Shown: piece after piece, positions 1-64,000 of the stretch
Layout of the letters: each line of letters opens with the position of its first letter
Position numbering within the stretch: position 1 is the stretch's first letter
Source of the DNA: Hoeflea sp.
GTDB taxonomy: Bacteria > Pseudomonadota > Alphaproteobacteria > Rhizobiales > Rhizobiaceae
Assembly (NCBI RefSeq): GCF_002733955.1
Contig: NZ_NVXQ01000001.1
Location: forward strand, 310,001-374,000
Length of the DNA stretch: 64,000 nucleotides
Direction of reading: 5' to 3'
Program-made: the position numbers and the translations under genes
The notes under the pieces: generated by a model
The model's database searches: none
The model's input: the letters and a program-made list of their open reading frames with translations, nothing else
What the model was told of the DNA's origin: nothing

Positions 1-1126
1 GGGCCGCCGCTATGGCACCATCGAGGATTTCCGCAATTTCATCAAGCTGGCGCAATCGAGCCCCTGGCTGCACCATTCCGGCGGCACGATCTGCGAGCCG
101 GTGGACGTTCCGGTCAACAAGCGCCATCTCGACATGGTCTATGCGCACCTGAAATATTCGGACCGCTGTTTCATGGGCTCGGTCACGGCGGAAAGCCGCG
201 CCGAGGACAACATCGAAATGGCCCGGATCGTCTTCGGTCGCGATTTCGTCGACCAGAACTGCGTCATTCTCGGCAATGTCAATGTCAACTCGCCGCTGGT
301 CTGGGACGGCACCATGACCAATGTGCTGCGCGCCTATGCCCGCGCCAACCAGGCGGCCGTCGTCGTGCCGTTCATTCTCGGCGGCGCCATGGGGCCGGTA
401 ACCAGTGCCGGCGCCATCGCCCAGTCACTGGCCGAAACCATGGCCGGTTGTGCGCTGACCCAGCTCGAACGCAAGGGCGCGCCGGTGATCTTCGGCAATT
501 TCCTCTCGTCAATGTCGCTCAGGTCAGGCTCGCCGACCTTCGGAACGCCCGAACCCGCCATCGGTTCGATGGTCATCGGGCAGCTGGCGCGACGGCTGAA
601 CCTGCCGCTGCGCTGTGCCGGAAACTTCTCCAATTCCAAGCTCCCCGACGCGCAGGCGATGAATGAAGGCACCATGTCGATGCTCTCGGCGGTCCATTGC
701 GGCGCAAACTTCATCCTGCATTCCGCAGGCTTTCTCGATGGGCTGCTGTCGATGTCCTACGAGAAATTCGTCATGGATGCCGATTTCTGTGGCGCGCTGC
801 ACTCCTATCTCGCCGGCGTCGTCGTCGACGACAATTCGCTGGCGCTGGATGCGTTTAAAGAAGTCGGCGTTGGCAAGCATTTCCTCGGTTGCGCACACAC
901 GATGGAGAACTACCAGACGGCGTTCTGGGACACAGCCGTCGCCGACAACGAGCCGTTCGAGAAATGGGATACGGCGGGCCGGACCGACGCCGCCATGCGG
1001 GCCAATGCGCGCTGGAAACAGACCCTTGCCGAGTATCAAGCGCCGCCGCTGGATGTCGCGACAGACGAGGCGCTTGTCGACTTCGTTGACCGGACCAAGG
1101 CCGATCTGGCCGATGCTTGGTACTGA
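1..1126 (+). CDS. MttB-family trimethylamine/betaine-type corrinoid methyltransferase, C-terminal part
   Basis: The reading frame is open from the window edge (phase starting at base 2) to the TGA at 1124-1126, so the 5' part lies outside and about 375 codons remain. The protein has features of the MttB (COG5598) superfamily: the run GGAMGPVTSAGAIAQ, the motif SPTFGTPEPA, and a closing region of alternating helices typical of the TIM barrel. These enzymes move a methyl group from a quaternary or tertiary amine (trimethylamine, glycine betaine, carnitine in various relatives) to a corrinoid protein. There is no in-frame amber codon in the visible part, so it is the non-pyrrolysine type; substrate cannot be told from sequence. 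The corrinoid partner would be outside the window. The carnitine/betaine genes at the other end of the window make a betaine-like substrate plausible. Confidence 0.85.
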   Translation, partial: GRRYGTIEDFRNFIKLAQSSPWLHHSGGTICEPVDVPVNKRHLDMVYAHLKYSDRCFMGSVTAESRAEDNIEMARIVFGRDFVDQNCVILGNVNVNSPLVWDGTMTNVLRAYARANQAAVVVPFILGGAMGPVTSAGAIAQSLAETMAGCALTQLERKGAPVIFGNFLSSMSLRSGSPTFGTPEPAIGSMVIGQLARRLNLPLRCAGNFSNSKLPDAQAMNEGTMSMLSAVHCGANFILHSAGFLDGLLSMSYEKFVMDADFCGALHSYLAGVVVDDNSLALDAFKEVGVGKHFLGCAHTMENYQTAFWDTAVADNEPFEKWDTAGRTDAAMRANARWKQTLAEYQAPPLDVATDEALVDFVDRTKADLADAWY

Positions 1127-1194
1127 AAATACGGAATTTGCTACGGGCATCAGAACGCTATGATGTGGTCATCGTGTCTCCCAGACGGCAGTAT

Positions 1195-1224
1195 TTGACA
1201 AAGATTGCCATTGATCGCTAGGCT
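1195..1224 (+). promoter_or_regulatory. Predicted sigma-70 promoter of parDE
   Basis: TTGACA (1195-1200), an 18-base spacer and TAGGCT (1219-1224) lie 20 bases upstream of the parD ATG. The -35 box is a perfect consensus match; the -10 is moderate. ParD would be expected to bind here, but no obvious operator palindrome is visible. Confidence 0.55.
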
Positions 1225-1243
1225 GTTCCGAAGGAGACCGTCA

Positions 1244-1495
1244 ATGGCCACCATGAACGTATCCCTGCCGGATCCGATGAAGGAATGGGTTGAATCGCGT
1301 GCGCGGACGGGCCGCTATGCCAACGCCAGCGATTATGTCCGTGATCTGATCCGCAAGGACCAGGAGCGCACCGACAAGATTGCTGCCATGCAGCGCCTCG
1401 TTGATGAGGGGCTGGAAAGTGGGACTGGCGATAAGACGAGAGACAGCCTGTTTCAGGAAGCGCGGGCGCGGGTTGACGCTGTGACCGGGGACTGA
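1244..1495 (+). CDS. parD: ParD-type ribbon-helix-helix antitoxin
   Basis: An 83-residue protein beginning MATMNVSLPDPMKEWVE, the typical ParD/CopG N-terminal beta strand and helix, followed by ASDYVRDLIRKDQER. The N-terminal half would form the ribbon-helix-helix dimer that binds the operon promoter and the acidic C-terminal tail would wrap the toxin. ATG 1244 is chosen because AAGGAG lies at 1231-1236; an upstream in-frame TTG-type start at 1205 would extend into the promoter. The toxin gene starts 2 bases after the stop. Inferred role: neutralises ParE and represses the operon. Confidence 0.9.
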   Translation: MATMNVSLPDPMKEWVESRARTGRYANASDYVRDLIRKDQERTDKIAAMQRLVDEGLESGTGDKTRDSLFQEARARVDAVTGD

Positions 1496-1497
1496 CA

Positions 1498-1785
1498 GTG
1501 GGTTTCCGGCTCACCGTGCAGGCCGAGAAAGATATTGTCGACATTGCCGAAACCAGCCTCAGGCTCTTTGGTGAAGCTCAGGCATGGAGCTACCATAGCC
1601 AATTGTTCGATCTCTTCGACCTGATCGCGGCCAATCCGCAAATGGCCCGCGAGCGGGATGAGATATCACCACCGGTCAGGATCCATCCGTTCAAGGCGCA
1701 TCTGATCGTCCACACGCTATCCGAGACGGGAGATGTTCTTATCATCCGCATCCGGCACAGCCATGAAGACTGGATGGAGGAGTGA
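1498..1785 (+). CDS. parE: ParE-family toxin (RelE/ParE superfamily)
   Basis: A 95-residue protein that reads from a GTG start directly after parD. It has the ParE pattern: an N-terminal strand (FRLTVQAEKDIVDIAE), a helical hairpin with the aromatic FDLFDLIAANPQ segment, and a C-terminal sheet ending VLIIRIRHSHEDWMEE, which matches the usual ParE ending with a conserved arginine and a tryptophan. Known ParE toxins poison DNA gyrase; some relatives act otherwise, and the target here is inferred. The gene ends 28 bases before the convergent beta-galactosidase gene. A complete, intact toxin-antitoxin pair. Confidence 0.9.
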   Translation: MGFRLTVQAEKDIVDIAETSLRLFGEAQAWSYHSQLFDLFDLIAANPQMARERDEISPPVRIHPFKAHLIVHTLSETGDVLIIRIRHSHEDWMEE

Positions 1786-1813
1786 CGGACACTGCATTCA
1801 CGCGCTATCCCTC

Positions 1814-3781
1814 TCACGCATCCTCCACTGCTGTGACCGCAACACCAGACGGCGCAAGCACGAGGTCGCCCAGCAGGGGCGTCCCTTTCCAGCCAAGAGT
1901 ACTCAGGTCAAAAGCCTCCGCACCATAATTGATCGCGAAGACGTGACGCCCATGCCGGCGCAGGCGAACACCTTCCGGGAGGTCCTTCGTGATCAGTCCT
2001 GCCTTTGTTGCCAACTCTCCCGCGATCGTCTTCAGCAGCGGTTGATCGGGCCAGCCGCCTAGATAGGTGACGTTGCCTTGGGCAACCACCGCCGGGACGC
2101 CGTCTTCCGCTGTCAGCAGCGTCTCGGCACCTTCTCCGGGTTCGAGATATTCGCGCCAGAACTGGAAGGCGCCAGCTTCCGTCACCGCAACGGGTGTATC
2201 GGCACGCAAGGTTTCGATGCGGCTCACACGCAGCGCCAGGATGTCTGCCGGCAGGGCCGGGGGCAGGGAGGCGGGAATGGCGAAATCAGCCGTCTTCGAC
2301 CCCGAGCGCGGCCCGATCAGCACTTGCCCTTCGCATTCGCGGATCCCCGTCACCAGATCCTCTGTCCAGGCAAACAGTCCGGGAATGACCACCAGGCCAT
2401 ATCCATCGAGCTGCGGCGCGCTGGCCGGGACGATGTCCACCGACAGCCCGAGTTGCCGCAGGCACCGGTAGAAATCGAACACCAGCCGGAAATAATCGAA
2501 TTCGCGGCCCTGCGGCTGGATCTCCCAGGCCCAGGCGGACGGGTAATCGATGACGATCGCCACATCGGCCTTGCCGGGCAGCGCATCAAGCTCAGCATCC
2601 AGCTTGCTGAGCTCCGAGGCCACCTGCGCCGCTTCCCCAAAACCTTCGGCCTCGGTCGAATCCGGCCGCAACAGGCCGGCATGCATCTGTTCCTGTGCAA
2701 ACGGCGCCTGCCGCCAGCGGAAATAGCTCACGGTTTCGGCGCCATGGGCAAAGGCCTCCCAGCTCCACAGCCGCACCATGCCGTCGCGCGGCGCCGGGTT
2801 GTGCGGCGCCCAGTTCACCGGCCCGGGCTGCTGCTCCATGATCCACCAGCGCCCCTTCGAGGTGGCGCGATAGATGTCGTGGTGGAAGGCCTGAAAGTCG
2901 GGGTCACCGGCGCGCGCAAACTGCCGCTTCCATTCGTCGCCCTGGTCCGACCGGTCCTCGAGAAATCCGAGCGGGTAGGAATCCCAGCTCGAGATGTCGA
3001 GATCGGCACCGAGACGGAAATAGTCGAATGCCAGCGTCCGGCCCATGAAATTGTGGATCACGTCACGGCCAGGCGAATGCGCCCGGATGATGTCGGCCTG
3101 CGCCTTGTTGAAGCGCACCACCATGTCCGAGGCGAAGCGCCGAAAATCCATCACATGCGATGGATTGGCTTCCGTCACGGTCAGGTTCGGCAGCTCGATC
3201 TCGCTGAAATCGGCAATCTCCATCGACCAGAAGACGTTGCCCCAGGCGCGATTGAGCGCGTCCGGCGACTGGTATTTCCGTTGCAGCCAGGCCTGGAAAC
3301 CGCTGCGTGCGGCGGGCGAGTAGGACAGGGTGGTGTTATGGCAGTCATACTCATTGTCGGTCTGCCAGGCGGTGACGCCCGGATGCTCGCCAAAGGCCTT
3401 TGCCAGCGCCAGGGTGATGCGCTTGCTTTCTTCCAGATAGCCGTCATGGGAGAAATCATAATGCCGGCGTGAGCCGAACTTGCGCACCATGCCGTCGGCA
3501 CCCACGGGCAGCATGTCCGGCATTTCGTCGACCAGCCATTTCGGCGGTGTCGCGGTCGGTGTGCCCAGAACCACTTTCAGGCCCGCCGCATGCAGCGTGT
3601 CGATGGCGCGTGCCAGCCAGTCGAAATCATAAGCGCCGCGTTTTGGTTCCAGCCGTGACCACGCGAATTCGCCGATGCGGACATGGGTGAGCCCGAGCCC
3701 GGCCATTCGCGCGGCGTCATCGGCCCACTGCGTCTCGGGCCAGTGTTCGGGATAATAGCAAACGCCGAGCGTACGGTTCAT
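1814..3781 (-). CDS. GH42 beta-galactosidase
   Basis: A 655-residue protein starting MNRTLGVCYYPEHWPE, the hallmark N-terminus of glycoside hydrolase family 42. The acid/base glutamate is E144 in TDNEYDCH, and the nucleophile is E316 in WWIMEQQPGPVNW. Domain order is the TIM barrel (about 1-385), the trimerisation domain and a short C-terminal beta domain; length is normal. No signal peptide, so it is cytoplasmic and cleaves imported beta-galactosides. ATG 3781 is preferred; an in-frame TTG three codons upstream is possible. It is the last gene of the minus-strand galactoside operon, 21 bases after the lactonase gene. The galactose released would feed the dehydrogenase and aldolase genes upstream. 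Confidence 0.93.
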   Translation of the reverse strand: MNRTLGVCYYPEHWPETQWADDAARMAGLGLTHVRIGEFAWSRLEPKRGAYDFDWLARAIDTLHAAGLKVVLGTPTATPPKWLVDEMPDMLPVGADGMVRKFGSRRHYDFSHDGYLEESKRITLALAKAFGEHPGVTAWQTDNEYDCHNTTLSYSPAARSGFQAWLQRKYQSPDALNRAWGNVFWSMEIADFSEIELPNLTVTEANPSHVMDFRRFASDMVVRFNKAQADIIRAHSPGRDVIHNFMGRTLAFDYFRLGADLDISSWDSYPLGFLEDRSDQGDEWKRQFARAGDPDFQAFHHDIYRATSKGRWWIMEQQPGPVNWAPHNPAPRDGMVRLWSWEAFAHGAETVSYFRWRQAPFAQEQMHAGLLRPDSTEAEGFGEAAQVASELSKLDAELDALPGKADVAIVIDYPSAWAWEIQPQGREFDYFRLVFDFYRCLRQLGLSVDIVPASAPQLDGYGLVVIPGLFAWTEDLVTGIRECEGQVLIGPRSGSKTADFAIPASLPPALPADILALRVSRIETLRADTPVAVTEAGAFQFWREYLEPGEGAETLLTAEDGVPAVVAQGNVTYLGGWPDQPLLKTIAGELATKAGLITKDLPEGVRLRRHGRHVFAINYGAEAFDLSTLGWKGTPLLGDLVLAPSGVAVTAVEDA

Positions 3782-3802
3782 GTCAGGCAAGGTCCCAGAA
3801 TG

Positions 3803-4693
3803 TCAAAGTATGTAATCGGGCTCGAACCGGCCCTTGACCGGCTGGTCGAGCTGGAAGGTGGAGCCAGCACCCGTATCAGCTGCAAGCTGCTCGGCCGACA
3901 GGCCCTCGCGTGCCGACGTCACGATCATCCGGTCGGCATTTTCGCCGACGAATGCCGGGCAGGTGGTCTGGCCCGCAGGCACCTGCAACGACCTGATGCG
4001 TGTGCCGTCAGGCGCGTAGCCATCGATGCAGCCGCCGCCCCAGCGGGCGTTCCAGATGGTGCCGTCCGCATCGCACACCGCACCATCAATTCCGCCGTCA
4101 CCGCCACGATGATCGTAAAAAACTTCTGGCGATCCTGTGGGCAGCCCTGTCGCGGCGTCGATTGCCACCCGCATCAACCGGCCGCCCATCGTGTCGGTGA
4201 AATAGGCGAGCGCCCCGTCCGGCGAAAAGCAGATCGCGTTCGGAATGCTGATATCCGGGAACAGCCTGGTCACCACACCGCGCGCCACATGGTAGATCGC
4301 GCCGGCATGTTTCTCGGCATTCTTGCCCATGGTACCGACCCACAAGGCGCCGCTCTGGTGAACGCGTCCGTCATTGGAGCGCGTCACCTCATTATCCGCC
4401 TCGATCGGGGTGACGAGTTCCAGCTCACCGGTCGCGACATGGCGCAGATGCAGCCCGGTCTCGGTGGCAATGATCTGGTGTGCGTCGTCGACCCGCGCAA
4501 GAACGCTGCCCATCACCGGCAGGTCATGCACCGTGACGTCGTCCGATGCGAGCTTGTACGCGATCAGCTTGTGGCCGACGATGTCGAACCACCAGGCAGT
4601 GCCGGTATGCGGATCATAGGTTGGGCCTTCGCCAAGCATGCAGGCCGGCGCGTCGAGCTTGCGGCCTGAAAACTGTGCCGTGTCGCTGCTCAT
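3803..4693 (-). CDS. SMP-30/gluconolactonase/LRE family lactonase, probably sugar-1,4-lactonase
   Basis: A 296-residue six-bladed beta-propeller of the SMP-30 family. Visible family motifs are MLGEGPTYDP (the metal-binding glutamate of EGP), the strand WVGTMG, SIPNAICFSPDG (the N of PNG-like) and the late DGAVCDADGTIWNARWGG (metal aspartate). Members hydrolyse aldonolactones with a divalent metal. In this operon the expected role is hydrolysis of galactono-lactone, made by the SDR dehydrogenase, to galactonate; that assignment is by context. Its ATG overlaps the stop of the KDPGal aldolase gene by 4 bases (ATGA), showing translational coupling. Confidence 0.88.
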   Translation of the reverse strand: MSSDTAQFSGRKLDAPACMLGEGPTYDPHTGTAWWFDIVGHKLIAYKLASDDVTVHDLPVMGSVLARVDDAHQIIATETGLHLRHVATGELELVTPIEADNEVTRSNDGRVHQSGALWVGTMGKNAEKHAGAIYHVARGVVTRLFPDISIPNAICFSPDGALAYFTDTMGGRLMRVAIDAATGLPTGSPEVFYDHRGGDGGIDGAVCDADGTIWNARWGGGCIDGYAPDGTRIRSLQVPAGQTTCPAFVGENADRMIVTSAREGLSAEQLAADTGAGSTFQLDQPVKGRFEPDYIL

Positions 4694-5328
4694 AGCCCGT
4701 CCTCGCTCAGCGCATCGAAGGCTGCGATGGCGGCAGTTCCCCGGCGCGCAACCTCGTCCGCCGCCATCCCCGCCTTGTAGAGGCTCGAGCCGAGCCCGAA
4801 GGTACGAATGCCCACCTTGGCATAGGCTGCGAAATCCCCGTTGGCCACGCCGCCGACCGCGCCCACCGGGACATCTCTGGGCAGGACTGCCCTGATGGCG
4901 TTGATGCCGGAAGGACCAAGAACGCTTGCGGGAAAGAACTTGAGCGCCGATGCGCCCGCCGCGCAGGCCGCAAGCGCTTCGGTCGGCGTGAACACACCCG
5001 GCATCGTCACCATGCCGTGCGATGCGGCCTGGGCAATGACCTCTCGTTCAACATTGGGGCTGACCATCAGTCGCCCGCCGACGCTGTTGAGCCTGTCGAC
5101 GTCCTCGAAGCTCAACACGGTGCCCGCGCCAATCAACACCTCTTTCGGCGCACGCTTGGCAGCGATCTCGATCGAGCGGAACGGGTCGGGCGAATTAAGC
5201 GGGATCTCGATCGCCGTGAACCCGGCCTCGATCAGCCCGTCAATGATATCGGCGGTCTCTTCAGGCTTGATGCCGCGCAGGATCGCCACAAGGCTGCGCT
5301 TCATCGCTGGAAATTTGATCCGTATCAT
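4690..5328 (-). CDS. dgoA: 2-dehydro-3-deoxy-6-phosphogalactonate aldolase
   Basis: A 212-residue class I aldolase of the KDPG/KHG/KDPGal family. It carries AILRGIKPEE near the N-terminus, the catalytic glutamate E41 in AIEIPLNSP, GAGTVL (67-72) and the Schiff-base lysine K130 in ALKFFPA. The segment EIPLNSPDP is the pattern of DgoA rather than Eda. It splits KDPGal into pyruvate and glyceraldehyde 3-phosphate, the last step of the De Ley-Doudoroff galactose route. The gene overlaps both neighbours by 4 bases. The first ATG is used; an internal ATG eight codons later is a less likely alternative. Confidence 0.93.
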   Translation of the reverse strand: MIRIKFPAMKRSLVAILRGIKPEETADIIDGLIEAGFTAIEIPLNSPDPFRSIEIAAKRAPKEVLIGAGTVLSFEDVDRLNSVGGRLMVSPNVEREVIAQAASHGMVTMPGVFTPTEALAACAAGASALKFFPASVLGPSGINAIRAVLPRDVPVGAVGGVANGDFAAYAKVGIRTFGLGSSLYKAGMAADEVARRGTAAIAAFDALSEDGL

Positions 5329-6257
5329 GCGTGTTTTCGATCTCCGCAGGTGTTGGAAAAATGCTGCCAGGATTCCATCAGGCCGCGCCGCACGGCCACA
5401 TCGGCATCAATGTCGCGCACCTTGACGCCGCAGGCCAGCAGGGCCGCATGGTAAAGCCGTTGCAGCGCACCGCTGGCGACCAAGCCGATCTGCTCGCCGC
5501 CGCGCACACCGGCGCCGGCAAACTCCGCGCCGATCAGCAGACCGGAAAGCCGCGCCCGGTTTTCGTCTGCGGGATGATTGTACAGCAATTGCCCGGCCCG
5601 GATCGAAAATAGATGGTGCGTGGTTTTCTCCGGCCGCGCCCAGCCGTCGCGCACGCCGGTCAGGAAGGCCGGATCGTTGGCGTCAACCTTTCCCTCGCCG
5701 TCTGTGGAATGCATCAGGATTGTTTTACCGGAGAGCACTGAGAACAGCTCGCCGGTCATGAAGGTTTCGAACCCTGTCACGCTCGCGCCCTTCATGCTCA
5801 CCCATTTCGAGTGGGTGCCCGGCATGCAGTAACGCTCGCCGCCGGGCATTTCCAGATGCGCGCCAAGCAACTGCGTTTCCTCGCCGCGCATCACGTCCGG
5901 CTCGCTTTCCGACCGCACGGCGAGGCCGGGAATGATGATTATCTGCCGCGCGGTGTCTGGCACAATCGTGGCGCGGGCGCCGATGGTGGTGACATCGGCG
6001 GGCGTGTCGATATAGCCGGCCTCGACCCAGCCCTGCCGCGATCCGGCCATGCCGCAGATCACCACCGGCAGGGTGGCAGTGGCCGACAACGCCTGCAGGT
6101 GATTTTCCAGTACGGTCTCGAATCCACGCTCCACCACCTCGCTCATGCCTTCCTGGCTGCGGTGCTCGGCCAGCACGGTTCCGTCGCGTGACAACAGCCA
6201 CAGGCGGAAACTTGTCGTGCCCCAGTCGACAGCCACGAGTGCGGGGGAGGTCGTCAC
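5325..6257 (-). CDS. dgoK: 2-dehydro-3-deoxygalactonokinase
   Basis: A 310-residue kinase of the DgoK family (ASKHA fold). It starts with the phosphate-1 motif VAVDWGTTSFRLWLL, then QEGMSEV, VVICGMAGSRQGW, the long MPGTHSKWV segment with the catalytic region, and a C-terminal IGLVASGALQRLY. It phosphorylates 2-keto-3-deoxygalactonate to KDPGal for DgoA. The start is taken at GTG 6257, which overlaps the TGA of the SDR gene by 4 bases (GTGA); the longer open frame to 6329 would overlap the SDR gene by more than 70 bases and gives a non-homologous N-terminus. Coupled downstream to dgoA by ATGA. Confidence 0.92.
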   Translation of the reverse strand: MTTSPALVAVDWGTTSFRLWLLSRDGTVLAEHRSQEGMSEVVERGFETVLENHLQALSATATLPVVICGMAGSRQGWVEAGYIDTPADVTTIGARATIVPDTARQIIIIPGLAVRSESEPDVMRGEETQLLGAHLEMPGGERYCMPGTHSKWVSMKGASVTGFETFMTGELFSVLSGKTILMHSTDGEGKVDANDPAFLTGVRDGWARPEKTTHHLFSIRAGQLLYNHPADENRARLSGLLIGAEFAGAGVRGGEQIGLVASGALQRLYHAALLACGVKVRDIDADVAVRRGLMESWQHFSNTCGDRKHA

Positions 6258-7024
6258 ATCATCCCTCCATCGGCAATCAGAACCTGCGCGGTGATCATCG
6301 CAGATGCCTTGGAGGCCAGGAAAAGGCACGGTCCGACCATGTCTTCAGGCTCGATCGGCCGCTTCAGGCATTGCCGGTCGACCATCGCCGCAAGCCCTTC
6401 CTCGGTAACCCACAGCTTCTTCTGTCGCTCCGTTATCACCCAGCCCGGCGCAATGGCATTGACCCTTATGCCGTCGGGGCCAAGCCGTCCGGCAAGCCCC
6501 TTGGTCAGGCCGACAATACCGGCCTTGGCAGCGGTGTAGGACGGCATCGCGCCGATGTTGAGCATGTAGGAGGTAGAGGTGAAATTGACGATTGCGCCAC
6601 CGCCTGCAGCGATCATGCCAGGCGCGACGGCCTGTGCGGCAAACGCCACCGGCTTCAGATTGACCGCCTGATTGTCATCCCAGTAGGCCTCGCTCATCTC
6701 GAGCAATTCGTGCCGGTCATCAAGCGCCGCATTGTTGACCAGCACCGTGGCTGCGCCATGCGCATCTTGTGCCGTCTCGACCGCCTGCCGGATCGCATCC
6801 ACACTGGTCAGGTCGGCATGGAGGAACAGCGGTGCATGGCGGCTGCCCTGTGCCAGCCGTGCAGCAAGATCGCGGCTCTGGCCTTCGGCGATGTCGATGA
6901 AGGCGACCTTGGCGCCCTGAGCGGCGAAGCCTTCGGTCAGCGCCGCACCGATGCCGGTGCCGCCGCCGGTGATCAGAACCGCCACGTCTTCCAGGTCGGG
7001 AAATGTCGCTGTCTTCTCAGTCAT
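6254..7024 (-). CDS. SDR-family dehydrogenase, probable D-galactose 1-dehydrogenase
   Basis: A 256-residue classical short-chain dehydrogenase. The cofactor motif TGGGTGIG lies near residue 20, NNAA at about 91, and the catalytic triad is the serine of FTSTS with SYTAAKAG (Tyr-X3-Lys). The C-terminus is the usual IADGGMM. Placed between alpha-galactosidase and DgoK, the likely reaction is oxidation of D-galactose to galactono-lactone with NAD(P), as known for SDR galactose dehydrogenases of rhizobia. The substrate is inferred from context only. The start overlaps the end of the alpha-galactosidase gene by 8 bases. Confidence 0.85.
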   Translation of the reverse strand: MTEKTATFPDLEDVAVLITGGGTGIGAALTEGFAAQGAKVAFIDIAEGQSRDLAARLAQGSRHAPLFLHADLTSVDAIRQAVETAQDAHGAATVLVNNAALDDRHELLEMSEAYWDDNQAVNLKPVAFAAQAVAPGMIAAGGGAIVNFTSTSYMLNIGAMPSYTAAKAGIVGLTKGLAGRLGPDGIRVNAIAPGWVITERQKKLWVTEEGLAAMVDRQCLKRPIEPEDMVGPCLFLASKASAMITAQVLIADGGMM

Positions 7025-9167
7025 CGGTTTCCTCCCGTATGAGTCGTCGTCCTTCCATCACGGTCATGGAGGCTGGAACTGCATTGGGCAAGCGGATCCC
7101 GTGTTCCATCAGAAACGCGCCTGACAGCCGCTGCGGCTCCGCATCCGGGCTTCTGACCATGCGGCGGTTGGCGAGTAGGCTGACATCTTCCGGGTTGACC
7201 AGACGAATCTCGTAAAGTGCTGCGGGGTCGAGACCAGCCACCCGCAGCGGCCGCTGGAAGATCTGCGACGAAGCGCCAGCCTGTCCGGCAAACAGGATAA
7301 ACCTGTCCGCATCAGCATCAACCGTCATTTCGGCAAACACGTCCACGTCGCCGCTCTCCAGCCGGTGCAGCGTGCCGGAAAACAGGAAAGCCCGGTTGTC
7401 CTTCCACCAGCTGGTGACCCGTCGCAGCGTCGTGCTTTCCTCTGGCGTGAGTTCGCGCGGGTCCATCTCGAAACCCATGTGCCGCTGTGCCGCCACCCAG
7501 GCCCGAAACGGCATCGACAGCACCCGACCCGAAGTATGGCAGTGACGCGGACCGACATGGGAGCCCTGAACTTCCGGTGCGATCCAGCGGCTGGCTTCGT
7601 GCTGCATCCTGAGCCGTTCCAGCGCGTCGTTGGAATCCGACAGCCACACCCGGCTTGCCAGTTCGAGCACGCCGAAATCGATGCGGCCGCCGCCCGAGGA
7701 GCAGCTTTCGAAATCGACGTCCGGGTGGGCGCGAACCAGGTCGCCGAGCAAGCTCATGAACCCGCGCGCCTGATCAGGACTGCCCCCGGTCAGCGGCCGG
7801 TTGTGATCCCATTTGACATAGTCGATGCTGTGCGAGGACAGGATTGCATCGATCTGGCCGAACAGATGTGTCCGGACCTCCGGATTGGCCATGTCGAGCA
7901 CATGCTGCTGGCGTCCGCTGGGCTGGTCGTCGGGACCGAGCATGTAATCCGGATGGGCGCGGAACAGGTCGCTGTCCTTGTTGACCATCTCGGGTTCGAA
8001 CCACAATCCGAAACGCATGCCCTCGCTGTGAACGTGCTCGATCAGCGGCGTCAGCCCGTCGGGGAATTTCGTCCGGTCGATCTCCCAGTCGCCCAGACTC
8101 GAAGTATCGTTGTTGCGGCCGCGAAACCAGCCATCATCGAGCACGAAGCGCTCGGCGCCGAGACCTGCGGCCAGCGTTGCGATGGTTTTCAGCTCTTCCA
8201 GATCATGGCGGAAATAGACCGCTTCCCAGCAATTGTAATGCACCGGCCGTGGCTCGCGCTGACGCCGGGCGTCAATCGGAGCCTGGATGGCGCGCAGGTG
8301 GCGATGGAAAGACTGGGCGACACCGTTGAGCCCCTCATCCGACCAGGATACCAGGAGTTCGGGCGAGGCAATCTCGCCGCGGGCCAGCCCGTCGTCGAGT
8401 ATACCGAACTGCAGCTGCCGCCGCCCGTCCGGAAGCTCCTCGGCCAGCATCCGGTGCCCGCCGCTCCAGGCCAGCGTGGCTGCCAGGCAAGCGCCAGTAT
8501 GTTCGCCGGTAGACGCGGTTGCAAGCGTGACGCCGGGAAAATGTGCGTGTCCGGTGCGGCCTTCGCGGCTCTCCCGCACATGCGCGCCGGTGCGCCACCC
8601 GGTTTCCTGCCGCCGGAATTCGCCACACCAGCGGCCGGAATGGTCGATGATCCGGCTCATGCCGGTGGGAGCGGGCAGGGCAGGTGCGGCCAGCCAGCTG
8701 CAGCTCCAGCCGTCGGGTATGGTCACACGCTGCGACAGCTTGAGGATGCCGGTGTGCGGATCGAGCGCGGCCGAGATGACGAGCTTGATGCCTTCGGGTT
8801 TGCCCCGGTCAAGCAAGGTGAACTGCACACCGTGCGCGCCGACAGCTTCGATCTTCACCAGCACCGCATTGGCGAGATAGTCGCTGCCATCCTCGCCCTG
8901 CAGCACCATGCCGGGGTGACCCTGCCAGCCAGTGATCGCCAGCGGGCACAAGGTCAGCGGCAGGAACGGATCGATCTGTCCCGCGCCGACATTCGGGATG
9001 GTGGCGAGTGCGAGAGCTGCGAGATCGTCGTCATCAGGCAGCACCCGGCCGAAATGGATCAGGCCGGGAACACCTCTATTGAAGCTGGCGAAGGCGGCCG
9101 TGCGACCGCCTCCATCAAGCCTGTACACATCGGTGACTGCGAAGTCTGGCGTATCCACGCGGGTCAT
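7017..9167 (-). CDS. GH36 alpha-galactosidase
   Basis: A 716-residue glycoside hydrolase family 36 enzyme. An N-terminal beta-sandwich (about 1-300) precedes the TIM barrel with FVLDDGWF (341-348), GLWFEPEMV (387-395), the nucleophile D454 in YVKWDHNRPL, ESCSSGGGRIDFG (487-499) and the acid/base D511 in WLSDSNDA. There is no signal peptide, so it acts on imported alpha-galactosides such as melibiose or raffinose in the cytoplasm. It follows the permease gene by 1 base and overlaps the SDR gene by 8. Length and motifs are complete. Confidence 0.94.
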   Translation of the reverse strand: MTRVDTPDFAVTDVYRLDGGGRTAAFASFNRGVPGLIHFGRVLPDDDDLAALALATIPNVGAGQIDPFLPLTLCPLAITGWQGHPGMVLQGEDGSDYLANAVLVKIEAVGAHGVQFTLLDRGKPEGIKLVISAALDPHTGILKLSQRVTIPDGWSCSWLAAPALPAPTGMSRIIDHSGRWCGEFRRQETGWRTGAHVRESREGRTGHAHFPGVTLATASTGEHTGACLAATLAWSGGHRMLAEELPDGRRQLQFGILDDGLARGEIASPELLVSWSDEGLNGVAQSFHRHLRAIQAPIDARRQREPRPVHYNCWEAVYFRHDLEELKTIATLAAGLGAERFVLDDGWFRGRNNDTSSLGDWEIDRTKFPDGLTPLIEHVHSEGMRFGLWFEPEMVNKDSDLFRAHPDYMLGPDDQPSGRQQHVLDMANPEVRTHLFGQIDAILSSHSIDYVKWDHNRPLTGGSPDQARGFMSLLGDLVRAHPDVDFESCSSGGGRIDFGVLELASRVWLSDSNDALERLRMQHEASRWIAPEVQGSHVGPRHCHTSGRVLSMPFRAWVAAQRHMGFEMDPRELTPEESTTLRRVTSWWKDNRAFLFSGTLHRLESGDVDVFAEMTVDADADRFILFAGQAGASSQIFQRPLRVAGLDPAALYEIRLVNPEDVSLLANRRMVRSPDAEPQRLSGAFLMEHGIRLPNAVPASMTVMEGRRLIREETDD

Positions 9168-9168
9168 T

Positions 9169-10020
9169 TTATCCCTTTGTCGCGCCGAGGGTGAGGCCGG
9201 CGATGAAGTGCTTCTGCATCAGGAAGAACATCAGAACCGGCGGCATGGCGGCGATGATTGATCCGGCAGAGACCAGTTGCCACTGCGCAATCCATTGGCC
9301 GTTGAGCGAATAGAGCCCGGCGGTCACCGGCTGGGTCTCGGCACTAGTGGTCAGCACCGTGGCCCAGAAATAGTCGTTCCAGATGAAGGTGAAGACCAGC
9401 ACCGAAAGTGCTGCGATCGCAGGCCGCATCAAGGGCAGCACGATGTACCAGAAGATGCGGAACTCGGAGACGCCTTCGACACGGGCCGATTCAATCAGCT
9501 CGAACGGCAGTCCCTTGATGAAGTTGCGCATGAACAGGGTGCAGAAACCCGACTGGAACGCGATGTGAAACAGCGCCAGTCCAGTGATCGTGTTGTAGAG
9601 CCCGGTCGAGACCGTGAGGTCGCGCACCGGCACCATCAGGATCTGGAACGGCACGAAATTGCCGGCCACGAAGAGAAAGAACAGCACCAGGTTCATGCGG
9701 AAGCGATAGACCGCGAGCGCAAAGCCCGACAGGCAGGAAATCGCAACCGCGCCGATCACTGTGGGGATGGTGACCTTGAACGAGTTCAGGATGTACTGCC
9801 CGATCGGCGAGTTGTTGAACACGTCGGCATAGTTCGAAAACGCGAGATAGCTCGGCAGGCCGAAATAATTACCCTGTGCCAGGTCGCTTGATGGCTTCAG
9901 CGAGGTCATGGCAACGCCGAGCAGCGGCAGCAGCCACAGGATCAGGGCGACGGGAAGGGCCAGCTTGTAGAGAACTTGTGTCGCGGGAGCGGTGTTCTCG
10001 ATCGGTCTGGGAAACATCAC
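9169..10020 (-). CDS. Carbohydrate ABC transporter permease, MalG type
   Basis: A CUT1-family inner-membrane permease of 283 residues with about six transmembrane helices. The first helix is KLALPVALILWLLPLLGVAM, and the EAA loop for the ATPase reads ESARVEGVSEFRIFWYIVLP. Two starts are possible: GTG 10020, which overlaps the upstream stop as GTGA, or ATG 10017 (TGATG). It pairs with the MalF-type protein upstream. The ATPase is on the opposite strand at 13565-14650. The cargo is inferred to be alpha- and beta-galactosides from the operon partners. Confidence 0.92.
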   Translation of the reverse strand: MMFPRPIENTAPATQVLYKLALPVALILWLLPLLGVAMTSLKPSSDLAQGNYFGLPSYLAFSNYADVFNNSPIGQYILNSFKVTIPTVIGAVAISCLSGFALAVYRFRMNLVLFFLFVAGNFVPFQILMVPVRDLTVSTGLYNTITGLALFHIAFQSGFCTLFMRNFIKGLPFELIESARVEGVSEFRIFWYIVLPLMRPAIAALSVLVFTFIWNDYFWATVLTTSAETQPVTAGLYSLNGQWIAQWQLVSAGSIIAAMPPVLMFFLMQKHFIAGLTLGATKG

Positions 10021-10952
10021 ATGCCCCTTTCGTCGCGGACCATCTTCCAGATGAAGAAGGAGATGAAGATCATCATGATGGCAAACAGCACCACCGCGAT
10101 CGCCGCGCCATAGCCCATCCGGAAGCCGTATTCCGACAGCGCCTGCTCGTACATGTAGAACGACAGCACCCGGCTCGAGCCGTAAGGTCCGCCATCGGTC
10201 ATGATCGAGACCAGGTCGAAGGAGCGCAGAGCACCGATGACGGTCACCACGATGGCAATGAAGGTGGCGGGCCTGAGCTGCGGCAGGATCACGTGCCAGA
10301 GCATCCTGAAGCCCTTGGCGCCATCAAGCCGTGCGGCCTCCACCTGGTCGGGCGCCACATTGTTGAGGCCGGTCAGATAGAGGATCATGCAGTAGGCGAT
10401 CTGCGGCCACAGGCCGGCGGCGATGATGCCGTAGGTCACGTAACGGTCGTCGGCGAGCACCGCGATGCCGGTCCCGGTGATCCACTCGATCAGATTGTAG
10501 AACAGGCCGAAATTGGGGGCGTAGAACCAGGCGAAGATCAGGCCGACCACGACCTGACTGATGACGAAGGGAAAGAAGAACAGCGACTTGTAGATGCGGA
10601 TGCCCATGACGGTCTGGTTGAGGAACAGCGCGATGAACAGCCCCGCGGGCACCGCCAGCATGTAGAGCACCAGCCAGATGATGTTGTTGTAGAGCGAGGT
10701 GTAGAAGGCGTCGTCGTCCAGGAGCTCGACATAATTGTCCAGCCCGAGCCATGTCTTGGCCCCGAGGCCGTCCCAGTCGTAGAAGCTCAGCCACATCGAG
10801 GCAATGATCGGGTAGATGACGTATAGCGCAAACATGAAGATGCCGGGCGCGAGAAAGACCCATGGCGCCAGCGCGCGCTGGTTTCGCTTCCAGATCCCGC
10901 GGTTGTCGCTTTGCGTTCCGGCAATTGCGGGCGTTGTCGCTGAACCCGTCAT
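10017..10952 (-). CDS. Carbohydrate ABC transporter permease, MalF type
   Basis: A 311-residue CUT1 permease. After a polar N-terminus the first helix is in LAPWVFLAPGIFMFALYVIY, and the EAA loop reads EAARLDGAKGFRMLWHVILP. The start is placed at ATG 10952 because GGGGAGGG lies 7 bases upstream on the coding strand; the in-frame ATG at 10988 lacks this site. It forms the transmembrane heterodimer with the MalG-type protein, whose start overlaps this stop. The gene is separated from the binding-protein gene by a strong hairpin. Confidence 0.92.
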   Translation of the reverse strand: MTGSATTPAIAGTQSDNRGIWKRNQRALAPWVFLAPGIFMFALYVIYPIIASMWLSFYDWDGLGAKTWLGLDNYVELLDDDAFYTSLYNNIIWLVLYMLAVPAGLFIALFLNQTVMGIRIYKSLFFFPFVISQVVVGLIFAWFYAPNFGLFYNLIEWITGTGIAVLADDRYVTYGIIAAGLWPQIAYCMILYLTGLNNVAPDQVEAARLDGAKGFRMLWHVILPQLRPATFIAIVVTVIGALRSFDLVSIMTDGGPYGSSRVLSFYMYEQALSEYGFRMGYGAAIAVVLFAIMMIFISFFIWKMVRDERGM

Positions 10953-11024
10953 GGCTACCCTCCCCAGTGCGCCGCCGGGTGCGGACATGCTGTCTCGCTC
11001 CGGCCTTGTCAGGTCGTTCTGGTA

Positions 11025-11053
11025 AACCGGGCGGCGGACAAGGCCGCCCGGTT
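11025..11053 (-). repeat. Hairpin between binding-protein and permease genes
   Basis: Perfect 11-base arms (11025-11035 and 11043-11053) with a 7-base loop, starting 8 bases after the binding-protein stop. On the transcribed strand it is followed by TTTACC, so partial termination or protection of the upstream mRNA are both possible. Confidence 0.75.
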
Positions 11054-11060
11054 CTGATGC

Positions 11061-12302
11061 TTACTTGTAAATGCGTCCACGCGCCTTTTCGAGGCGTTCG
11101 AGGATCCGGTCGACGTTTTCCGGCTTGACCATGAATTCCTGGAAGCCTTCCATGCCGATCTTGGCCATTTCGGCCGGAGCATCGCGGTCGAAGAACTGGG
11201 CGATGCCACCGTCAGCCGTGGACAGCAACTCGAACCCTGCCTGCAGGAACGGATCGTCGCCGACCTTCGAACCATTGTTGACCGGGAGCTGTCCGAGAGC
11301 TTCGTTCAGCTTGGTCTGCACGTCGGCAGTGGCGATGTAGGCCAGGAATTTCTTGGCATCATCGACGTTCTTGGCGCCGGCCGGAATGTGGATCGTGTCG
11401 GTCGGAGCTTCTTCGCCACGCGGCAGGCCCGGGGTGATTTCGGGGAACTGCATGAAGCCCAGCGTGTCGTTGGTCATGCCGCCGTCCTTGAAGACAGCCA
11501 CGGCAAAATTGCCCATGACGTAGTTTGCGGCCTTGCCCTGGATCAGCAGAGAGGCGGCATCCTGCCAGTCAAGCGCTGCGTGGTTGGCGGTCACGTAACC
11601 AGGTTCGACCAGCTTGGCCCATTCGGCGAACGTGTTCTTCACGCGCTCGTCGGTCCAGGCCACCTTGCCGGCGGTCAGGTCCATGTGGAACTCGTAGCCG
11701 TTGGTGCGAAGGTTCATGTAGTCGAAGATGCCGGCTCCGGGCCACAGCGCCTTGGTGCCGGTGGTCAGGCAGTCGATGCCGGCTTCCTTGAACTTGGCGC
11801 AATTGTCGATGAACTCGGCCCAGGTGGTTGGCACTTCAACGCCGGCCTGCTTGTAGGCGTCCTTGTTGTAGTAGATGCCCCACTGGTAATAGGTGTAGGG
11901 CACCCCCCACTGTTTGCCGTCGATGGTCATCGAGCCTTTGGCCGACGCCAGGCTTTCGCCGAGATTGTTGTCGGTCCAGACATCTGAGATGTCGAGGAAC
12001 TGGCCGGAATTGACAAAGGGCGCCATGCGGTTGCCGGCGTACCAGTTGGCGAGATCCGGGGAATCGGCGGTCAGGAAGTTGCGGATCGAAGTCTTGTAGC
12101 CCTCGTGGTCGAAGTTTTGCAGAACGACGTCGATATCCGGATTGGCAGCTTCGAAATCCGCGATCACGGCCTCGAAGGCAGCCAGCGGCGCCGGGTCGAA
12201 GTCGGCGTAATATTTCAGAGTGCGCTGTTGGGCCACCGCCTGCGTTGCCAGAAGGGCAAGGGCAGCGGTGCCAAGAAGCGTCGATTTGAGTGAAAGCGTC
12301 AT
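11061..12302 (-). CDS. Extracellular solute-binding protein family 1 (sugar ABC transporter)
   Basis: A 413-residue periplasmic protein. ATG 12302 gives a clean Sec signal peptide (MTLSLKSTLLGTAALALLAT, cleavage after AVAQ) and has GGGAGG about 10 bases upstream; an open extension to 12404 is without merit. The mature chain has the family 1 (MalE-like) pattern: ANPDIDVVLQNFD, WGVPYTYYQWGIYYNKDAYK, GKAANYVMGNF and a C-terminal helical segment. It would capture galactosides and deliver them to the two permeases downstream. First gene of the operon, with the promoter in the 323-base gap to the IclR gene. Confidence 0.92.
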   Translation of the reverse strand: MTLSLKSTLLGTAALALLATQAVAQQRTLKYYADFDPAPLAAFEAVIADFEAANPDIDVVLQNFDHEGYKTSIRNFLTADSPDLANWYAGNRMAPFVNSGQFLDISDVWTDNNLGESLASAKGSMTIDGKQWGVPYTYYQWGIYYNKDAYKQAGVEVPTTWAEFIDNCAKFKEAGIDCLTTGTKALWPGAGIFDYMNLRTNGYEFHMDLTAGKVAWTDERVKNTFAEWAKLVEPGYVTANHAALDWQDAASLLIQGKAANYVMGNFAVAVFKDGGMTNDTLGFMQFPEITPGLPRGEEAPTDTIHIPAGAKNVDDAKKFLAYIATADVQTKLNEALGQLPVNNGSKVGDDPFLQAGFELLSTADGGIAQFFDRDAPAEMAKIGMEGFQEFMVKPENVDRILERLEKARGRIYK

Positions 12303-12423
12303 GCAGTAAACCTCCCAAGTGTTGACGATGCTGCCGTTCCTCCGGTGTGGGGCCGCGTCCGGGCGGCCGGTCCACCTGCCGGGCGGGCAATCCTCCAAGA
12401 CCACCCCGACAGCGTCAATTGAT

Positions 12424-12440
12424 GTTCCGTTATATGGAAC
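12424..12440. promoter_or_regulatory. Candidate IclR-type operator in the divergent galactoside promoter region
   Basis: The palindrome GTTCC-N7-GGAAC sits in the 323-base gap between the binding-protein gene and the IclR gene, in an AT-rich patch. IclR-family operators often have such short GC-containing arms around an AT centre. The remainder of the gap (12303-12625) holds no gene I can support. Confidence 0.45.
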
Positions 12441-12625
12441 TCAATTTGACTATTTAGAATTATCGATCTATGGTGTATGACTTGTCAAGGTCGAAAAGCA
12501 GTTGCCTCCCGTGTGGCGCTGCCGACCGCAGGCAGGCGCCAGGCGTTCGGGAGAGCCAAGCGCTTGAAGACAGGACCGTTTCCGGCCGGCTGCAAAGCCG
12601 GGTCGCAAATGGCAGGGGAGGAAAT

Positions 12626-13468
12626 GTGGACGACCAGACAGGCAGGGCGGGTGCGCCATCGGACAAGATCGCAGATGCGCAAGACGGGTCAGGGCGCAGC
12701 CGTGTTGACACCGGCACGCTTGGCAAGGCCATTGCCGTTCTCGACATCGTCGCTTCCGCCGACGAGCCGATGCGCTTTACCGACATTCTGGCCCTTTCCA
12801 GCCAGCCGCGGGGCACATTGCACCGGCAGCTGTCCAACCTGGTCGAGGAAGGCCTGCTGTCACTGGGCCGCGACCATTCCTATTCCGTTGGCATCCGGCT
12901 GCTGAAATTCGCCGCAAAGGCCTGGGCCGGCAACCAGTTCCGTGCCATTGCCGAGCCGCATCTGCGCGCGCTGCATGATCTCACCGGCGAGACGGTGCAT
13001 CTGGGCGTCCTGCGTGGCAGTGAGGTGATCTATCTCGACAAGGTGGAAAGCCGCCAGGCGGTGCGGATGTATTCGCAGATCGGCAATGCCTCACCGGTCT
13101 ACTGCACCGGCGTCGGCAAGGCGGCAATGTCTGCACTCCCCGAAGCCGAGCTGCGTGATCTGGTCTCCACAATCAGGTTCAAGCGCTTTACCGACAGCAC
13201 GCTGATCACGCCGGATGCGCTGCTCAACGAGATCGCCGAAATCCGCGACCGTGGCAATGCCTATGACCGGGAAGAGCACGAGCCCGGCATCCGCTGTGTC
13301 GCTGCGCCGATCTATTCATCCGACAGGAGTTTTGTCGGCGGGGTTTCCGTCACCGGTCCGGCCTACCGGATCTCGGCCGAAGCGCTTGAGAGCTGGGCCG
13401 AGCTGGTGCGCAACACCGCCAGTTCGATCATGGACGACATGGGTGCAAGGCTGGGTCCGCGCACGTGA
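12626..13468 (+). CDS. IclR-family transcriptional regulator
   Basis: A 280-residue regulator: N-terminal winged helix (about 25-90, with LGKAIAVLDIVASADEPMRF and the recognition region PRGTLHRQLSNLVEEGLL) and a C-terminal IclR effector domain (about 105-270, with YLDKVES, CTGVGKAAMSALP and GIRCVAAPIYSS). The start is taken at GTG 12626, preceded by AGGGGAGG at 12614-12621; the frame remains open upstream but without a site. It is divergent from the galactoside operon and 96 bases before the ATPase gene, so it probably controls both, with a galactoside or catabolic intermediate as effector. Confidence 0.85.
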   Translation: MDDQTGRAGAPSDKIADAQDGSGRSRVDTGTLGKAIAVLDIVASADEPMRFTDILALSSQPRGTLHRQLSNLVEEGLLSLGRDHSYSVGIRLLKFAAKAWAGNQFRAIAEPHLRALHDLTGETVHLGVLRGSEVIYLDKVESRQAVRMYSQIGNASPVYCTGVGKAAMSALPEAELRDLVSTIRFKRFTDSTLITPDALLNEIAEIRDRGNAYDREEHEPGIRCVAAPIYSSDRSFVGGVSVTGPAYRISAEALESWAELVRNTASSIMDDMGARLGPRT

Positions 13469-13564
13469 CGCGGGATGCCGGAAATCGAGATTGAGTGGCA
13501 GCGGCGGGTTGCCGGGAGCCGGTCAGGCCGGAGTATTGAAAGCTAGGTTTTGAGAGGGAGTGTC

Positions 13565-14650
<1,086 letters not shown>

Positions 14651-14673
14651 CACTTCCCGCCGCACAATGGCAA

Positions 14674-14701
14674 AGGCCCGGACGCTCGCGCATCCGGGCC
14701 T
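14674..14701. terminator. Convergent hairpin terminator
   Basis: Perfect 9-base arms (AGGCCCGGA and TCCGGGCCT) around a 10-base loop lie between two convergent genes. On the minus strand the stem is followed by a short T run, so it may end the acyl-CoA synthetase or ATPase transcripts. Confidence 0.6.
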
Positions 14702-14722
14702 CAGTCATTTCAATTCCACGCG

Positions 14723-16351
14723 TTAACTGGTGGGCAGCTGATAGTCCTTGAGTGTCTCGCGCAGCGCCGTCTTCTGGATCTTGCCGGTTGCCGTGTGCGG
14801 GATCTCCTCGATGAAGATCACGTCATCCGGCATCCACCATTTGGCGATCTTGCCGTCGAGGAAGTCGAGGATGGATTGCTTGTCCGGGGACCGGCCTTCC
14901 TTGGCCACGATTACCAGGAGCGGGCGCTCGTCCCACTTCGGATGCGCGACACCGATCACCGCCGCTTCAGCGACATCGGGATGACCGACGGCAAGGTTCT
15001 CGATTTCGATCGAGGAAATCCATTCGCCACCCGATTTGATCACGTCCTTGGCCCGGTCGGTGATCTGCATGTAGCCGTAGGGATCGACATGCGCGACATC
15101 GCCGGTGTCGAACCAGCCTTCCGCGTCGAATTGCTCCTCGCCACGGCCTTTATAGTAAGACGACGAGACTGCGGGGCCCCGGACCTTGAGCCGGCCAAAG
15201 GTCTTGGCGTCCCAGGGCAGCTCGTTGTTTTCGTCATCGGTAATCTTCATCTCCACCGTGAACGGCGGATGGCCCTGCTTGGCCTGCAGGTCCAGCTTCT
15301 CCTGCCCTTCAAGATGGCTGTATTCAGGCTTGATCGAGCAAAGGGTTCCAAGCGGGCTCATTTCGGTCATGCCCCAGGCATGAATGACATCGACCCCGTA
15401 ATCATCCTGGAATGCCTTGGTAATGGCCGGTGGGCAGGCCGAGCCGCCGATCACCACGCGGGACAGGTCGGGCAATTTGCTGCTGTGCTTTTCCATGTGC
15501 TGCAGCAGCATCAACCACACGGTGGGCACCGCTGCGGTGATCGTCACCTTTTCTTGTGTCAGGATTTCGTAGATGGAAGCGCCGTCCATTCCCGCGCCGG
15601 GCATGATCATGGCGCAGCCCGACATCGGTCCGGAAAAGGCGGTCGACCAGCCATTGGCATGAAACAGCGGAACCACCGGCATCAACCGATCGCGAGACGC
15701 CAGATTGAGCATGTCGGGTTGAAGCGCTGCCATCGCGTGCAGCACGTTGGAGCGGTGGGAATAGACCACGCCCTTCGGGTCGCCGGTGGTGCCTGACGTG
15801 TAGCACATGCCTGCCGCGGTCCGTTCGTCAAATTCCGCCCAGGCGAAATCGCCATCGGCCTCGGCGATGTAGCTCTCATAGGACACCACATTCTTCAGCG
15901 ACGTCTCGGGCATGTGCGCATCGTCGGTCAGGATGACGATGCGTTCGAGGCTGGGGACCTTGGGGGCAATCATCTCGACCAACTTGATGAAGGTGAGATC
16001 GACGAACAGCATCTTGTCTTCGGCGTCGTTCATGATCCAGGCGATCTGGTCGGGAAACAGCCGGGGGTTGAGTGTGTGGTAGACCGCTCCGATACCCAGA
16101 ATGCCGTACCAGGTCTCAAGGTGGCGCCATGTGTTCCAGGCCATCGTGGCGATACGATCGCCGACCCGGCAGCCATCCCGGTCCAGTCGCTGGGCGAGCT
16201 TGAGCGAGCGTTCGCGAATCCCTGCGTAGTTGGTTCGGTGGAACGGGCCTTCGATCGATCGCGACACGATCTCTCGTTCTCCGTGATAGATTGCGGCATG
16301 GTCGATGACCTTGTGGCAAAGCAGCGGCCATTCCTGCATCATTCCAAGCAT
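14723..16351 (-). CDS. Medium/long-chain fatty acyl-CoA synthetase (AMP-forming)
   Basis: A 542-residue ANL-superfamily ligase. Motif A10 region A3 reads [19 protein letters not shown]5 is [14 protein letters not shown]7 [17 protein letters not shown]8 [18 protein letters not shown] and the lysine of A10 is in [14 protein letters not shown]. The start [14 protein letters not shown] at ATG 16351 has AAGGGGG just upstream and matches the AlkK-like group; an ATG seven codons earlier is an alternative. It activates a fatty acid with ATP and CoA for beta-oxidation. It stands alone, with a perfect AT-rich palindrome 66 bases upstream of the start. Confidence 0.88.
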
Positions 16352-16416
16352 ATGATCCCCCTTGTTTTTCATCCTCTTCCTGGTTGGAACAGTAGCGCTT
16401 GCGGGGGAGCGGAGAC

Positions 16417-16444
16417 AACATCAAATTATATCGAATTTGATGTT
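16417..16444. promoter_or_regulatory. Perfect 28-bp palindrome upstream of the acyl-CoA synthetase gene
   Basis: Arms AACATCAAATT and AATTTGATGTT (11 bases each, no mismatch) flank a 6-base spacer, between the divergent acyl-CoA synthetase and LuxR-type genes. The size and symmetry suit a dimeric repressor. The rest of the 311-base gap (16352-16662) is AT-rich and contains no gene I can support. Confidence 0.6.
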
Positions 16445-16662
16445 TTGCATCTGTGGGATTTTAGTATAGTCTTAAATAAACCGAAGCTAAGAAACGGCCT
16501 CCGGGGCAGGGCTGCTTTATCTGGCTCATCTTCAATGCGTGTTTGTTTGTGGCGGACTTGGAATTGGATTGGTGATTTGAATTTCAGCAGTTTCGTAAAA
16601 GGTAACCTGTCGCAAGCAGATGTATTGCCGTCAGCAACCCAAAAGATCGTTGGAAAATTGGT

Positions 16663-17403
16663 ATGCTCATGAGCGCGCGGAGCCAGCAGCAGGAAAAGCC
16701 TACAAGCGTCGGCGAACAATTGCACAATTGTCAGACTCAATTCGATATTCTCAGGCTGTTGCGCGAACTCACAGCCGGGTTCGGCTATCAGTATTTTTTC
16801 GTAGCCAATGGCGCGACACCCGAAGAAAAGTCTTTCACGGAGGCAATTGTCATCACCTCCGCTCCCGCCGATCTGGTTCAGGCCCATGAAGCGACGCAAC
16901 CCGTTGCGAGCAATCCGCTGGTTGGTATTCTGGCTCAGGGCGGCGCACCCTTCGAATTCCGGCTCGATAACTCGGCGGCACCTGCGCCCGCTGATTTCAG
17001 GTTGTTCATGGAAGGTATTGCCGGCGCCTACAACCTGGACTGCGCCTTTGTTGTCCCGGTCTATCATCCGGACCACGGCCCATCAGCGGTCTTCTTCATC
17101 GGCAAGCGTGCGCCGATGAGCATAGGTGAAACCGCCGAATTGGCTCTCTATGCTCACATGGCGCATCAGAGACTGCGTCAGGTATCAGCCAGGCCGTCAA
17201 AACCGGATTCACCGCTGACCGAGCGTGAACGTGAATGCCTGGTCTGGACCTCTGTGGGCAAGACTTCGGTCGAAATCGCCCAGATTCTCAGCCTGTCGGA
17301 ACACACGGTCAATCACTACCTCAACAATGCCGCCCGCAAGTTTGATGCGGTGAACCGCACCCAGGCCGTGGCCCACGGTCTGCGCTTCGGCTTCATCGAC
17401 TGA
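16663..17403 (+). CDS. LuxR-family transcriptional regulator (solo, divergent ligand domain)
   Basis: A 246-residue protein. The C-terminal HTH (about 183-246) is clear: LTERERECLVWTSVGKTSVE, then EHTVNHYLNNAARKF and the closing RTQAVAHGLRFGFID. The first 170 residues resemble the autoinducer-binding fold in spacing and in the PVYHPDHGPSAVFF strand. I do not see the usual conserved tryptophans and Asp-Pro pair that hold an acyl-homoserine lactone, so the ligand may differ or be absent. No luxI-type synthase lies in the window. Two in-frame ATGs (16663, 16669) are possible. It may control the divergent acyl-CoA synthetase, but this is not shown. Confidence 0.8.
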   Translation: MLMSARSQQQEKPTSVGEQLHNCQTQFDILRLLRELTAGFGYQYFFVANGATPEEKSFTEAIVITSAPADLVQAHEATQPVASNPLVGILAQGGAPFEFRLDNSAAPAPADFRLFMEGIAGAYNLDCAFVVPVYHPDHGPSAVFFIGKRAPMSIGETAELALYAHMAHQRLRQVSARPSKPDSPLTERERECLVWTSVGKTSVEIAQILSLSEHTVNHYLNNAARKFDAVNRTQAVAHGLRFGFID

Positions 17404-17450
17404 TCAGGCCCCTAGGCCGCAATCTGTCGCGAGCGGTAGCCCGGCGCTGC

Positions 17451-19100
17451 CTATTGCGCGACCGGATACCAGTAGCGCGCATTGGCCTCACCGCGAATGA
17501 TCCTGACATGCTGGTTGGCAAAAACCCGGTAGGGATGGCTCCACTCGCCATCGGGCCACTGAACCCGGATGGTCGCACGCTCGGAGACACCCAAGCCCAC
17601 ATGCGTGAACCCTGCCTGGCCAGAGGCGTGCCCGCCACCAACCTGGATCCTCCGGGTCTGGGTGCGGGTGCCGGTGCGCACGGAGATCAGCGCTCCCACC
17701 GCGGACGGATTGATCTTGCCATTGTCGAGTTCGATTTTCACCCAGTTGCCCAGCGGCCGGTGGCCCCAGTCCGTGGCCGCACCCAGATTGCGGAACAGGC
17801 TGGCGGGATGCTCTCGGTTGACCACAAGCAGGTCAAGCATGCCGTCCATGTTGAAATCCTCGATGATCGCCCCGCGGCCTCGCGTGTTGAGCGCAATTCC
17901 GGCTTCCATGCCTTTTTCGTAAAACGTGTCGTCGAAGCCGCCGAGCAGCAGGTTGTCAGGGTCGTAGCTGGCAAAATCCGGCATTGCCTGGACGTTGCCC
18001 TTGGCGATGAACAGATCGGTCCTGGTATCGTTGTTGATGTCGGCGAACCTGCTGTGCCATCCGGTCGAAGGCTTGGCATCGCCCCCCGCATAGGGCCGGT
18101 GTGCGGTGGCGCCGCGCTCATAGGCAATGTCGCGATAGGTCGGGCGGTCTTCGCCGGCCTCCTCGTCGAGCTTCTGCAGCTTGGTGTCGCCCATCGAGGT
18201 GAGGGCATATTCCGGCAGGCCATCGGCATCGAAATCGGTTTCGGCGATGCCCATGCCCCAGACGGTCAGCCGTTGCCACCCTTGCGAGGCGGTGTAGAGC
18301 CTTGGTGGCCGGCCCTCGGTCATCTGCCACAATTGTTCTTCCCCGCCGCGATAATACTGCCGGTCATTGGTAATTCTCAAATCAGGCTGACCGGAGCGGT
18401 TCCAGTCCGTGAACAACAGAGACAGCGCACAATAGCCGGGCTCGAGCTTCAGCGGATCTGAGTAATCCGGCAGGTCACCGGCACTTGGCCGAAGCAACTG
18501 GTTCGGCTCGCAGGTGCCAAACGGCGTTCCCGGCGCCGAGCGGTCGACATAATTGCCGATTGCGATGGTCGGGAACCTGCTGCCGCGCTCCCATATCGCC
18601 GACATGGCGGTCGACCAGGCCCGTCCTCCATCAATCGAGAAGGCGCGGTTGGCCTTTTCGAACCGACAGCCGGGCCCGCCCTTGAGCACCAGATTGCGCC
18701 CGAGCCGCAGCAGCACCAGGTCCGTATGCCGGTCGTTGTCTATATCGAGCGGATAGGCCCCCAGGACGCGGGTGAGATCCTCTGGCTTCAACCCGGTGTC
18801 CACCGGCGCGAAGCTGAAGCTGCCGCCGGTCTTGCTTTCATTGACATAGAACTTTGCCGGAGAGGATCCGCCGGCGATCAGCAGATCGGGAAGCCGGTCG
18901 CCATTGCAGTCGAAACTCGCTGCCCCGCCGCCGACGAAAAACTCCCATCCGCCGGTGTAGCTCTGATCGATGCCGGCACTTGCCGCTTCCTCGTGCAGGA
19001 TCGGCACATCGGCTGTGAAATCGGATTGCGCCTGGGCGTTGGGCCCCAGGGCTGTCAGCGAGACCGCGGCCAGTGCGAGCAGTGAAGCAAATTTCATCAT
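17451..19100 (-). CDS. Secreted FG-GAP/VCBS repeat protein with C-terminal ASPIC/UnbV domain (CRTAC1-like)
   Basis: A 549-residue exported protein. A Sec signal peptide (MMKFASLLALAAVSLTALGP, cleavage near AQAQ) is followed by FG-GAP/VCBS beta-propeller blades with calcium-type Asp-rich turns: FDCNGDRLPDLLIAGG, LDIDNDRHTDLVLL, TDFDADGLPEYALTS, ADINNDTRTDLFIAKG and DFNMDGMLDLLVVNRE. The last 110 residues are an ASPIC/UnbV domain (GNWVKIELDNGKINPSAVGA, then RIQVGGGHASGQ). The molecular role of this family is unknown. The gene overlaps the di-heme oxidoreductase gene by 4 bases, so the two proteins probably work together in the periplasm or on the surface. Confidence 0.85.
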   Translation of the reverse strand: MMKFASLLALAAVSLTALGPNAQAQSDFTADVPILHEEAASAGIDQSYTGGWEFFVGGGAASFDCNGDRLPDLLIAGGSSPAKFYVNESKTGGSFSFAPVDTGLKPEDLTRVLGAYPLDIDNDRHTDLVLLRLGRNLVLKGGPGCRFEKANRAFSIDGGRAWSTAMSAIWERGSRFPTIAIGNYVDRSAPGTPFGTCEPNQLLRPSAGDLPDYSDPLKLEPGYCALSLLFTDWNRSGQPDLRITNDRQYYRGGEEQLWQMTEGRPPRLYTASQGWQRLTVWGMGIAETDFDADGLPEYALTSMGDTKLQKLDEEAGEDRPTYRDIAYERGATAHRPYAGGDAKPSTGWHSRFADINNDTRTDLFIAKGNVQAMPDFASYDPDNLLLGGFDDTFYEKGMEAGIALNTRGRGAIIEDFNMDGMLDLLVVNREHPASLFRNLGAATDWGHRPLGNWVKIELDNGKINPSAVGALISVRTGTRTQTRRIQVGGGHASGQAGFTHVGLGVSERATIRVQWPDGEWSHPYRVFANQHVRIIRGEANARYWYPVAQ

Positions 19101-20536
19101 GGGACGATCACCAGGGTCTTGAGAAAGGCGATCAAGGCCGATTTCTCGTCATCTGCGGCAGCTTCATAGGCATCGCGTGCCTGACGCCCGTTGCCGCCAT
19201 GGGCCAGGATGATCTCGTCGAGACTGCTGAAATCATTGCGGTGGCCATAGGGCTGGGTCGAGCCCACGCCCCAAAGCTCCGCGGTCTGGAAAATGTTGCG
19301 GTCGACAAAGCGCTGCGACAGCAGTTCATTGCCCAAAGCATCGATCTGGTTGTCGGTCATGACATGGCGCTTGAGATCGCCATAAAGCGGCACCAGCACC
19401 CGCCCTTCAGTGTCGCGAGGCAGGGCTTCGGCCCAGTCCAGAAGCGCAATGTCATAGATCGCTTTGGCCCCGACCTGTCGGTCATTGAGCGTGCCGGCCT
19501 GGTCGAACGGGCCCGGATCGGCAAAGGACAGGCTTTCCAGCGGCAGGGCAGGGCGATGGCAGCTCGTGCAGCCGAATTGCGCGAAGTTTTCCTCGCCCCG
19601 CGCCGCTGCCTCGGCCCAGCCGTCGATCTCGGGGACCATCCGCACCGGGGCGGGCAGGGTGGCCTGCCAGGCGACGAGAGCCGAGACATCGCCCGCGGTT
19701 ATCTCGCCGGTCTTGCCGTCACCATCGAAATCGTCCGACCCGGTCCAGCGCGCACCAAACCGCTCGTCGGCCTGCATGCCATGGTGGTGGTTGAGCGCGT
19801 TGACCGTGAATTGTCGCAGCGAGGTCATCACGCCCTTCTGGGTAAACGGCCGGATTACCAGATCGGTATCCACGCCATCGAGTTCATCGAGGTTGACCGA
19901 CCCGTCCGGGTCAGCGGAGATAAAGCCGAAGTCGATGCCCTTGGCGGTCAGGCTCAGGCGGACTGTTTTCCCGGTGTCGCGCGCCTTGCTGAGCGCCTCG
20001 TTGCGGCGCGACTGCAGCTCCAGGCTCATCTCGCGCGCCAGCAACTCGACAAGCCCGGCGCCGAACAAATGATTGGTGCCGCGCTCGCTGGAAAATTGCG
20101 GGTCAAGCGAATCGAAGTCGGCGCTTTCAAACCCTTCGGAGGCAAACACGTTGGCGACAAAGTCGCCCGCGCCGCCGCTGGCAGGCTGATTGTGGCAGGC
20201 GGCGCAGGAGCCGGCATCCGGGCCGGCGGTCCTGAAGAAGGCCTGTTGGCGCGGGTGCTTGCGCCGTGTCGGGTCGATCGCCTGCGTAGCTCCGGGCCGG
20301 CCGACCCCGTCAAGCGTGGTGAAATTGGCTTCGAACAGCGCCTTGCCGGTCTCGGTCAACCTGTCGAGGTCCGCTCTGGAGAGAGTGCCGGTCGGCATCT
20401 CCGTCGTCGCCCCCAGGGCCTGTGTGCGTTCTGCCCATGGCTCGTCCGCAAGTCCCGGCGCGGCTGTCGTCAACTGCAGCGCAATGACTGCTGCAAGGCG
20501 GCGTCCCCATCGCCTCCTGCCAGCTGGAATATTCAT
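19097..20536 (-). CDS. Periplasmic di-heme c-type oxidoreductase (DHOR / di-heme peroxidase-like)
   Basis: A 479-residue exported protein with an Arg-rich N-terminus and a hydrophobic signal (LAAVIALQLTTAAPGLA). Two heme c sites are present: CAACH (111-115) and CTSCH (323-327). The chain matches the di-heme oxidoreductase family (COG3488, sometimes called thiol oxidoreductase), which is related to MauG and bacterial peroxidases. Substrate is unknown. A Shine-Dalgarno AAGGAGG lies inside the end of the upstream ROK gene, and the ATG overlaps the ROK stop (ATGA). The stop in turn overlaps the FG-GAP/ASPIC start. It therefore sits in a regulator-enzyme-propeller operon. Confidence 0.88.
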   Translation of the reverse strand: MNIPAGRRRWGRRLAAVIALQLTTAAPGLADEPWAERTQALGATTEMPTGTLSRADLDRLTETGKALFEANFTTLDGVGRPGATQAIDPTRRKHPRQQAFFRTAGPDAGSCAACHNQPASGGAGDFVANVFASEGFESADFDSLDPQFSSERGTNHLFGAGLVELLAREMSLELQSRRNEALSKARDTGKTVRLSLTAKGIDFGFISADPDGSVNLDELDGVDTDLVIRPFTQKGVMTSLRQFTVNALNHHHGMQADERFGARWTGSDDFDGDGKTGEITAGDVSALVAWQATLPAPVRMVPEIDGWAEAAARGEENFAQFGCTSCHRPALPLESLSFADPGPFDQAGTLNDRQVGAKAIYDIALLDWAEALPRDTEGRVLVPLYGDLKRHVMTDNQIDALGNELLSQRFVDRNIFQTAELWGVGSTQPYGHRNDFSSLDEIILAHGGNGRQARDAYEAAADDEKSALIAFLKTLVIVP

Positions 20537-21894
20537 GCTGTTCCTCCTTGCCCGAAAATCTTCGGCGCGATGACGTCCCGGTCGATCGCTGTCATGGTGT
20601 GGTTGAGATGACCTTCAAAGACCAGGCCTTCTTCATCAAGCGATGTCGACATCTCCGGCGGTCCTTCGATCTGTACGCCGAGCGAGGCCGACAGGCCTTC
20701 ATCGATGCCCGGCCGCATCAGGTCAAAGAACCGGACGCCGGGGCCCGTGAACACAACCGGCATCTTGCCGTGCAGGCTGATCAGCCGCGCCAGCCCGTTG
20801 CCGATGGCCGTGCCGGCATCACGAAAGGCCGAATTGGCCATTCGGTCTCCGCGCCGGGCCTGACCGGCAATCTTCTCGATTTCGATGAAGGGAACGAAGT
20901 GCGCCGGCAGCGTGCTGGGCGGCACCTTGAACGCGGCGCGCAAAATGGCATAGGAGCCGGCATAGGCCTCGATGCAGCCTTGCGAGCCGCAGCGGCACAG
21001 CGCGCCGCCATGGCTGTGGATCATGTGGCCAAACCCGGGCGCGCGTGCTCTTGGAGATTCGTAGCTGTCGGCATGAACCACCCCAAGACCGATCGAGTGT
21101 CCCAGCGACAATGCGGCCAGGCGGGGAATGGGCTTGCCAAGTTTGCGGCTCATCGAACTGTGCAGCGCGCTGGCAACCAGCAGGCTCTCGTGGTTGAGCG
21201 TGACGTTTGCCTGCCAGTCCGGTGCCAGCGTCTTGCGCATATCGATCTGCTGACTGCCCAGGACCGAAGACCACAGCAACGTCGTGTTGTCGTCGGCCAC
21301 GAGCCCTTTCGACGAGATCGATATCGCCTTCAGATTGTCTCGGGAAACGCGCGACTTGTCAGCCAGCCGGTTGAGAGCGGAGCGAATATCGGCGGCAAAT
21401 GCCTCGACCTTCTGGCCGGCATTGTCACGCTTTTCCTCGATCCGGTGGATCAGGGTGCCTGAATAATCGACCATCGAGTATTGCAGCACATCCGACGATA
21501 TCCGGACAAAGGCGGCGTAGGCGGCAGAACGGCGCTGCTTGAAAAGGATGCGCGGGCGCCCCCGCCCGCCCGCCGCAGCCGCGACCGTGCGTTCGATGAT
21601 GTTTTCGGTTTCCAGCTCCTGGGTAATAGCAGTGACAGTCGCCGAGGCGAGCCCGGTCTCTTTCGCAAGATCAGTGTGGGATTGTCCGATCCGGCGGCGC
21701 AGGGCTTCGAGCACGAGCGCGCGGTTGTGCTGGCGAATAAGCTCTGTGCTGGACTTCGTCAGCATGGTCGCCGCCGCCGGTTCATCGCTGCGATTTAACT
21801 CCCGTTCCTCACCGCGTGACGGACTGCTTTTCGCGGCCCGCTCCTCCCACGCAACTCTCCCTGTACCGGTTCTCATGCGCCGGTTGGCGCGCAT
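20533..21894 (-). CDS. ROK-family transcriptional repressor (XylR-like)
   Basis: A 453-residue protein. The N-terminal winged helix includes TELIRQHNRALVLEALRRRI and KETGLASATVTAITQELE; the C-terminal ROK domain has SLGHSIGLGVVHAD, the HSHGG histidine and the zinc motif CRCGSQGCIEAYAG. ATG 21894 has GGTGGGAG five bases upstream; a later ATG at 21765 is an alternative, and the open frame further 5' runs into the divergent promoter. It is divergent from xylFHG with a perfect palindrome between them, which suggests xylose- or sugar-responsive repression. Unusually it is coupled to the di-heme oxidoreductase gene downstream. Confidence 0.87.
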   Translation of the reverse strand: MRANRRMRTGTGRVAWEERAAKSSPSRGEERELNRSDEPAAATMLTKSSTELIRQHNRALVLEALRRRIGQSHTDLAKETGLASATVTAITQELETENIIERTVAAAAGGRGRPRILFKQRRSAAYAAFVRISSDVLQYSMVDYSGTLIHRIEEKRDNAGQKVEAFAADIRSALNRLADKSRVSRDNLKAISISSKGLVADDNTTLLWSSVLGSQQIDMRKTLAPDWQANVTLNHESLLVASALHSSMSRKLGKPIPRLAALSLGHSIGLGVVHADSYESPRARAPGFGHMIHSHGGALCRCGSQGCIEAYAGSYAILRAAFKVPPSTLPAHFVPFIEIEKIAGQARRGDRMANSAFRDAGTAIGNGLARLISLHGKMPVVFTGPGVRFFDLMRPGIDEGLSASLGVQIEGPPEMSTSLDEEGLVFEGHLNHTMTAIDRDVIAPKIFGQGGTA

Positions 21895-21996
21895 GATATC
21901 TCCCACCGGTTTGTCTGTCTTCAGGCTATCCACATTATCCCCGGGCATGCAACGACGCTTTGAAAGTGCCGCGCAGTCTCGGTGATGGAGCCCGAG

Positions 21997-22046
21997 TTGA
22001 CAGCGTGGATCAAGCCTGACATTAATTTTCTCGACTGTCGAGAAAA
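21997..22046 (+). promoter_or_regulatory. Predicted xylFHG promoter with ROK operator
   Basis: TTGACA (21997-22002), a 17-base spacer and CATTAA (22020-22025) form a good sigma-70 promoter. Directly downstream, over the expected start site, lies a perfect inverted repeat TTTTCTCGA-CTG-TCGAGAAAA (22026-22046), ideally placed for repression by the divergent ROK protein. Confidence 0.65.
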
Positions 22047-22135
22047 AGCTCGCGCACTGTTTGCGGGTCGTGCAGTTGAACACTTGGCCGGGCAGGAGGC
22101 TCCGTCCGGCGGATCAAATTCCTTGGGAGGACTAC

Positions 22136-23167
22136 ATGAAATCGATTATCCATCTTCTGGCCGGATCGGCCATTGCGCTCACCATGTCGACGGCTGCTTT
22201 TGCCAAGGACATGAAGATCGGCGTGTCTTGGTCGAACTTTCAGGAAGAGCGCTGGAAGACTGACGAAGCGGCCATGAAGGCAGCGATCGAAGCTGCCGGT
22301 GACACCTACGTCTCCACCGATGCACAGTCGTCGGCTGCAAAGCAGCTCTCTGACATCGAGAGCCTGATGGCGCAGGGCGTCAACGCGCTTATCGTTCTGG
22401 CGCAGGATACCCAGGCAATCATTCCCGCCGTGCAGGCTGCTGCCGACGAGAACGTTCCGGTCATCGCCTATGACCGCCTGATCGAAGACAGCCGCGCCTT
22501 CTATCTGACCTTCGACAACGTCGAAGTCGGTCGGATGCAGGCACGCGCCGTTCTCGCCGCTGCGCCGAAGGGCAACTACGTCATGATCAAGGGCTCGCCC
22601 ACCGATCCGAACGCCGACTTCCTCCGTGGCGGCCAGCAGGAAGTGCTGCAGTCGGCCATTGATGCCGGCGACATCACGATCGTTGGCGAGGCCTACACCG
22701 ACGGCTGGCTTCCGGCCAACGCCCAGCGCAACATGGAGCAGATCCTGACCGCTGAAGACAACAAGGTCGACGCTGTCGTGGCGTCCAATGACGGCACTGC
22801 AGGTGGCGCTGTTGCCGCTCTGACCGCGCAGGGCATGGAAGGCATTCCGGTCTCCGGCCAGGATGGCGACCACGCTGCGCTCAACCGTGTGGCCAAGGGC
22901 ACGCAGACCGTCAGCGTCTGGAAAGATGCCCGTGCACTCGGCAAGGCTGCCGGCGAAATCGCTGCCCAGCTGGCCAGCGGCACGGCAATGGCCGATGTTG
23001 AAGGCACCACCGAGTGGACGTCGCCTTCAGGCACCACGATGACGGCCATGTTCCTGGCGCCTGTTCCGATCACCAAGGACAATCTGGCGACCGTTGTTGA
23101 TGCCGGTTGGATCAGCAAGGAAGATCTGTGTCAGGGTGTGTCCGGCGGTCCGGCTCCCTGTAACTAA
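22136..23167 (+). CDS. xylF: D-xylose-type ABC transporter substrate-binding protein
   Basis: A 343-residue periplasmic binding protein with signal peptide MKSIIHLLAGSAIALTMSTA (cleavage after AFA). The type I (ribose/xylose) fold shows SWSNFQEERWKTDEAAM, VPVIAYDRLIEDS, GSPTDPNADFLRGGQ, DGWLPANAQRNMEQIL and VVASNDGTAGGAV, in the same order as E. coli XylF. ATG 22136 has GGGAGG at 22125-22130. Xylose is the best-supported cargo, although related aldoses are possible; no xylose isomerase or kinase is in the window. A hairpin separates it from xylH. Confidence 0.9.
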   Translation: MKSIIHLLAGSAIALTMSTAAFAKDMKIGVSWSNFQEERWKTDEAAMKAAIEAAGDTYVSTDAQSSAAKQLSDIESLMAQGVNALIVLAQDTQAIIPAVQAAADENVPVIAYDRLIEDSRAFYLTFDNVEVGRMQARAVLAAAPKGNYVMIKGSPTDPNADFLRGGQQEVLQSAIDAGDITIVGEAYTDGWLPANAQRNMEQILTAEDNKVDAVVASNDGTAGGAVAALTAQGMEGIPVSGQDGDHAALNRVAKGTQTVSVWKDARALGKAAGEIAAQLASGTAMADVEGTTEWTSPSGTTMTAMFLAPVPITKDNLATVVDAGWISKEDLCQGVSGGPAPCN

Positions 23168-23198
23168 GACGTCACCTTCGTTGCAAATCAAGTAAGTG

Positions 23199-23227
23199 GT
23201 GTCCCCAATCTCAAGGGTTGGGGACAC
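23199..23227 (+). repeat. Hairpin between xylF and xylH
   Basis: Perfect 10-base arms (23199-23208 and 23218-23227) with a 9-base loop, 32 bases after the xylF stop and 29 before the xylH ATG. There is no T run, so mRNA stabilisation of xylF is more likely than termination. Confidence 0.75.
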
Positions 23228-23255
23228 ATCTTTGCTTCATATCCGGAAGACGGTC

Positions 23256-24557
23256 ATGACCGATACGCCCACTGCTGCGAGCGCGCCGCCAAAGCCGCGA
23301 AACTTTTTCTCCGCCCTGGAAGTTGACACACGACTGCTCGGCATGATCGGCGCTTTCGTGGTGATCTGCCTGGTTTTCAATTTCCTCACAGACGGGCGTT
23401 TCATGACGCCGCGAAACCTCTTCAACCTGACGATCCAGACCGCCTCGGTTGCCATCATGGCGACAGGCATGGTGTTCGTCATCGTCACGCGAAACATCGA
23501 CCTGTCGGTGGGCTCGCTGCTGGCGACCTGCTCGGCAATGATGGCGATGACCCAGACCTGGTTCGTTCCCGACTGGCTTGGCTTCGGGCTCAACAACCCC
23601 GCCACCATGCCGATTGCGGTCCTGGTCGGCATTCTGACGGGTCTGGTCATTGGCGCGCTTCAGGGCTGGTTGATCGGCTATCTGGCCATCCCGGCCTTCA
23701 TCGTCACACTCGGCGGCTTCCTGATCTGGCGCAACGTCGCCTGGCACCTGACCAAGGGGCAGACCATCGGCCCGCTCGACGAGAATTTTCAGCTGTTCGG
23801 CGGCATCAACGGTACGCTTGGCGAGACCTGGAGCTGGGCTTTCGCAGCCCTTGCCATCGCAGGATCGTTCTACGCCCTGATCCAGTCGCGCCGCACCAAG
23901 ATCGCGCACGAATTCCCGGTCAAACCGGTTTGGGCCGAAGCGCTCATCGGCGCGATCATCGCTGCAACGATCCTTGGTTTCGTTGCCATCCTCAATGCCT
24001 ACCAGATTCCGACTGCGCGCTTGCAGCGCATGTATGAGGCTCGTGGAGAGGTCCTGCCGGAAGGCGTCATCGAAGGCTACGGCCTCCCGATCTCGGTGCT
24101 TGTGCTGATCCTGATCGTCATTGTCATGACCATCGTCGCGCGGCGCACCCGGCTCGGTCGCTATATCTTTGCCACCGGCGGCAATCCTGAAGCCGCTGCA
24201 CTGGCGGGCATCAACACCCGGCTGCTGACGGTCAAGGTCTTCGCCATCATGGGCATGCTTTGCGCCATCGCAGCCATTGTCGCCTCATCCCGCCAGACCT
24301 TTCACTCCAACGACATCGGAACGCTGGATGAATTGCGGGTGATCGCGGCGGCCGTCATTGGCGGCACGGCACTTGCCGGTGGCATGGGCACGATCTACGG
24401 CGCCGTGCTGGGTGCCCTGATCATGCAGAGCCTTCAGTCGGGTATGGCCATGGTCGGCGTCGACGCGCCCTATCAGAACATGGTGGTCGGCTCCGTCCTC
24501 GTTCTCGCCGTTTACCTCGATATCCTCTACCGCCGTCGCACGGGAGACCGGACATGA
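23256..24557 (+). CDS. xylH: Xylose-type ABC transporter permease
   Basis: A 433-residue CUT2 permease with about ten membrane segments, for example [20 protein letters not shown] and [15 protein letters not shown] near the end. Diagnostic segments include [20 protein letters not shown] and the late [18 protein letters not shown] 23256 gives [20 protein letters not shown]; the open frame upstream to 23196 overlaps the hairpin. A central stretch (about 210-260) is longer than in ribose permeases, as in XylH. The stop overlaps the xylG ATG (ATGA). Confidence 0.91.
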
Positions 24558-25330
24558 CCGCCCCGCTTGTTGAAATGCGCGACATGGTGAAATCCTTCGG
24601 CGGCATCAAGGCCGTGGACCATGTCACGATTGATCTTTACCCCGGCGAGGTGGTCGGCGTGCTCGGCCATAACGGTGCCGGCAAATCCGTGCTGATGAAG
24701 ATGCTGTCGGGCGCCTTGCCGCGCGATGGCGGCGAGATCTACATCAATGGTGAAAAGGCAGAGATCAACAATCCGCGTGATGCGCGGAACTACAAGATCG
24801 AAACCATCTACCAGTATCTCGCGCTTGCCGACAATCTCGACGCAGCCTCGAACCTGTTTCTCGGGCGTGAGCTGGTCAATCAGACCGGCTTTGTCGATGA
24901 TGCCTTGATGGAAGCCGAGACCCGCAAGATCCTTGCCCGTCTCAACCCGAACTTCCGGCGGTTTCACACGCCGGTGTCGGGACTGTCAGGCGGCCAGCGT
25001 CAATCCGTTGCGATCGCGCGGGCTGTCTACTTCAATGCCAAGATCCTGATCATGGATGAACCGACGGCGGCTCTCGGCGTGCAGGAAACCCAGATGGTTG
25101 CCGAACTGATCGAGCAACTCAAGTCGGAAGGCATCGGCATTCTGCTCATCGACCACGACATTCACCAGGTGAAGATGTTGTGCGACCGGGCCAATGTGAT
25201 GAAGAACGGCCAGCTTGTCGGAACCGTCAAGGTGGATGAAGTCAGCGAGGATGATATGCTCGGCATGATCATCGCGGGCAAGTGTCCGCCCAACGCGATA
25301 CCGGGGCCGGGCGCGCTTCAGAACGCGTGA
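24554..25330 (+). CDS. xylG: Sugar ABC transporter ATPase, single-domain XylG/FrcA type
   Basis: A 258-residue ATPase: Walker [10 protein letters not shown]-loop in [17 protein letters not shown], signature [14 protein letters not shown], Walker [12 protein letters not shown], then GVQET and the switch IDHDIHQV. Enteric XylG carries two tandem ATPase modules (about 500 residues); this protein has one, as in rhizobial FrcA, and presumably dimerises. It is the last gene of the operon, followed 10 bases later by a clear terminator. Confidence 0.9.
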
Positions 25331-25340
25331 CAGACAATCA

Positions 25341-25367
25341 AACCGGGGCCATCTGCCCCGGTTTTTT
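25341..25367 (+). terminator. Rho-independent terminator of xylFHG
   Basis: A GC stem AACCGGGGC / GCCCCGGTT with a short loop is followed immediately by a run of T (25362-25367). It begins 10 bases after the xylG stop. Confidence 0.92.
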
Positions 25368-25489
25368 GTTGCGTCGCCGCATTTTTTTTGGAGATTGTGA
25401 GGCTCGGGTGCAGCGCTTCGTCACAAACTGCTAATATTACAACAGGTTACGCAAGTTTATCGGGCGGTAAATTTTTTCAGAATTTCCTA

Positions 25490-25518
25490 TTGCAATGCAG
25501 CATAAACTGCTCCATATA
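25490..25518 (+). promoter_or_regulatory. Predicted promoter of the sRNA
   Basis: TTGCAA (25490-25495), a 17-base spacer and CATATA (25513-25518) predict a start near 25525, just before the first sRNA hairpin. Confidence 0.55.
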
Positions 25519-25524
25519 TTGATC

Positions 25525-25671
25525 AACGCCACGCCGAACTCCTCCTCCTCCCAATTCGGCATGGCAGTAGTCGGGGCGACAAGGCCGGGATCCTCCTCCC
25601 AAGCACCGGTCCGAACGCCACGACGAAGTACAAACGCCTGCCTGGCTATGCCCGGCAGGCGTTTTGTTTTT
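25525..25671 (+). ncRNA. Candidate alpha-r14/NfeR1-like trans-acting sRNA with anti-Shine-Dalgarno loops
   Basis: An intergenic unit with its own promoter and three hairpins. Stem 1 (GCCGAA 25533-25538 / TTCGGC 25555-25560) exposes CCTCCTCCTCCC in its loop. Stem 2 (GGCCGG / CCGGTC, one G-U pair) exposes CCTCCTCCC. Stem 3 (AAACGCCTGCC 25632-25642 / GGCAGGCGTTT 25654-25664) is followed by a T-rich tail and is the terminator. This plan matches the alpha-r14 family of rhizobia, in which loops bearing CCUCCUCCC pair with ribosome-binding sites of target mRNAs, many of them ABC transporter genes. Family membership is from memory of that architecture, not from a search. No convincing protein is encoded here. 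Confidence 0.75.
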
Positions 25672-25761
25672 CTATAGGGCCGGAGCCAGCTTTTAGAGCG
25701 TCGTTCGATGTCTCAGCGTCGATCTACGCGCCGGACCGGAAGACGGCACCCTGTCAGGCGC

Positions 25762-26655
25762 TCACGTCCTATCTGGAAAGAAGTGGGCCTTGTGGTCCTG
25801 GGCAACCGCGGAGATGTGGTCCGCCACGGTTCGCACCCGGGCCAGATCGCGCGCCGATTCATGGTAGACCATGTAGTAGGAACGCGAGATGCAATGCTCC
25901 GGCAGCACCCGGACCAGCTCGGGATCCAGTCCGGCAATATAGTCATGCAGCACGGCAATGCCGGCCCCTGACCTGACCGCTTCGGTTTGGCCTGTGGCGC
26001 TTGAAATCTCGAACTGCGCCGTCCAGTTGCGCAGGATCTCGCGGGTGAACTGCAGCGAAGGCGAGAAGATCAGGTCTTCGACATAGCTGATCAGACGGTG
26101 CTGTTTGAGATCCTCCGCGCTCTCTGGTGACCCGTGCTCGGCGAGGTAGGACCTGGAGGCATAGAGCGAGAGCGAGTAATCCACCAGCTTGCGCGCCACC
26201 AGCCGGCCTTCCGCCGGGCGTTCGACCGTAATGGCGATATCGGCTTCGCGTTGCGGCAGCGAGAAACTGCGTGGAACCGGCACCAGCTGCAGACGCAAAT
26301 CGGGATGCCTGGCAATCAGCGCGCCGAGCCGGGGCGCCAGGAACGACACCCCGAAACCGTCCGGCGCTCCGATCCGCACGGTGCCTGAAATGGCACTGTC
26401 GGTGCGGCCCAGATTGGCCTGCGCGGCCAGCATTTCCGCTTCCATGCGCTCGGCATGCGCCAGAAAGGCTTCGCCTTCCCCTGTCAGTCCACAGCCATTG
26501 GTGCGGCGGACCACCAGTTGTGCGCCAAGCGCCGTCTCGAGCGATGTGATCCTGCGTGCGGCAGTGGCGTGGTTGATCCCCAGCCGCCGGGCGGCGGCGA
26601 GGATCTGTCCGGACCGGGCGACAGCGAGAAAAACCCTGATGTCATCCCAGTTCAT
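25762..26655 (-). CDS. LysR-family transcriptional regulator
   Basis: A 297-residue LysR protein. The N-terminal HTH is MNWDDIRVFLAVARSGQILA with recognition region LGINHATAARRITSLETALG; the ligand-binding domain runs from about 88 (TVRIGAPDGFGVSFL) to the end. The group that begins MNWDDIRVFLAV usually autoregulates and controls a neighbouring gene. Here the start lies only 6 bases after the purU stop on the same strand, so it is probably co-transcribed with purU. Target and inducer unknown. Confidence 0.9.
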   Translation of the reverse strand: MNWDDIRVFLAVARSGQILAAARRLGINHATAARRITSLETALGAQLVVRRTNGCGLTGEGEAFLAHAERMEAEMLAAQANLGRTDSAISGTVRIGAPDGFGVSFLAPRLGALIARHPDLRLQLVPVPRSFSLPQREADIAITVERPAEGRLVARKLVDYSLSLYASRSYLAEHGSPESAEDLKQHRLISYVEDLIFSPSLQFTREILRNWTAQFEISSATGQTEAVRSGAGIAVLHDYIAGLDPELVRVLPEHCISRSYYMVYHESARDLARVRTVADHISAVAQDHKAHFFPDRT

Positions 26656-26661
26656 CGACTC

Positions 26662-27516
26662 CTATCCAAACACCACGGTCTTGTGGCCGTTGAGCATGAC
26701 GCGCGATTCCACATGCATCTTGACCGCACGGGCCAGCACCCGGGCTTCGATATCGCGACCGGCGGCAACAAAATCATCGGCCGTCATGGCGTGGGAGACA
26801 CGTTCGGTTTCCTGCTCGATGATCGGGCCTTCATCGAGATCGGCCGTGACGTAGTGCGCCGTCGCGCCGATCAGCTTGACGCCACGCTCATGCGCCTGGT
26901 GATAGGGCTTGGCGCCCTTGAAGCTTGGCAGGAAGGAGTGGTGAATATTGATCACCTTGCCGAACAGGCGGCGCGACAGCTTGTCTGAAAGAACCTGCAT
27001 GTAGCGCGCAAGGATCACCAGATCGGCGCCGCTCTTGGTGACGAGGTCGAGAAGTTTCTCTTCCTGCTCGGCCTTGGTGTCCTTGGTCACTGGCAGGTAA
27101 TGATAGGGAATGCCTTCGATCTCGGCAGTGCGGCGGCTGTCTTCATGGTTGGAGACGATTGCCACCACCTCTGCGTCAAGCCAGCCAACCCGGATCTGGT
27201 AGAGCAGATGCAGCATCGCATGGTCGAATTTCGACACCATGATGACGATCTTCGGCCGCTTGGCGACGGTGTTGATGTCAAGCCGCAGTTCGAACCGCGC
27301 CACCGGCGCCTGCAGCGCCCGCTTCACCTCCTGCGCGTCGACCCCATCGGGTGTCTCAATCGCAATCCGCATGAAAAACCGGTTGGTCTGGCGATCCCAG
27401 AACTGGCTCGACTCGGCGATATTGGCGCCAATGGCTGCCAGTTCGGTGGTAATTGCCGCGACGATGCCAGGCTGATCAGCACAGGCGATGGTGATAACGA
27501 AATGCGGGTGCGCCAT
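26662..27516 (-). CDS. purU: Formyltetrahydrofolate deformylase
   Basis: A 284-residue enzyme: an N-terminal ACT domain (about 5-85, FVITIACADQPGIVAAITTE) and a C-terminal formyltransferase-like domain with NIHHSFLPSFKGAKPYHQA, GATAHYVTADLDEGPII (catalytic His and Asp) and IVSNHED. It hydrolyses 10-formyl-THF to THF and formate. ATG 27516 has CCGGAG six bases upstream; a further in-frame start is open six codons earlier. In rhizobia PurU supports demethylation of betaine-derived C1 units, which fits the quaternary-amine genes elsewhere in the window, but that link is inference. Confidence 0.93.
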   Translation of the reverse strand: MAHPHFVITIACADQPGIVAAITTELAAIGANIAESSQFWDRQTNRFFMRIAIETPDGVDAQEVKRALQAPVARFELRLDINTVAKRPKIVIMVSKFDHAMLHLLYQIRVGWLDAEVVAIVSNHEDSRRTAEIEGIPYHYLPVTKDTKAEQEEKLLDLVTKSGADLVILARYMQVLSDKLSRRLFGKVINIHHSFLPSFKGAKPYHQAHERGVKLIGATAHYVTADLDEGPIIEQETERVSHAMTADDFVAAGRDIEARVLARAVKMHVESRVMLNGHKTVVFG

Positions 27517-27737
27517 GGCTGTCTCCGGTTTCAAATGGTCCTGTGGTCGACCACCGTCCGGCGGATTTGCAGCATCCGTCCGGGCCGGTCAACCCCGCCC
27601 CGGAAATGGCCTTAAGTCCAGTTAGCCGCGGGCAATCCTTACATGCCGCACTGCGGTATGGTCCTCAAGAGCGTAAAGCGACATGTCCTTGCCATCGCCC
27701 GACTGCCTGTTGTCGCCATGCGGTATCTCATTGACCG

Positions 27738-27763
27738 GGCACCCCGGGGCTGTCCCGGGTGCC
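27738..27763 (-). repeat. GC-rich hairpin downstream of arsC
   Basis: Inverted arms GGCACCCCGGG and CCCGGGTGCC (one bulged base) lie 36 bases after the arsC stop. There is no T run on the transcribed strand, so it may be a Rho-type or mRNA-end structure. Confidence 0.45.
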
Positions 27764-27798
27764 GGCCCCGGGGAGCGTTGTGCTTCCAACAGCAGTGG

Positions 27799-28320
27799 TC
27801 AGGCGGCGCCGTCGATCTCTGTATCCGGTGTCTGGCCGATTTCATCGAGCCGCTTCTGCAGGGCAAGCCGGTCGATGCTTGCCAGAGGCAGATTGGTGAA
27901 AATCGATATCCGCGCATTGAGCATCCGGTAGGCCTCGGAAAATGCCAGCCGCTTCTCTGCTTCCGAACCTTCGACCGATGCGGGATCCGGGACGCCCCAA
28001 TGGGCCGTCATTGGCTGCCCCGGCCAGACCGGGCAGGCTTCGTTTGCCGCGTTGTCGCAGACGGTAAAGACAAAATCGAACTCCGGTGCACCGGGCTCTG
28101 CAAATTCATCCCAGTTCTTCGAGCGTGCGAAGCCGGTATCGAAATTGGTGCGGCGCAGAAGATCCAGCGTGTAGGGATGGACTTCGCCCTTGGCCTGAGA
28201 GCCTGCCGAGTAGGCCTTGAACCGTCCGTTGCCAACGCGATTCATGATGGCTTCCGCCAGGATCGACCGTGCCGAGTTGCCGGTGCATAGAAACAAGACG
28301 TTGTAGATCTTATCAGTCAT
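27799..28320 (-). CDS. arsC: Arsenate reductase, low-molecular-weight phosphatase type
   Basis: A 173-residue protein of the thioredoxin-coupled ArsC / LMW-PTP fold. The P-loop C12-TGNSA-R18 in LFLCTGNSARSILAEA, the cysteines C88 and C96 in FTVCDNAANEACPVW, and the WGVPDPA loop (Asp-Pro) identify the family. It reduces arsenate to arsenite using a cysteine relay. ATG 28320 is used: the open frame upstream to 28413 runs through a predicted ArsR operator. No arsR, acr3 or arsH gene is adjacent, so it is a detached arsC; a phosphatase role is an alternative. Confidence 0.88.
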   Translation of the reverse strand: MTDKIYNVLFLCTGNSARSILAEAIMNRVGNGRFKAYSAGSQAKGEVHPYTLDLLRRTNFDTGFARSKNWDEFAEPGAPEFDFVFTVCDNAANEACPVWPGQPMTAHWGVPDPASVEGSEAEKRLAFSEAYRMLNARISIFTNLPLASIDRLALQKRLDEIGQTPDTEIDGAA

Positions 28321-28407
28321 GGTGTGCTCACCCGTCCTTGGAAATTGGGTTGCTGTGCCAGATGGCCTTGAGCGACCGCCACCCGGATTGGTGGAGTCAT
28401 TTCCATA

Positions 28408-28425
28408 TATCAAGAATAATTGATA
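28408..28425. promoter_or_regulatory. ArsR-like operator upstream of arsC
   Basis: The perfect inverted repeat TATCAA-N6-TTGATA lies 88 bases upstream of arsC in an AT-rich patch. It has the form of ArsR/SmtB-family sites. The rest of the 310-base gap (28321-28630) holds only a 9-base inverted repeat (28508-28516 with 28540-28548) and no supportable gene. Confidence 0.55.
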
Positions 28426-28630
28426 ATTGCGAGCAGTTATGACGTGGTTCTGACGCCAGGTTTGCCGTGCGACGATCCTGTTGAATGTGCGCTTGAGCTA
28501 TTTCGGGGCCGGGCAACTCGAACAGCGCATCAATCAGATTTGCCCGGCAGATCTGTGTGAAAGGTGCCAAGGGGAAGCGCCGATGGTGGAGCCAAGAAAC
28601 CCGGCAGACTCTTCACCCTTGCGTAGAGGT

Positions 28631-28936
28631 TCAGAGCCCGGCTGTTTCAACGCGCTGGAGGCATTCGGCCGGGTAATAGGGCCAATGGGCCGCGTCGCAG
28701 GAATTGACCGATTCAATGCCGGATTTGACAAGCCGCACATCGCGTTCGATCTTCGGCTTGGCGACCCGCGCGCCACGCATATTGCTATCAGCCTTTGCGG
28801 TGGACACAGGAGCAGCAAACGACATCACCGCAGGCTCGGTCGCGCCGTTCAGAAGGGACACTCCATCCGCGTCGGCCGCAATCGAGGCGGCGCCCAGGGC
28901 GAGGACAGATGCGGAGATGAGAACAATCTTTTTCAT
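28631..28936 (-). CDS. Small exported protein of unknown function
   Basis: A 101-residue protein with a clear Sec signal (MKKIVLISASVLALGAASIA) and a short, charged mature part. Its C-terminal region has two cysteines in CDAAHWPYYPAEC, likely a disulfide, around an aromatic Trp-Pro-Tyr-Tyr-Pro core. I recognise this Cys-x(n)-Trp-Pro-Tyr-x-Pro-x-x-Cys ending from small periplasmic proteins common in Rhizobiales, but no function is known. The ribosome-binding site is weak. It is divergent from the DHA2 exporter gene across 249 bases in which I see no further gene. Confidence 0.65.
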   Translation of the reverse strand: MKKIVLISASVLALGAASIAADADGVSLLNGATEPAVMSFAAPVSTAKADSNMRGARVAKPKIERDVRLVKSGIESVNSCDAAHWPYYPAECLQRVETAGL

Positions 28937-29185
28937 GCCATACTAACGCCGCACGGCTGCCTTGGTTCCCTTTCGAGCCATCTTCAATGGGCCAGCAGGG
29001 GGCGGCGCAATCGCTTTGATAGGAGCCACTGCCATACCGCTTGGGGCTTCCTTTGCAGAGGATAGGACCGCGGCGCTTCAGCCGGATCTCGGGTTTCAGA
29101 CGGTGTTCATTGCGCACCACAAAAACCTTTCCATTCAGGTCGATCAGCCCTAGGTCTGTCACCGAGAAATCGGAGCCCTGTTTCC

Positions 29186-30655
29186 ATGCCGACTGAACCG
29201 ATCGCGGAAGCCCGTCATGAACATCACGACCACCGCTGGATCGCAATGGCGGTGCTGCTGATTGCTGGATTCATGAATTTGATCGATGTCACCATCGTCA
29301 ATGTGGCGCTTCCAAGCCTCCAGTCCGGACTTGCTGCAACCAGCTCCGAGATCGAATGGGTGGTGGCCGCCTACATCATGGCCTTTGCCATCGGGCTGCT
29401 GCCCTGTGGCCGTCTGGGTGACATGATCGGCCGTCGCAGGATGTTTCTTCTCGGCGTTGCAGTTTTCACCATGGCCTCCACACTGTGTGGCGTCGCACCC
29501 GGCATCAACACACTGATTGCGGCCCGGATTCTGCAAGGTATAGGCGGGGCCATGATGGCGCCGCAGACCCTTGCCATTGCTCAAGTCATCTTTCCGCCGA
29601 AGGAGCGTGGCACTGCCTTTGCCATGTTTGGCATAACCGCCGGGCTCGCGGCAGTGTCCGGGCCGCTGATCGGTGGTCTGCTGATCAACGCCGACATCAT
29701 GGGCCTGGGCTGGAGGCCCATCTTCCTGGTCAATATTCCGGTCGGCCTGTTCGCCATCCTCGCCGGTTTGAAGTTCATTCCCGTCATGCAGGGGAACCGT
29801 GATGTCGGTATTGATCTGGGCGGCATCGCCCTGGCGACGGCTGCGTTGGTTCTGGTGGTCTTCCCGTTGATCGAAGGACGTGAACTTGGCTGGCCGGCCT
29901 GGATATTCGGGTTGCTGGTTGCCGCAGTGCCGGTCGCATGGATGTTCGTACGCTGGCAGCATCATCAGGCTGCAGCAGGGGCCCCGCAGCTCTTGCCGGT
30001 GGACCTGATGCGCAACGGCAATTTCATGGGGGGCGCTCTGGTCGCCAGCCTGTTCTTCTCGGCCGTTCCTGGGTTCTTCATGGTCTTCGCCCTGTTCCTG
30101 CAGACCGGCTACGGCCTTACGCCGCTTCAGTCGGGGCTAACGACGGTCCCGTTTTCTGCAGGAATGTTTTTCGCCTCGATGCTGTCAGGCAAAATCGCGG
30201 CGCGGTGGCAGCGCCCGCGAATTTTTATCGGCTCGATCATGTTGTGCGTCGCCATGACGTGGTTGCAATGGCTTATCCGCGCTACGGCCGCTGAAGTGGA
30301 TACCTTGGCATTCCTGCTCCCGCTTCTGATCGCAGGACTTGGCCTTGGAACTGCGGTGTCCCCGCTGTTCCAGCTGGTTCTGTCGAATGTGCCGCAACGA
30401 GATGCCGGTTCCGCGGCCGGCGGCATGCAGTCTTTTCAGCAGGTTGGCGGAGCGCTGGGGGTGGCGGTCATGGGGCAGTTGTTTTTCAGCCAGCTCCTGC
30501 AGCGCGGCGGGCCGCAGGCCGCTGGCCCGGACTATGCAGCCTCTCTGGATACCGCCGTCTACTACCCGATTTTTGCCTTTGCCCTGACGGCGCTGGCTGT
30601 CCTTTTGCTCAAGTCGCAATCCGCGGTAGCCGGGCCGGTGCAGGCTGGCCGGTAG
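29186..30655 (+). CDS. MFS drug exporter, DHA2 family (EmrB/QacA type)
   Basis: A 489-residue inner-membrane protein with about 14 predicted membrane segments. Helix 1 holds FMNLIDVTIVNVALPSLQ (the DHA2 motif with Asp), the loop 2-3 motif A reads GRLGDMIGRRRMFLLG, and motif C-like GITAGLAAVSGPLIGGLL lies in helix 5. Members use the proton gradient to expel drugs, dyes or metabolites. There is no membrane-fusion partner (EmrA) nearby, so it is likely a stand-alone exporter. The cargo is unknown. Confidence 0.9.
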   Translation: MPTEPIAEARHEHHDHRWIAMAVLLIAGFMNLIDVTIVNVALPSLQSGLAATSSEIEWVVAAYIMAFAIGLLPCGRLGDMIGRRRMFLLGVAVFTMASTLCGVAPGINTLIAARILQGIGGAMMAPQTLAIAQVIFPPKERGTAFAMFGITAGLAAVSGPLIGGLLINADIMGLGWRPIFLVNIPVGLFAILAGLKFIPVMQGNRDVGIDLGGIALATAALVLVVFPLIEGRELGWPAWIFGLLVAAVPVAWMFVRWQHHQAAAGAPQLLPVDLMRNGNFMGGALVASLFFSAVPGFFMVFALFLQTGYGLTPLQSGLTTVPFSAGMFFASMLSGKIAARWQRPRIFIGSIMLCVAMTWLQWLIRATAAEVDTLAFLLPLLIAGLGLGTAVSPLFQLVLSNVPQRDAGSAAGGMQSFQQVGGALGVAVMGQLFFSQLLQRGGPQAAGPDYAASLDTAVYYPIFAFALTALAVLLLKSQSAVAGPVQAGR

Positions 30656-30811
30656 AACATTGCCGAATTAACGCCAAAGCAACTTTCTTGCTTGGCCCCG
30701 TTTCATCTTGCGCAATTGTGCTTTATGAGAAGCTAAAAGCTGTGGCTGGGTCTGTACCCGCGCACGGCGCCCGCTTCAGCGGGCCTAAACACAAAGTCCG
30801 AAAGATCCGAA

Positions 30812-32905
30812 ATGACAGACCATGAGACCATCCAGCCGGCAATAGCCCGGGCTCTGGAAAAACGCGGCTATGATAAGCTCACCCAGGTGCAGCAGGCCGT
30901 GCTTGCGCCCGAGCTGCGCGATGCCGACCTTCTGGTGTCGGCCCAGACCGGATCGGGAAAGACCGTAGCCTTCGGTATCTCGCTTGCACCGACGCTGCTG
31001 GGTGACGAAGAGACCTTGCCGCATGCCGAGGCCCCGTTGGCGCTGTGCATTGCACCGACCCGCGAACTCGCGCTGCAGGTCGAGCGCGAACTGGCCTGGC
31101 TCTATGGCGAAGCCGGCGCCCGCATCGCCACCTGCGTTGGCGGCATGAACATGACGACCGAGCGCCAGACATTGAGGCGCGGTGCGCACATCGTTGTGGG
31201 AACACCCGGCCGCTTGCGCGACCACATTGATCGCGGCTCGCTTGATCTTTCCGCAATGCGTGCGGTGGTGCTTGATGAAGCCGATGAAATGCTTGATCTC
31301 GGCTTCCGTGATGACCTGCAGTTCATTCTCGATGCCGCGCCCGAACAGCGCCGCACGTTGATGTTCTCGGCAACCGTACCGTCGGGCATCGCCAATCTGG
31401 CCAAGCGCTACCAGAACAAGGCAGTCCGCGTCTCCACCGCGGGCGAGCAGAAGCAGCATCTCGATATCGAATACCGGGCGCTGACCGTGGCGCCGAATGA
31501 CCGAGAGAATGCGGTCATCAACGTGCTGCGCTATTATGATGCCAAGAACGCCATCGTATTCTGCTCCACCCGCGCCACCGTCAATCATCTGACGGCGCGC
31601 TTTTCCAACCGTGGTTTTTCGGTCGTCGCCCTGTCGGGCGAGTTGAGCCAGAACGAGCGCACCCACGCGCTTCAGGCCTTGCGCGATGGCCGGGCCAAGG
31701 TCTGCGTCGCGACCGATGTTGCCGCCCGCGGCCTCGATCTGCCTGATCTTGAGCTGGTGGTTCATGCTGATCTGCCCAAGAACCAGGAAGGCCTGTTGCA
31801 CCGCTCGGGCCGCACCGGCCGTGCCGGGCGCAAGGGTGTGTCTGCGCTGATCGTGCCTTACAATGCTCGCCGCCGTACCGAGCGCCTCTTGAATGACGCC
31901 CGCATCACCGCCACCTGGGCCCGTCCGCCATCGGCTGACGAGATCCTGGCACGCGATGACGAGCGTCTGATGGCGGACCCTTCCTTTGAAGCGGACATCG
32001 CCGAAGATGAAGCCACGATGGTTGCAACTCTTCTTGAGAAGCACGGCGCCGAAAAGGTTGCCGCAGCCCTGATGCGCATGCACCGCGCCGGCCGCTCCTC
32101 GCCGGAAGAGTTGAATGATGCCGGGCCGGTTTCGGCTCCCGGCGGAACCTATGCCGAGCGTGCCCCCCGCGGCGAGCATGTCCCGATCAAGGACGCGGTC
32201 TGGTTCTCCCTGTCGCTGGGACGCAAGCAGTCGGCCGAGCCGCGCTGGCTGCTGCCGATGATTTGCCGCGCCGGCGATATCACCAAGACCGACATTGGCC
32301 AGATCAAGATCCACGATCTTGAAACCTTTGTTGAAATCTCGGGTGCTGCCGCCAAGAGGTTCGAGGCGTCCATCGGTCCAACCGGCAAGATCGAGAAGAA
32401 TGTCACGGTCACGCGTCTCGACGGTGTGCCGGCCATGCCGGCCCGTTCGCCGCGACCGCCACGGGGCAGGGACGGTGATTTCACACCTTCCGGCAATAAT
32501 GACCGCGGTTCGCGTGGCGACGACGATTTCCGTTCGCGGGAAAAGCCGAAGCCCGATTACGCCAAGAAGCGTCCGTTCACCGGCGGCAAGAAGCGCGATG
32601 ATCGCCCGCCGCGCGACAATCCCTATGCCGATCGCAAGCCCTCAGTGCGTGATGACATTCCAGCCGGTGCAAAGCCGGGTGTGTGGCCCTATGACGATGT
32701 GGCCCCTGCAGCCAAGGACGCTCCATCGCGGGCCCCTGCCAAGGACAAGAAGCCCAAGCGCGACAAGGCCGACTTCAAACCCGGGTCCAAGGCAGCGGCA
32801 AAACCTGCCAAGCCCCACCGCAAAGGCCCGCCAGCAGACCCGGCCAAGGCCGGGCCACCAGCTGATGGCGGCAAGGGCGGCCTGAAGCGCAAGCCAAAGT
32901 CCTGA
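30812..32905 (+). CDS. DEAD-box ATP-dependent RNA helicase with DbpA-type RNA-binding domain and basic tail
   Basis: A 697-residue helicase. Core motifs in order: AQTGSGKT (44-51), PTRELALQ, GTPGRL, VLDEADEML (about 151-159), FSAT (about 188), STRATVNHLTARF, TDVAARGLDL and HRSGRTGRAGRKG. A DbpA/CsdA-like RNA-binding domain follows (about 470-530, LLPMICRAGDITKTDIGQI). The last 160 residues are a disordered Arg/Lys/Pro/Asp-rich tail. It is similar in plan to CsdA/DeaD helicases acting in ribosome assembly, cold response or mRNA decay. A strong hairpin terminator follows. Single-gene unit. Confidence 0.93.
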   Translation: MTDHETIQPAIARALEKRGYDKLTQVQQAVLAPELRDADLLVSAQTGSGKTVAFGISLAPTLLGDEETLPHAEAPLALCIAPTRELALQVERELAWLYGEAGARIATCVGGMNMTTERQTLRRGAHIVVGTPGRLRDHIDRGSLDLSAMRAVVLDEADEMLDLGFRDDLQFILDAAPEQRRTLMFSATVPSGIANLAKRYQNKAVRVSTAGEQKQHLDIEYRALTVAPNDRENAVINVLRYYDAKNAIVFCSTRATVNHLTARFSNRGFSVVALSGELSQNERTHALQALRDGRAKVCVATDVAARGLDLPDLELVVHADLPKNQEGLLHRSGRTGRAGRKGVSALIVPYNARRRTERLLNDARITATWARPPSADEILARDDERLMADPSFEADIAEDEATMVATLLEKHGAEKVAAALMRMHRAGRSSPEELNDAGPVSAPGGTYAERAPRGEHVPIKDAVWFSLSLGRKQSAEPRWLLPMICRAGDITKTDIGQIKIHDLETFVEISGAAAKRFEASIGPTGKIEKNVTVTRLDGVPAMPARSPRPPRGRDGDFTPSGNNDRGSRGDDDFRSREKPKPDYAKKRPFTGGKKRDDRPPRDNPYADRKPSVRDDIPAGAKPGVWPYDDVAPAAKDAPSRAPAKDKKPKRDKADFKPGSKAAAKPAKPHRKGPPADPAKAGPPADGGKGGLKRKPKS

Positions 32906-32951
32906 TCCCGGCGGCGTACATGAGCTGATGTGAACGCATCGATGTAGAAAC

Positions 32952-32995
32952 CGGCGCTGAAGCTGTCTTTGACAGTCTCAGCGCCGTTTGCTTTG
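32952..32995 (+). terminator. Terminator of the helicase gene
   Basis: CGGCGCTGA (32952-32960) pairs with TCAGCGCCG (32978-32986), with an inner CTGTC/GACAG stem, followed by TTTGCTTTG. It lies 47 bases after the stop codon. Confidence 0.8.
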
Positions 32996-33387
32996 TATGG
33001 CGGCGCAAGGAGCAGCCGGGCTCTGCCGACGGGCGCCTCGCATCTGCAAATGCTCACCCAGGCAAGTGGTTTGCGTATGTTGTACAGTCGTCCAGGCTAT
33101 ATTTGCAGTTGAAACGCCGGTTTTTGCGGGCTTTTTTCCGGCATACCGCTGTATTCTGCCGCGGTTTGTTTTCCCATTCTTAACGAAAGCATGTTTAAGG
33201 TTTCGGCTTGGGAAGGGGCTTTGCCCATGCATGATGCATTTCCCATCGCGGGGTTGCTCCGCATCGGCACATGCAAGCTTTGGATAAGGTGCCGCGTTAT
33301 ATACTATTCAACCGGTCCGGCCGGGACCGCAGACGAAAGGCGTTGATACGCCTTGTCGCGGTAAGGCTAACTTGACGCGAGGACAAG
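32996..33387. other. Intergenic region without a supportable gene
   Basis: Roughly 390 bases upstream of cheW. It has an AT-rich segment with several T runs near 33121-33145, a short CGGTCC/GGGACCG hairpin at 33312-33329 and an AAGGCG/CGCCTT hairpin at 33338-33354 in what would be the cheW leader. Open frames on either strand look like noise. Confidence 0.5.
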
Positions 33388-33855
33388 ATGAACGAGACAC
33401 AAACCGGCAATAAGACCTCAGGTCTTGAAATTATTTCGTTTTTCCTCGGCGAGCAGGTGTTCAGTGTGAACATCATGTCGGTCAGGGAAATTCGCGGCTG
33501 GGCGCCTGCCACGCCGCTGGCCCACGCGCCGAGCCATGTTCTGGGTGTGATCAACCTGCGCGGAACGGTCATCCCGGTCATCGACATGGCGCTGCGGCTT
33601 GGCCTTGAAGCCATCGATCCAACCGAACGCTCGGCCATCATCGTCGCCAGCATCCGCGGCCAGCTGGTCGGCCTTCTGGTCGACAATGTGTCCGACATGG
33701 TCACGGTCAGCGAAGATGAAATCCAGTCGGTGCCTGAAGTCGGCGCCACCGAAGTGCAGCGCATGACGACTTCTATCATCGCCAAGGACAAGCAGATGAT
33801 CTCTCATCTCGATCTTGATTCCCTGCTTGATGAAGAAGGCGAACTCGCCGCCTGA
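33388..33855 (+). CDS. cheW: CheW chemotaxis coupling protein (orphan)
   Basis: A 155-residue CheW: FFLGEQVFSVNIMSVREIRG, HAPSHVLGVINLRGTVIPVI with the conserved NLRG(T/S) loop, and GLLVDNVSDMVTV. It forms the bridge between methyl-accepting chemoreceptors and the CheA kinase. No cheA, cheY or receptor gene is nearby, so it is separated from the main che operon, as is usual for rhizobial CheW paralogues. It has its own terminator (33904-33945). The long leader with two small hairpins may affect expression. Confidence 0.92.
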   Translation: MNETQTGNKTSGLEIISFFLGEQVFSVNIMSVREIRGWAPATPLAHAPSHVLGVINLRGTVIPVIDMALRLGLEAIDPTERSAIIVASIRGQLVGLLVDNVSDMVTVSEDEIQSVPEVGATEVQRMTTSIIAKDKQMISHLDLDSLLDEEGELAA

Positions 33856-33903
33856 CATCTGTCAGACGGTCGGCTTCCAGCACTTCTCAATGCTTCTTTT
33901 TCG

Positions 33904-33945
33904 AACGGGCGCTTCGGGTCAATCCGCAGCGTCCGTTTTCATGTT
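33904..33945 (+). terminator. Terminator of cheW
   Basis: AACGGGCGCT (33904-33913) pairs with AGCGTCCGTT (33928-33937; one G-U pair), followed by TTC and ATGTTTTT. It starts 49 bases after the stop codon. Confidence 0.75.
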
Positions 33946-34101
33946 TTTCTGAGCCCGGCGCCGCCATTTGTGACGCCTCATCGTTTATGAGCATATTACG
34001 ATTGGTTTTTGGATGCGCTGCATCATGAGCTGTGGACATGGTCTCTCAGGCCATGCATGCTGCCCCGTGCCGAAAGGCCGCCCGATCAACGGATAACTCA
34101 C

Positions 34102-37100
34102 ATGTCGATTCTGGCAAGCGTCCACCATCTGACCCATTACAAATACGACCGTCCGGTCACACTCGGCCCGCAGGTCATACGGCTCAGGCCGGCGCCGCAC
34201 AGCCGCACGCGGGTGGTGTCCCACTCGCTCAAGGTCAGCCCGGAAAAGCACTTCGTCAATTATCAGCAGGACCCCTACGGCAACTGGCTGGCGCGCTACG
34301 TGTTTCCCGACCCGGTGATGGAATTCAAGATCGAGGTCGACCTGGTCGCTGACATGACGGTCTACAATCCGTTTGATTTCTTCGTCGAGGAATCAGCTGA
34401 GAAATGGCCGTTCAGCTACCCCGAGGAGATCGCCCCCGACCTGGTGATCTACAAGTCGCCGGAGCCCGCAGGGCCGCGGCTGCAGGCCTTCATGGACAGC
34501 ATACCGCGCGATGAAACCGGCACCGTCGATTTCGTTGTCGGCCTCAATGCCCGTCTGGCCAACGAGATTGGTTACGTTATCCGCATGGAGCCCGGCGTCC
34601 AGACGCCGGAGGAAACCTTCGAGACCGGCAAGGGCTCCTGCCGTGACACCAGCTGGCTGCTGGTGCAGGTCCTCAGGCACCTTGGTTTCGCCGCGCGCTT
34701 CGTGTCAGGCTACCTGATCCAGCTCAAGCCCGATCTGGTGGCACTTGATGGCCCCGCCGGCACCGATCATGATTTTACCGATCTGCATGCCTGGGCCGAG
34801 GTCTATCTTCCCGGCGCCGGCTGGATCGGTCTCGACCCGACATCCGGGCTGCTCACCGGCGAGAGCCATATTCCGCTGGCCGCAACCCCGCATTACCGCA
34901 ATGCGGCACCGATTTCCGGGCTCGCCAGCTATGCCGAGGTCGATTTCGCCTTCGACATGCGCGTCGACCGGATGGCCGAGCATCCCCGCATCACCAAGCC
35001 TTTCAACGAGGAATCCTGGGCCGCACTCGATGCGCTCGGGCAGGACATCGACGCAAAGCTCGAGGCTGGCGATGTCCGGCTGACGATGGGCGGCGAACCG
35101 ACCTTCGTCTCGATCGATGATTTCGAGAGCGAGGAATGGAACACCGCAGCCGTCGGGCCACAAAAACGCGAGGCTGCCGACAAGCTGATCCGCAGGCTGC
35201 GCAACCGCTTCGCGCCGGGCGGCTTCCTGCATTACGGGCAGGGCAAGTGGTATCCCGGTGAAACACTGCCGCGCTGGACCTTTTCGCTCTATTGGCGCCG
35301 CGACGGCAAGCCGATCTGGAACAATCCCGAACTCATTGCAGACGAGGGCAAGGATACCGGGCAGGCCACGCCCGAAACTGCGAAGCAGCTTCTGGCCGGC
35401 ATTGCCGACAATCTCGGCATTGCCGATGATCATGTCGTCCCGGCCTATGAGGACCCGGCGGAATGGATCGTCAAGGAAGGCAATCTTCCCGACAACGTCA
35501 CGCCCGAAAACTCCAAGCTTGAAGATGCCGAGGAGCGTCATCGCATCGCCACCGTGTTTTCCCGCGGTCTGGCAACGCCATCGGGTTTCGTGCTGCCGGT
35601 GCAGCGCTGGCAGTCGAAGGCGGCCGGGCACGGCTGGCGCTCGGAGAAATGGAAAACCCGTCGCGGCCATGTCTTCCTGGTTCCCGGCGACAGCCCTGTC
35701 GGCTATCGCCTGCCGCTCGGCTCGCTGCCGCATGTGCCGGCCTCGTCCTATCCCTTTGTCAATCCCTCCGATCCGACGGATCCCAAGGGCGACCTGCCGG
35801 ATCCGGCGACCAAGGCGCTCAAGGATGCACTGGCCGATTCCCGTGCAGCCGATGCCGCATCTCAGCCGCGCGCCCAGTTTACTGCCGCCGAGGCGACCCA
35901 GCAGCAGGTCGAACAGACCATCAGCGATCTCGACGGTGCGGTTCGCACCGCAATTTCCGTTGAACCGCGCGACGGCCGCCTGTGCGTGTTCATGCCGCCG
36001 GTCGAAAAGGTGGAGGACTATCTCGAACTGGTCTCCGCGGCCGAAGTCGCAGCCGACCGGCTCGGCCTCAAGGTCCACATCGAGGGTTACGGGCCGCCGC
36101 ATGATCCGCGCCTCAACGTCATCCGGGTGGCACCCGATCCAGGCGTCATCGAAGTCAATGTCCACCCGGCAGCCAGCTGGGAGGAATGCAAGGCCATCAC
36201 CGAAGGGGTTTACGAAGAGGCGCGCCAGACCCGTCTCGGCGCCGACAAGTTCATGATCGATGGGCGCCACACCGGCACCGGCGGCGGCAATCACGTGGTC
36301 GTCGGCGGCGCAACACCGCTCGACAGCCCATTCCTCAGGCGTCCCGACCTGCTCGCCAGCCTGATCCTGCACTGGCAGCGCCACCCAAGCCTGTCCTATC
36401 TGTTTTCGGGCCTGTTCATCGGTCCCACCAGCCAGGCGCCACGCATCGATGAAGCCCGCCATGACGGGCTCTACGAGCTCGAAATGGCGCTCGAGCAGAT
36501 CCCCCATCCTGAAGCCGGGACGCCGCCGCTGCCATGGCTCGTCGACCGGCTTCTGCGCAACCTGCTGACCGACGTGACCGGCAACACCCACCGCGCCGAA
36601 ATCTGCATCGACAAGCTCTACTCGCCCGACGGGCCGACGGGCCGCCTCGGCCTGGTCGAGTTCCGCGGCTTCGAAATGCCGCCCGAACCGCGCATGAGCC
36701 TGGCCCAGCAGGTGCTGATCCGCGCCCTCATCGCCCGCTTCTGGCAAAACCCGGCCAAGGGGCGCTTCACCCGCTGGGGCACGGCGCTCAACGACCGTTT
36801 CATGCTGCCGCATTTCATCTGGGAGGATTTCCTCGACGTCTTGCGCGACCTGCGCGATCACGGCTTCGACCTGCGCTCGGAATGGTACGAAGCCCAGGCC
36901 GAGTTCCGCTTTCCGTTCTGCGGTGAGGTCACCTATGAAGGCGTTCGCCTCGAACTGCGCCAGGCGCTCGAGCCCTGGCACGTGCTCGGCGAGACCGGAG
37001 CCATCGGCGGCACCGTGCGCTACACCGACAGTTCGGTCGAACGGCTCCAGGTCAAGCTCGAAACCGCGGATCCGTCACGCTACATGGTAACCTGCAACGG

Positions 37101-37458
37101 CCGCCCGGTGCCGCTGGCCGCCACCGGCAAGGCCGGAGCCTCCGTTGGTGCAGTCCGCTACAAGGCTTGGCAACCGGCCCTGGCGCTGCATCCGGTTCTG
37201 CCGGTCGATGCACCGCTGACCTTCGATGTTTTCGACACGTGGTCCGGCAAGCCGCTCGGCGGGTGTGTCTACCACGTCGCCCATCCCGGCGGCCGCAGCT
37301 ACGATACGTTCCCGGTCAATGGCAATGAGGCCGAGGCGCGGCGGCTGGCCCGGTTCGAGCATCGCGGCCACACACCCGGAGCCGGCATGCCCACGCCCGA
37401 GACGCCGCACCCGGAATTTCCCTTCACCCTCGACTTGCGTCGCAAGCCGGGGATCTGA
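34102..37458 (+). CDS. Transglutaminase-like protein fused to DUF2126 putative amidoligase
   Basis: An 1118-residue cytoplasmic protein. The N-terminal bacterial transglutaminase-like beta domain (about 1-100) starts [20 protein letters not shown]. The papain-like transglutaminase core has catalytic C180 ([10 protein letters not shown]), H229 ([12 protein letters not shown]) and D245 (GLDPTSG). The remaining 800 residues are DUF2126, described as a putative amidoligase related to glutamine synthetase-like folds, with [17 protein letters not shown] and [15 protein letters not shown] 34102 is the start that fits the domain; an upstream open extension to 34009 adds nothing. The downstream gene starts 3 bases after the stop. 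Predicted (Iyer, Aravind and colleagues, 2009) to take part in peptide synthesis or protein modification; no reaction is established. Confidence 0.9.
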
Positions 37459-37461
37459 TCG

Positions 37462-39861
37462 GTGCCCGAGTCAGCAGCGATCCGGAACCCGGATCGTCCC
37501 TCGATACTGGCGGGCTACGCCACCGTGCCGGACGTTCCGGATGAACTGGTGCGCGAGGACGGCAGTGTCAGGCCGGAATGGCTCAGCCTGATCGCCCATC
37601 TCGACAGGCTGAGCGCGGACGAGCGTGAACGGGCTTTCGCCCGGGGTGCGCAATATCTGCGCGATGCCGGCGTTTTTGTTCGCCATTACGGGGAAGAAAA
37701 CAATCCCCGCGACTGGCCACTCAGTCCGGTCCCGGTGATCCAGCCTGCCAGCGAATGGCAGGCTCTGGGCACGGCACTGGCGGAACGCGCCGACCTGCTC
37801 GAAGCGGTGGTGGCGGATCTTTATGGCGAAAACCGGCTGGTCAGCGAGGGCCATCTGCCCGCCAGCCTCATTGCTTCCAACCCGGAATGGTTGCGCCCGC
37901 TGGTGGGCGTGAAGCCGGCTTCCGGGCATTTCCTGCATTTCCTGGCCTTTGAGATTGGCCGTGGACCCGACGGCGCTTGGTGGGTCCTGGGCGACCGCAC
38001 CCAGGCGCCTTCGGGCGCTGGCTATGCGCTGGAAAACCGGGTTGCCTCGGTGCGTGCCTTTCCCGGTTTCTACAGCGGCTCCAATGTAGAGCGGCTTGTG
38101 AGCTTCTTTCGCGGCTTCCGCGACGGTCTTAACGGGATGCGCCATGAGGATGGCAGCCGGGCAGGGATCCTGACGCCGGGTCCGATGAACGAAACCTATT
38201 TCGAGCACGCCTATATCGCCCGCTATCTCGGCATGATGCTGCTTGAGGGTGACGATCTGGTTGTCGATGACGGCAAGCTGATGGTGCGCACCGTCTCCGG
38301 CCCTAAACCCATCAGTGTGTTGTGGCGCCGGATGGATGCGGCCTGGTCCGATCCGCTGGAGCTCGAGGCAAACTCGCGTCTGGGCACACCCGGCCTGCTC
38401 GGCGCGGTCCGGTCTCAGGGCGTAACCATGATCAATGCGCTTGGTACGGGCATTCTTGAAAGCCGCGCCTTTCTTGCCTTCATGCCACGCCTGTCGGAAA
38501 TCCTGCACGGCAAGAAGCTGAGCATCCCCAATGTCGCAACCTGGTGGTGCGGCAGCGAGGCCGAGCGTGATCATGTGCGCGCCCATGCCGGGGACATGAT
38601 GATCGGCTCGGCCCATTCCACGCGTCTTCCGCTGGAGCCCGAACCTGGTGCTGTGCTGAGGGGAGAGATGTCCGAAATCGGGCTCGATCTCGATACATGG
38701 CTGGCCCGCGAGGGCCGCAACCTGGTGGGCCAGGAACTGGTGTCACTGTCGACAACGCCGACCTGGGAAGAGGGGCAGCTCAAGCCCAGGCCGATGCGGA
38801 TTCGTGTCTTCATGGCGCGCACCCCAGGTGGCTGGCAGCTGATGCCCGGCGGCTTTGCCCGCTTGGCCGCCTCCGGTCAGGATCCCTCGGCGGTCTCGCT
38901 GCGAAGCGGCGGCACAGTGGCCGATGTCTGGGTCGTTTCCGACAAGCCGGTGCCTGAAGATACCATGCTCAGCCATGCTGACGAGGTGTTCGTCCGGTCA
39001 GCGCCGGGTCTGCTGCCAAGCCGGGCCGCCGACAACCTGTTCTGGCTGGGCCGCTATGTCGAGCGTGCCGAAGGGCAGATGCGTCTGATCAGGGCCCATA
39101 TGAGCAGACTGCCGGAAACGCCCGCCGGCGGCACTCCGCTGATGACCCGGCTTGAAACCTATCTCGACAAGCATGGTCTCGACAGTGACGAAGCCGTGCC
39201 CGCTGCTCTCGAACAAACCATCGCCGCCGCCGTCAACGCCGCCAGCCAGGTCCGCGACCGGTTTTCGGTTGATGCCTGGGCTTCGTTGGCCGATCTGGAG
39301 AGAACTGTTGGCAACATGCGCAAGACCGTTGTGCGCGGCGATGATGCAGCCTCGGCAATGGGCGTTTTGCTGCGCAAGATCACCGGGTTTTCCGGCCTCG
39401 TGCATGAAAACATGTACCGCTTCAGCGGCTGGCGGTTCCTGACCATCGGCCGCTCGCTCGAGCGCGCCATCGCCATGGCGGATCTGCTCGGCACGTTTGC
39501 GGAATGGTCTGGCCCGCATGGCGGGTTTGAACTCTGTGTCGAGGTCGGCGACAGCGTCATGAGCCACCGCAGGCGTTATCCCGTGACGGCCAGCCGCGAG
39601 ACCGTGGTTGACCTGCTGGCACTTGACCCGCTCAATCCGCGCTCGATCGCCTTTCATATCGATGAGATCCGGGATCAGGTCAGCCTGTTGCCCGGCGCGG
39701 ATGTGAACGGACAGCTGTCCGAGCTGTCGAGAGCGGTTTTGCGCATCCAGGCCGATCTGTCCGTGCACACGCCACAGAGCCTGGATCAAGCCAAACTGAC
39801 GGAGCTGGGGCAGACCATCGGTCTGCTGACCAATGACCTTCATGCCCAGTTTCTGGAGTGA
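37462..39861 (+). CDS. Fused circularly permuted ATP-grasp enzyme and alpha-E domain protein
   Basis: A 799-residue fusion. Residues about 20-500 are the circularly permuted ATP-grasp type 2 domain (COG2308), with VVADLYGENRLVSEGHLPAS, GRGPDGAWWVLGDRTQAPSG, EGDDLVVDDGKLMVR and IPNVATWWCGSE. Residues about 515-799 are the helical alpha-E domain (COG2307): SRAADNLFWLGRYVERAEGQ, then RFLTIGRSLERAIAMADLL. In many bacteria these are two separate proteins. The ATP-grasp part is expected to activate a carboxylate with ATP and form an amide; the alpha-E role is unknown. It starts at GTG 37462 and overlaps the next open frame. Confidence 0.9.
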   Translation: MPESAAIRNPDRPSILAGYATVPDVPDELVREDGSVRPEWLSLIAHLDRLSADERERAFARGAQYLRDAGVFVRHYGEENNPRDWPLSPVPVIQPASEWQALGTALAERADLLEAVVADLYGENRLVSEGHLPASLIASNPEWLRPLVGVKPASGHFLHFLAFEIGRGPDGAWWVLGDRTQAPSGAGYALENRVASVRAFPGFYSGSNVERLVSFFRGFRDGLNGMRHEDGSRAGILTPGPMNETYFEHAYIARYLGMMLLEGDDLVVDDGKLMVRTVSGPKPISVLWRRMDAAWSDPLELEANSRLGTPGLLGAVRSQGVTMINALGTGILESRAFLAFMPRLSEILHGKKLSIPNVATWWCGSEAERDHVRAHAGDMMIGSAHSTRLPLEPEPGAVLRGEMSEIGLDLDTWLAREGRNLVGQELVSLSTTPTWEEGQLKPRPMRIRVFMARTPGGWQLMPGGFARLAASGQDPSAVSLRSGGTVADVWVVSDKPVPEDTMLSHADEVFVRSAPGLLPSRAADNLFWLGRYVERAEGQMRLIRAHMSRLPETPAGGTPLMTRLETYLDKHGLDSDEAVPAALEQTIAAAVNAASQVRDRFSVDAWASLADLERTVGNMRKTVVRGDDAASAMGVLLRKITGFSGLVHENMYRFSGWRFLTIGRSLERAIAMADLLGTFAEWSGPHGGFELCVEVGDSVMSHRRRYPVTASRETVVDLLALDPLNPRSIAFHIDEIRDQVSLLPGADVNGQLSELSRAVLRIQADLSVHTPQSLDQAKLTELGQTIGLLTNDLHAQFLE

Positions 39862-39866
39862 GAGCG

Positions 39867-40748
39867 ATGCTCTACGACATCAAGCTGGTGATCGACTACA
39901 CGTTTCAATCCCCTGCGGCGGGTGCGCGCCAGACCCTGCACGCCATGCCGATGACCATTGCCGGGCGCCAGCGTCTGATTGCGGGCAGCGTCAAGGTCGA
40001 TCCAGAACCTGCCACGCGCCGGGACCGGGACGATTTTTTCGGCAACCGGCTCACTGAACTGGCCTTCAACGAACCGCACAGCAACATCGAGATCACGCTC
40101 AAGGCGAGGGTGGAGGTCACAGGCGGTGCCGAGCCTCGGACAGCCTCGGTTGAGCTTCAGGAACTGGCCCGATCGCTTGAAGCCGAGACGGATCTGGGTG
40201 CGCGCTCGCCGCTTCATTTCCTTGCAGCCTCGCCCTATACCCGGCCGGATCAGGCAATCGCGCAGTGGGCCCGTGCTCTGGTATCTGACGCTCAAGCCTG
40301 CGCCGACATCGTTGCTGTTCTGGGCCGGGCGCTGCACGATGAGATGCGCTTTGACGCGGAAGCGACCACCGTCGAGACGCCGGCGGCGGAAGCTTTTGCC
40401 GCCCGTCACGGCGTCTGTCAGGACTTTACCCACATCATGATCATTGCGCTCAGGAGCCTGGGCATTCCTGCAGGCTATGTCAGCGGTTATCTGCGCACTT
40501 TGCCGCCGCCCGGACAGGAGCGGCTGGAAGGCGCTGATGCCATGCATGCATGGGTGTCCGCGTGGTGCGGGCCCGGCGTCGGTTGGGTCGAATATGATCC
40601 GACCAACGCCACCTTCGCAGGCACCGACCACATCGTCGTCGCCTATGGCCGGGATTACGCCGATGTCGCGCCGGTGCGGGGCGCCATGCGTATCGCGGGC
40701 GCGCAGACCAGCAATCAATCCGTGGATGTCGCGCCAGTCGGCGAGTAG
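39867..40748 (+). CDS. Transglutaminase-like cysteine protease-fold protein
   Basis: A 293-residue protein of COG1305: an N-terminal beta domain (MLYDIKLVIDYTFQSPA) and a papain-like core with C184 (RHGVCQDFTHI), H227 (DAMHAWVSAW) and D244 (VEYDPTNATF). No signal peptide is visible. ATG 39867 has GGAG ten bases upstream; GTG 39858 inside the previous gene is an alternative that would give overlap. It completes a three-gene unit and could act as a peptidase or acyl-transferase on the product of the amidoligase steps. The stop lies 13 bases from the convergent oligopeptide transporter operon. Confidence 0.9.
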   Translation: MLYDIKLVIDYTFQSPAAGARQTLHAMPMTIAGRQRLIAGSVKVDPEPATRRDRDDFFGNRLTELAFNEPHSNIEITLKARVEVTGGAEPRTASVELQELARSLEAETDLGARSPLHFLAASPYTRPDQAIAQWARALVSDAQACADIVAVLGRALHDEMRFDAEATTVETPAAEAFAARHGVCQDFTHIMIIALRSLGIPAGYVSGYLRTLPPPGQERLEGADAMHAWVSAWCGPGVGWVEYDPTNATFAGTDHIVVAYGRDYADVAPVRGAMRIAGAQTSNQSVDVAPVGE

Positions 40749-40761
40749 GTAAGGCGTTCGC

Positions 40762-41679
40762 TCAGCGTCCGCGGATGCGCGGGTCGAGCGCGTCGCGCAA
40801 CCCGTCCCCGATATAGTTGACGCTCAGCACGGTCAGCGAAATCGCCAGACCTGGCCAGAACACTCGTTCCGGGTACTGCTGCAGGTAATCGATCGCGTCA
40901 AACAGCAGCCGGCCCCAGGTCGGAAAATCCGGCGGGAAGCCGAGCCCGAGGAACGACAACGCCGACTCGGTGATGATCGCCGTCGCAATCCCGAGCGTCG
41001 CCGAGACCATGATCGGAGAGAGCACGTTGGGCAGGATGTGGCGCAGGATCATGCGCCGTGATGGCGTTCCGATCGACCGTGCCGCGAGCACGAATTCGCG
41101 TTCCTTCAGCGCCAGCACCTCGCCGCGCACGATGCGCGCGGTCTGCATCCAGCTGGTGATGCCGATGGCCGAGACGATCAGGATGAAGGTGCCCATTTCC
41201 GGGCCGAAGCTGCGCGACAGGGTTTCGCGGAACAGCATCACCATGACCAGCAGCAGCGGCAACAACGGCAGCGCCAGGAACAGGTCGGTCAGCCCCATCA
41301 GCACACCGTCGAGCCTGCGGAAGAAACCCGAAACGACACCGATCAGGGTCCCCAGCAGCACGCTGATCGCCATGGCGGTCAGGCCGACGGCGATCGACAC
41401 CTGTCCACCCGCCATCATCCGCGCCATGATATCGCGGCCCAGCTGATCGGTGCCGAAAGGATGTGCCAGAGACGGGCCCGAGTTTCGCGCCCTGATGTCG
41501 ATGAATGTCGGTTCGATGGTCCACACCAGCGGGCCGAGGGTCACCGCCAGAACGATGAACAGGAACACGGCAGCACCGAACAGCGCGCCCTTGTGGGTCT
41601 TGAACTGATCCCAGACATCCCACCATTGCGACCGCGCGGAGGTGTCCTTGGCAACAGGCTCGAGAGGCGTGTCAGTCAT
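40762..41679 (-). CDS. Oligopeptide/dipeptide ABC transporter permease, DppC type
   Basis: A 305-residue inner-membrane permease. The N-terminal OppC-type segment WWDVWDQFKTHKGALFG precedes the first helix; HPFGTDQLGRDIMARMMAGG is the DppC family signature; the EAA loop reads EFVLAARSIGTPSRRMILRH. ATG 41679 has a GAGGA site upstream and overlaps the DppB gene end by 8 bases. It is the last gene of the five-gene minus-strand operon. Confidence 0.93.
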   Translation of the reverse strand: MTDTPLEPVAKDTSARSQWWDVWDQFKTHKGALFGAAVFLFIVLAVTLGPLVWTIEPTFIDIRARNSGPSLAHPFGTDQLGRDIMARMMAGGQVSIAVGLTAMAISVLLGTLIGVVSGFFRRLDGVLMGLTDLFLALPLLPLLLVMVMLFRETLSRSFGPEMGTFILIVSAIGITSWMQTARIVRGEVLALKEREFVLAARSIGTPSRRMILRHILPNVLSPIMVSATLGIATAIITESALSFLGLGFPPDFPTWGRLLFDAIDYLQQYPERVFWPGLAISLTVLSVNYIGDGLRDALDPRIRGR

Positions 41680-42679
41680 AGCGGATCCTCGGATCAAGCA
41701 GGCCGTACAGCACGTCGGCAATGAGATTGCACAGCACGATCAGCACCGCGAAGATGAAGGCCAGCGTCTGCACCATCGGCAGGTCATTGGCGTAGATGGC
41801 GGTGATCAGCAACTGACCCAGCCCGTTCACCTTGAAGATCTGCTCGGTGATGATGGCGCCGCCGAAGATCGACGGAACGCCGAGCGCGATCACGGTGACC
41901 ACCGGGATCATCGAGTTGCGCAGCACATGCACCAGCAGCACCACCTTCTCGGTCATGCCCTTGGCGCGCGCCGTGCGAACATAATCATGGTTGAGATTGT
42001 CGAGCATCGAGGCGCGCATGAAACGCGATAGCTGCGCGGTGGTCTGCAACGCCAGCACCATCACCGGCAAGGTCATCTGCCGGATCTGCTGGCCGAAACT
42101 CTCGAAATCATTGACCACCAGCGTGGTGTCGTAGATCGACGGGAACCACGGCAGCATGATTGCGAAGAACACGATCATCAGCACGCCCGAGAAGAACGGC
42201 GGTACCGAAAACCCGATCATCGAGACGAATGTACCGATCTGATCGAACCAGGAATATTGCTTGTAGGCCGAAATGATCCCGATCGGCAGAGCGATCAGAA
42301 CGCCGACGAGGTAGGCAAGACCGACAACCCAGAGCGTCTGCGGAATCCGCTGGATGATGATGTCGAACACCGGCGAGCGGAACTGCCACGAGACGATGCG
42401 CTGCATGCCTTCGGAGAAGTTGGTCCCAATCACCCAGTCGACGAACACCAGCGGTTCAACCCAGAAGAACTGCTTGGCCCACAAAAGGTAGCGAATATAG
42501 GCGGGGGCATCGAGGCCAAGCGCATCGCGCATCTTTTGCCGGACTTCCGGCGGGATGCTCAGCGGCTGGTTGGCCAGCGGATCGCCCGGGGCGAGATCCA
42601 AGAGCAGGAATATGATCAGACTGATGAGCACAAGCGTCGGTATCGCCAACAACAATCGTCGGAATGTAAAGGTCAGCAT
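41672..42679 (-). CDS. Oligopeptide/dipeptide ABC transporter permease, DppB type
   Basis: A 335-residue permease starting MLTFTFRRLLLAIPTLVLIS, the canonical DppB/OppB first helix. The EAA loop reads DYVRTARAKGMTEKVVLLVH and the chain ends LLDPRIRYD as usual. The insert between helices 1 and 2 is longer than in short DppB members, as in transporters with large binding proteins. It lies downstream of the binding-protein gene, separated by a UUCG hairpin. Confidence 0.93.
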   Translation of the reverse strand: MLTFTFRRLLLAIPTLVLISLIIFLLLDLAPGDPLANQPLSIPPEVRQKMRDALGLDAPAYIRYLLWAKQFFWVEPLVFVDWVIGTNFSEGMQRIVSWQFRSPVFDIIIQRIPQTLWVVGLAYLVGVLIALPIGIISAYKQYSWFDQIGTFVSMIGFSVPPFFSGVLMIVFFAIMLPWFPSIYDTTLVVNDFESFGQQIRQMTLPVMVLALQTTAQLSRFMRASMLDNLNHDYVRTARAKGMTEKVVLLVHVLRNSMIPVVTVIALGVPSIFGGAIITEQIFKVNGLGQLLITAIYANDLPMVQTLAFIFAVLIVLCNLIADVLYGLLDPRIRYD

Positions 42680-42730
42680 AGGCGACGCCTCGGTTCAGCA
42701 GTATGGCGCGGGGAAACAGCGGACAGGGGG

Positions 42731-42758
42731 GAATGGCCCCGCCGAAGCGGGACCATTC
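42731..42758 (-). repeat. UUCG-capped hairpin between binding-protein and permease genes
   Basis: On the transcribed strand the stem is GAATGG-x-CCCGC closed by a TTCG tetraloop and GCGGG-x-CCATTC, with one internal mismatch. It starts 10 bases after the binding-protein stop. The C(UUCG)G cap makes it very stable; there is no T run. Confidence 0.75.
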
Positions 42759-42768
42759 GCTGTCTGCA

Positions 42769-44469
42769 TTACTTGATGCGGTACCAGTCCGCTGCGTTCC
42801 AGATCTCGGAATCCCAGGTGTTGAGGACAACACCGCCGAGGCTGTTGGAATGAGCCGAGACGCGGCCACGATCGACCAGCGGCACGATTGTCATCGAGTC
42901 CTTGGTCAGCATATCGTTGAGCTTCTTGGCGATTTCGGCGCGCTTGGAGATTTCGCCGGTCTTGCCGAGTTCAGCCACCAGTTCGTCATAGGCCGGGTCG
43001 CAGAAGCGGTTGATGTTCTCGCCCTGCCACTGCGATGAAGGCTTGGGAGCCTTTTCGCAGGTGTACTGGCCCAGATACTGTTCCGGATCGGTGCCGTCGA
43101 AGTTGTTGGCGTACATTTCCACGTCCGCGTAGAACTTCTGGAATGTGTCCGGGGATGCCGGGTCGCCACCGAAGAACACGGAACCGTCAATGTTCTTGAG
43201 TTCGGTTTCGACACCGATGTCGGCCCACCACTGCTTGATCAACGCCTGGAAGTCCTGACGCACGGCGTTGGTCGAGGTCTGGTAGAGAAGCTTGAACTTC
43301 TTGCCGTCCTTCTCGCGGATGCCGTCGGCGCCAACGGTCCAGCCGGCTTCGTCGAGCAGGGCCTTCGCGCCTTCAACGTCCTGCGCGATGCAGTCGGTGT
43401 TGTCGGAAGCAAACAGTTCCGGCGCAGGCACCAGATTGCAGGTCGGGCGACCGGCCTGGCCGTAGCCGATTTCAACCAGCAGGGTGCGGTCGATGGCCAT
43501 CGAAAGGGCGCGACGCACTCTTTCGTCCGACAGGATCGGGTGCGGGTGCTTGGCAGTCGCGCGTTCGCCTTCCGGCAGGTCCGGCGACGGATCGGTCATG
43601 TTCATCTCGATACGCTCGACCAGCGTGCCGAAGCCGGAGATCGGCGTGCCCTTGCCGCCTTCGGCCATCTTGGCGATGACGTCGGGAGCCAGCTGCAGGT
43701 TCCAGGCGTAGTCGTATTCACCGGTTTCCAGAACCGCACGGCCGGCAGAGGCCGCGTCGCCGCCGCCCTTGAAGGTCAGTGTCGCGAATGCCGGCTTGGC
43801 TGGATCGCGGTAGTTGTCATTGGCCTTCATCGTGATCACGTCGTTCGGCTTGAAGTCGGTGACGACGAAGGGTCCGGTGCCGATCGGTCCGAAATTGGCG
43901 TCGGTGCATTCCTGCGCCTTGGCGCCAAGGCAATCCTTGAACTGGGCTGCCTGGATCAGCGGCGACTGAGCGCCGACAAAGGCTGCGTAGGGCACGGGCT
44001 TCGGTCCGGTAAAGTTCACCACGATGGTGCGCTCGTCCGGTGTCTCGACGCTTTCGACGCCGTCGAACTTGGCGCTCTGGGCGCAGCCGCCGTCCGGCGC
44101 CATGCAGTATTCGGCGGTGAACTTGGCGTCAGCCGAAGTCACCGGTGTGCCGTCGGACCACTTGAGGCCTTCCTTCAGCTTCCAGGTGATCGAGGTCAGG
44201 TCGGCTGCAACGCCGCCGTTTTCAACGGTCGGGATCTCGTCGACGAGATAGGGAACCAGCGCGCCCTTTTCATTGAAGCGTGCCAGCGGCTCGACAACGA
44301 GTGATGCTGCTTCGATGTCCTTGGTGCCGCCGGACAGATACGGGTTCATGATCGATGGCGCCTGCCAGTAGATGATCTTGACCTCGCCGTCCGAGCCGCG
44401 CTCGGCGTGCGCGACAGGTGCGATCGCCATAGCGGCGACGGCGCCCATCAGAAGTGCTTTGAGTTTCAT
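42769..44469 (-). CDS. Oligopeptide ABC transporter substrate-binding protein (family 5)
   Basis: A 566-residue periplasmic protein with signal peptide MKLKALLMGAVAAMAIAPVA (cleavage after AHA). Family 5 features: DLTSITWKLKEGLKWSDGTP near residue 95, SDERVRRALSMAIDRTLLVE and a C-terminal MLTKDSMTIVPLVDRGRVSA. ATG 44469 has AAGGAG upstream. Several cysteines in pairs (for example around FKDCLGAKAQECTD) suggest disulfides. The ligand is a peptide or peptide-like compound; it cannot be fixed from sequence. Confidence 0.92.
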   Translation of the reverse strand: MKLKALLMGAVAAMAIAPVAHAERGSDGEVKIIYWQAPSIMNPYLSGGTKDIEAASLVVEPLARFNEKGALVPYLVDEIPTVENGGVAADLTSITWKLKEGLKWSDGTPVTSADAKFTAEYCMAPDGGCAQSAKFDGVESVETPDERTIVVNFTGPKPVPYAAFVGAQSPLIQAAQFKDCLGAKAQECTDANFGPIGTGPFVVTDFKPNDVITMKANDNYRDPAKPAFATLTFKGGGDAASAGRAVLETGEYDYAWNLQLAPDVIAKMAEGGKGTPISGFGTLVERIEMNMTDPSPDLPEGERATAKHPHPILSDERVRRALSMAIDRTLLVEIGYGQAGRPTCNLVPAPELFASDNTDCIAQDVEGAKALLDEAGWTVGADGIREKDGKKFKLLYQTSTNAVRQDFQALIKQWWADIGVETELKNIDGSVFFGGDPASPDTFQKFYADVEMYANNFDGTDPEQYLGQYTCEKAPKPSSQWQGENINRFCDPAYDELVAELGKTGEISKRAEIAKKLNDMLTKDSMTIVPLVDRGRVSAHSNSLGGVVLNTWDSEIWNAADWYRIK

Positions 44470-44492
44470 GGCTGTCTCCTTGTTGATTTTTA

Positions 44493-45530
44493 TTAGTTTG
44501 TTATGTCGCCAGCGGTTGGTTCCGCGGTCGTTTGCATGCTTTCGGAATACAGATGGCAAGCCACCTGTCTTCCTTCTCCGAAGTCACGGACAGCGGGCTC
44601 GATCTGCCGGCAGATATCCATGACTTTGGGGCATCTGGTTGAGAAGTTGCAGCCCTGGGGCGGGTTGGAAGGCGAGGGCACATCGCCTTGAAGCACGATC
44701 GGCTTGCGATGCCGCTCCGATTCCGGATCTGGCTCCGGCACCGCCGAGAGCAGCGCCTGCGTATAGGGATGAAGCGGCTCGGCAAACAGCGCTTCCCGCG
44801 ACCCGACTTCGACGATTCGGCCGAGATACATCACGGCGACGCGGTCGGCGATGTGGCGCACCATCGACAGGTCGTGGCTGATGAACAGATAGGTCAGGTC
44901 CAGCCGTTCCTGCAGTTCCTCGAGCAGGTTGACCACCTGCGCCTGGATCGACACGTCGAGCGCTGCGATCGGTTCGTCGCAGACGATGAATTTGGGATTG
45001 AGAGCCAGCGCCCGGGCAATGCCGATGCGCTGCCGCTGGCCGCCCGAAAACTCGTGTGGGTAACGCTTGGCAAATTCGCGGTTGAGGCCGACCCAGTCCA
45101 TCAGTTCGTAGATCCGGGCAAGCCGTTCGTCCGAGGACAGTTTCATATGCTCGTCCAGCGGCTCTCCGATGATGCTGGCCACCGTCATCCGTGGATTGAG
45201 GCTCGCCTGCGGATCCTGGAAGATCATTTGCATCATCGGCCGCTTGGAGCGCAGGCTGTCGCGGTCGACATGAGCGATCTCGAAGCCGTTGATCTCAACG
45301 GTGCCGGCAGTGACATCGTAAAGCCGCAGGATCGAGCGTCCAACGGTTGACTTTCCGCAGCCGGATTCGCCGACCAGCCCGAGCGTCTCGCCGGGCAGGA
45401 TGTCGAAGCTGATCCCGTCAACGGCCTTGATGTCGCCGACATGGGTCCGGAACAGCCCCGCATGGATCGGGAAATACATCTTCAGATCCCGCACCTTGAC
45501 CAGCGGGGCTACAGTCTCGACTTCAGCCAT
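44493..45530 (-). CDS. Oligopeptide ABC transporter ATPase, OppF/DppF type
   Basis: A 345-residue ATPase with an N-terminal LKMYFPIHAGLFRTHVGDIK segment of the DppF type, Walker A GESGCGKST, signature FSGGQRQRIGIARA, Walker B FIVCDEPIAALD and a C-terminal oligopeptide-transporter iron-sulfur-like cysteine region (GCNFSTRCPKVMDIC). It pairs with the OppD-type ATPase, whose end it overlaps by 8 bases. Confidence 0.93.
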   Translation of the reverse strand: MAEVETVAPLVKVRDLKMYFPIHAGLFRTHVGDIKAVDGISFDILPGETLGLVGESGCGKSTVGRSILRLYDVTAGTVEINGFEIAHVDRDSLRSKRPMMQMIFQDPQASLNPRMTVASIIGEPLDEHMKLSSDERLARIYELMDWVGLNREFAKRYPHEFSGGQRQRIGIARALALNPKFIVCDEPIAALDVSIQAQVVNLLEELQERLDLTYLFISHDLSMVRHIADRVAVMYLGRIVEVGSREALFAEPLHPYTQALLSAVPEPDPESERHRKPIVLQGDVPSPSNPPQGCNFSTRCPKVMDICRQIEPAVRDFGEGRQVACHLYSESMQTTAEPTAGDITN

Positions 45531-46542
45531 TCACGGCCTCCGGCTCTGGCGTTGAGGCCTTGTCCAGCAGAAAGCATGCGGCGCGGTGGCCCGGCGCCGA
45601 CACGCTGCGCAGTTCCGGGTTTTCCTCAGAGCAGCGGTCGAACGCATACTGGCACCGGTTGCGGAACGAGCAGGCAACGGGCGCGCCATGCATGATCGGC
45701 GGCTGGCCCTCGATCACCTGAAGCTTCTCTTCGCGGGGGCCGCGCACAGCCGGCACCGTCTTGAGGAGCGCCTGGGTATAGGGATGTTGCGGATCTCTGA
45801 AGATTTCACCGACCGGCCCTTCCTCGACCACCTGACCGGCATACATCACCATCACCCTGTCGGCGATACCGGCAATGACGCCCAGATCGTGGGTGATCCA
45901 GATGATCGCCATCCCCAGCTTCTGGCGCAGTTCCTTCACCAGTTCGATGATCTGCGCCTGGATGGTGACGTCGAGCGCCGTGGTCGGCTCGTCGGCAATC
46001 AGCACCTGCGGATCGCAGGCAAGCGCAATGGCAATCATCACGCGCTGCCGCATGCCGCCGGAAAACTGGTGCGGATAATCCTTGAGCCGCCGTTCGGCGT
46101 CGGGAATGCCGACAAGCTGCAGAAGCTCGACCGACCGTGTCCTGGCTTGCGCCTTCGACATGCCCAGATGCGCGCGCAGCGGTTCTGCCAGCTGGAAGCC
46201 GATCGTGTAGACCGGATTGAGCGATGTCATCGGGTCCTGAAAGATGAACCCGATCTTGGAACCGCGTATCTTGCGCAGCTCCTCCGGACTGATCTTGAGC
46301 AGGTCCTGACCATCAAACATCACTTTTCCGTCCCGCATCTCCGCAGGCGGAGATGGCAGAAGCCGAAGCAGCGACATCATGGTCACGGATTTTCCGGATC
46401 CACTTTCCCCGACGACGCCGAGCAATTCGCCCGGGCGCAGATCGAAGTCGACGGAGTTGACCGCGTGCACTTCACCGCCGCGGGTGCGGAAAACCGTTTT
46501 AAGCCCTTTAACATCCAGAATTGGCATGGCCGTGTCTGGCAT
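45523..46542 (-). CDS. Oligopeptide ABC transporter ATPase, OppD/DppD type
   Basis: A 339-residue ATPase: Walker A GESGSGKS, signature [14 protein letters not shown], Walker [13 protein letters not shown] and the C-terminal cysteine region ([15 protein letters not shown]). ATG 46542 has GAGGGG upstream; an ATG five codons later is an alternative. First gene of the operon DppD-DppF-binding protein-DppB-DppC, divergent from the ArgE-type gene. The 257-base divergent region contains two direct copies of TTGACCA (46618-46624 and 46637-46643). Confidence 0.93.
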
Positions 46543-46799
46543 ACTGTACCCCTCGGGAGATGTTTTCCCGTTATTTTTGTTGCCGGTCTGATCTTGCGAC
46601 GCCGGTGGTGCATACTATTGACCAATTTCTGTCACGTTGACCAGTGGGGTTTTTCAGATTGAGCGATAACTGTTCAATCCTGACAAAACCCGACATAAAA
46701 TTTCCCGTAAAACCGGCTATGGACAGGAAGTGGCGGCATCGACAAAAGTGTGGAAATCGGATCGTACGCCGATGATTTAAACTGTTTTGAGGCTGATTT

Positions 46800-47963
46800 A
46801 TGGAAGAATATTCTAATATACGCGACATATTGGCAAAGCTGGTTTCCTATCCAACAGTCAGCCGCGACACCAATTTGCCGCTTGTCGAGTGGGTCAAAAC
46901 CTACCTTGAAAGCCATGGTATCTCATCGCACAGGGTGATGAGCCCCTGCGGCAAGAAAGCGCATCTTTATGCCCAGACCGGACCCGAGATCGATGGTGGT
47001 GTGATCCTGTCCGGTCACACCGATGTGGTTCCGGTCGACGGGCAGGCCTGGACCACCGATCCGTGGACTTTGACCGAGCGCGCCGGAAAGCTCTATGGCC
47101 GTGGCGCCTGTGACATGAAGGGTTTTGACGCGCTGGCACTGCTGGCCATGGCGCGCGCATCAAAACGCCCGCTCAAGCGTCCATTGCAACTGGCGTTCTC
47201 GTTCGACGAAGAGGTGGGCTGTGTCGCCGTTGTCGATCTGGTTGAAACCATGCGTGGAGCCTTGCCGCGCGCGCGGGAGGTCATTGTCGGCGAACCGACC
47301 ATGATGAAGGTGGTCACCGGCCACAAGGGCGGGCTTGGCTATCACGTCCATGTCCGGGGTCACGAAGTGCACTCCTCGCTGTTGCCTTATGGCGTCAGCG
47401 CCATCATGCAGGCGGCAAAACTGATCGACTGGGCCAACCTGCGCAACGCGGAAAATCAGCAGCGTGCGCCATCGGAACTCGCCGCCCCCTTCGAGCCGCC
47501 CTTCACCACGCTGCATGTCGGTCAGATCGAAGGCGGCACTGCACACAACATCACCGCCAGGGACTGCCGTTTCTTTATCGAATTTCGCTTTGTGCCCGGC
47601 GAAAGCCCCGAGGATTGGGCCGGTCTGTTCGAGGCAAAGGCAGCCGAACTGTCGGCCGAAATGCAGAAGATCCATCCCGACACGGGATTTGAGCTGAAAC
47701 GGGGATTTGCGCTTCCGGCCCTGTCGCCTGAAACCGACGGTCCGGCTGAAACGCTGGCACGCCGCTTGACCGGCGACAATGGCCAGCATGTGGTCAGCTA
47801 CGGCACCGAAGGCAGCCAGTTTCAGGTGCGCGGCTATTCCACCGTCATCTGCGGACCCGGCGATATCGCCCAGGCGCATCAGCCTGACGAGTTTCTCAGC
47901 CTCGAACAGCTTGCCGCCGGGGAGGCGTTCATCGACCGGCTGCTTGATTCGATGTGTGCGTGA
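46800..47963 (+). CDS. argE: M20-family deacylase, acetylornithine deacetylase type
   Basis: A 387-residue zinc hydrolase. Metal and catalytic residues are visible: H73 and D75 in GHTDVVPVD, D105 in GACDMKG, the EE pair E137-E138 in FSFDEEVG, E165 in VGEPT and a late histidine in AQAHQPDE. The dimerisation lid lies at about 180-290. The family match is ArgE, but paralogues of this type often hydrolyse other N-acyl amino acids or dipeptides. The position, divergent from an oligopeptide transporter and next to arginine catabolic genes, favours a catabolic deacylase over arginine biosynthesis. Confidence 0.85.
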   Translation: MEEYSNIRDILAKLVSYPTVSRDTNLPLVEWVKTYLESHGISSHRVMSPCGKKAHLYAQTGPEIDGGVILSGHTDVVPVDGQAWTTDPWTLTERAGKLYGRGACDMKGFDALALLAMARASKRPLKRPLQLAFSFDEEVGCVAVVDLVETMRGALPRAREVIVGEPTMMKVVTGHKGGLGYHVHVRGHEVHSSLLPYGVSAIMQAAKLIDWANLRNAENQQRAPSELAAPFEPPFTTLHVGQIEGGTAHNITARDCRFFIEFRFVPGESPEDWAGLFEAKAAELSAEMQKIHPDTGFELKRGFALPALSPETDGPAETLARRLTGDNGQHVVSYGTEGSQFQVRGYSTVICGPGDIAQAHQPDEFLSLEQLAAGEAFIDRLLDSMCA

Positions 47964-47996
47964 GCCCGGAAGGCCGGCATGCGGCGCCTGCTGACT

Positions 47997-49592
47997 TCAG
48001 TCGGAGCCGGCGTTGACAAATTCGATCAGGCAGGGCCGGGGCAGATCTTTGAGAGCCGAGATCAGGGCTTCCCGGCTTTCGACCCGGCGCGATGGCAGGC
48101 CATATGCAGCAGCGACCGCTGAAAAATCCGGGGCGGACGGGGTGACCCCAATCGGGGTGATGTGGGAAGCCTCCATCGACGTCTCGATTTCCATGTAGCC
48201 GGAATTGTTCCACGCCAGGAACGCCACGTTCGCATTGCAATCGCGCGCACTGCCGAGTTCGGCCAGCGTGAACTGGAATCCGCCATCGCCGAGCAGGGCT
48301 ACCACCGGGCGGGCGGGTTCCCCAAGTGCTGCGCCGATGGCCCCCGGCGCGGCGTAGCCCAGCGTGCCGAATCCGGTGGCGGAATTGAACCAGGAGGCCG
48401 GGCGGGGGGCGGCGACATACATGTTTCCCGCATAGACAAGCTGCGTCGAATCCCCGACGAGCGTGGCCTCCGGCAGTGCCTGCCAGATCTCCTGCAACAG
48501 GTCGATGTGACCGAGATAGCTGTCACCGATTTCGGCGCTGGCAAGCTCGCGCAGAGCGGCTGCCCGGGCGTTGCCGTCCGAAGGCGGTCGAGTCCAGCTT
48601 TTGGAATCCGCAAGCATGTCTTGCAGGAACCAGCCGATGTTAGCCTGGATCGCCAGGGCCGGGTGGGCCCCACGCGCAAGCTGGTCTTCGGCGATGTCGA
48701 CCCGGACCAGATTTGCCGGAAGCGTGAAGCCGCCATCCTCGTACATGTCGCAGTCAGTCGGCCCAAGCTCGGTTCCAAGCGCAAGCACCAGGTCGGACTG
48801 GTTGAGCATGTCCCGCACACAGCCAAGGCTCGGGCTGGCGGGGACGTCCAGCGCGTGACCAGCCATGATACCACGTGCATTGGTGGTGCTGATCACCGGC
48901 GCATCAAGGGCCTCGGCGAAACGGCGGACGGCCGTGGCGTGACGCACCGCGCCGCCGCCGATCAGGATGGCCGGTGTCTGCGATTGCGCGATAAAACTCG
49001 CTGCCGCCTCGAGATCAGGCGCCGCCGGATGCTGTGGCTGAACTTCGGGCATCGCGAAGCCGGCAGCGTCTGCCGGCAGTTTCATCACGTCCGTCGGGAT
49101 TTCAATGTGCACCGGTCCCGGACGGCCACTGGTCATGACCGAGAAGGCGCGGGCCAGAATTTCACCGAGATCCGCCGGATCGGTCAGCGTGTGCGACCAC
49201 AGTGCCACCGTGGCAGCCAGTGCCGCCTGATCCGGCAGCTCATGCAGATGCCCGCGGCCCTTGCCCAGCGTCGCCGTGGCATTGACGCCGGAGATCACAA
49301 GCATAGGGATGCTGTCAGCCCGCGCCTGGGCCATCGCGGTCAGCGTGTTTGTCAGGCCCGGTCCGGTGATGACGAAACAGACGCCGGGCCGCCCGGTGAC
49401 ACGCGCATAGCCATCGGCCATGAAGCCCGCACCCTGTTCGTGACGCGGCGTGATGTGGCGGATCGAGCTTGAGGCCAGGCCCCGGTACAGTTCGATGGTG
49501 TGAACGCCGGGAATGCCGAAGACGGTGTCGACGCCAGCCTGTTCCAGCATGCAGACCAGCGCTTCGCCAACTGTGGGACTTGCAGATGTCAT
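47997..49592 (-). CDS. aruI: Thiamine-diphosphate 2-ketoarginine (5-guanidino-2-oxopentanoate) decarboxylase, AruI-like
   Basis: A 531-residue ThDP enzyme. The N-terminal PYR domain contains the catalytic glutamate in TPRHEQGAGFMADGYARVTG, and the C-terminal PP domain has the cofactor motif GDGGFQFTLAELGSARDCNA-N. The N-terminus (VDTVFGIPGVHTIELYRGLA) is very close to P. aeruginosa AruI, not to acetolactate synthase of biosynthesis. AruI decarboxylates 2-ketoarginine to 4-guanidinobutanal. The gene overlaps the aminotransferase stop by 1 base, as expected for the AruH-AruI pair. The aldehyde dehydrogenase and guanidinobutyrase for later steps are not in the window. Confidence 0.85.
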   Translation of the reverse strand: MTSASPTVGEALVCMLEQAGVDTVFGIPGVHTIELYRGLASSSIRHITPRHEQGAGFMADGYARVTGRPGVCFVITGPGLTNTLTAMAQARADSIPMLVISGVNATATLGKGRGHLHELPDQAALAATVALWSHTLTDPADLGEILARAFSVMTSGRPGPVHIEIPTDVMKLPADAAGFAMPEVQPQHPAAPDLEAAASFIAQSQTPAILIGGGAVRHATAVRRFAEALDAPVISTTNARGIMAGHALDVPASPSLGCVRDMLNQSDLVLALGTELGPTDCDMYEDGGFTLPANLVRVDIAEDQLARGAHPALAIQANIGWFLQDMLADSKSWTRPPSDGNARAAALRELASAEIGDSYLGHIDLLQEIWQALPEATLVGDSTQLVYAGNMYVAAPRPASWFNSATGFGTLGYAAPGAIGAALGEPARPVVALLGDGGFQFTLAELGSARDCNANVAFLAWNNSGYMEIETSMEASHITPIGVTPSAPDFSAVAAAYGLPSRRVESREALISALKDLPRPCLIEFVNAGSD

Positions 49593-50755
49593 CAGATACT
49601 TTCCACGAAGCTGGAAATGCGGCGGCAGGCTTCCACCACAGATTCGTCGGGCACTGTCAGGCTGAGCCGGACCAGTTTGCCGGCATTGTCGCCAAAAGAC
49701 GAGCCAGGCATCACGGCGACGCCGGCGTCCAGCAGACGCCAGGCAAAGGTCTCGCCGTCCAGCCCGGTAGCGGAGACGTCGAAAACGATGAACATGCCGG
49801 CCCGCGGGCGGAACGGCACCATCGATCCGGTCTTCTCCAGCGTATCGGCAAACAGCGCAGCCCGGCGTTTGTAGGATTCCCGCATCCTGGTGGACGTGGT
49901 CAGATCGCTGTTGAGCGCAAACGCCGTCATGTCGGCGATAAACGGTTGGTTGCCGAACAGCATGGTTTCCGACAGCGGCAGCAGTTTCTCGCAGAATTCC
50001 TGCGGGCCGACCGCCCAGCCGCTGCGGAAACCCGGTGCTGCATGCGACTTGGAAATGGATGAGACCGCAATCACCCGTTCAGCCAGCTCCGGCATGTCGA
50101 AGGGGGAGGCGAATGCGCCGTCAAACACCAGTTCTTCATAGACTTCGTCGGCAACGATCCAGAGGTCATGCGCCTTGCAGACCGCACCGATTTCCGCGAC
50201 CTCCTCGGCGCTCAACACCGCCCCGGTCGGGTTGTGCGGTGAATTCAGCAACAGGACCCGCGAGGCCGGTGTAATCGAAGCTTCCAGATCCCTGGCACTG
50301 AGACGGAACCCGTTTTCCGCCCTCAAGGGCACCGATTGCCGGTGCGCACCGCTGGCCGAAATGACGCCGTCATAGGTGGCGTAGAACGGATCGCCCACCA
50401 GAACGCCGTCACCGGGACCCGTCAGTCCCATCATCGTCGCGTAGAGTGCGGTCTGGGTGCCCGGGAAGCACAGAACATTGCTCTGATCGACGCCTGCGCG
50501 GCGTCTGGCATAGCGGGCTGCGATCGCGTCGAGCAATTCAGGCTCGCCGCGGCCGCTTGAATAGCCGGTGCGCCCGGCCAGCATCGACTGGTGGCAGACC
50601 TCGAACAGTTGCGGATCCGGCGGCAGATCCGGCTCGCCGATGGTCAGTTCGATGATGTCGGCGCCGGCGGCCTCCATCTCGCGGCTGCGCTGGTGAATGG
50701 CCCATTTGGCGCCGCCGGTGTGCGCCAGCCGCTCGGTGATTGCCGCGTATCTCAT
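49592..50755 (-). CDS. aruH: PLP aminotransferase, arginine:pyruvate transaminase (AruH)-like
   Basis: A 387-residue class I/II fold type I aminotransferase. Key segments are TIGEPDLPPDPQLF, SSGRGEPELLDAIA, NSPHNPTGAVLS, VADEVYEELVFDG and the PLP lysine in SSISKSHAAPGFRSGW. The N-terminus (MRYAAITERLAHTGGAKWAI) resembles AruH, which transfers the alpha-amino group of arginine to pyruvate giving 2-ketoarginine. Pairing with the AruI-like gene supports this. Aspartate- or other aminotransferase activity remains possible. The start lies 5 bases after the TetR stop. Confidence 0.82.
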   Translation of the reverse strand: MRYAAITERLAHTGGAKWAIHQRSREMEAAGADIIELTIGEPDLPPDPQLFEVCHQSMLAGRTGYSSGRGEPELLDAIAARYARRRAGVDQSNVLCFPGTQTALYATMMGLTGPGDGVLVGDPFYATYDGVISASGAHRQSVPLRAENGFRLSARDLEASITPASRVLLLNSPHNPTGAVLSAEEVAEIGAVCKAHDLWIVADEVYEELVFDGAFASPFDMPELAERVIAVSSISKSHAAPGFRSGWAVGPQEFCEKLLPLSETMLFGNQPFIADMTAFALNSDLTTSTRMRESYKRRAALFADTLEKTGSMVPFRPRAGMFIVFDVSATGLDGETFAWRLLDAGVAVMPGSSFGDNAGKLVRLSLTVPDESVVEACRRISSFVESI

Positions 50756-50760
50756 TATGA

Positions 50761-51390
50761 TCAGTCCTTGAAGTCGGCCGGGTCGATGCCAAGCAGAGTG
50801 GCTGTGGAATTGAGTGCGATCTGCACCACGTTGAGGCGGGAGAAATCATCACCGCCCATGGAAATTTCGATCCAGAGACCGTCGAGCAATGCGTTAAGCA
50901 CAATCGCACGCTGGTGGATGTCCTGTGCGGAGGCCGGTGTCCCGCGCTCTGCGAAGACTTCCCCGATCAGCCTTTCGACCAGATCGCGAAATGCCTGGTA
51001 GCCTTCGCGGTGCACTTCCGCCATCACCGGGTCCGAGTGCACCGTTCCAATGAAGGCTGCCCAGATCGACAGTGTCCGGCCGTCGGCCACGGGTGCCGTA
51101 ACACTGGCGCGGATCAATCCGGCCAGACGCGTCTGGGCCGGGCCTTCGCCGCAGCCTGCTTCCGCCGCGGCGATGAGGTCCGATATGAAGGTCCGGTAGG
51201 CGGCCGCGACAAGCCGTTCCTTGTTGTCGAAATAGCGCCGGATCAGCCCGGGCGTGACGCCTGCGCGAAACGCAACCTCACGCACGGTCGCGCCGGCCAG
51301 TCCGAGCTCGGCGACGCTGTCGAGAGTGGCTGCAATCAGGTCATTCTGTCGGACAGCCTCGGTTTCGCGATGGAAGGTCCGTCGTGTCAT
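50761..51390 (-). CDS. TetR-family regulator, BetI-like
   Basis: A 209-residue repressor. The HTH reads LIAATLDSVAELGLAGATVR with recognition helix GVTPGLIRRYFDNKERLV, and the C-terminal domain (FRDLVERLIGEVFAE, LNALLDGLWIEISMGG) is of the BetI type. The ATG overlaps the stop of the hydrolase gene upstream by 4 bases. It sits inside the arginine-type operon and is a candidate to bind the perfect palindrome at 52277-52293. Ligand unknown; despite the BetI resemblance the neighbours are guanidino-acid genes, not choline genes. Confidence 0.88.
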   Translation of the reverse strand: MTRRTFHRETEAVRQNDLIAATLDSVAELGLAGATVREVAFRAGVTPGLIRRYFDNKERLVAAAYRTFISDLIAAAEAGCGEGPAQTRLAGLIRASVTAPVADGRTLSIWAAFIGTVHSDPVMAEVHREGYQAFRDLVERLIGEVFAERGTPASAQDIHQRAIVLNALLDGLWIEISMGGDDFSRLNVVQIALNSTATLLGIDPADFKD

Positions 51391-52256
51391 TCACGCCACA
51401 CGGGGCGGGTGAGACAGGTCGGGCCGCCTTCGCAGGGAATGCAAAGGGCGTCCGCATTGAACGCGGTGACCTTGCAGCCGGCCTGTTCCATCAGCGCCCG
51501 GGTTTTCGGAAATCCGTCAACCATGATGACCTCGCCCGGCGTCAGCGCCAGCACATTGAGATTGAGCCCGTTGGAGGCCGCGAACTCGTCGTCGGGGGCT
51601 TCAACCAGCGTGTAGCCGCGGTCCTTCAGCAATTGCCAGAACGCCACCGGCAGCATCGGTGCATAGACCAGCGCCAGCTTCGCATCGAGCGGCGACATCA
51701 CCGACATCAGGTGCAGGCAGGCCTCCGCGCCATTGCCGAGCGGAAGGTCGAAGCCCAGAACCGATACGCCCAGCGGCGCCAGCAGTGCGCCCAGCTGTTC
51801 GATGCCTGCCTGGTTGGTGCGTACACCGCGTCCGACCGCAAGCGTATTTTCATCGACCCAGATACAGTCGCCGCCCTCGACCACGCCGGGCGCTTCGATC
51901 CGGCCCAGAATGGGAACGCCCGCGGATTTGTAGGCGGCCTCATGCAGGTCCGGCTCGCCCATCCGGCCGGGCTTGCCCATGCGCAGGATGACTGCGCCCT
52001 TGTCGGTGACCAGGGATGGATCATGCGTGAACATGGCGTCAGCCAGGCCGTCGCCGCTGTCCTCGATCCAGATGATCTCCGTACCGCTGGCGGACACGAG
52101 ATCGGCAAAGACGCCGAACTGCTCGATGGCGCGATCGCCGTCAAAACCTGCGCCGTAATGCCAGTCCTCGGGTTTGGCCTGGCGCAGGCTGTCGCCCGGC
52201 GCGCGCATTACAACCCGCTTGAGCGGGGGCGTCATGGATTGAGATCCGTATGTCAT
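51387..52256 (-). CDS. Dimethylarginine dimethylaminohydrolase / arginine deiminase-type guanidino hydrolase
   Basis: A 289-residue protein of the amidinotransferase/DDAH fold. The catalytic triad can be placed as E127 (GVVEGGDCIW), H182 (ACLHLMSV) and the nucleophile C281 (CEGGPTCLTRP), with the substrate-guiding FTHDPSLVTD at 76-85. DDAH converts N-dimethylarginine to citrulline and dimethylamine; arginine deiminase relatives release ammonia. Length fits DDAH (about 255-290), not full arginine deiminase (about 410). The start is uncertain: ATG 52256 or ATG 52235. It is the first gene of the operon with TetR, AruH and AruI. Confidence 0.83.
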   Translation of the reverse strand: MTYGSQSMTPPLKRVVMRAPGDSLRQAKPEDWHYGAGFDGDRAIEQFGVFADLVSASGTEIIWIEDSGDGLADAMFTHDPSLVTDKGAVILRMGKPGRMGEPDLHEAAYKSAGVPILGRIEAPGVVEGGDCIWVDENTLAVGRGVRTNQAGIEQLGALLAPLGVSVLGFDLPLGNGAEACLHLMSVMSPLDAKLALVYAPMLPVAFWQLLKDRGYTLVEAPDDEFAASNGLNLNVLALTPGEVIMVDGFPKTRALMEQAGCKVTAFNADALCIPCEGGPTCLTRPVWRE

Positions 52257-52276
52257 GAGATGATCCGTTAGGGGGA

Positions 52277-52293
52277 ATAATTTCCGAAATTAT
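52277..52293. promoter_or_regulatory. Perfect palindromic operator between divergent guanidino-acid operon and amino acid transporter
   Basis: ATAATTTC-C-GAAATTAT, an 8-1-8 perfect palindrome in the 109-base divergent promoter region. It is positioned to control both directions; the operon-encoded TetR protein is the natural candidate. Confidence 0.65.
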
Positions 52294-52365
52294 ACACTTG
52301 ATTAATTACTGCGCAAGGGTCACGATCGCCCAACTTCGCTCCACCCGGAGCATCAGAGGAGCCGC

Positions 52366-53172
52366 ATGAGCAGTCCACAACCCGGAGCCAGAACCGGCGC
52401 CGCAGTATCCAAGCCAGCCGTTGAAGTTGCCGATCTTCGCAAGAAATTCGGCGACCTCGAGGTGCTCAAGGGAGTCTCGCTCACAGCCGGCAACGGCGAC
52501 GTTGTTGCCATCATTGGCGGATCCGGATCGGGCAAGTCGACCCTGCTTCGCTGCATCAACATGCTTGAACTTCCGACCAGCGGTGCCATCAGCATCCAGG
52601 GCGAGACCATCGAGATGAAGCCCGATGGCCGTGACGGTCTCCGGCCCGCCAATGCGGCCCAGCTCCGCCGCATCCGCACCCGGCTCGCCATGGTGTTTCA
52701 GAGCTTCAATCTCTGGCAGCACATGACAGTGCTCGGCAATGTCATCGAGGCGCCAGTGCAGGTCATGGGCGTACCGCGCGACGAAGCCATTGCCCGCGCC
52801 GAGAAGTTGCTTGAGCGCGTTGGTCTGTCCGACAAGCGCGATGTCTATCCGGCGTTTCTTTCGGGCGGCCAGCAGCAGCGCGCGGCCATTGCCCGGGCGC
52901 TGGCTGTCGAGCCCGAAGTCATGCTGTTTGACGAACCGACGTCGGCGCTGGATCCGGAATTGGTCGGCGAAGTGCTGGCCGTGATTGCCGATCTGGCGCG
53001 CGAAGGCCGCACCATGCTTCTGGTCACCCACGAAATGAAATTTGCCCGCGAGGTTGCCAATCACGTGGTCTTCCTCGCTGACGGGGTGATTGAGGAGGAG
53101 GGTCCGCCGGACCTCGTCTACAGCGCGCCGAAATCCGAGCGTCTGCGAAAATTCCTTGCGACTGTTGAATAG
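52366..53172 (+). CDS. Polar amino acid ABC transporter ATPase (HisP/ArtP type)
   Basis: A 268-residue ATPase of the PAAT family: Walker A GGSGSGKST, Q-loop MVFQSFNLWQHMTVLGNV, signature LSGGQQQRAAIARA, Walker B VMLFDEPTSALDPELVGEV and switch VTHEMKFAREV. The ATG has AGAGGAG upstream. First gene of a four-gene operon with binding protein and two permeases. Divergent from DDAH-AruHI, so arginine, methylarginine or another basic amino acid is the likely cargo. Confidence 0.93.
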   Translation: MSSPQPGARTGAAVSKPAVEVADLRKKFGDLEVLKGVSLTAGNGDVVAIIGGSGSGKSTLLRCINMLELPTSGAISIQGETIEMKPDGRDGLRPANAAQLRRIRTRLAMVFQSFNLWQHMTVLGNVIEAPVQVMGVPRDEAIARAEKLLERVGLSDKRDVYPAFLSGGQQQRAAIARALAVEPEVMLFDEPTSALDPELVGEVLAVIADLAREGRTMLLVTHEMKFAREVANHVVFLADGVIEEEGPPDLVYSAPKSERLRKFLATVE

Positions 53173-53218
53173 TCCAAGGCTCAATGGGCTCAGCCCGAAC
53201 TCTTAACAGGGGAAAACC

Positions 53219-53989
53219 ATGAAGAACAAAATCATCACCACGATCGCCGCTTTCGGCCTGTCGCTTGCAGCCAATGCCGCATCCGCTGAAACCGTGCGCG
53301 TCGGCGTCGCGGCCGAACCCTATCCGCCGTTCACCGAGCCTGATGCCTCGGGCAACTGGACCGGCTGGGAAATCGAATTCATGAACGCTGTCTGCGCAGA
53401 AGCCAAGCTCGATTGCGTGGTCACGCCGGTGGCCTGGGACGGCATCATTCCGGCACTCACTTCGAACAAGATCGACGCCATCATCGGCTCCATGTCGATC
53501 ACCGAAGAGCGTCAGAAGACCATCGATTTCTCCGACAAGTACTACAACACGCCATCAGTGATTGCGACGTCCAAGGGCTCGGGCATCACGCCGGATGCTG
53601 CCGGCCTCGAGGGCAAGATCATCGGCGTTCAGGTGTCCACCATCCACCAGGACTACGTCACCACGCACTTTGCCGACGCAGCCGCCGAGATCAAGGAATA
53701 CCAGACCCAGGATGAAGCCAACCAGGATCTGGTTGCCGGCCGCGTCGACGCCATCATGGCGGATTCGCTGGCGCTTGATGCTTTCGTCAAATCCGATGCC
53801 TGCTGCGAGATCGTCGGCGCGGTTGAAGACGATCCGGCAATCCTCGGCGCCGGTGTTGGCATTGGCCTGCGCAAGGGCGACGATGAGCTGCGTGAGAAAT
53901 TCAACACCGCCATCGCCGCGATCCGCGAAAACGGCACCTATGCCGAATTCTCGAAGGCCTATTTCGACTTCGACATCTACGGCCAGTAA
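53219..53989 (+). CDS. Basic/polar amino acid ABC transporter substrate-binding protein (family 3)
   Basis: A 256-residue periplasmic protein with signal peptide ending NAASA-ET. Family 3 pattern: VGVAAEPYPPFTEPDASGNW, GWEIEFMNAVCAEAKLDC, VAWDGIIPALTSNKIDAIIG with SMSITEERQKTIDFSDKYY, closest in style to lysine/arginine/ornithine- and octopine-binding proteins. Two cysteine pairs may form disulfides. A 16-base-arm hairpin follows the gene. Ligand inferred from the neighbouring arginine genes. Confidence 0.92.
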   Translation: MKNKIITTIAAFGLSLAANAASAETVRVGVAAEPYPPFTEPDASGNWTGWEIEFMNAVCAEAKLDCVVTPVAWDGIIPALTSNKIDAIIGSMSITEERQKTIDFSDKYYNTPSVIATSKGSGITPDAAGLEGKIIGVQVSTIHQDYVTTHFADAAAEIKEYQTQDEANQDLVAGRVDAIMADSLALDAFVKSDACCEIVGAVEDDPAILGAGVGIGLRKGDDELREKFNTAIAAIRENGTYAEFSKAYFDFDIYGQ

Positions 53990-54017
53990 CATGCCTGACC
54001 TGGCGCGTTGCGCTGCC

Positions 54018-54050
54018 ACCAGCCCGGCGGATCTGATCCGCCGGGCTGGT
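54018..54050 (+). repeat. Perfect 16-bp-arm hairpin between binding-protein and permease genes
   Basis: Arms 54018-54033 and 54035-54050 are fully complementary around a single central base, 28 bases after the binding-protein stop and 13 before the permease ATG. There is no T run, so it would act as an mRNA stabiliser or partial attenuator rather than a simple terminator. Confidence 0.85.
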
Positions 54051-54063
54051 AAGGCCGTTTCAC

Positions 54064-54795
54064 ATGTTTGACTGGATCGCGGGCCTTGCCGCCTGGGAAC
54101 TGCTGGCGCTGGAACCGCCCGGCTGGGGCGGCGTGCTGCTGAAAGGCCTGGCGGTCTCGTTGCAGGTGGCCGTCGGCGGCTATCTTCTGGGCTTCCTGAT
54201 CGGCGTTGGCGGTGCCACCGGCAAGCTCTATGGCGGCCCGATCCTGCGCGACATTCTCGATGTCTACACCACTTTGGTGCGCGCCGTGCCGGAGCTGGTT
54301 CTCATCCTGCTGCTCTATTACGCCGGAACCGACGCGCTCAACCAGATCATGATCCTGTTCGGCGCCGAGCGTGTCGACATCAGCGGGTTGGCTGCCGGCA
54401 TCTTCGTCATCGGCGTGGTGCAGGGCGCCTACCAGACCGAGGTGCTGCGCGGGGCCTTCAAGGCGGTGCCGCATGGCGAGACCGAAGCCGCGCGCGCCTA
54501 TGGCATGTCGCCGCTGCAGGTTCTGCGCCGCATCACGCTTCCCGGCATGCTGCCCCATGCGGTTCCGGGGCTTTCCAATCTCTGGCTGATCGCCACCAAG
54601 GACACCGCTCTTCTGGCCGTCGTCGGCGTTGCTGAACTGACGCTGGTCACCCGCCAGGCCGGCGGCACCACCAAATCCTACTTCCTGTTCTTCTGCGCTG
54701 CGGGGCTGCTCTACCTGATGGTGACACTGCTTTCCAATGTTGTCATCCGCCGTATCGAGCGCTACGCCCGCCGCGGCATGCCGACGGTGCGCTGA
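54064..54795 (+). CDS. Polar amino acid ABC transporter permease (HisQ type)
   Basis: A 243-residue His/Glu/Gln/Arg-type permease with about five membrane helices. LLKGLAVSLQVAVGGYLLGF opens the domain, TTLVRAVPELVLILLLYYAG is the family core and the EAA loop reads ETEAARAYGMSPLQVLRRIT. The stop overlaps the next permease ATG by 1 base (TGATG). Works as a heterodimer with that protein. Confidence 0.92.
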   Translation: MFDWIAGLAAWELLALEPPGWGGVLLKGLAVSLQVAVGGYLLGFLIGVGGATGKLYGGPILRDILDVYTTLVRAVPELVLILLLYYAGTDALNQIMILFGAERVDISGLAAGIFVIGVVQGAYQTEVLRGAFKAVPHGETEAARAYGMSPLQVLRRITLPGMLPHAVPGLSNLWLIATKDTALLAVVGVAELTLVTRQAGGTTKSYFLFFCAAGLLYLMVTLLSNVVIRRIERYARRGMPTVR

Positions 54796-55577
54796 TGAGC
54801 CCGGACAAAAGACGCTGGAATGAACCGCACCGTCTGGTGCTGCTGGCAATCGCGGTCGGCATCGTGCTTTTCGCCGCCTACAACATGCGCTGGGATTGGC
54901 TGCCGCGCTATTCCGGTCGGCTTGTCGAAGGTGTCGGCACCACGTTGTGGCTGCTGTTCCTGACCTCGGTTCTGGGCTTTCTGCTGGCTGTGCCACTGGG
55001 GTTGGCGCAGGCCGCAGGGCCGGTCTGGCTGTCCGCACCGGCGCGGGCCTTCTGCACCGTGATCCGCGGCACGCCGCTGCTCTTGCAGCTCTGGCTGCTC
55101 TATTACGGTCTGGGTTCGCTGTTTGCCTACTGGCCCGAAATCCGCCAGTCCTGGGCCTGGCCCTATCTGCGTTCGGCCTGGCCCTACGGAGTGCTGGCGC
55201 TGACCATCTCCTTTGCTGGATACGAGGGCGAGGTGATGCGCGGTGCTTTTGCTGGTGTGCCCAAGGGCGAGCTCGAGGCCGGCCGCGCCTACGGCATGTC
55301 GCCCCTGACCGTGTTCCGCCGGATCTGGTTGCCCCGCGCCATTCATCGGGCGCTGCCGACGCTGGCAGGCGAAACCGTGCTGCAGCTCAAGGCCACGCCG
55401 CTGGTCGCCACCATCACCGTGGTCGATGTCTATGCCATCATCTCGCGGGTCCGCCAGGACACCTATCTCACCTATGAGCCGCTCTTGCTGCTGGCGCTGA
55501 TCTACATGATGCTGACCGGTGTGCTGGTGCTCGCCTTCCGCTGGCTCGAGGCGAGGGTGCCGGTCAAGGGCGGCTGA
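54795..55577 (+). CDS. Polar amino acid ABC transporter permease (HisM type)
   Basis: A 260-residue permease. VEGVGTTLWLLFLTSVLGFL opens the family domain, IRGTPLLLQLWLLYYGLGSL is the core and the EAA loop reads ELEAGRAYGMSPLTVFRRIW. Together with the preceding protein it forms the channel for the basic amino acid transporter. The stop is 3 bases from the convergent AraC-type gene. Confidence 0.92.
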   Translation: MSPDKRRWNEPHRLVLLAIAVGIVLFAAYNMRWDWLPRYSGRLVEGVGTTLWLLFLTSVLGFLLAVPLGLAQAAGPVWLSAPARAFCTVIRGTPLLLQLWLLYYGLGSLFAYWPEIRQSWAWPYLRSAWPYGVLALTISFAGYEGEVMRGAFAGVPKGELEAGRAYGMSPLTVFRRIWLPRAIHRALPTLAGETVLQLKATPLVATITVVDVYAIISRVRQDTYLTYEPLLLLALIYMMLTGVLVLAFRWLEARVPVKGG

Positions 55578-55580
55578 TTT

Positions 55581-56573
55581 TCATATGACGCTGGACCGGC
55601 CCTTGCGGCTCAGTGTCGGCGAGACACCAAACTGCCGGTTGAACGCGCGCGAGAGTGCCGATTGGGAAGAGAAGCCGGTTCTCGAGGCGATGTCGGTCAT
55701 GGTCAGGCGCGTGTTGTCGACAAAGCGCCGCGCGGCGGCCAGCCTGAGCGACAGGAAATAGCTGCCCGGCGTTTGCCCCAATTGCCGGGCGAACAGCTGT
55801 TCCAGTCCGCGCGCCGACATCGACACCCGTTTGGCAATCGCCGCGATGCTCACCGGCGCATCGATATGGGTTTCCATGATCCGGATCGCCCGCACCAGCC
55901 GCGGATCATGATTGGTGTCGCCCAGGGTGACGTTGACCTGGGCATCGCCTGCAGCACGCAGGTCGTCGTGAACGAAACTGCTTGCCACATCCAATGCCGC
56001 CGGATGGCCCAGTACTTGCCGCACTACATCCACCATCAGGTCAAAGGTGGGCGATGCACCGGAGGTGGTGATGAACCGGCCATCGACGACGTAGCGGTCA
56101 GGTCGCAGTTCGACATTCGGAAAGGCTGCAGCGAACTCCTCGAAGTCCTCCCAATGGGTCGCCGCCCGATGATCATCGAGAAGGCCGGTGCGTGCCAGCA
56201 GCCAGGGACCCGATTCGACGCCAATGACCACCGTTGCCTGTCTTGCCGTTTTGTAGAGATGGGCAATCAGCTTGCGGTCCGTCATCTGCGCCGCCCCGTA
56301 ACCGGCCACGACCACGAGAATGTCACATCGGGAGGAGGGCAGATGCCGCCCCGAGACCGGCAGGCCGATCCCCGATGATGTCATCGGCGGGGCCCCGTCA
56401 AACGAGACAAAGCGCCAGTCGAAAACCGTCCGGCCGGCCTGCCGGTTGGCTGCCCGGAGTGGTTCGACCGAACTTGACGCGGTCATCAGCGAAGATCCCG
56501 GAACAATCAGCAGATCGACGCTGATCGGCGGGCGCAGCTTTGTAAGGGCGGTAATGGCTTCGCTTTGCGTCAT
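55581..56573 (-). CDS. GlxA-type AraC-family regulator with DJ-1/PfpI domain (CdhR-like)
   Basis: A 330-residue regulator. The N-terminal DJ-1/PfpI-like domain (about 18-190, VDLLIVPGSSLMTASSSVEP) has GVESGPWLLA at the nucleophile elbow, so the cysteine of active class I amidotransferases is absent and it is a sensor. The C-terminal AraC HTH pair (about 225-325) includes MSARGLEQLFARQLGQTPGS and RTGFSSQSALSRAFNRQFGV. The P. aeruginosa carnitine regulator CdhR and the arginine regulator ArgR share this plan. It is divergent from the carnitine genes and convergent with the arginine-type transporter; carnitine is the better guess. The start is at ATG 56573; the ribosome-binding site is weak. Confidence 0.87.
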   Translation of the reverse strand: MTQSEAITALTKLRPPISVDLLIVPGSSLMTASSSVEPLRAANRQAGRTVFDWRFVSFDGAPPMTSSGIGLPVSGRHLPSSRCDILVVVAGYGAAQMTDRKLIAHLYKTARQATVVIGVESGPWLLARTGLLDDHRAATHWEDFEEFAAAFPNVELRPDRYVVDGRFITTSGASPTFDLMVDVVRQVLGHPAALDVASSFVHDDLRAAGDAQVNVTLGDTNHDPRLVRAIRIMETHIDAPVSIAAIAKRVSMSARGLEQLFARQLGQTPGSYFLSLRLAAARRFVDNTRLTMTDIASRTGFSSQSALSRAFNRQFGVSPTLSRKGRSSVI

Positions 56574-56650
56574 GTTTTGTTCGTAAAATGAAACACGTGC
56601 CGCTGCAAGACAGTCATCATTGCGCAATCATCAAGAGGAGGATTGACCGC

Positions 56651-57568
56651 ATGCCCCTGACCATGAATCGCGAGGTTTTCATCACCTGCGCCGTCACCGG
56701 CTCCGGCTCCACCCAGGATCGCAGCCCGCATGTGCCGCGCTCGCCCGAGCAGATCGCCAATTCGGCAATCGACGCCGCCAAGGCCGGCGCCGCAATCGTC
56801 CATTGCCATGTTCGCGACCCCGAAACCGGGACGCCGCGCCGCGATGTCGCGCTCTACCGCGAAGTCACCGAGCGCATCCGCGAGGCCGAGGTCGATGTGG
56901 TCTTGAACCTGACCGCAGGCATGGGCGGCGACATCACCTTCGGGCCGACCGAAAGGCCGCTGCCGCTCAACCCGGTCGGCACCGACATGGTTGGCGCGTC
57001 CGAACGCATGAAGCACATTCTGGAATGCCTGCCGGAGATGTGCACGCTCGACTGCGGCACCATGAATTTCGCCGAGGCCGATTATGTCATGACCAACACG
57101 CCGGGCATGCTGCGCGCCATGGGCGGCATGATGACCCAGCTTGGCGTCAAGCCGGAAATCGAGGCCTTCGACACCGGCCACCTCTGGTTCGCCAAGGAAC
57201 TGGTCAAGGAAGGCGTGCTCGCTCCCGACGCGCTGGTGCAGCTCTGCATGGGCGTGCCCTGGGGCGCGCCCGATGATCTCAACACCTTCATGGCCATGGT
57301 CAACAATGTGCCCGACGACTGGAACTGGTCGGCCTTCGCGCTCGGCCGCAACCAGATGGCCTATGTCGCAGCCTCCGTGCTGGCCGGTGGCAATGTCCGT
57401 GTCGGGCTTGAGGACAATCTCTGGCTCGGCAAGGGCCAGCTCGCCACCAACGCGCAACTGGTCGAGCGCGCGGTGACGATTGTCGAGAACATGGGCGCCC
57501 GCGTCATCGGCCCGCAGGAAGTACGTGAGCGGCTCAACCTGACCAAGCGCGCGCCGGCATCGGCGTAG
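56651..57568 (+). CDS. BKACE-family beta-keto acid cleavage enzyme, probable dehydrocarnitine cleavage enzyme
   Basis: A 305-residue TIM-barrel zinc enzyme of the BKACE (DUF849) family. The zinc histidines H51 and H53 are in VHCHVRDPETG; other family segments are NLTAGMGGDI, DCGTMNFAEAD and CMGVPWGAPDD. In carnitine catabolism this enzyme converts 3-dehydrocarnitine and acetyl-CoA to betainyl-CoA and acetoacetate. AGAGGAGG lies 9 bases before ATG 56651; a second ATG four codons in is possible. It is followed by carnitine dehydrogenase-thioesterase in the same operon, which makes dehydrocarnitine the likely substrate. Confidence 0.9.
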   Translation: MPLTMNREVFITCAVTGSGSTQDRSPHVPRSPEQIANSAIDAAKAGAAIVHCHVRDPETGTPRRDVALYREVTERIREAEVDVVLNLTAGMGGDITFGPTERPLPLNPVGTDMVGASERMKHILECLPEMCTLDCGTMNFAEADYVMTNTPGMLRAMGGMMTQLGVKPEIEAFDTGHLWFAKELVKEGVLAPDALVQLCMGVPWGAPDDLNTFMAMVNNVPDDWNWSAFALGRNQMAYVAASVLAGGNVRVGLEDNLWLGKGQLATNAQLVERAVTIVENMGARVIGPQEVRERLNLTKRAPASA

Positions 57569-57588
57569 TCTCTAAGGGGGAGGGTGGC

Positions 57589-58209
57589 ATGGACAAGGTC
57601 AAGTTCACCGAAATGAAGCATGGGGACCGGGAGGACTACGAGTTCCTCACCGAGCACGAGATCGAGTATGCGTCGAAAACCGCGGAGCGCTTGCTCGCAG
57701 CCATGGTCGATCTCGATGAAAGCCTGTCGGGCTATCAGGTCACGCGTCTCGGCCATTCATTGCAGGCCGCCACCCGCGCCTGGTGCGATGGCGCCGATGT
57801 CGATTGGGTGGTGTCAGCCCTGCTGCATGACATCGGCGACATCTACGCGCCCTACAATCACGATGAATATGCCGCCGCCATCCTCAAGCCCTTCGTGCGC
57901 GAGCAATGCGCCTGGGTGGTGGAAAAGCACGGCGATTTCCAGAAGCTCTATTACGCCCACCATGTCGGCGGCAATCCGCATGCCCGCGACGCCTACAAGG
58001 GCCATGCCTATTACGACGATTGCGCCACCTTCTGCGAGCGCTGGGACCAGAACAGCTTTGACCCGGACTATGCTCATGAAGGCATCGAATTCTTCCGCGA
58101 CATGGTCGAGCAGGTCTTCGCCCGCAAGGCCTATGACCCCGCCGTGATCCGTGCCGGCGAACGCGTTGACCTTACCGATCCCACCCTTGCCAGTGAGCGA
58201 AACACATGA
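57589..58209 (+). CDS. HD-domain protein, possible mixed-valent di-iron oxygenase
   Basis: A 206-residue HD-superfamily protein. Candidate metal ligands are H56 (RLGHSLQAA), H80-D81 (ALLHDIGDIYAPYN), H124 or H125 (YYAHHVGG) and later aspartates. The 24-residue step from the first histidine to the HD pair equals that in PhnZ as I recall it. PhnZ and TmpB are HD-type di-iron oxygenases, and TmpB acts on a trimethylammonio-phosphonate, so a trimethylammonium substrate is conceivable here. The alternative is an ordinary HD hydrolase. The stop overlaps the carnitine dehydrogenase ATG by 4 bases, so it belongs to the carnitine operon. Confidence 0.72.
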   Translation: MDKVKFTEMKHGDREDYEFLTEHEIEYASKTAERLLAAMVDLDESLSGYQVTRLGHSLQAATRAWCDGADVDWVVSALLHDIGDIYAPYNHDEYAAAILKPFVREQCAWVVEKHGDFQKLYYAHHVGGNPHARDAYKGHAYYDDCATFCERWDQNSFDPDYAHEGIEFFRDMVEQVFARKAYDPAVIRAGERVDLTDPTLASERNT

Positions 58210-59639
58210 GTGAAACCAAAACAGCTGCCATCATCGGTGGCGGTGTCATCGGCGGCGGTTGGGCTGCACGCTTTCTCTTGAACGGCTGGGACGTGATCAT
58301 CTCCGATCCTGATCCGGAAGCCGAACGCAAGGTCGGTGAAGTGCTGGCCAATGCGCGGCGGTCTCTGCCTGCGCTCTCGGATGTGACCGTCCCGAAGGAA
58401 AGCAAGCTGAGCTTTGCGGGAACGCTTGCCGAAGCCGTGACCGACGCGGACTGGATTCAGGAAAGCGCGCCGGAACGTCTCGACATCAAACACACGGTAT
58501 TTGCCGAAATCCAGGCCCATTGCCGCACCGACGCGCTGATCGGCTCCTCGACCTCCGGCTTCAAGCCGTCCGAGCTGCAACAGGGTGCGGCACGGCCGGA
58601 ACAGATCTTCGTCGCCCATCCGTTCAACCCGGTCTATCTGCTGCCGGTGATCGAGCTTGTCGGGGTTCAGGAAACGGTCGAACGCGCCAAGCACGTGCTC
58701 GACGGCATCGGCATGAAGCCGCTAATCGTGCGCAAGGAAATCGACGCCCACATTGCCGACCGGTTTCTGGAAGCCGTCTGGCGCGAGGCGCTGTGGCTGA
58801 TCAAGGACGGCGTCGCCACCACCCAGGAAATCGACGATGTCATCCGCTACGGCTTCGGCATGCGTTGGGCCCAGATGGGCCTGTTCGAGACCTACCGCAT
58901 CGCCGGCGGCGAGGCCGGCATGCGGCATTTCATCGCCCAGTTCGGCCCGTGCCTCAGCTGGCCCTGGACCAAGCTGATGGATGTGCCGGAACTTACCGAT
59001 GAGCTGACCGACATGATCGCCGATCAGTCGGACGCGCAATCGGGCATGCATTCGATCCGCGAACTCGAACGCATCCGCGACGACAATCTGGTGGCGATGA
59101 TGCGGGCGCTGAAGGGCCGCAACTGGGGCGCGGGCGAACTGCTCAATGCCCAGGACGCACGCAGCAAGCCACCTCTGCCCGCCGATATCGATCAGCCGCT
59201 CGAAACACTCAACCGCGTCATCCCGATCGACTGGATGGATTACAATGGCCACATGAACGAGAGCCGCTACGGTCAGGTGTTTTCCGATGCCGGCGACGTG
59301 GTCATGCAGATGGTCGGCGCCGATCCCGACTATATCGCCGGCGGCCTGTCCTATTTCACCGTCTCCAATGAAATCGGCTATCTCAGCGAGACCCATCTCG
59401 GCGACGTCATCCATGTCCGCACCCAGGTGCTCGAAGCCCGCGGCAAGAAGCTGCGGCTCTATCACGAGATGATCCGGACTGCGGACGATGAGCTGCTGGC
59501 AACCTGCAACCAGCTTCTGCTGCATGTCTCGCTCGAAACCCGCCGCACCTGCGAGCCCGAAGGTGAGGTTCTGGCCAAGATCACTGCCTTGGGCGAAGCG
59601 CAGTCGAAGCTGCCGAAACCCGCCAGCATGCGGGACTAG
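58206..59639 (+). CDS. L-carnitine dehydrogenase fused to hot-dog thioesterase (betainyl-CoA thioesterase)
   Basis: A 477-residue two-domain protein. Residues about 1-315 are a 3-hydroxyacyl-CoA dehydrogenase-type fold with AIIGGGVIGGGWAARFLLNG, SSTSGFKPSEL, HPFNPVYLLPVIELVG and RFGMRWAQMG-like C-terminal helices, matching L-carnitine dehydrogenase. Residues about 330-470 are a 4-hydroxybenzoyl-CoA thioesterase-type hot-dog domain (IDWMDYNGHMNESRYGQVFS). It would oxidise L-carnitine to 3-dehydrocarnitine and hydrolyse the betainyl-CoA made by the BKACE enzyme to glycine betaine. Such fusions are known in rhizobia. Coupled to the HD gene by ATGA. Confidence 0.92.
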   Translation: MSETKTAAIIGGGVIGGGWAARFLLNGWDVIISDPDPEAERKVGEVLANARRSLPALSDVTVPKESKLSFAGTLAEAVTDADWIQESAPERLDIKHTVFAEIQAHCRTDALIGSSTSGFKPSELQQGAARPEQIFVAHPFNPVYLLPVIELVGVQETVERAKHVLDGIGMKPLIVRKEIDAHIADRFLEAVWREALWLIKDGVATTQEIDDVIRYGFGMRWAQMGLFETYRIAGGEAGMRHFIAQFGPCLSWPWTKLMDVPELTDELTDMIADQSDAQSGMHSIRELERIRDDNLVAMMRALKGRNWGAGELLNAQDARSKPPLPADIDQPLETLNRVIPIDWMDYNGHMNESRYGQVFSDAGDVVMQMVGADPDYIAGGLSYFTVSNEIGYLSETHLGDVIHVRTQVLEARGKKLRLYHEMIRTADDELLATCNQLLLHVSLETRRTCEPEGEVLAKITALGEAQSKLPKPASMRD

Positions 59640-59642
59640 GCA

Positions 59643-60404
59643 ATGAGCAAGCGCGTTCTCATCACCGGTGGCGGATCGGGCATCGGCAAGGCGATGGCCG
59701 AGACCTTTGCCGCCGAAGGCGCACGGGTGCTTGTCACCGACATGGACGAGCAGGCCCTGGCCGGGTGCCCGGACAACTGGTTGAAGATGACTGGCGACGC
59801 CAGCGATCCCGAGCACATGCGGGCAGTTTTTGCACGTGTCGCAGACGAGTGGGATGGCATCGATGTTGTCTGCGCCAATGCCGGCATCGCCGGTCCCACG
59901 GCGCTGGTCGAGGACGTCGAACCCGAAGACTTCCGCCGCTGCATCGCGGTCAATCTCGAAGGCGCATTCCTGGCCGCCAAATATGCCGCGCCATTGATGA
60001 AGGCGCAGAAATCCGGTGTGATCCTGATCACGTCCTCGAATGCCGGCATCAACGGTTTCCCGAATCGCTCTCCCTATGCGGCGGCCAAATGGGCAGTGAT
60101 CGGCCTGATGAAAACGTTGGCCATGGAGCTCGGTCCTTACGGCATTCGTGCCAATGTGATCGCGCCGGGTTGTGTCGAAGGCCCCAGAATCGATGGCGTT
60201 ATCGAACGCGAGGCGAAAGCCAAGGGAACGACGCCGGACGTGATCCGGGCCGGCTACGAGGCGGGTGTCTCGATGCGCTCCTTCGTCACCGCCCAGGACG
60301 TCGCCAACATGGCAGTGTTTCTGGCCTCCGAGGGCGCAAGGCTGGTCTCCGGCCAGGTGATCCCTGTCGATGGCCATACTGAAAACCCCGACCCAAAGGT
60401 GTGA
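59643..60404 (+). CDS. SDR-family oxidoreductase in the carnitine operon
   Basis: A 253-residue classical SDR: TGGGSGIGKAMAETF near the N-terminus, CANAGIAG, the serine in LITSSNAG and YAAAKWAV (Tyr-X3-Lys). The gene starts 3 bases after the carnitine dehydrogenase stop. Possible roles are D-carnitine dehydrogenase (SDR enzymes of that type are reported from Agrobacterium) or a 3-hydroxyacyl/3-hydroxybutyrate dehydrogenase handling acetoacetate. The sequence alone does not decide between them. Confidence 0.85.
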   Translation: MSKRVLITGGGSGIGKAMAETFAAEGARVLVTDMDEQALAGCPDNWLKMTGDASDPEHMRAVFARVADEWDGIDVVCANAGIAGPTALVEDVEPEDFRRCIAVNLEGAFLAAKYAAPLMKAQKSGVILITSSNAGINGFPNRSPYAAAKWAVIGLMKTLAMELGPYGIRANVIAPGCVEGPRIDGVIEREAKAKGTTPDVIRAGYEAGVSMRSFVTAQDVANMAVFLASEGARLVSGQVIPVDGHTENPDPKV

Positions 60405-60408
60405 GACA

Positions 60409-61572
60409 ATGGATTTCGGACTGACCCAGGAACAGGAGATGATCGTCGAGACCACACGGGCCTTCGTCGAAAATGAACTCTATCCGCACGAAGCCCAGGT
60501 CGAACGCAGCGGCCATCTCGACATGGATCTGGTGCGCGAGATCCAGGGTAAGGCGATTGCCGCCGGGCTTTATGCGGCCAACATCCCGGAAGAATTCGGC
60601 GGTGCTGGCCTCGATACGCCGACATGGCTGCTCTACGAGAAGGAACTTGGCCGCGCCAATTACGCGCTGCACTGGACCTGCGTCGCGCGGCCCTCCAACA
60701 TCCTCTGCGCCGGCACGCCGGATCAGCGCGCCCGCTATCTCGACCCGTGCGTTGCTGGCGAGAAATGGGATTGCCTGGCCATGACCGAGCCGGGTGCGGG
60801 TTCCGATTTGCGCGGCATGAAGGCGACTGCCAAACAGGATGGATCCGACTGGATCCTGAACGGCACCAAGCACTTCATCTCTCACGCCGACATCGCCGAT
60901 TTCACCATTGCCTTCATGGCGACCGGTGAGGAGGACACGCCGCGTGGGCGTAAGAAGCTGATCACCGCCTTCTTCGTGGACAAGGAGACGCCCGGCTATG
61001 CCGTTCGCGATGGCTACCGCAATGTCTCCCATCGCGGCTACACCAACGCGGTGCTCGAATTCGACAATTGCCGCATCCCCGCCGAAAATGTGCTCGGCGA
61101 GGTCCACAAAGGCTTCGAGGTCGCCAACACCTGGCTCGGCGCCACAAGGCTGCAGGTCGGCGCCACCTGCCTTGGCCGCGCCGACCGCGCCTTCCGCCAT
61201 TCGGTCGAATGGGCCGCGACCCGCGAACAGTTCGGCCAGCCGATCGGCAAGTTCCAGGGCGTCTCGTTCAAGCTGGCCGACATGGCCATGGAGATGAAGG
61301 CGGCCGAGCTGATGATCATGGAGGCCGGCTGGAAGTTCGATCAGGGCACTGTGTCCGATGCCGACATGGCCATGGCCAAGCTCAAGGCCACCGAGATGCT
61401 GGCGATGGTCGCCGACGAGGCAATCCAGATCCATGGTGGCATGGGCCTGATGGACGAGCTTCCGCTTGAACGGATCTGGCGCGACGCCCGCATCGAACGC
61501 ATCTGGGAAGGCACATCGGAAATCCAGCGCCACATCATTTCCCGGGCGCTGCTGCGACCGTTCGGCGCATAG
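60409..61572 (+). CDS. Acyl-CoA dehydrogenase, possible gamma-butyrobetainyl-CoA dehydrogenase
   Basis: A 387-residue FAD enzyme. It has the MTEPGAGSDLRGMKATA flavin loop, ISHADIADFTIAFMATG, TREQFGQPIGKFQGVSFKLA and a C-terminal GTSEIQRHIISRALLRPF. The expected base is the glutamate in the IWEGTSEIQ region. ATG 60409 lies 4 bases after the SDR stop; the open frame further upstream lies inside the SDR gene. In context, with an acyl-CoA ligase and an enoyl-CoA hydratase, it may oxidise gamma-butyrobetainyl-CoA to crotonobetainyl-CoA. Other short-chain acyl-CoA substrates are possible. Confidence 0.9.
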   Translation: MDFGLTQEQEMIVETTRAFVENELYPHEAQVERSGHLDMDLVREIQGKAIAAGLYAANIPEEFGGAGLDTPTWLLYEKELGRANYALHWTCVARPSNILCAGTPDQRARYLDPCVAGEKWDCLAMTEPGAGSDLRGMKATAKQDGSDWILNGTKHFISHADIADFTIAFMATGEEDTPRGRKKLITAFFVDKETPGYAVRDGYRNVSHRGYTNAVLEFDNCRIPAENVLGEVHKGFEVANTWLGATRLQVGATCLGRADRAFRHSVEWAATREQFGQPIGKFQGVSFKLADMAMEMKAAELMIMEAGWKFDQGTVSDADMAMAKLKATEMLAMVADEAIQIHGGMGLMDELPLERIWRDARIERIWEGTSEIQRHIISRALLRPFGA

Positions 61573-61604
61573 CAATCATAGCACAACAATGGAGTGCCAC
61601 AGGC

Positions 61605-61892
61605 ATGAAACCGTCCATTACCATCACCTATTGCCGTCAGTGCAACTGGTTGCTGCGCTCCGGCTGGATGGCCCAGGAACTGCTCTCCACCTTCTCGGAG
61701 GAGCTCGGTTCGGTCACACTCGTGCCCGGTACTGGCGGCATTTTCACCATCGAGGTCGACGGCGAACTGATCTGGGAGCGCAAGCGTGATGGCGGCTTTC
61801 CGGACGTCAAGGCGCTCAAGGGCCGGGTGCGTGACCGGATCGACCCCGACCGCGATCTCGGCCATGTCGAGCCATCAAAGATCGACGAATGA
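61605..61892 (+). CDS. SelT/SelW/SelH-family thioredoxin-like redox protein (Cys form)
   Basis: A 95-residue protein starting MKPSITITYCRQCNWLLRSG. The CxxC pair C10-x-x-C13 replaces the Cys-x-x-Sec of eukaryotic SelW/SelT, and ELLSTFSEELGSVTLVPGTG then FTIEVDGELIWERKRDGGFP follow the Rdx family pattern. No in-frame TGA is present, so it is a plain cysteine protein. GGAG precedes the ATG. The stop overlaps the acyl-CoA ligase start (ATGA), placing it firmly in the carnitine operon. Its redox partner is unknown. Confidence 0.88.
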   Translation: MKPSITITYCRQCNWLLRSGWMAQELLSTFSEELGSVTLVPGTGGIFTIEVDGELIWERKRDGGFPDVKALKGRVRDRIDPDRDLGHVEPSKIDE

Positions 61893-63961
61893 CGCCCGAC
61901 CTCTCCCGCCTGCTGAGGCCGAAGTCCATCGCGCTTTTTGGTGGCGGCTGGGCCGTCAATGTCGTGGCGCAGCTGAAGAAATCCGGCTTTGCCGGCGAGA
62001 TCTGGCCGGTCAACCCGAAGCGCGCCGACATTCTCGGCGTGCCGTGCCTTGCCTCCATAGACGACCTGCCGGGCGTGCCTGATGCCAGCTTCATCGGCGT
62101 CAACCGCGATGCGACCATCGAGGTGGTCGACCGCTTGAGCGCCATGGGGGCGGGCGGGGCGACATGCTTTGCCTCCGGTTTCCTCGAAAGCGAGAGTGAA
62201 GCAACGGGCGGGGCTGATCTGCAGGCACGGCTGATCAGGGCGGCGGGCGCCATGCCGATCCTCGGGCCCAATTGCTACGGCCTGATCAACTATCTCGACA
62301 ATGTTACGCTGTGGCCGGATCAGCACGGCGGGCTGCCGGTCGAAACCGGCGTGGCGATTGTAGCCCAATCCTCCAACATCGCCATCAACATGACCATGCA
62401 GGCCCGTGGCCTGCCGATTGCCTACGTGATCGCCGCCGGAAACCAGGCCCAGGTCGGAGCCAGCGACATCGCCTCAGCATTGCTCGACGATGACCGGGTC
62501 AGCGCCATCGGCCTCTACCTCGAAGGCTTTGGCGACATCCGCGCGCTCGAGGTTTTCGCAGCCAAGGCCCGCGCCAGGGGCAAGCCGGTGGTTGCCATCA
62601 AGATCGGCCGCTCCGACAAGGCCCGCGCGGCGACCATGACCCACACAGCCTCGCTGGCCGGCAATGCCGCAGCGGGCTCGGCCCTGCTCAAGCGTCTCGG
62701 CATCATCGAGGTCGACACCATCGCTGTGTTTCTTGAAACCCTCAAACTTCTCCACACCCTGGGCCCGCTACCCGGTGCCGCGGTCTGTTCGGTCAGCTGT
62801 TCCGGCGGCGAAGCCAGCCTGATGGCGGATGTCAGCGGCGGCACCGCGCTCGACTTTGTCGAATTCGCCACCCCCCAGCGCGCTGCGCTGAAGACCGAGC
62901 TCGGGCCACTGGTCACCATCGCCAATCCGCTGGACTACCACACCTTCATCTGGGGCGATGTCCCGCGCATGACCCGGATGTTCTCGACCGTGATGGCCGA
63001 GACATTCGACCTGACGGTCTTCGTTCTCGACATGCCGCGCGCCGACCGCTGCGACCCGTCGGGCTATCAATGCGCGGTCGACGCCATCATCGCCGCAAAG
63101 GCGCTGACCGGTGCCCGTGTTGCCGTGCTCGCCAGCCTGCCGGAAAACATGTCGGATCATTTCACCCGCCAGTTCATGGATGGCGGCGTCGCGGTGCTCC
63201 ACGGCATGAGCGAAGGCATTGCCGCCATTGCTGCTGCAATCGAGGCGGGGCGGATGCACGCGGTGGCCCCCGAGCCTCTGCTGCTGTCACAAGAGGGGCC
63301 CTCAAACACCTCAATCCTGAGTGAAGCTGCCTCCAAAGCCGCACTTTCCGCATTCGGTCTTAAAATACCCCGCGCGGCCTCGGCCCTGTCGATCGATGAC
63401 CTCATGCAGCAGGCCGTGGCTCTTGAATATCCGCTGGCGCTGAAGGGGACCGGACTGGCGCACAAGAGCGATGCCGGCCTGGTTGCGCTTGACCTGTCCG
63501 ATGCGTCGTCCCTGATGGCAGCAGCCGAACGGATGCAGGGCGTCGCAAAGGGCTATCTGGTCGAGGAAATGATCGTCGGCGGACTGGCGGAAGTGCTCGT
63601 CGGCATCACCCGCGATCCGACCGGAACGTTCCTGCTGACGCTCGGTTCCGGCGGCGTGCTGACCGAATTGCTGGCCGATACAGCAAGCCTGCTGCTGCCA
63701 GCCACCCGGTCGGACATCGAAACCGCACTGAACAGCCTGCGGATCGGCCGGCTGCTCGAAGGCTATCGCGGCAAACCCGCAGCCGATATCCATGCGCTGA
63801 GCGATGCGGTGCTGGCCATTTGCGCCTATGCTGCGGCCAACGCAGACCGGCTCTCCGAACTCGAAGTCAATCCGCTCATCGCCCGCGCGGGTGATGCGGT
63901 TGCCGTCGACGCGCTGATCCGTCTCAACGATGCTGAACACAACAAGGAAACACACCCATGA
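61889..63961 (+). CDS. ADP-forming acyl-CoA synthetase (acetate-CoA ligase family)
   Basis: A 690-residue fused alpha-beta NDP-forming ligase. The CoA-binding domain starts LRPKSIALFGGGWAVNVVAQ; the ligase domains include GPNCYGLINYL and the phosphohistidine-type loop in MTHTASLAGNAAAG; the C-terminal ATP-grasp has YPLALKGTGLAHKSDAG and LEVNPLIAR. It makes acyl-CoA from acid, ATP and CoA with ADP and phosphate released. In this operon it may activate gamma-butyrobetaine, crotonobetaine or carnitine; that is inference. The start overlaps the redox gene and the stop overlaps the next ATG, both as ATGA. Confidence 0.9.
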   Translation: MTPDLSRLLRPKSIALFGGGWAVNVVAQLKKSGFAGEIWPVNPKRADILGVPCLASIDDLPGVPDASFIGVNRDATIEVVDRLSAMGAGGATCFASGFLESESEATGGADLQARLIRAAGAMPILGPNCYGLINYLDNVTLWPDQHGGLPVETGVAIVAQSSNIAINMTMQARGLPIAYVIAAGNQAQVGASDIASALLDDDRVSAIGLYLEGFGDIRALEVFAAKARARGKPVVAIKIGRSDKARAATMTHTASLAGNAAAGSALLKRLGIIEVDTIAVFLETLKLLHTLGPLPGAAVCSVSCSGGEASLMADVSGGTALDFVEFATPQRAALKTELGPLVTIANPLDYHTFIWGDVPRMTRMFSTVMAETFDLTVFVLDMPRADRCDPSGYQCAVDAIIAAKALTGARVAVLASLPENMSDHFTRQFMDGGVAVLHGMSEGIAAIAAAIEAGRMHAVAPEPLLLSQEGPSNTSILSEAASKAALSAFGLKIPRAASALSIDDLMQQAVALEYPLALKGTGLAHKSDAGLVALDLSDASSLMAAAERMQGVAKGYLVEEMIVGGLAEVLVGITRDPTGTFLLTLGSGGVLTELLADTASLLLPATRSDIETALNSLRIGRLLEGYRGKPAADIHALSDAVLAICAYAAANADRLSELEVNPLIARAGDAVAVDALIRLNDAEHNKETHP

Positions 63962-64000
63962 CCGGACCTGTGAAAACCCGTATCGTCGGCCACGTGCTGG
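63958..64000 (+). CDS. Start of an enoyl-CoA hydratase-like gene, probable crotonobetainyl-CoA hydratase (partial)
   Basis: Only 14 codons are visible, MTGPVKTRIVGHVL, before the window ends. The ATG overlaps the stop of the acyl-CoA ligase. The start resembles the N-terminus of CaiD-like carnitinyl-CoA dehydratases, which fits the operon, but the call rests mostly on context. Confidence 0.5.
   Translation, partial: MTGPVKTRIVGHVL

Follow-up and report, generated by a model that had tools for sequence, protein, structure and literature searches.

A standard DUF2126 module of Hoeflea sp. encodes a fused ATP-grasp/alpha-E protein without canonical ATP-grasp motifs, a possible pseudo-ligase

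Introduction

Which protein forms the bond in a predicted amide-forming system whose product is not known? The question is raised by positions 34102-40748 of a 64,000-nucleotide stretch of Hoeflea sp. DNA (the window), in which three ORFs, arranged in tandem on the same strand, encode a transglutaminase (TG)-DUF2126 protein (protein A), an ATP-grasp/alpha-E fusion (protein B) and a second TG (protein C). The original prediction, that such a set forms amides towards a product not yet known and is linked to the Anbu peptidase, agrees in both respects with passages of PMC6376114, PMC5666114 and PMC2588565. Our literature search found a product neither for the Anbu operon nor for the DUF2126 module.

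Results

Composition and distribution of the module

The three families originally claimed were confirmed by the ORFs and their Pfam domains (Table 1). Protein A matched Bact_transglu_N, Transglut_core and DUF2126 (1331.7 bits), protein B matched CP_ATPgrasp_2 (411 bits) and Alpha-E (192 bits) on a single polypeptide, and protein C matched Bact_transglu_N and Transglut_core, all well over the curated cut-offs. At E 0.01, NCBIfam profiles assigned no family to any of the three proteins. The open frame of protein A begins upstream of its ATG, at TTG 34009. For protein C, ATG 39867 is the likelier start compared with GTG 39858, because it lies 8 bases after a GGAG.

Table 1. Coordinates of the three genes and of the degenerate motifs of protein B in the window.
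Feature	Position	Strand	Details
Protein A (TG-DUF2126)	34102..37458	+	1118 aa counted from ATG; ORF list, Pfam
Protein B (ATP-grasp/alpha-E fusion)	37462..39861	+	799 aa; ORF list, Pfam
Protein C (stand-alone transglutaminase-like)	39867..40748 (ATG), or 39858-40748 from GTG	+	
Degenerate metal motif of B	37993..38025	+	residues 178-188 DRTQAPSGAGY; unfused relatives (E)DNxRxPSGVSY
Site in B of the missing lysine and Gly-rich loop	38599..38670	+	residues 380-403 MIGSAHSTRLPLEPEPGAVLRGEM; unfused relatives e.g. VVKPANESGGYGMLIG

The fusion had been regarded as unusual, but it turned out to be the usual architecture beside DUF2126: the trio occurs in the same composition and order at 70 of 80 named DUF2126 loci, and a full-length fusion is encoded in 56 of 63 DUF2126 genomes (hand count from the table). 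The order is also conserved on one Acidobacteriota plasmid (Granulicella), and an Enterobacter IncFII plasmid carries one five-gene set. In five of the 63 genomes DUF2126 is encoded but no fusion was detected (in three of these Anbu adjoins DUF2126), and B and C are absent within 9 kb at 5/80 named loci; a neighbouring protein B is therefore no strict requirement for DUF2126. All 63 DUF2126 genomes additionally encode an unfused ATP-grasp, 49-100% identical to the one of this genome. Alpha-E was present in 63/63 genomes with DUF2126 versus 49/137 without (Fisher p 2.6e-21, a value that overstates the association because the genomes are related).

That Anbu is missing holds for the neighbourhood in the window but not for the genome, and the significance attached to its absence is not supported: the check for Anbu elsewhere in the genome revealed a four-gene operon on contig C39, away from the trio, comprising an unfused ATP-grasp, alpha-E, a TG and Anbu, the latter being the sole match in the genome. 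In this operon ATP-grasp and alpha-E are separate genes and the ATP-grasp is motif-complete, while those of the trio are fused and motif-degenerate. Among 38 mapped DUF2126 stretches, Anbu is located directly beside DUF2126 in seven and on the same stretch in eight, and the unfused ATP-grasp is on the same stretch in 19. In Pseudooceanicola pacificus a divergent Anbu operon adjoins the DUF2126 module, and 28 of the 63 DUF2126 genomes have no Anbu match. Taken together, the locus is a standard DUF2126 module and a companion of the Anbu-type operon.

Expression of the partner Anbu operon in Pseudomonas putida is published to be nitrogen-dependent. As this operon is nitrogen-controlled, a sigma-54 promoter was sought (with a single consensus, within 300 bases upstream), and none was detected before the trio, the C39 set or the 80 named loci (0/80). 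A simple scan for a sigma-70-like site likewise gave no hit. Among neighbouring ORFs of at least 110 aa, the recurring clusters were the trio itself, the unfused set and Anbu; an oligopeptide-transporter cluster was not prominent, and no tag-like ORF was seen at this length, which shorter ones would escape. The other recurring neighbours, as read from examples, were long ORFs seemingly antisense to the trio and generic or lineage-specific genes.

Protein B retains the ATP-grasp fold and lacks ATP-grasp motifs

Protein B consists of a circularly permuted, motif-degenerate ATP-grasp (approximately residues 27-493) followed by Alpha-E (residues 518-797). Its AF2 model (pLDDT 89.1, pTM 0.85) matched 3n6x (Z 37.1), glutathione synthetases (Z about 20-24) and YgiC (Z 22.1), i.e. 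the ATP-grasp half retains a GspS/GSS-type, glutathione-synthetase-like fold in the predicted model. In profile searches for a link between the circularly permuted ATP-grasps and E. coli Gss, hmmsearch reached 3n6x and otherwise gave weak, chance-level matches, and hhalign with Gss gave no match. For alpha-E, which was folded only within protein B, convincing fold relatives were not obtained; the best hits were assorted helical proteins at Z about 10, within the range that the tool rates as usual for helical bundles.

Within this fold, the ExN motif, which we take to be a metal-binding site as in related ligases, is absent from protein B; its position is occupied by G177-D178-R179. The ExN pair is complete in 0/108 fused proteins (E155 in two, N157 in none), a sample without Actinomycetota or Cyanobacteria, versus 20/20 unfused ATP-grasps. 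The ATP lysine K363, also absent from protein B, is found in 6/108 fused versus 21/21 unfused proteins, motif completeness of the latter being read in 20-21 proteins plus three more, out of 63 genomes. The Gly-rich loop is gone in most of the 108. Besides the six, the lysine is present in fused proteins of Azospirillum and Granulicella, and the Granulicella protein, encoded on the Acidobacteriota plasmid, has likewise lost ExN and the Gly-loop. E. coli Gss and YgiC, established ligases with the same fold, display comparable ExN and lysine/Gly-loop stretches by eye.

Other positions of the fused proteins are well conserved. The polar residues D156, R171, D246, R270, D278, N306 and R425 are kept in 105-108 of 108, columns specific for the fused proteins (R179, G187, E300, E333, W362, G364) in 99-107, and the ER motifs of alpha-E, located in the same chain as the degenerate ATP-grasp, in at least 106. 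The dN/dS ratios of the ATP-grasp part were 0.062-0.135 in five pairs of relatives, reflecting purifying selection about equal in strength to that on the alpha-E part; two of the five ratios are rough because synonymous change exceeded 1. In a quick tree, the fused copies form one side of a branch (SH-aLRT 100). By gene content, all sampled DUF2126 genomes fall within the set that carries the unfused paralogue.

Judged from sequence, the ATP-grasp half of protein B probably lacks the ATP- and metal-binding parts and serves as a helper rather than a ligase, although motif loss alone is no proof of activity loss. With neither an ExN motif nor a Gly-rich loop in this half, the fusion appears to be the least likely ligase of the trio, and the proposed assay of ATP-dependent amide formation by the fusion seems poorly aimed. 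Among the literature matches listed, no earlier remark on an inactive fused ATP-grasp was found; the 2009 Iyer amidoligase paper may hold one.

Protein A carries a putative ligase domain

Residues 1-294 of the AF2 model of protein A (pLDDT 74.7, medium confidence) matched 3isr at Z 22.0 in VIA-align. The rows below were filled by chains with the glutamine synthetase (GS) fold at Z 9.5-12.1, mostly across residues 296-954, and YbdK (1r8g) reached Z 9.6; these are middling scores from a preselected list, obtained with a model of pLDDT 74.7. Foldseek alone gave no GS match with E < 0.1, the best having E 0.11. In hmmsearch addressing a DUF2126-GS link, protein A reached two TG structures and otherwise weak, chance-level matches. 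The putative kinships of DUF2126 with GS and of the circularly permuted ATP-grasp with Gss emerged from fold comparison and not from profiles. Residues E332, E684-x-N686, H731 and E853-x-R855, the acidic, His and Arg catalytic candidates of DUF2126, are invariant in 18/18 and 30/30 rows, and by motif logic they may correspond to GS residues. Among the three proteins, the GS-like DUF2126 domain is the most likely, putative ligase. Enzyme assays of DUF2126, alpha-E or the fusion were not found in the literature, mostly among the matches listed.

The TG triads are intact

In protein A the triad Cys180-His229-Asp245 is kept in 119/119 alignment rows. In protein C the triad corresponds to Cys187/His230/Asp247 (numbering from GTG 39858); when C-type and Anbu-operon TGs were pooled, Cys and His were present in 114/114 rows and Asp in 113, the single exception being truncated by a contig end. 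The row counts thus bear out the intact triads noted at the outset. Loss of catalytic residues on alignment had been named as speaking against the original prediction; it was observed for the ATP-grasp half, where ExN and lysine/Gly-loop are absent, and not for the two TGs. The transglutaminase-like family holds cross-linking as well as hydrolytic members, and by analogy we infer a hydrolytic role for the TG domains in A and C. M. tuberculosis Rv2569c may resemble protein C. PMC11081392 names Rv2569c a serine protease, to which no weight is given here.

Discussion

What was observed are the domains and their conserved order, the loss of motifs under purifying selection, the nesting of the module with the unfused set, and the fold matches; the chemistry, TG hydrolysis, the scaffold role and any physical complex are inferred. 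The DUF2126 domain of protein A would join a carboxylate and an amine at the expense of ATP to yield an amide or isopeptide bond. Protein C and the papain-fold TG domain of protein A itself may break or transfer this bond, in a ligase-amidase pairing akin to glutathionylspermidine synthetase/amidase. Protein B would represent a duplicated and fused ATP-grasp/alpha-E pair whose ATP-grasp half is without canonical ATP/Mg motifs, and might act as a substrate-binding or scaffolding pseudo-ligase, its partner probably being protein A or the unfused ATP-grasp encoded in every DUF2126 genome sampled. The nitrogen-dependent partner operon in P. putida points to a possible role in nitrogen storage or turnover. 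We give this joint reading, with DUF2126 as ligase, TGs that cleave or transfer its amide product and a pseudo-ligase scaffold in the form of the fusion, an even chance. Slightly short of even is the more general proposal that the fusion is an ancient pseudo-ligase in a widespread amide-ligation system, i.e. a paralogue of the ATP-grasp of the Anbu operon, joined to alpha-E, that is under strong selection with its ATP/Mg motifs gone, next to a GS-like ligase and, throughout the 63 DUF2126 genomes sampled, accompanied by the unfused paralogue (motif-complete in all cases read), and that it became a specificity or scaffold subunit or acquired a new activity.

Alternatively, the degenerate ATP-grasp could still be a true ligase whose ATP-binding residues have changed, and it would act in sequence with DUF2126 to generate a peptide or peptide-polyamine, as held originally. 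This reading of three active enzymes accommodates the entirely preserved fold (Z 37.1 to 3n6x), the nearly invariant other polar residues, the strong purifying selection and the minority of fused proteins still carrying the lysine. However, it appears unlikely given that ExN is never complete and the Gly-rich loop mostly gone in fused proteins, when the unfused paralogues read retain all of these. We consider it quite improbable that the fold took on a new task, in which the pocket particular to fused proteins (DRxQxPSGxG together with WWxG, nearly invariant at residues 361-364) would provide a different activity, either ATP-independent or an atypical nucleotide activity. The conservation of the fused-specific columns and selection about as strong as for alpha-E would fit, but a scaffold role predicts identical conservation.

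A further published hypothesis (PMC6376114, PMC5666114, in passages) is protein tagging, in which the module places a small peptide or amino acid on proteins and Anbu degrades or removes the tag. Anbu directly beside DUF2126 in 7/38 stretches speaks for it, but Anbu matches are missing from 28/63 DUF2126 genomes, the neighbouring ORFs of at least 110 aa included none that looked like a tag (a shorter one would escape), and Anbu tests reported in a passage of PMC6376114 found no peptidase activity; tagging is therefore very unlikely. Almost no weight remains for a relic or decaying locus without present role: motif loss, confined to B, is what it would explain, and it was rejected because dN/dS is low (0.06-0.14 in relatives, two of five ratios rough), the TG triads are intact and the order is conserved, including that on the single Acidobacteriota plasmid.

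Should the pseudo-ligase interpretation be correct, protein B would exemplify an ATP-grasp pseudo-enzyme widely conserved in Pseudomonadota and present on one Acidobacteriota plasmid. With a candidate dead and a candidate live ligase named, and with the nesting within genomes carrying the unfused paralogue, a vague "peptide system" becomes concretely assayable.

Among known systems, the Anbu operon, as described in passages of PMC6376114 and PMC5666114, has domain families in common with the trio, and its ATP-grasp, which frees phosphate from ATP (PMC6376114), and the fused ATP-grasp are paralogues. Unlike the trio, it comprises four separate genes including Anbu, with a motif-complete ATP-grasp and no DUF2126. 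The architecture of protein A appears to match that of the TG plus carboxylate-amine ligase family named after M. tuberculosis Rv2566 and recognised in 2008 (PMC2588565), whose passages mention neither a fused partner nor lost motifs. The rlo operon of Pseudomonas aeruginosa also co-encodes transglutaminase-like and ATP-grasp proteins, but in the passages of PMC12239564 RloB has an inactive, membrane-bound TG, RloC is similar to RimK, and alpha-E and DUF2126 are not described; as the domains differ, identity with the trio was rejected and the likeness is an analogy only. Glutathionylspermidine synthetase/amidase, YgiC/YjfC and glutathione synthetases are folded like the ATP-grasp half of B (Z 19-24), and the ligase-plus-amidase logic of the first resembles that proposed for the trio. 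The ExN and lysine/Gly-loop stretches visible in Gss and YgiC are, however, missing from protein B, and in the trio both the probable ligase and the domain with the Cys-His-Asp triad belong to other families.

An ordinary locus with a fusion that is the rule beside DUF2126

Three tandem plus-strand genes with the expected domains were confirmed at window 34102-40748, encoding a transglutaminase (TG)-DUF2126 protein (A), a circularly permuted (CP) ATP-grasp/alpha-E fusion (B) and a second TG (C). A and B are spaced by 3 bases, and the alternative start of C is preceded by GGAG 8 bases before it. A CheW-like gene lies upstream of the trio and an oligopeptide-type ABC transporter operon downstream. 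In a clustering of neighbouring ORFs (110 aa or more), which is not a direct search, the ABC transporter and M20 genes did not turn up among the recurring clusters of relatives.

Features of the trio locus and of related loci
Feature	Location	Strand	Remarks
A: TG_N + TG core + DUF2126		+	1118 aa
B: CP ATP-grasp + Alpha-E		+	799 aa
C: TG_N + TG core		+	296 aa from GTG 39858; alternative ATG 39867
Oligopeptide-type ABC transporter operon	window 40762-46542	-	convergent with trio
M20 acetylornithine-deacetylase-like gene	window 46800-47963	+	after ABC transporter operon
Complete Anbu operon	L004:7355-12625 (contig C39)		own genome; directly adjoins ureG-like and ureF genes (Pfam)
Five-gene set: unfused ATP-grasp, alpha-E, TG-DUF2126, fusion, TG	L161:3156-12347		Enterobacter roggenkampii IncFII plasmid p1_120063
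Anbu-like peptidase, DUF2126, unfused ATP-grasp/alpha-E	L166:5199-13435		Acidithiobacillus caldus megaplasmid
Fusion + TG directly after unfused pair	L078:5402-11174		genome G126

The fusion had been regarded as unusual, which was not borne out. Among the best 80 of 593 matches to the DUF2126 alignment (61-78% identity), A, B and C occur in the window's order at 70 loci, one of which, in Pseudooceanicola pacificus (L086), is flanked by a complete Anbu operon in divergent orientation. Five of the ten remaining loci break off at or close to the edge of a contig (L102, L111, L125, L126, L157), and at five of the 80 (L083, L089, L123, L133, L155) B or C was not detected in ~9 kb downstream. Across 200 sampled genomes from the phylum, 63 carry DUF2126, 112 alpha-E and 68 Anbu; alpha-E is present in 63/63 DUF2126 genomes vs 49/137 others. 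The 63 genomes were searched with the unfused ATP-grasp, frames of at least 800 aa being counted as full-length and tallied by hand. A full-length fused relative was found in 56 and a contig-end fragment in two (G085, G153); none was found in five (G036, G049, G064, G076, G097), G049 and G097 having DUF2126 at the edge of a contig. The unfused type is present in all 63 (49-100% identity). The ATP-grasp/alpha-E fusion is the rule beside DUF2126, and the locus is an ordinary example of a type already known, though uncharacterised.

Anbu is encoded elsewhere in the genome

The reported absence of Anbu holds for the window and fails for the genome (40 contigs, completeness figure 100%). A search with B as query also hit contig C39, which carries another ATP-grasp and alpha-E; CP ATP-grasp, alpha-E, TG and Anbu are all separate genes there, the last also being picked up independently by a proteasome profile; Anbu is therefore missing only from the window. 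The adjoining ureG-like and ureF genes suggest a nitrogen-related setting. Using the own-genome Anbu as query (E up to 1e-10), Anbu was found in 35 of the 63 DUF2126 genomes and not found in 28. Gene maps were drawn for 40 stretches, which came from 39 genomes; 38 of the stretches belong to DUF2126 genomes. Of these 38, the unfused ATP-grasp shares the stretch with DUF2126 in 19 and Anbu in eight (L041, L046, L051, L052, L063, L074, L076, L077), directly adjoining it in seven of the eight. At L046, L051 and L052, TG-DUF2126 directly adjoins Anbu and no fusion was detected in those genomes, a layout that is possibly an older or alternative arrangement.

Plasmids and variant loci add further combinations. 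An IS26 transposase and arsC share the Enterobacter stretch. In A. caldus, ntrC and glnL are close to the set, whose Anbu-like peptidase is 42% identical to the own-genome Anbu; the DUF2126 match there, in two pieces over 4.6 kb, appears interrupted. A genome search did not find DUF2126 in G126, despite the fusion and TG there, and the G126 fused sequence sits on a very long branch in our quick tree.

The ATP-grasp half of B lacks its motifs, while the TG triads are intact

The surprise of the locus is the degenerate ATP-grasp inside it. Columns invariant in the unfused enzymes were scored in an alignment of 37 fused and 21 unfused proteins, and in a second one of the same 21 with 108 fused proteins (the window's, 36 from fetched stretches and 71 from the best 80 of 593 loci). 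ExN (E155, N157) is present in 20/20 unfused rows with letters there, the 21st being cut by a stretch end. Among fused proteins N157 occurs in 0/108, E155 in 2/108 and both in 0/108, the usual pattern being DRxQ. Lysine K363 is found in 21/21 unfused vs 6/108 fused proteins, and each position of the Gly-Gly-Tyr-Gly loop (369-372) in 21/21 unfused proteins and in minorities of the 108. The window's B reads GDRTQAPSG at the ExN site and MMIGSAHSTRLPLEPE at the lysine/Gly-rich loop site. P161, G163, R171, E229, D246, R270, D278, N306, R425, D463 and W465 are retained in 106-108 of the 108, D156 in 105 and S162 in 98. The motifs are kept in unfused enzymes of Enterobacter and Tsukamurella plasmids and of Acidithiobacillus. 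Fused Enterobacter, Azospirillum and Granulicella proteins are without ExN; the latter two retain the lysine, which may therefore have been lost later. In E. coli Gss and YgiC, which are established ligases, ExN and VKP...-type stretches are visible by eye; no automatic sequence alignment linked Gss to these families. The ExN, lysine and Gly-loop residues of these ATP-grasps are given the roles that they have in related ligases. Judged from the alignments, the ATP-grasp half of the fusion appears stripped of its motifs.

Decay of this half was ruled out by low dN/dS and by conservation of ER motifs and fused-specific columns. For five close pairs dN/dS was 0.062-0.135 in the ATP-grasp part and 0.045-0.159 in alpha-E, the ratios being rough for the two pairs with synonymous change above 1. 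The alpha-E ER motifs are present in at least 106/108 fused rows, and R179, G187, E300, E333, W362 and G364, all fused-specific, are conserved in 99-107/108. A fused-specific WWCG stretch spans residues 361-364 of the window's B (W362 in 106/108, G364 in 107/108). A single branch (SH-aLRT 100) splits fused from unfused proteins in a quick tree of 61 rows with three fused rows on very long branches, consistent with one origin of the fused proteins.

Catalytic residue loss on alignment applies to the ATP-grasp half and not to the TG triads, which are intact as originally noted: Cys-His-Asp is complete in 119/119 A rows and in 113/114 rows of pooled C-type and Anbu-operon TGs, the remaining row being cut off.

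Predicted folds of A and B

The predicted model of B (pLDDT 89.1) best matches 3n6x (Z 37.1, rmsd 3.1, 441 residues), followed by glutathione synthetases (Z ~20-24), YgiC/YjfC (Z ~22) and GspSA (Z ~19). In that of A (pLDDT 74.7), the TG part matches 3isr (Z 22.0, rmsd 3.1, 262 residues). By title, the 49 further matches listed are glutamine synthetase (GS) or GS-fold proteins (GmaS, YbdK, etc.; Z 9.5-12.1, rmsd 3.1-4.5, ~200-270 residues, mostly over 296-954). This comparison re-ranks the top 1000 Foldseek hits; in Foldseek's own ranking GS stood low (best E 0.11). Together with the 2008 placement of the Rv2566 family among carboxylate-amine ligases (accessible part of PMC2588565), the fold matches make a GS-like DUF2126 likely, short of proof. 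Its candidate catalytic residues, E332, E684-x-N686, H731 and E853-x-R855, are invariant in 18/18 and 30/30 rows.

Discussion

Our literature search found no report of an inactive fused ATP-grasp; a key 2009 paper was outside its reach. The Anbu operon and hypotheses on it are treated in PMC6376114 and PMC5666114, as far as their accessible text goes; the former describes phosphate release from ATP by the operon's ATP-grasp and, within that text, no observed Anbu peptidase activity. Two P. putida genes, for Anbu (PP_2685) and for the accompanying ATP-grasp (PP_2688), are up 4.44 and 3.99 log2-fold on nitrate vs ammonium (available portion of PMC8050072), which suggests a role of the partner operon in nitrogen physiology.

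In our working model, A would be a ligase with a Cys-His-Asp domain on the same chain, C another Cys-His-Asp enzyme, and B a putative pseudo-ligase joined to alpha-E. The accessible part of PMC12568646 describes YgiC and YjfC as peptidylpolyamine synthetases. The nearest working parallel to the trio is glutathionylspermidine synthetase/amidase, so annotated, in which ligase and amidase set the amide level.
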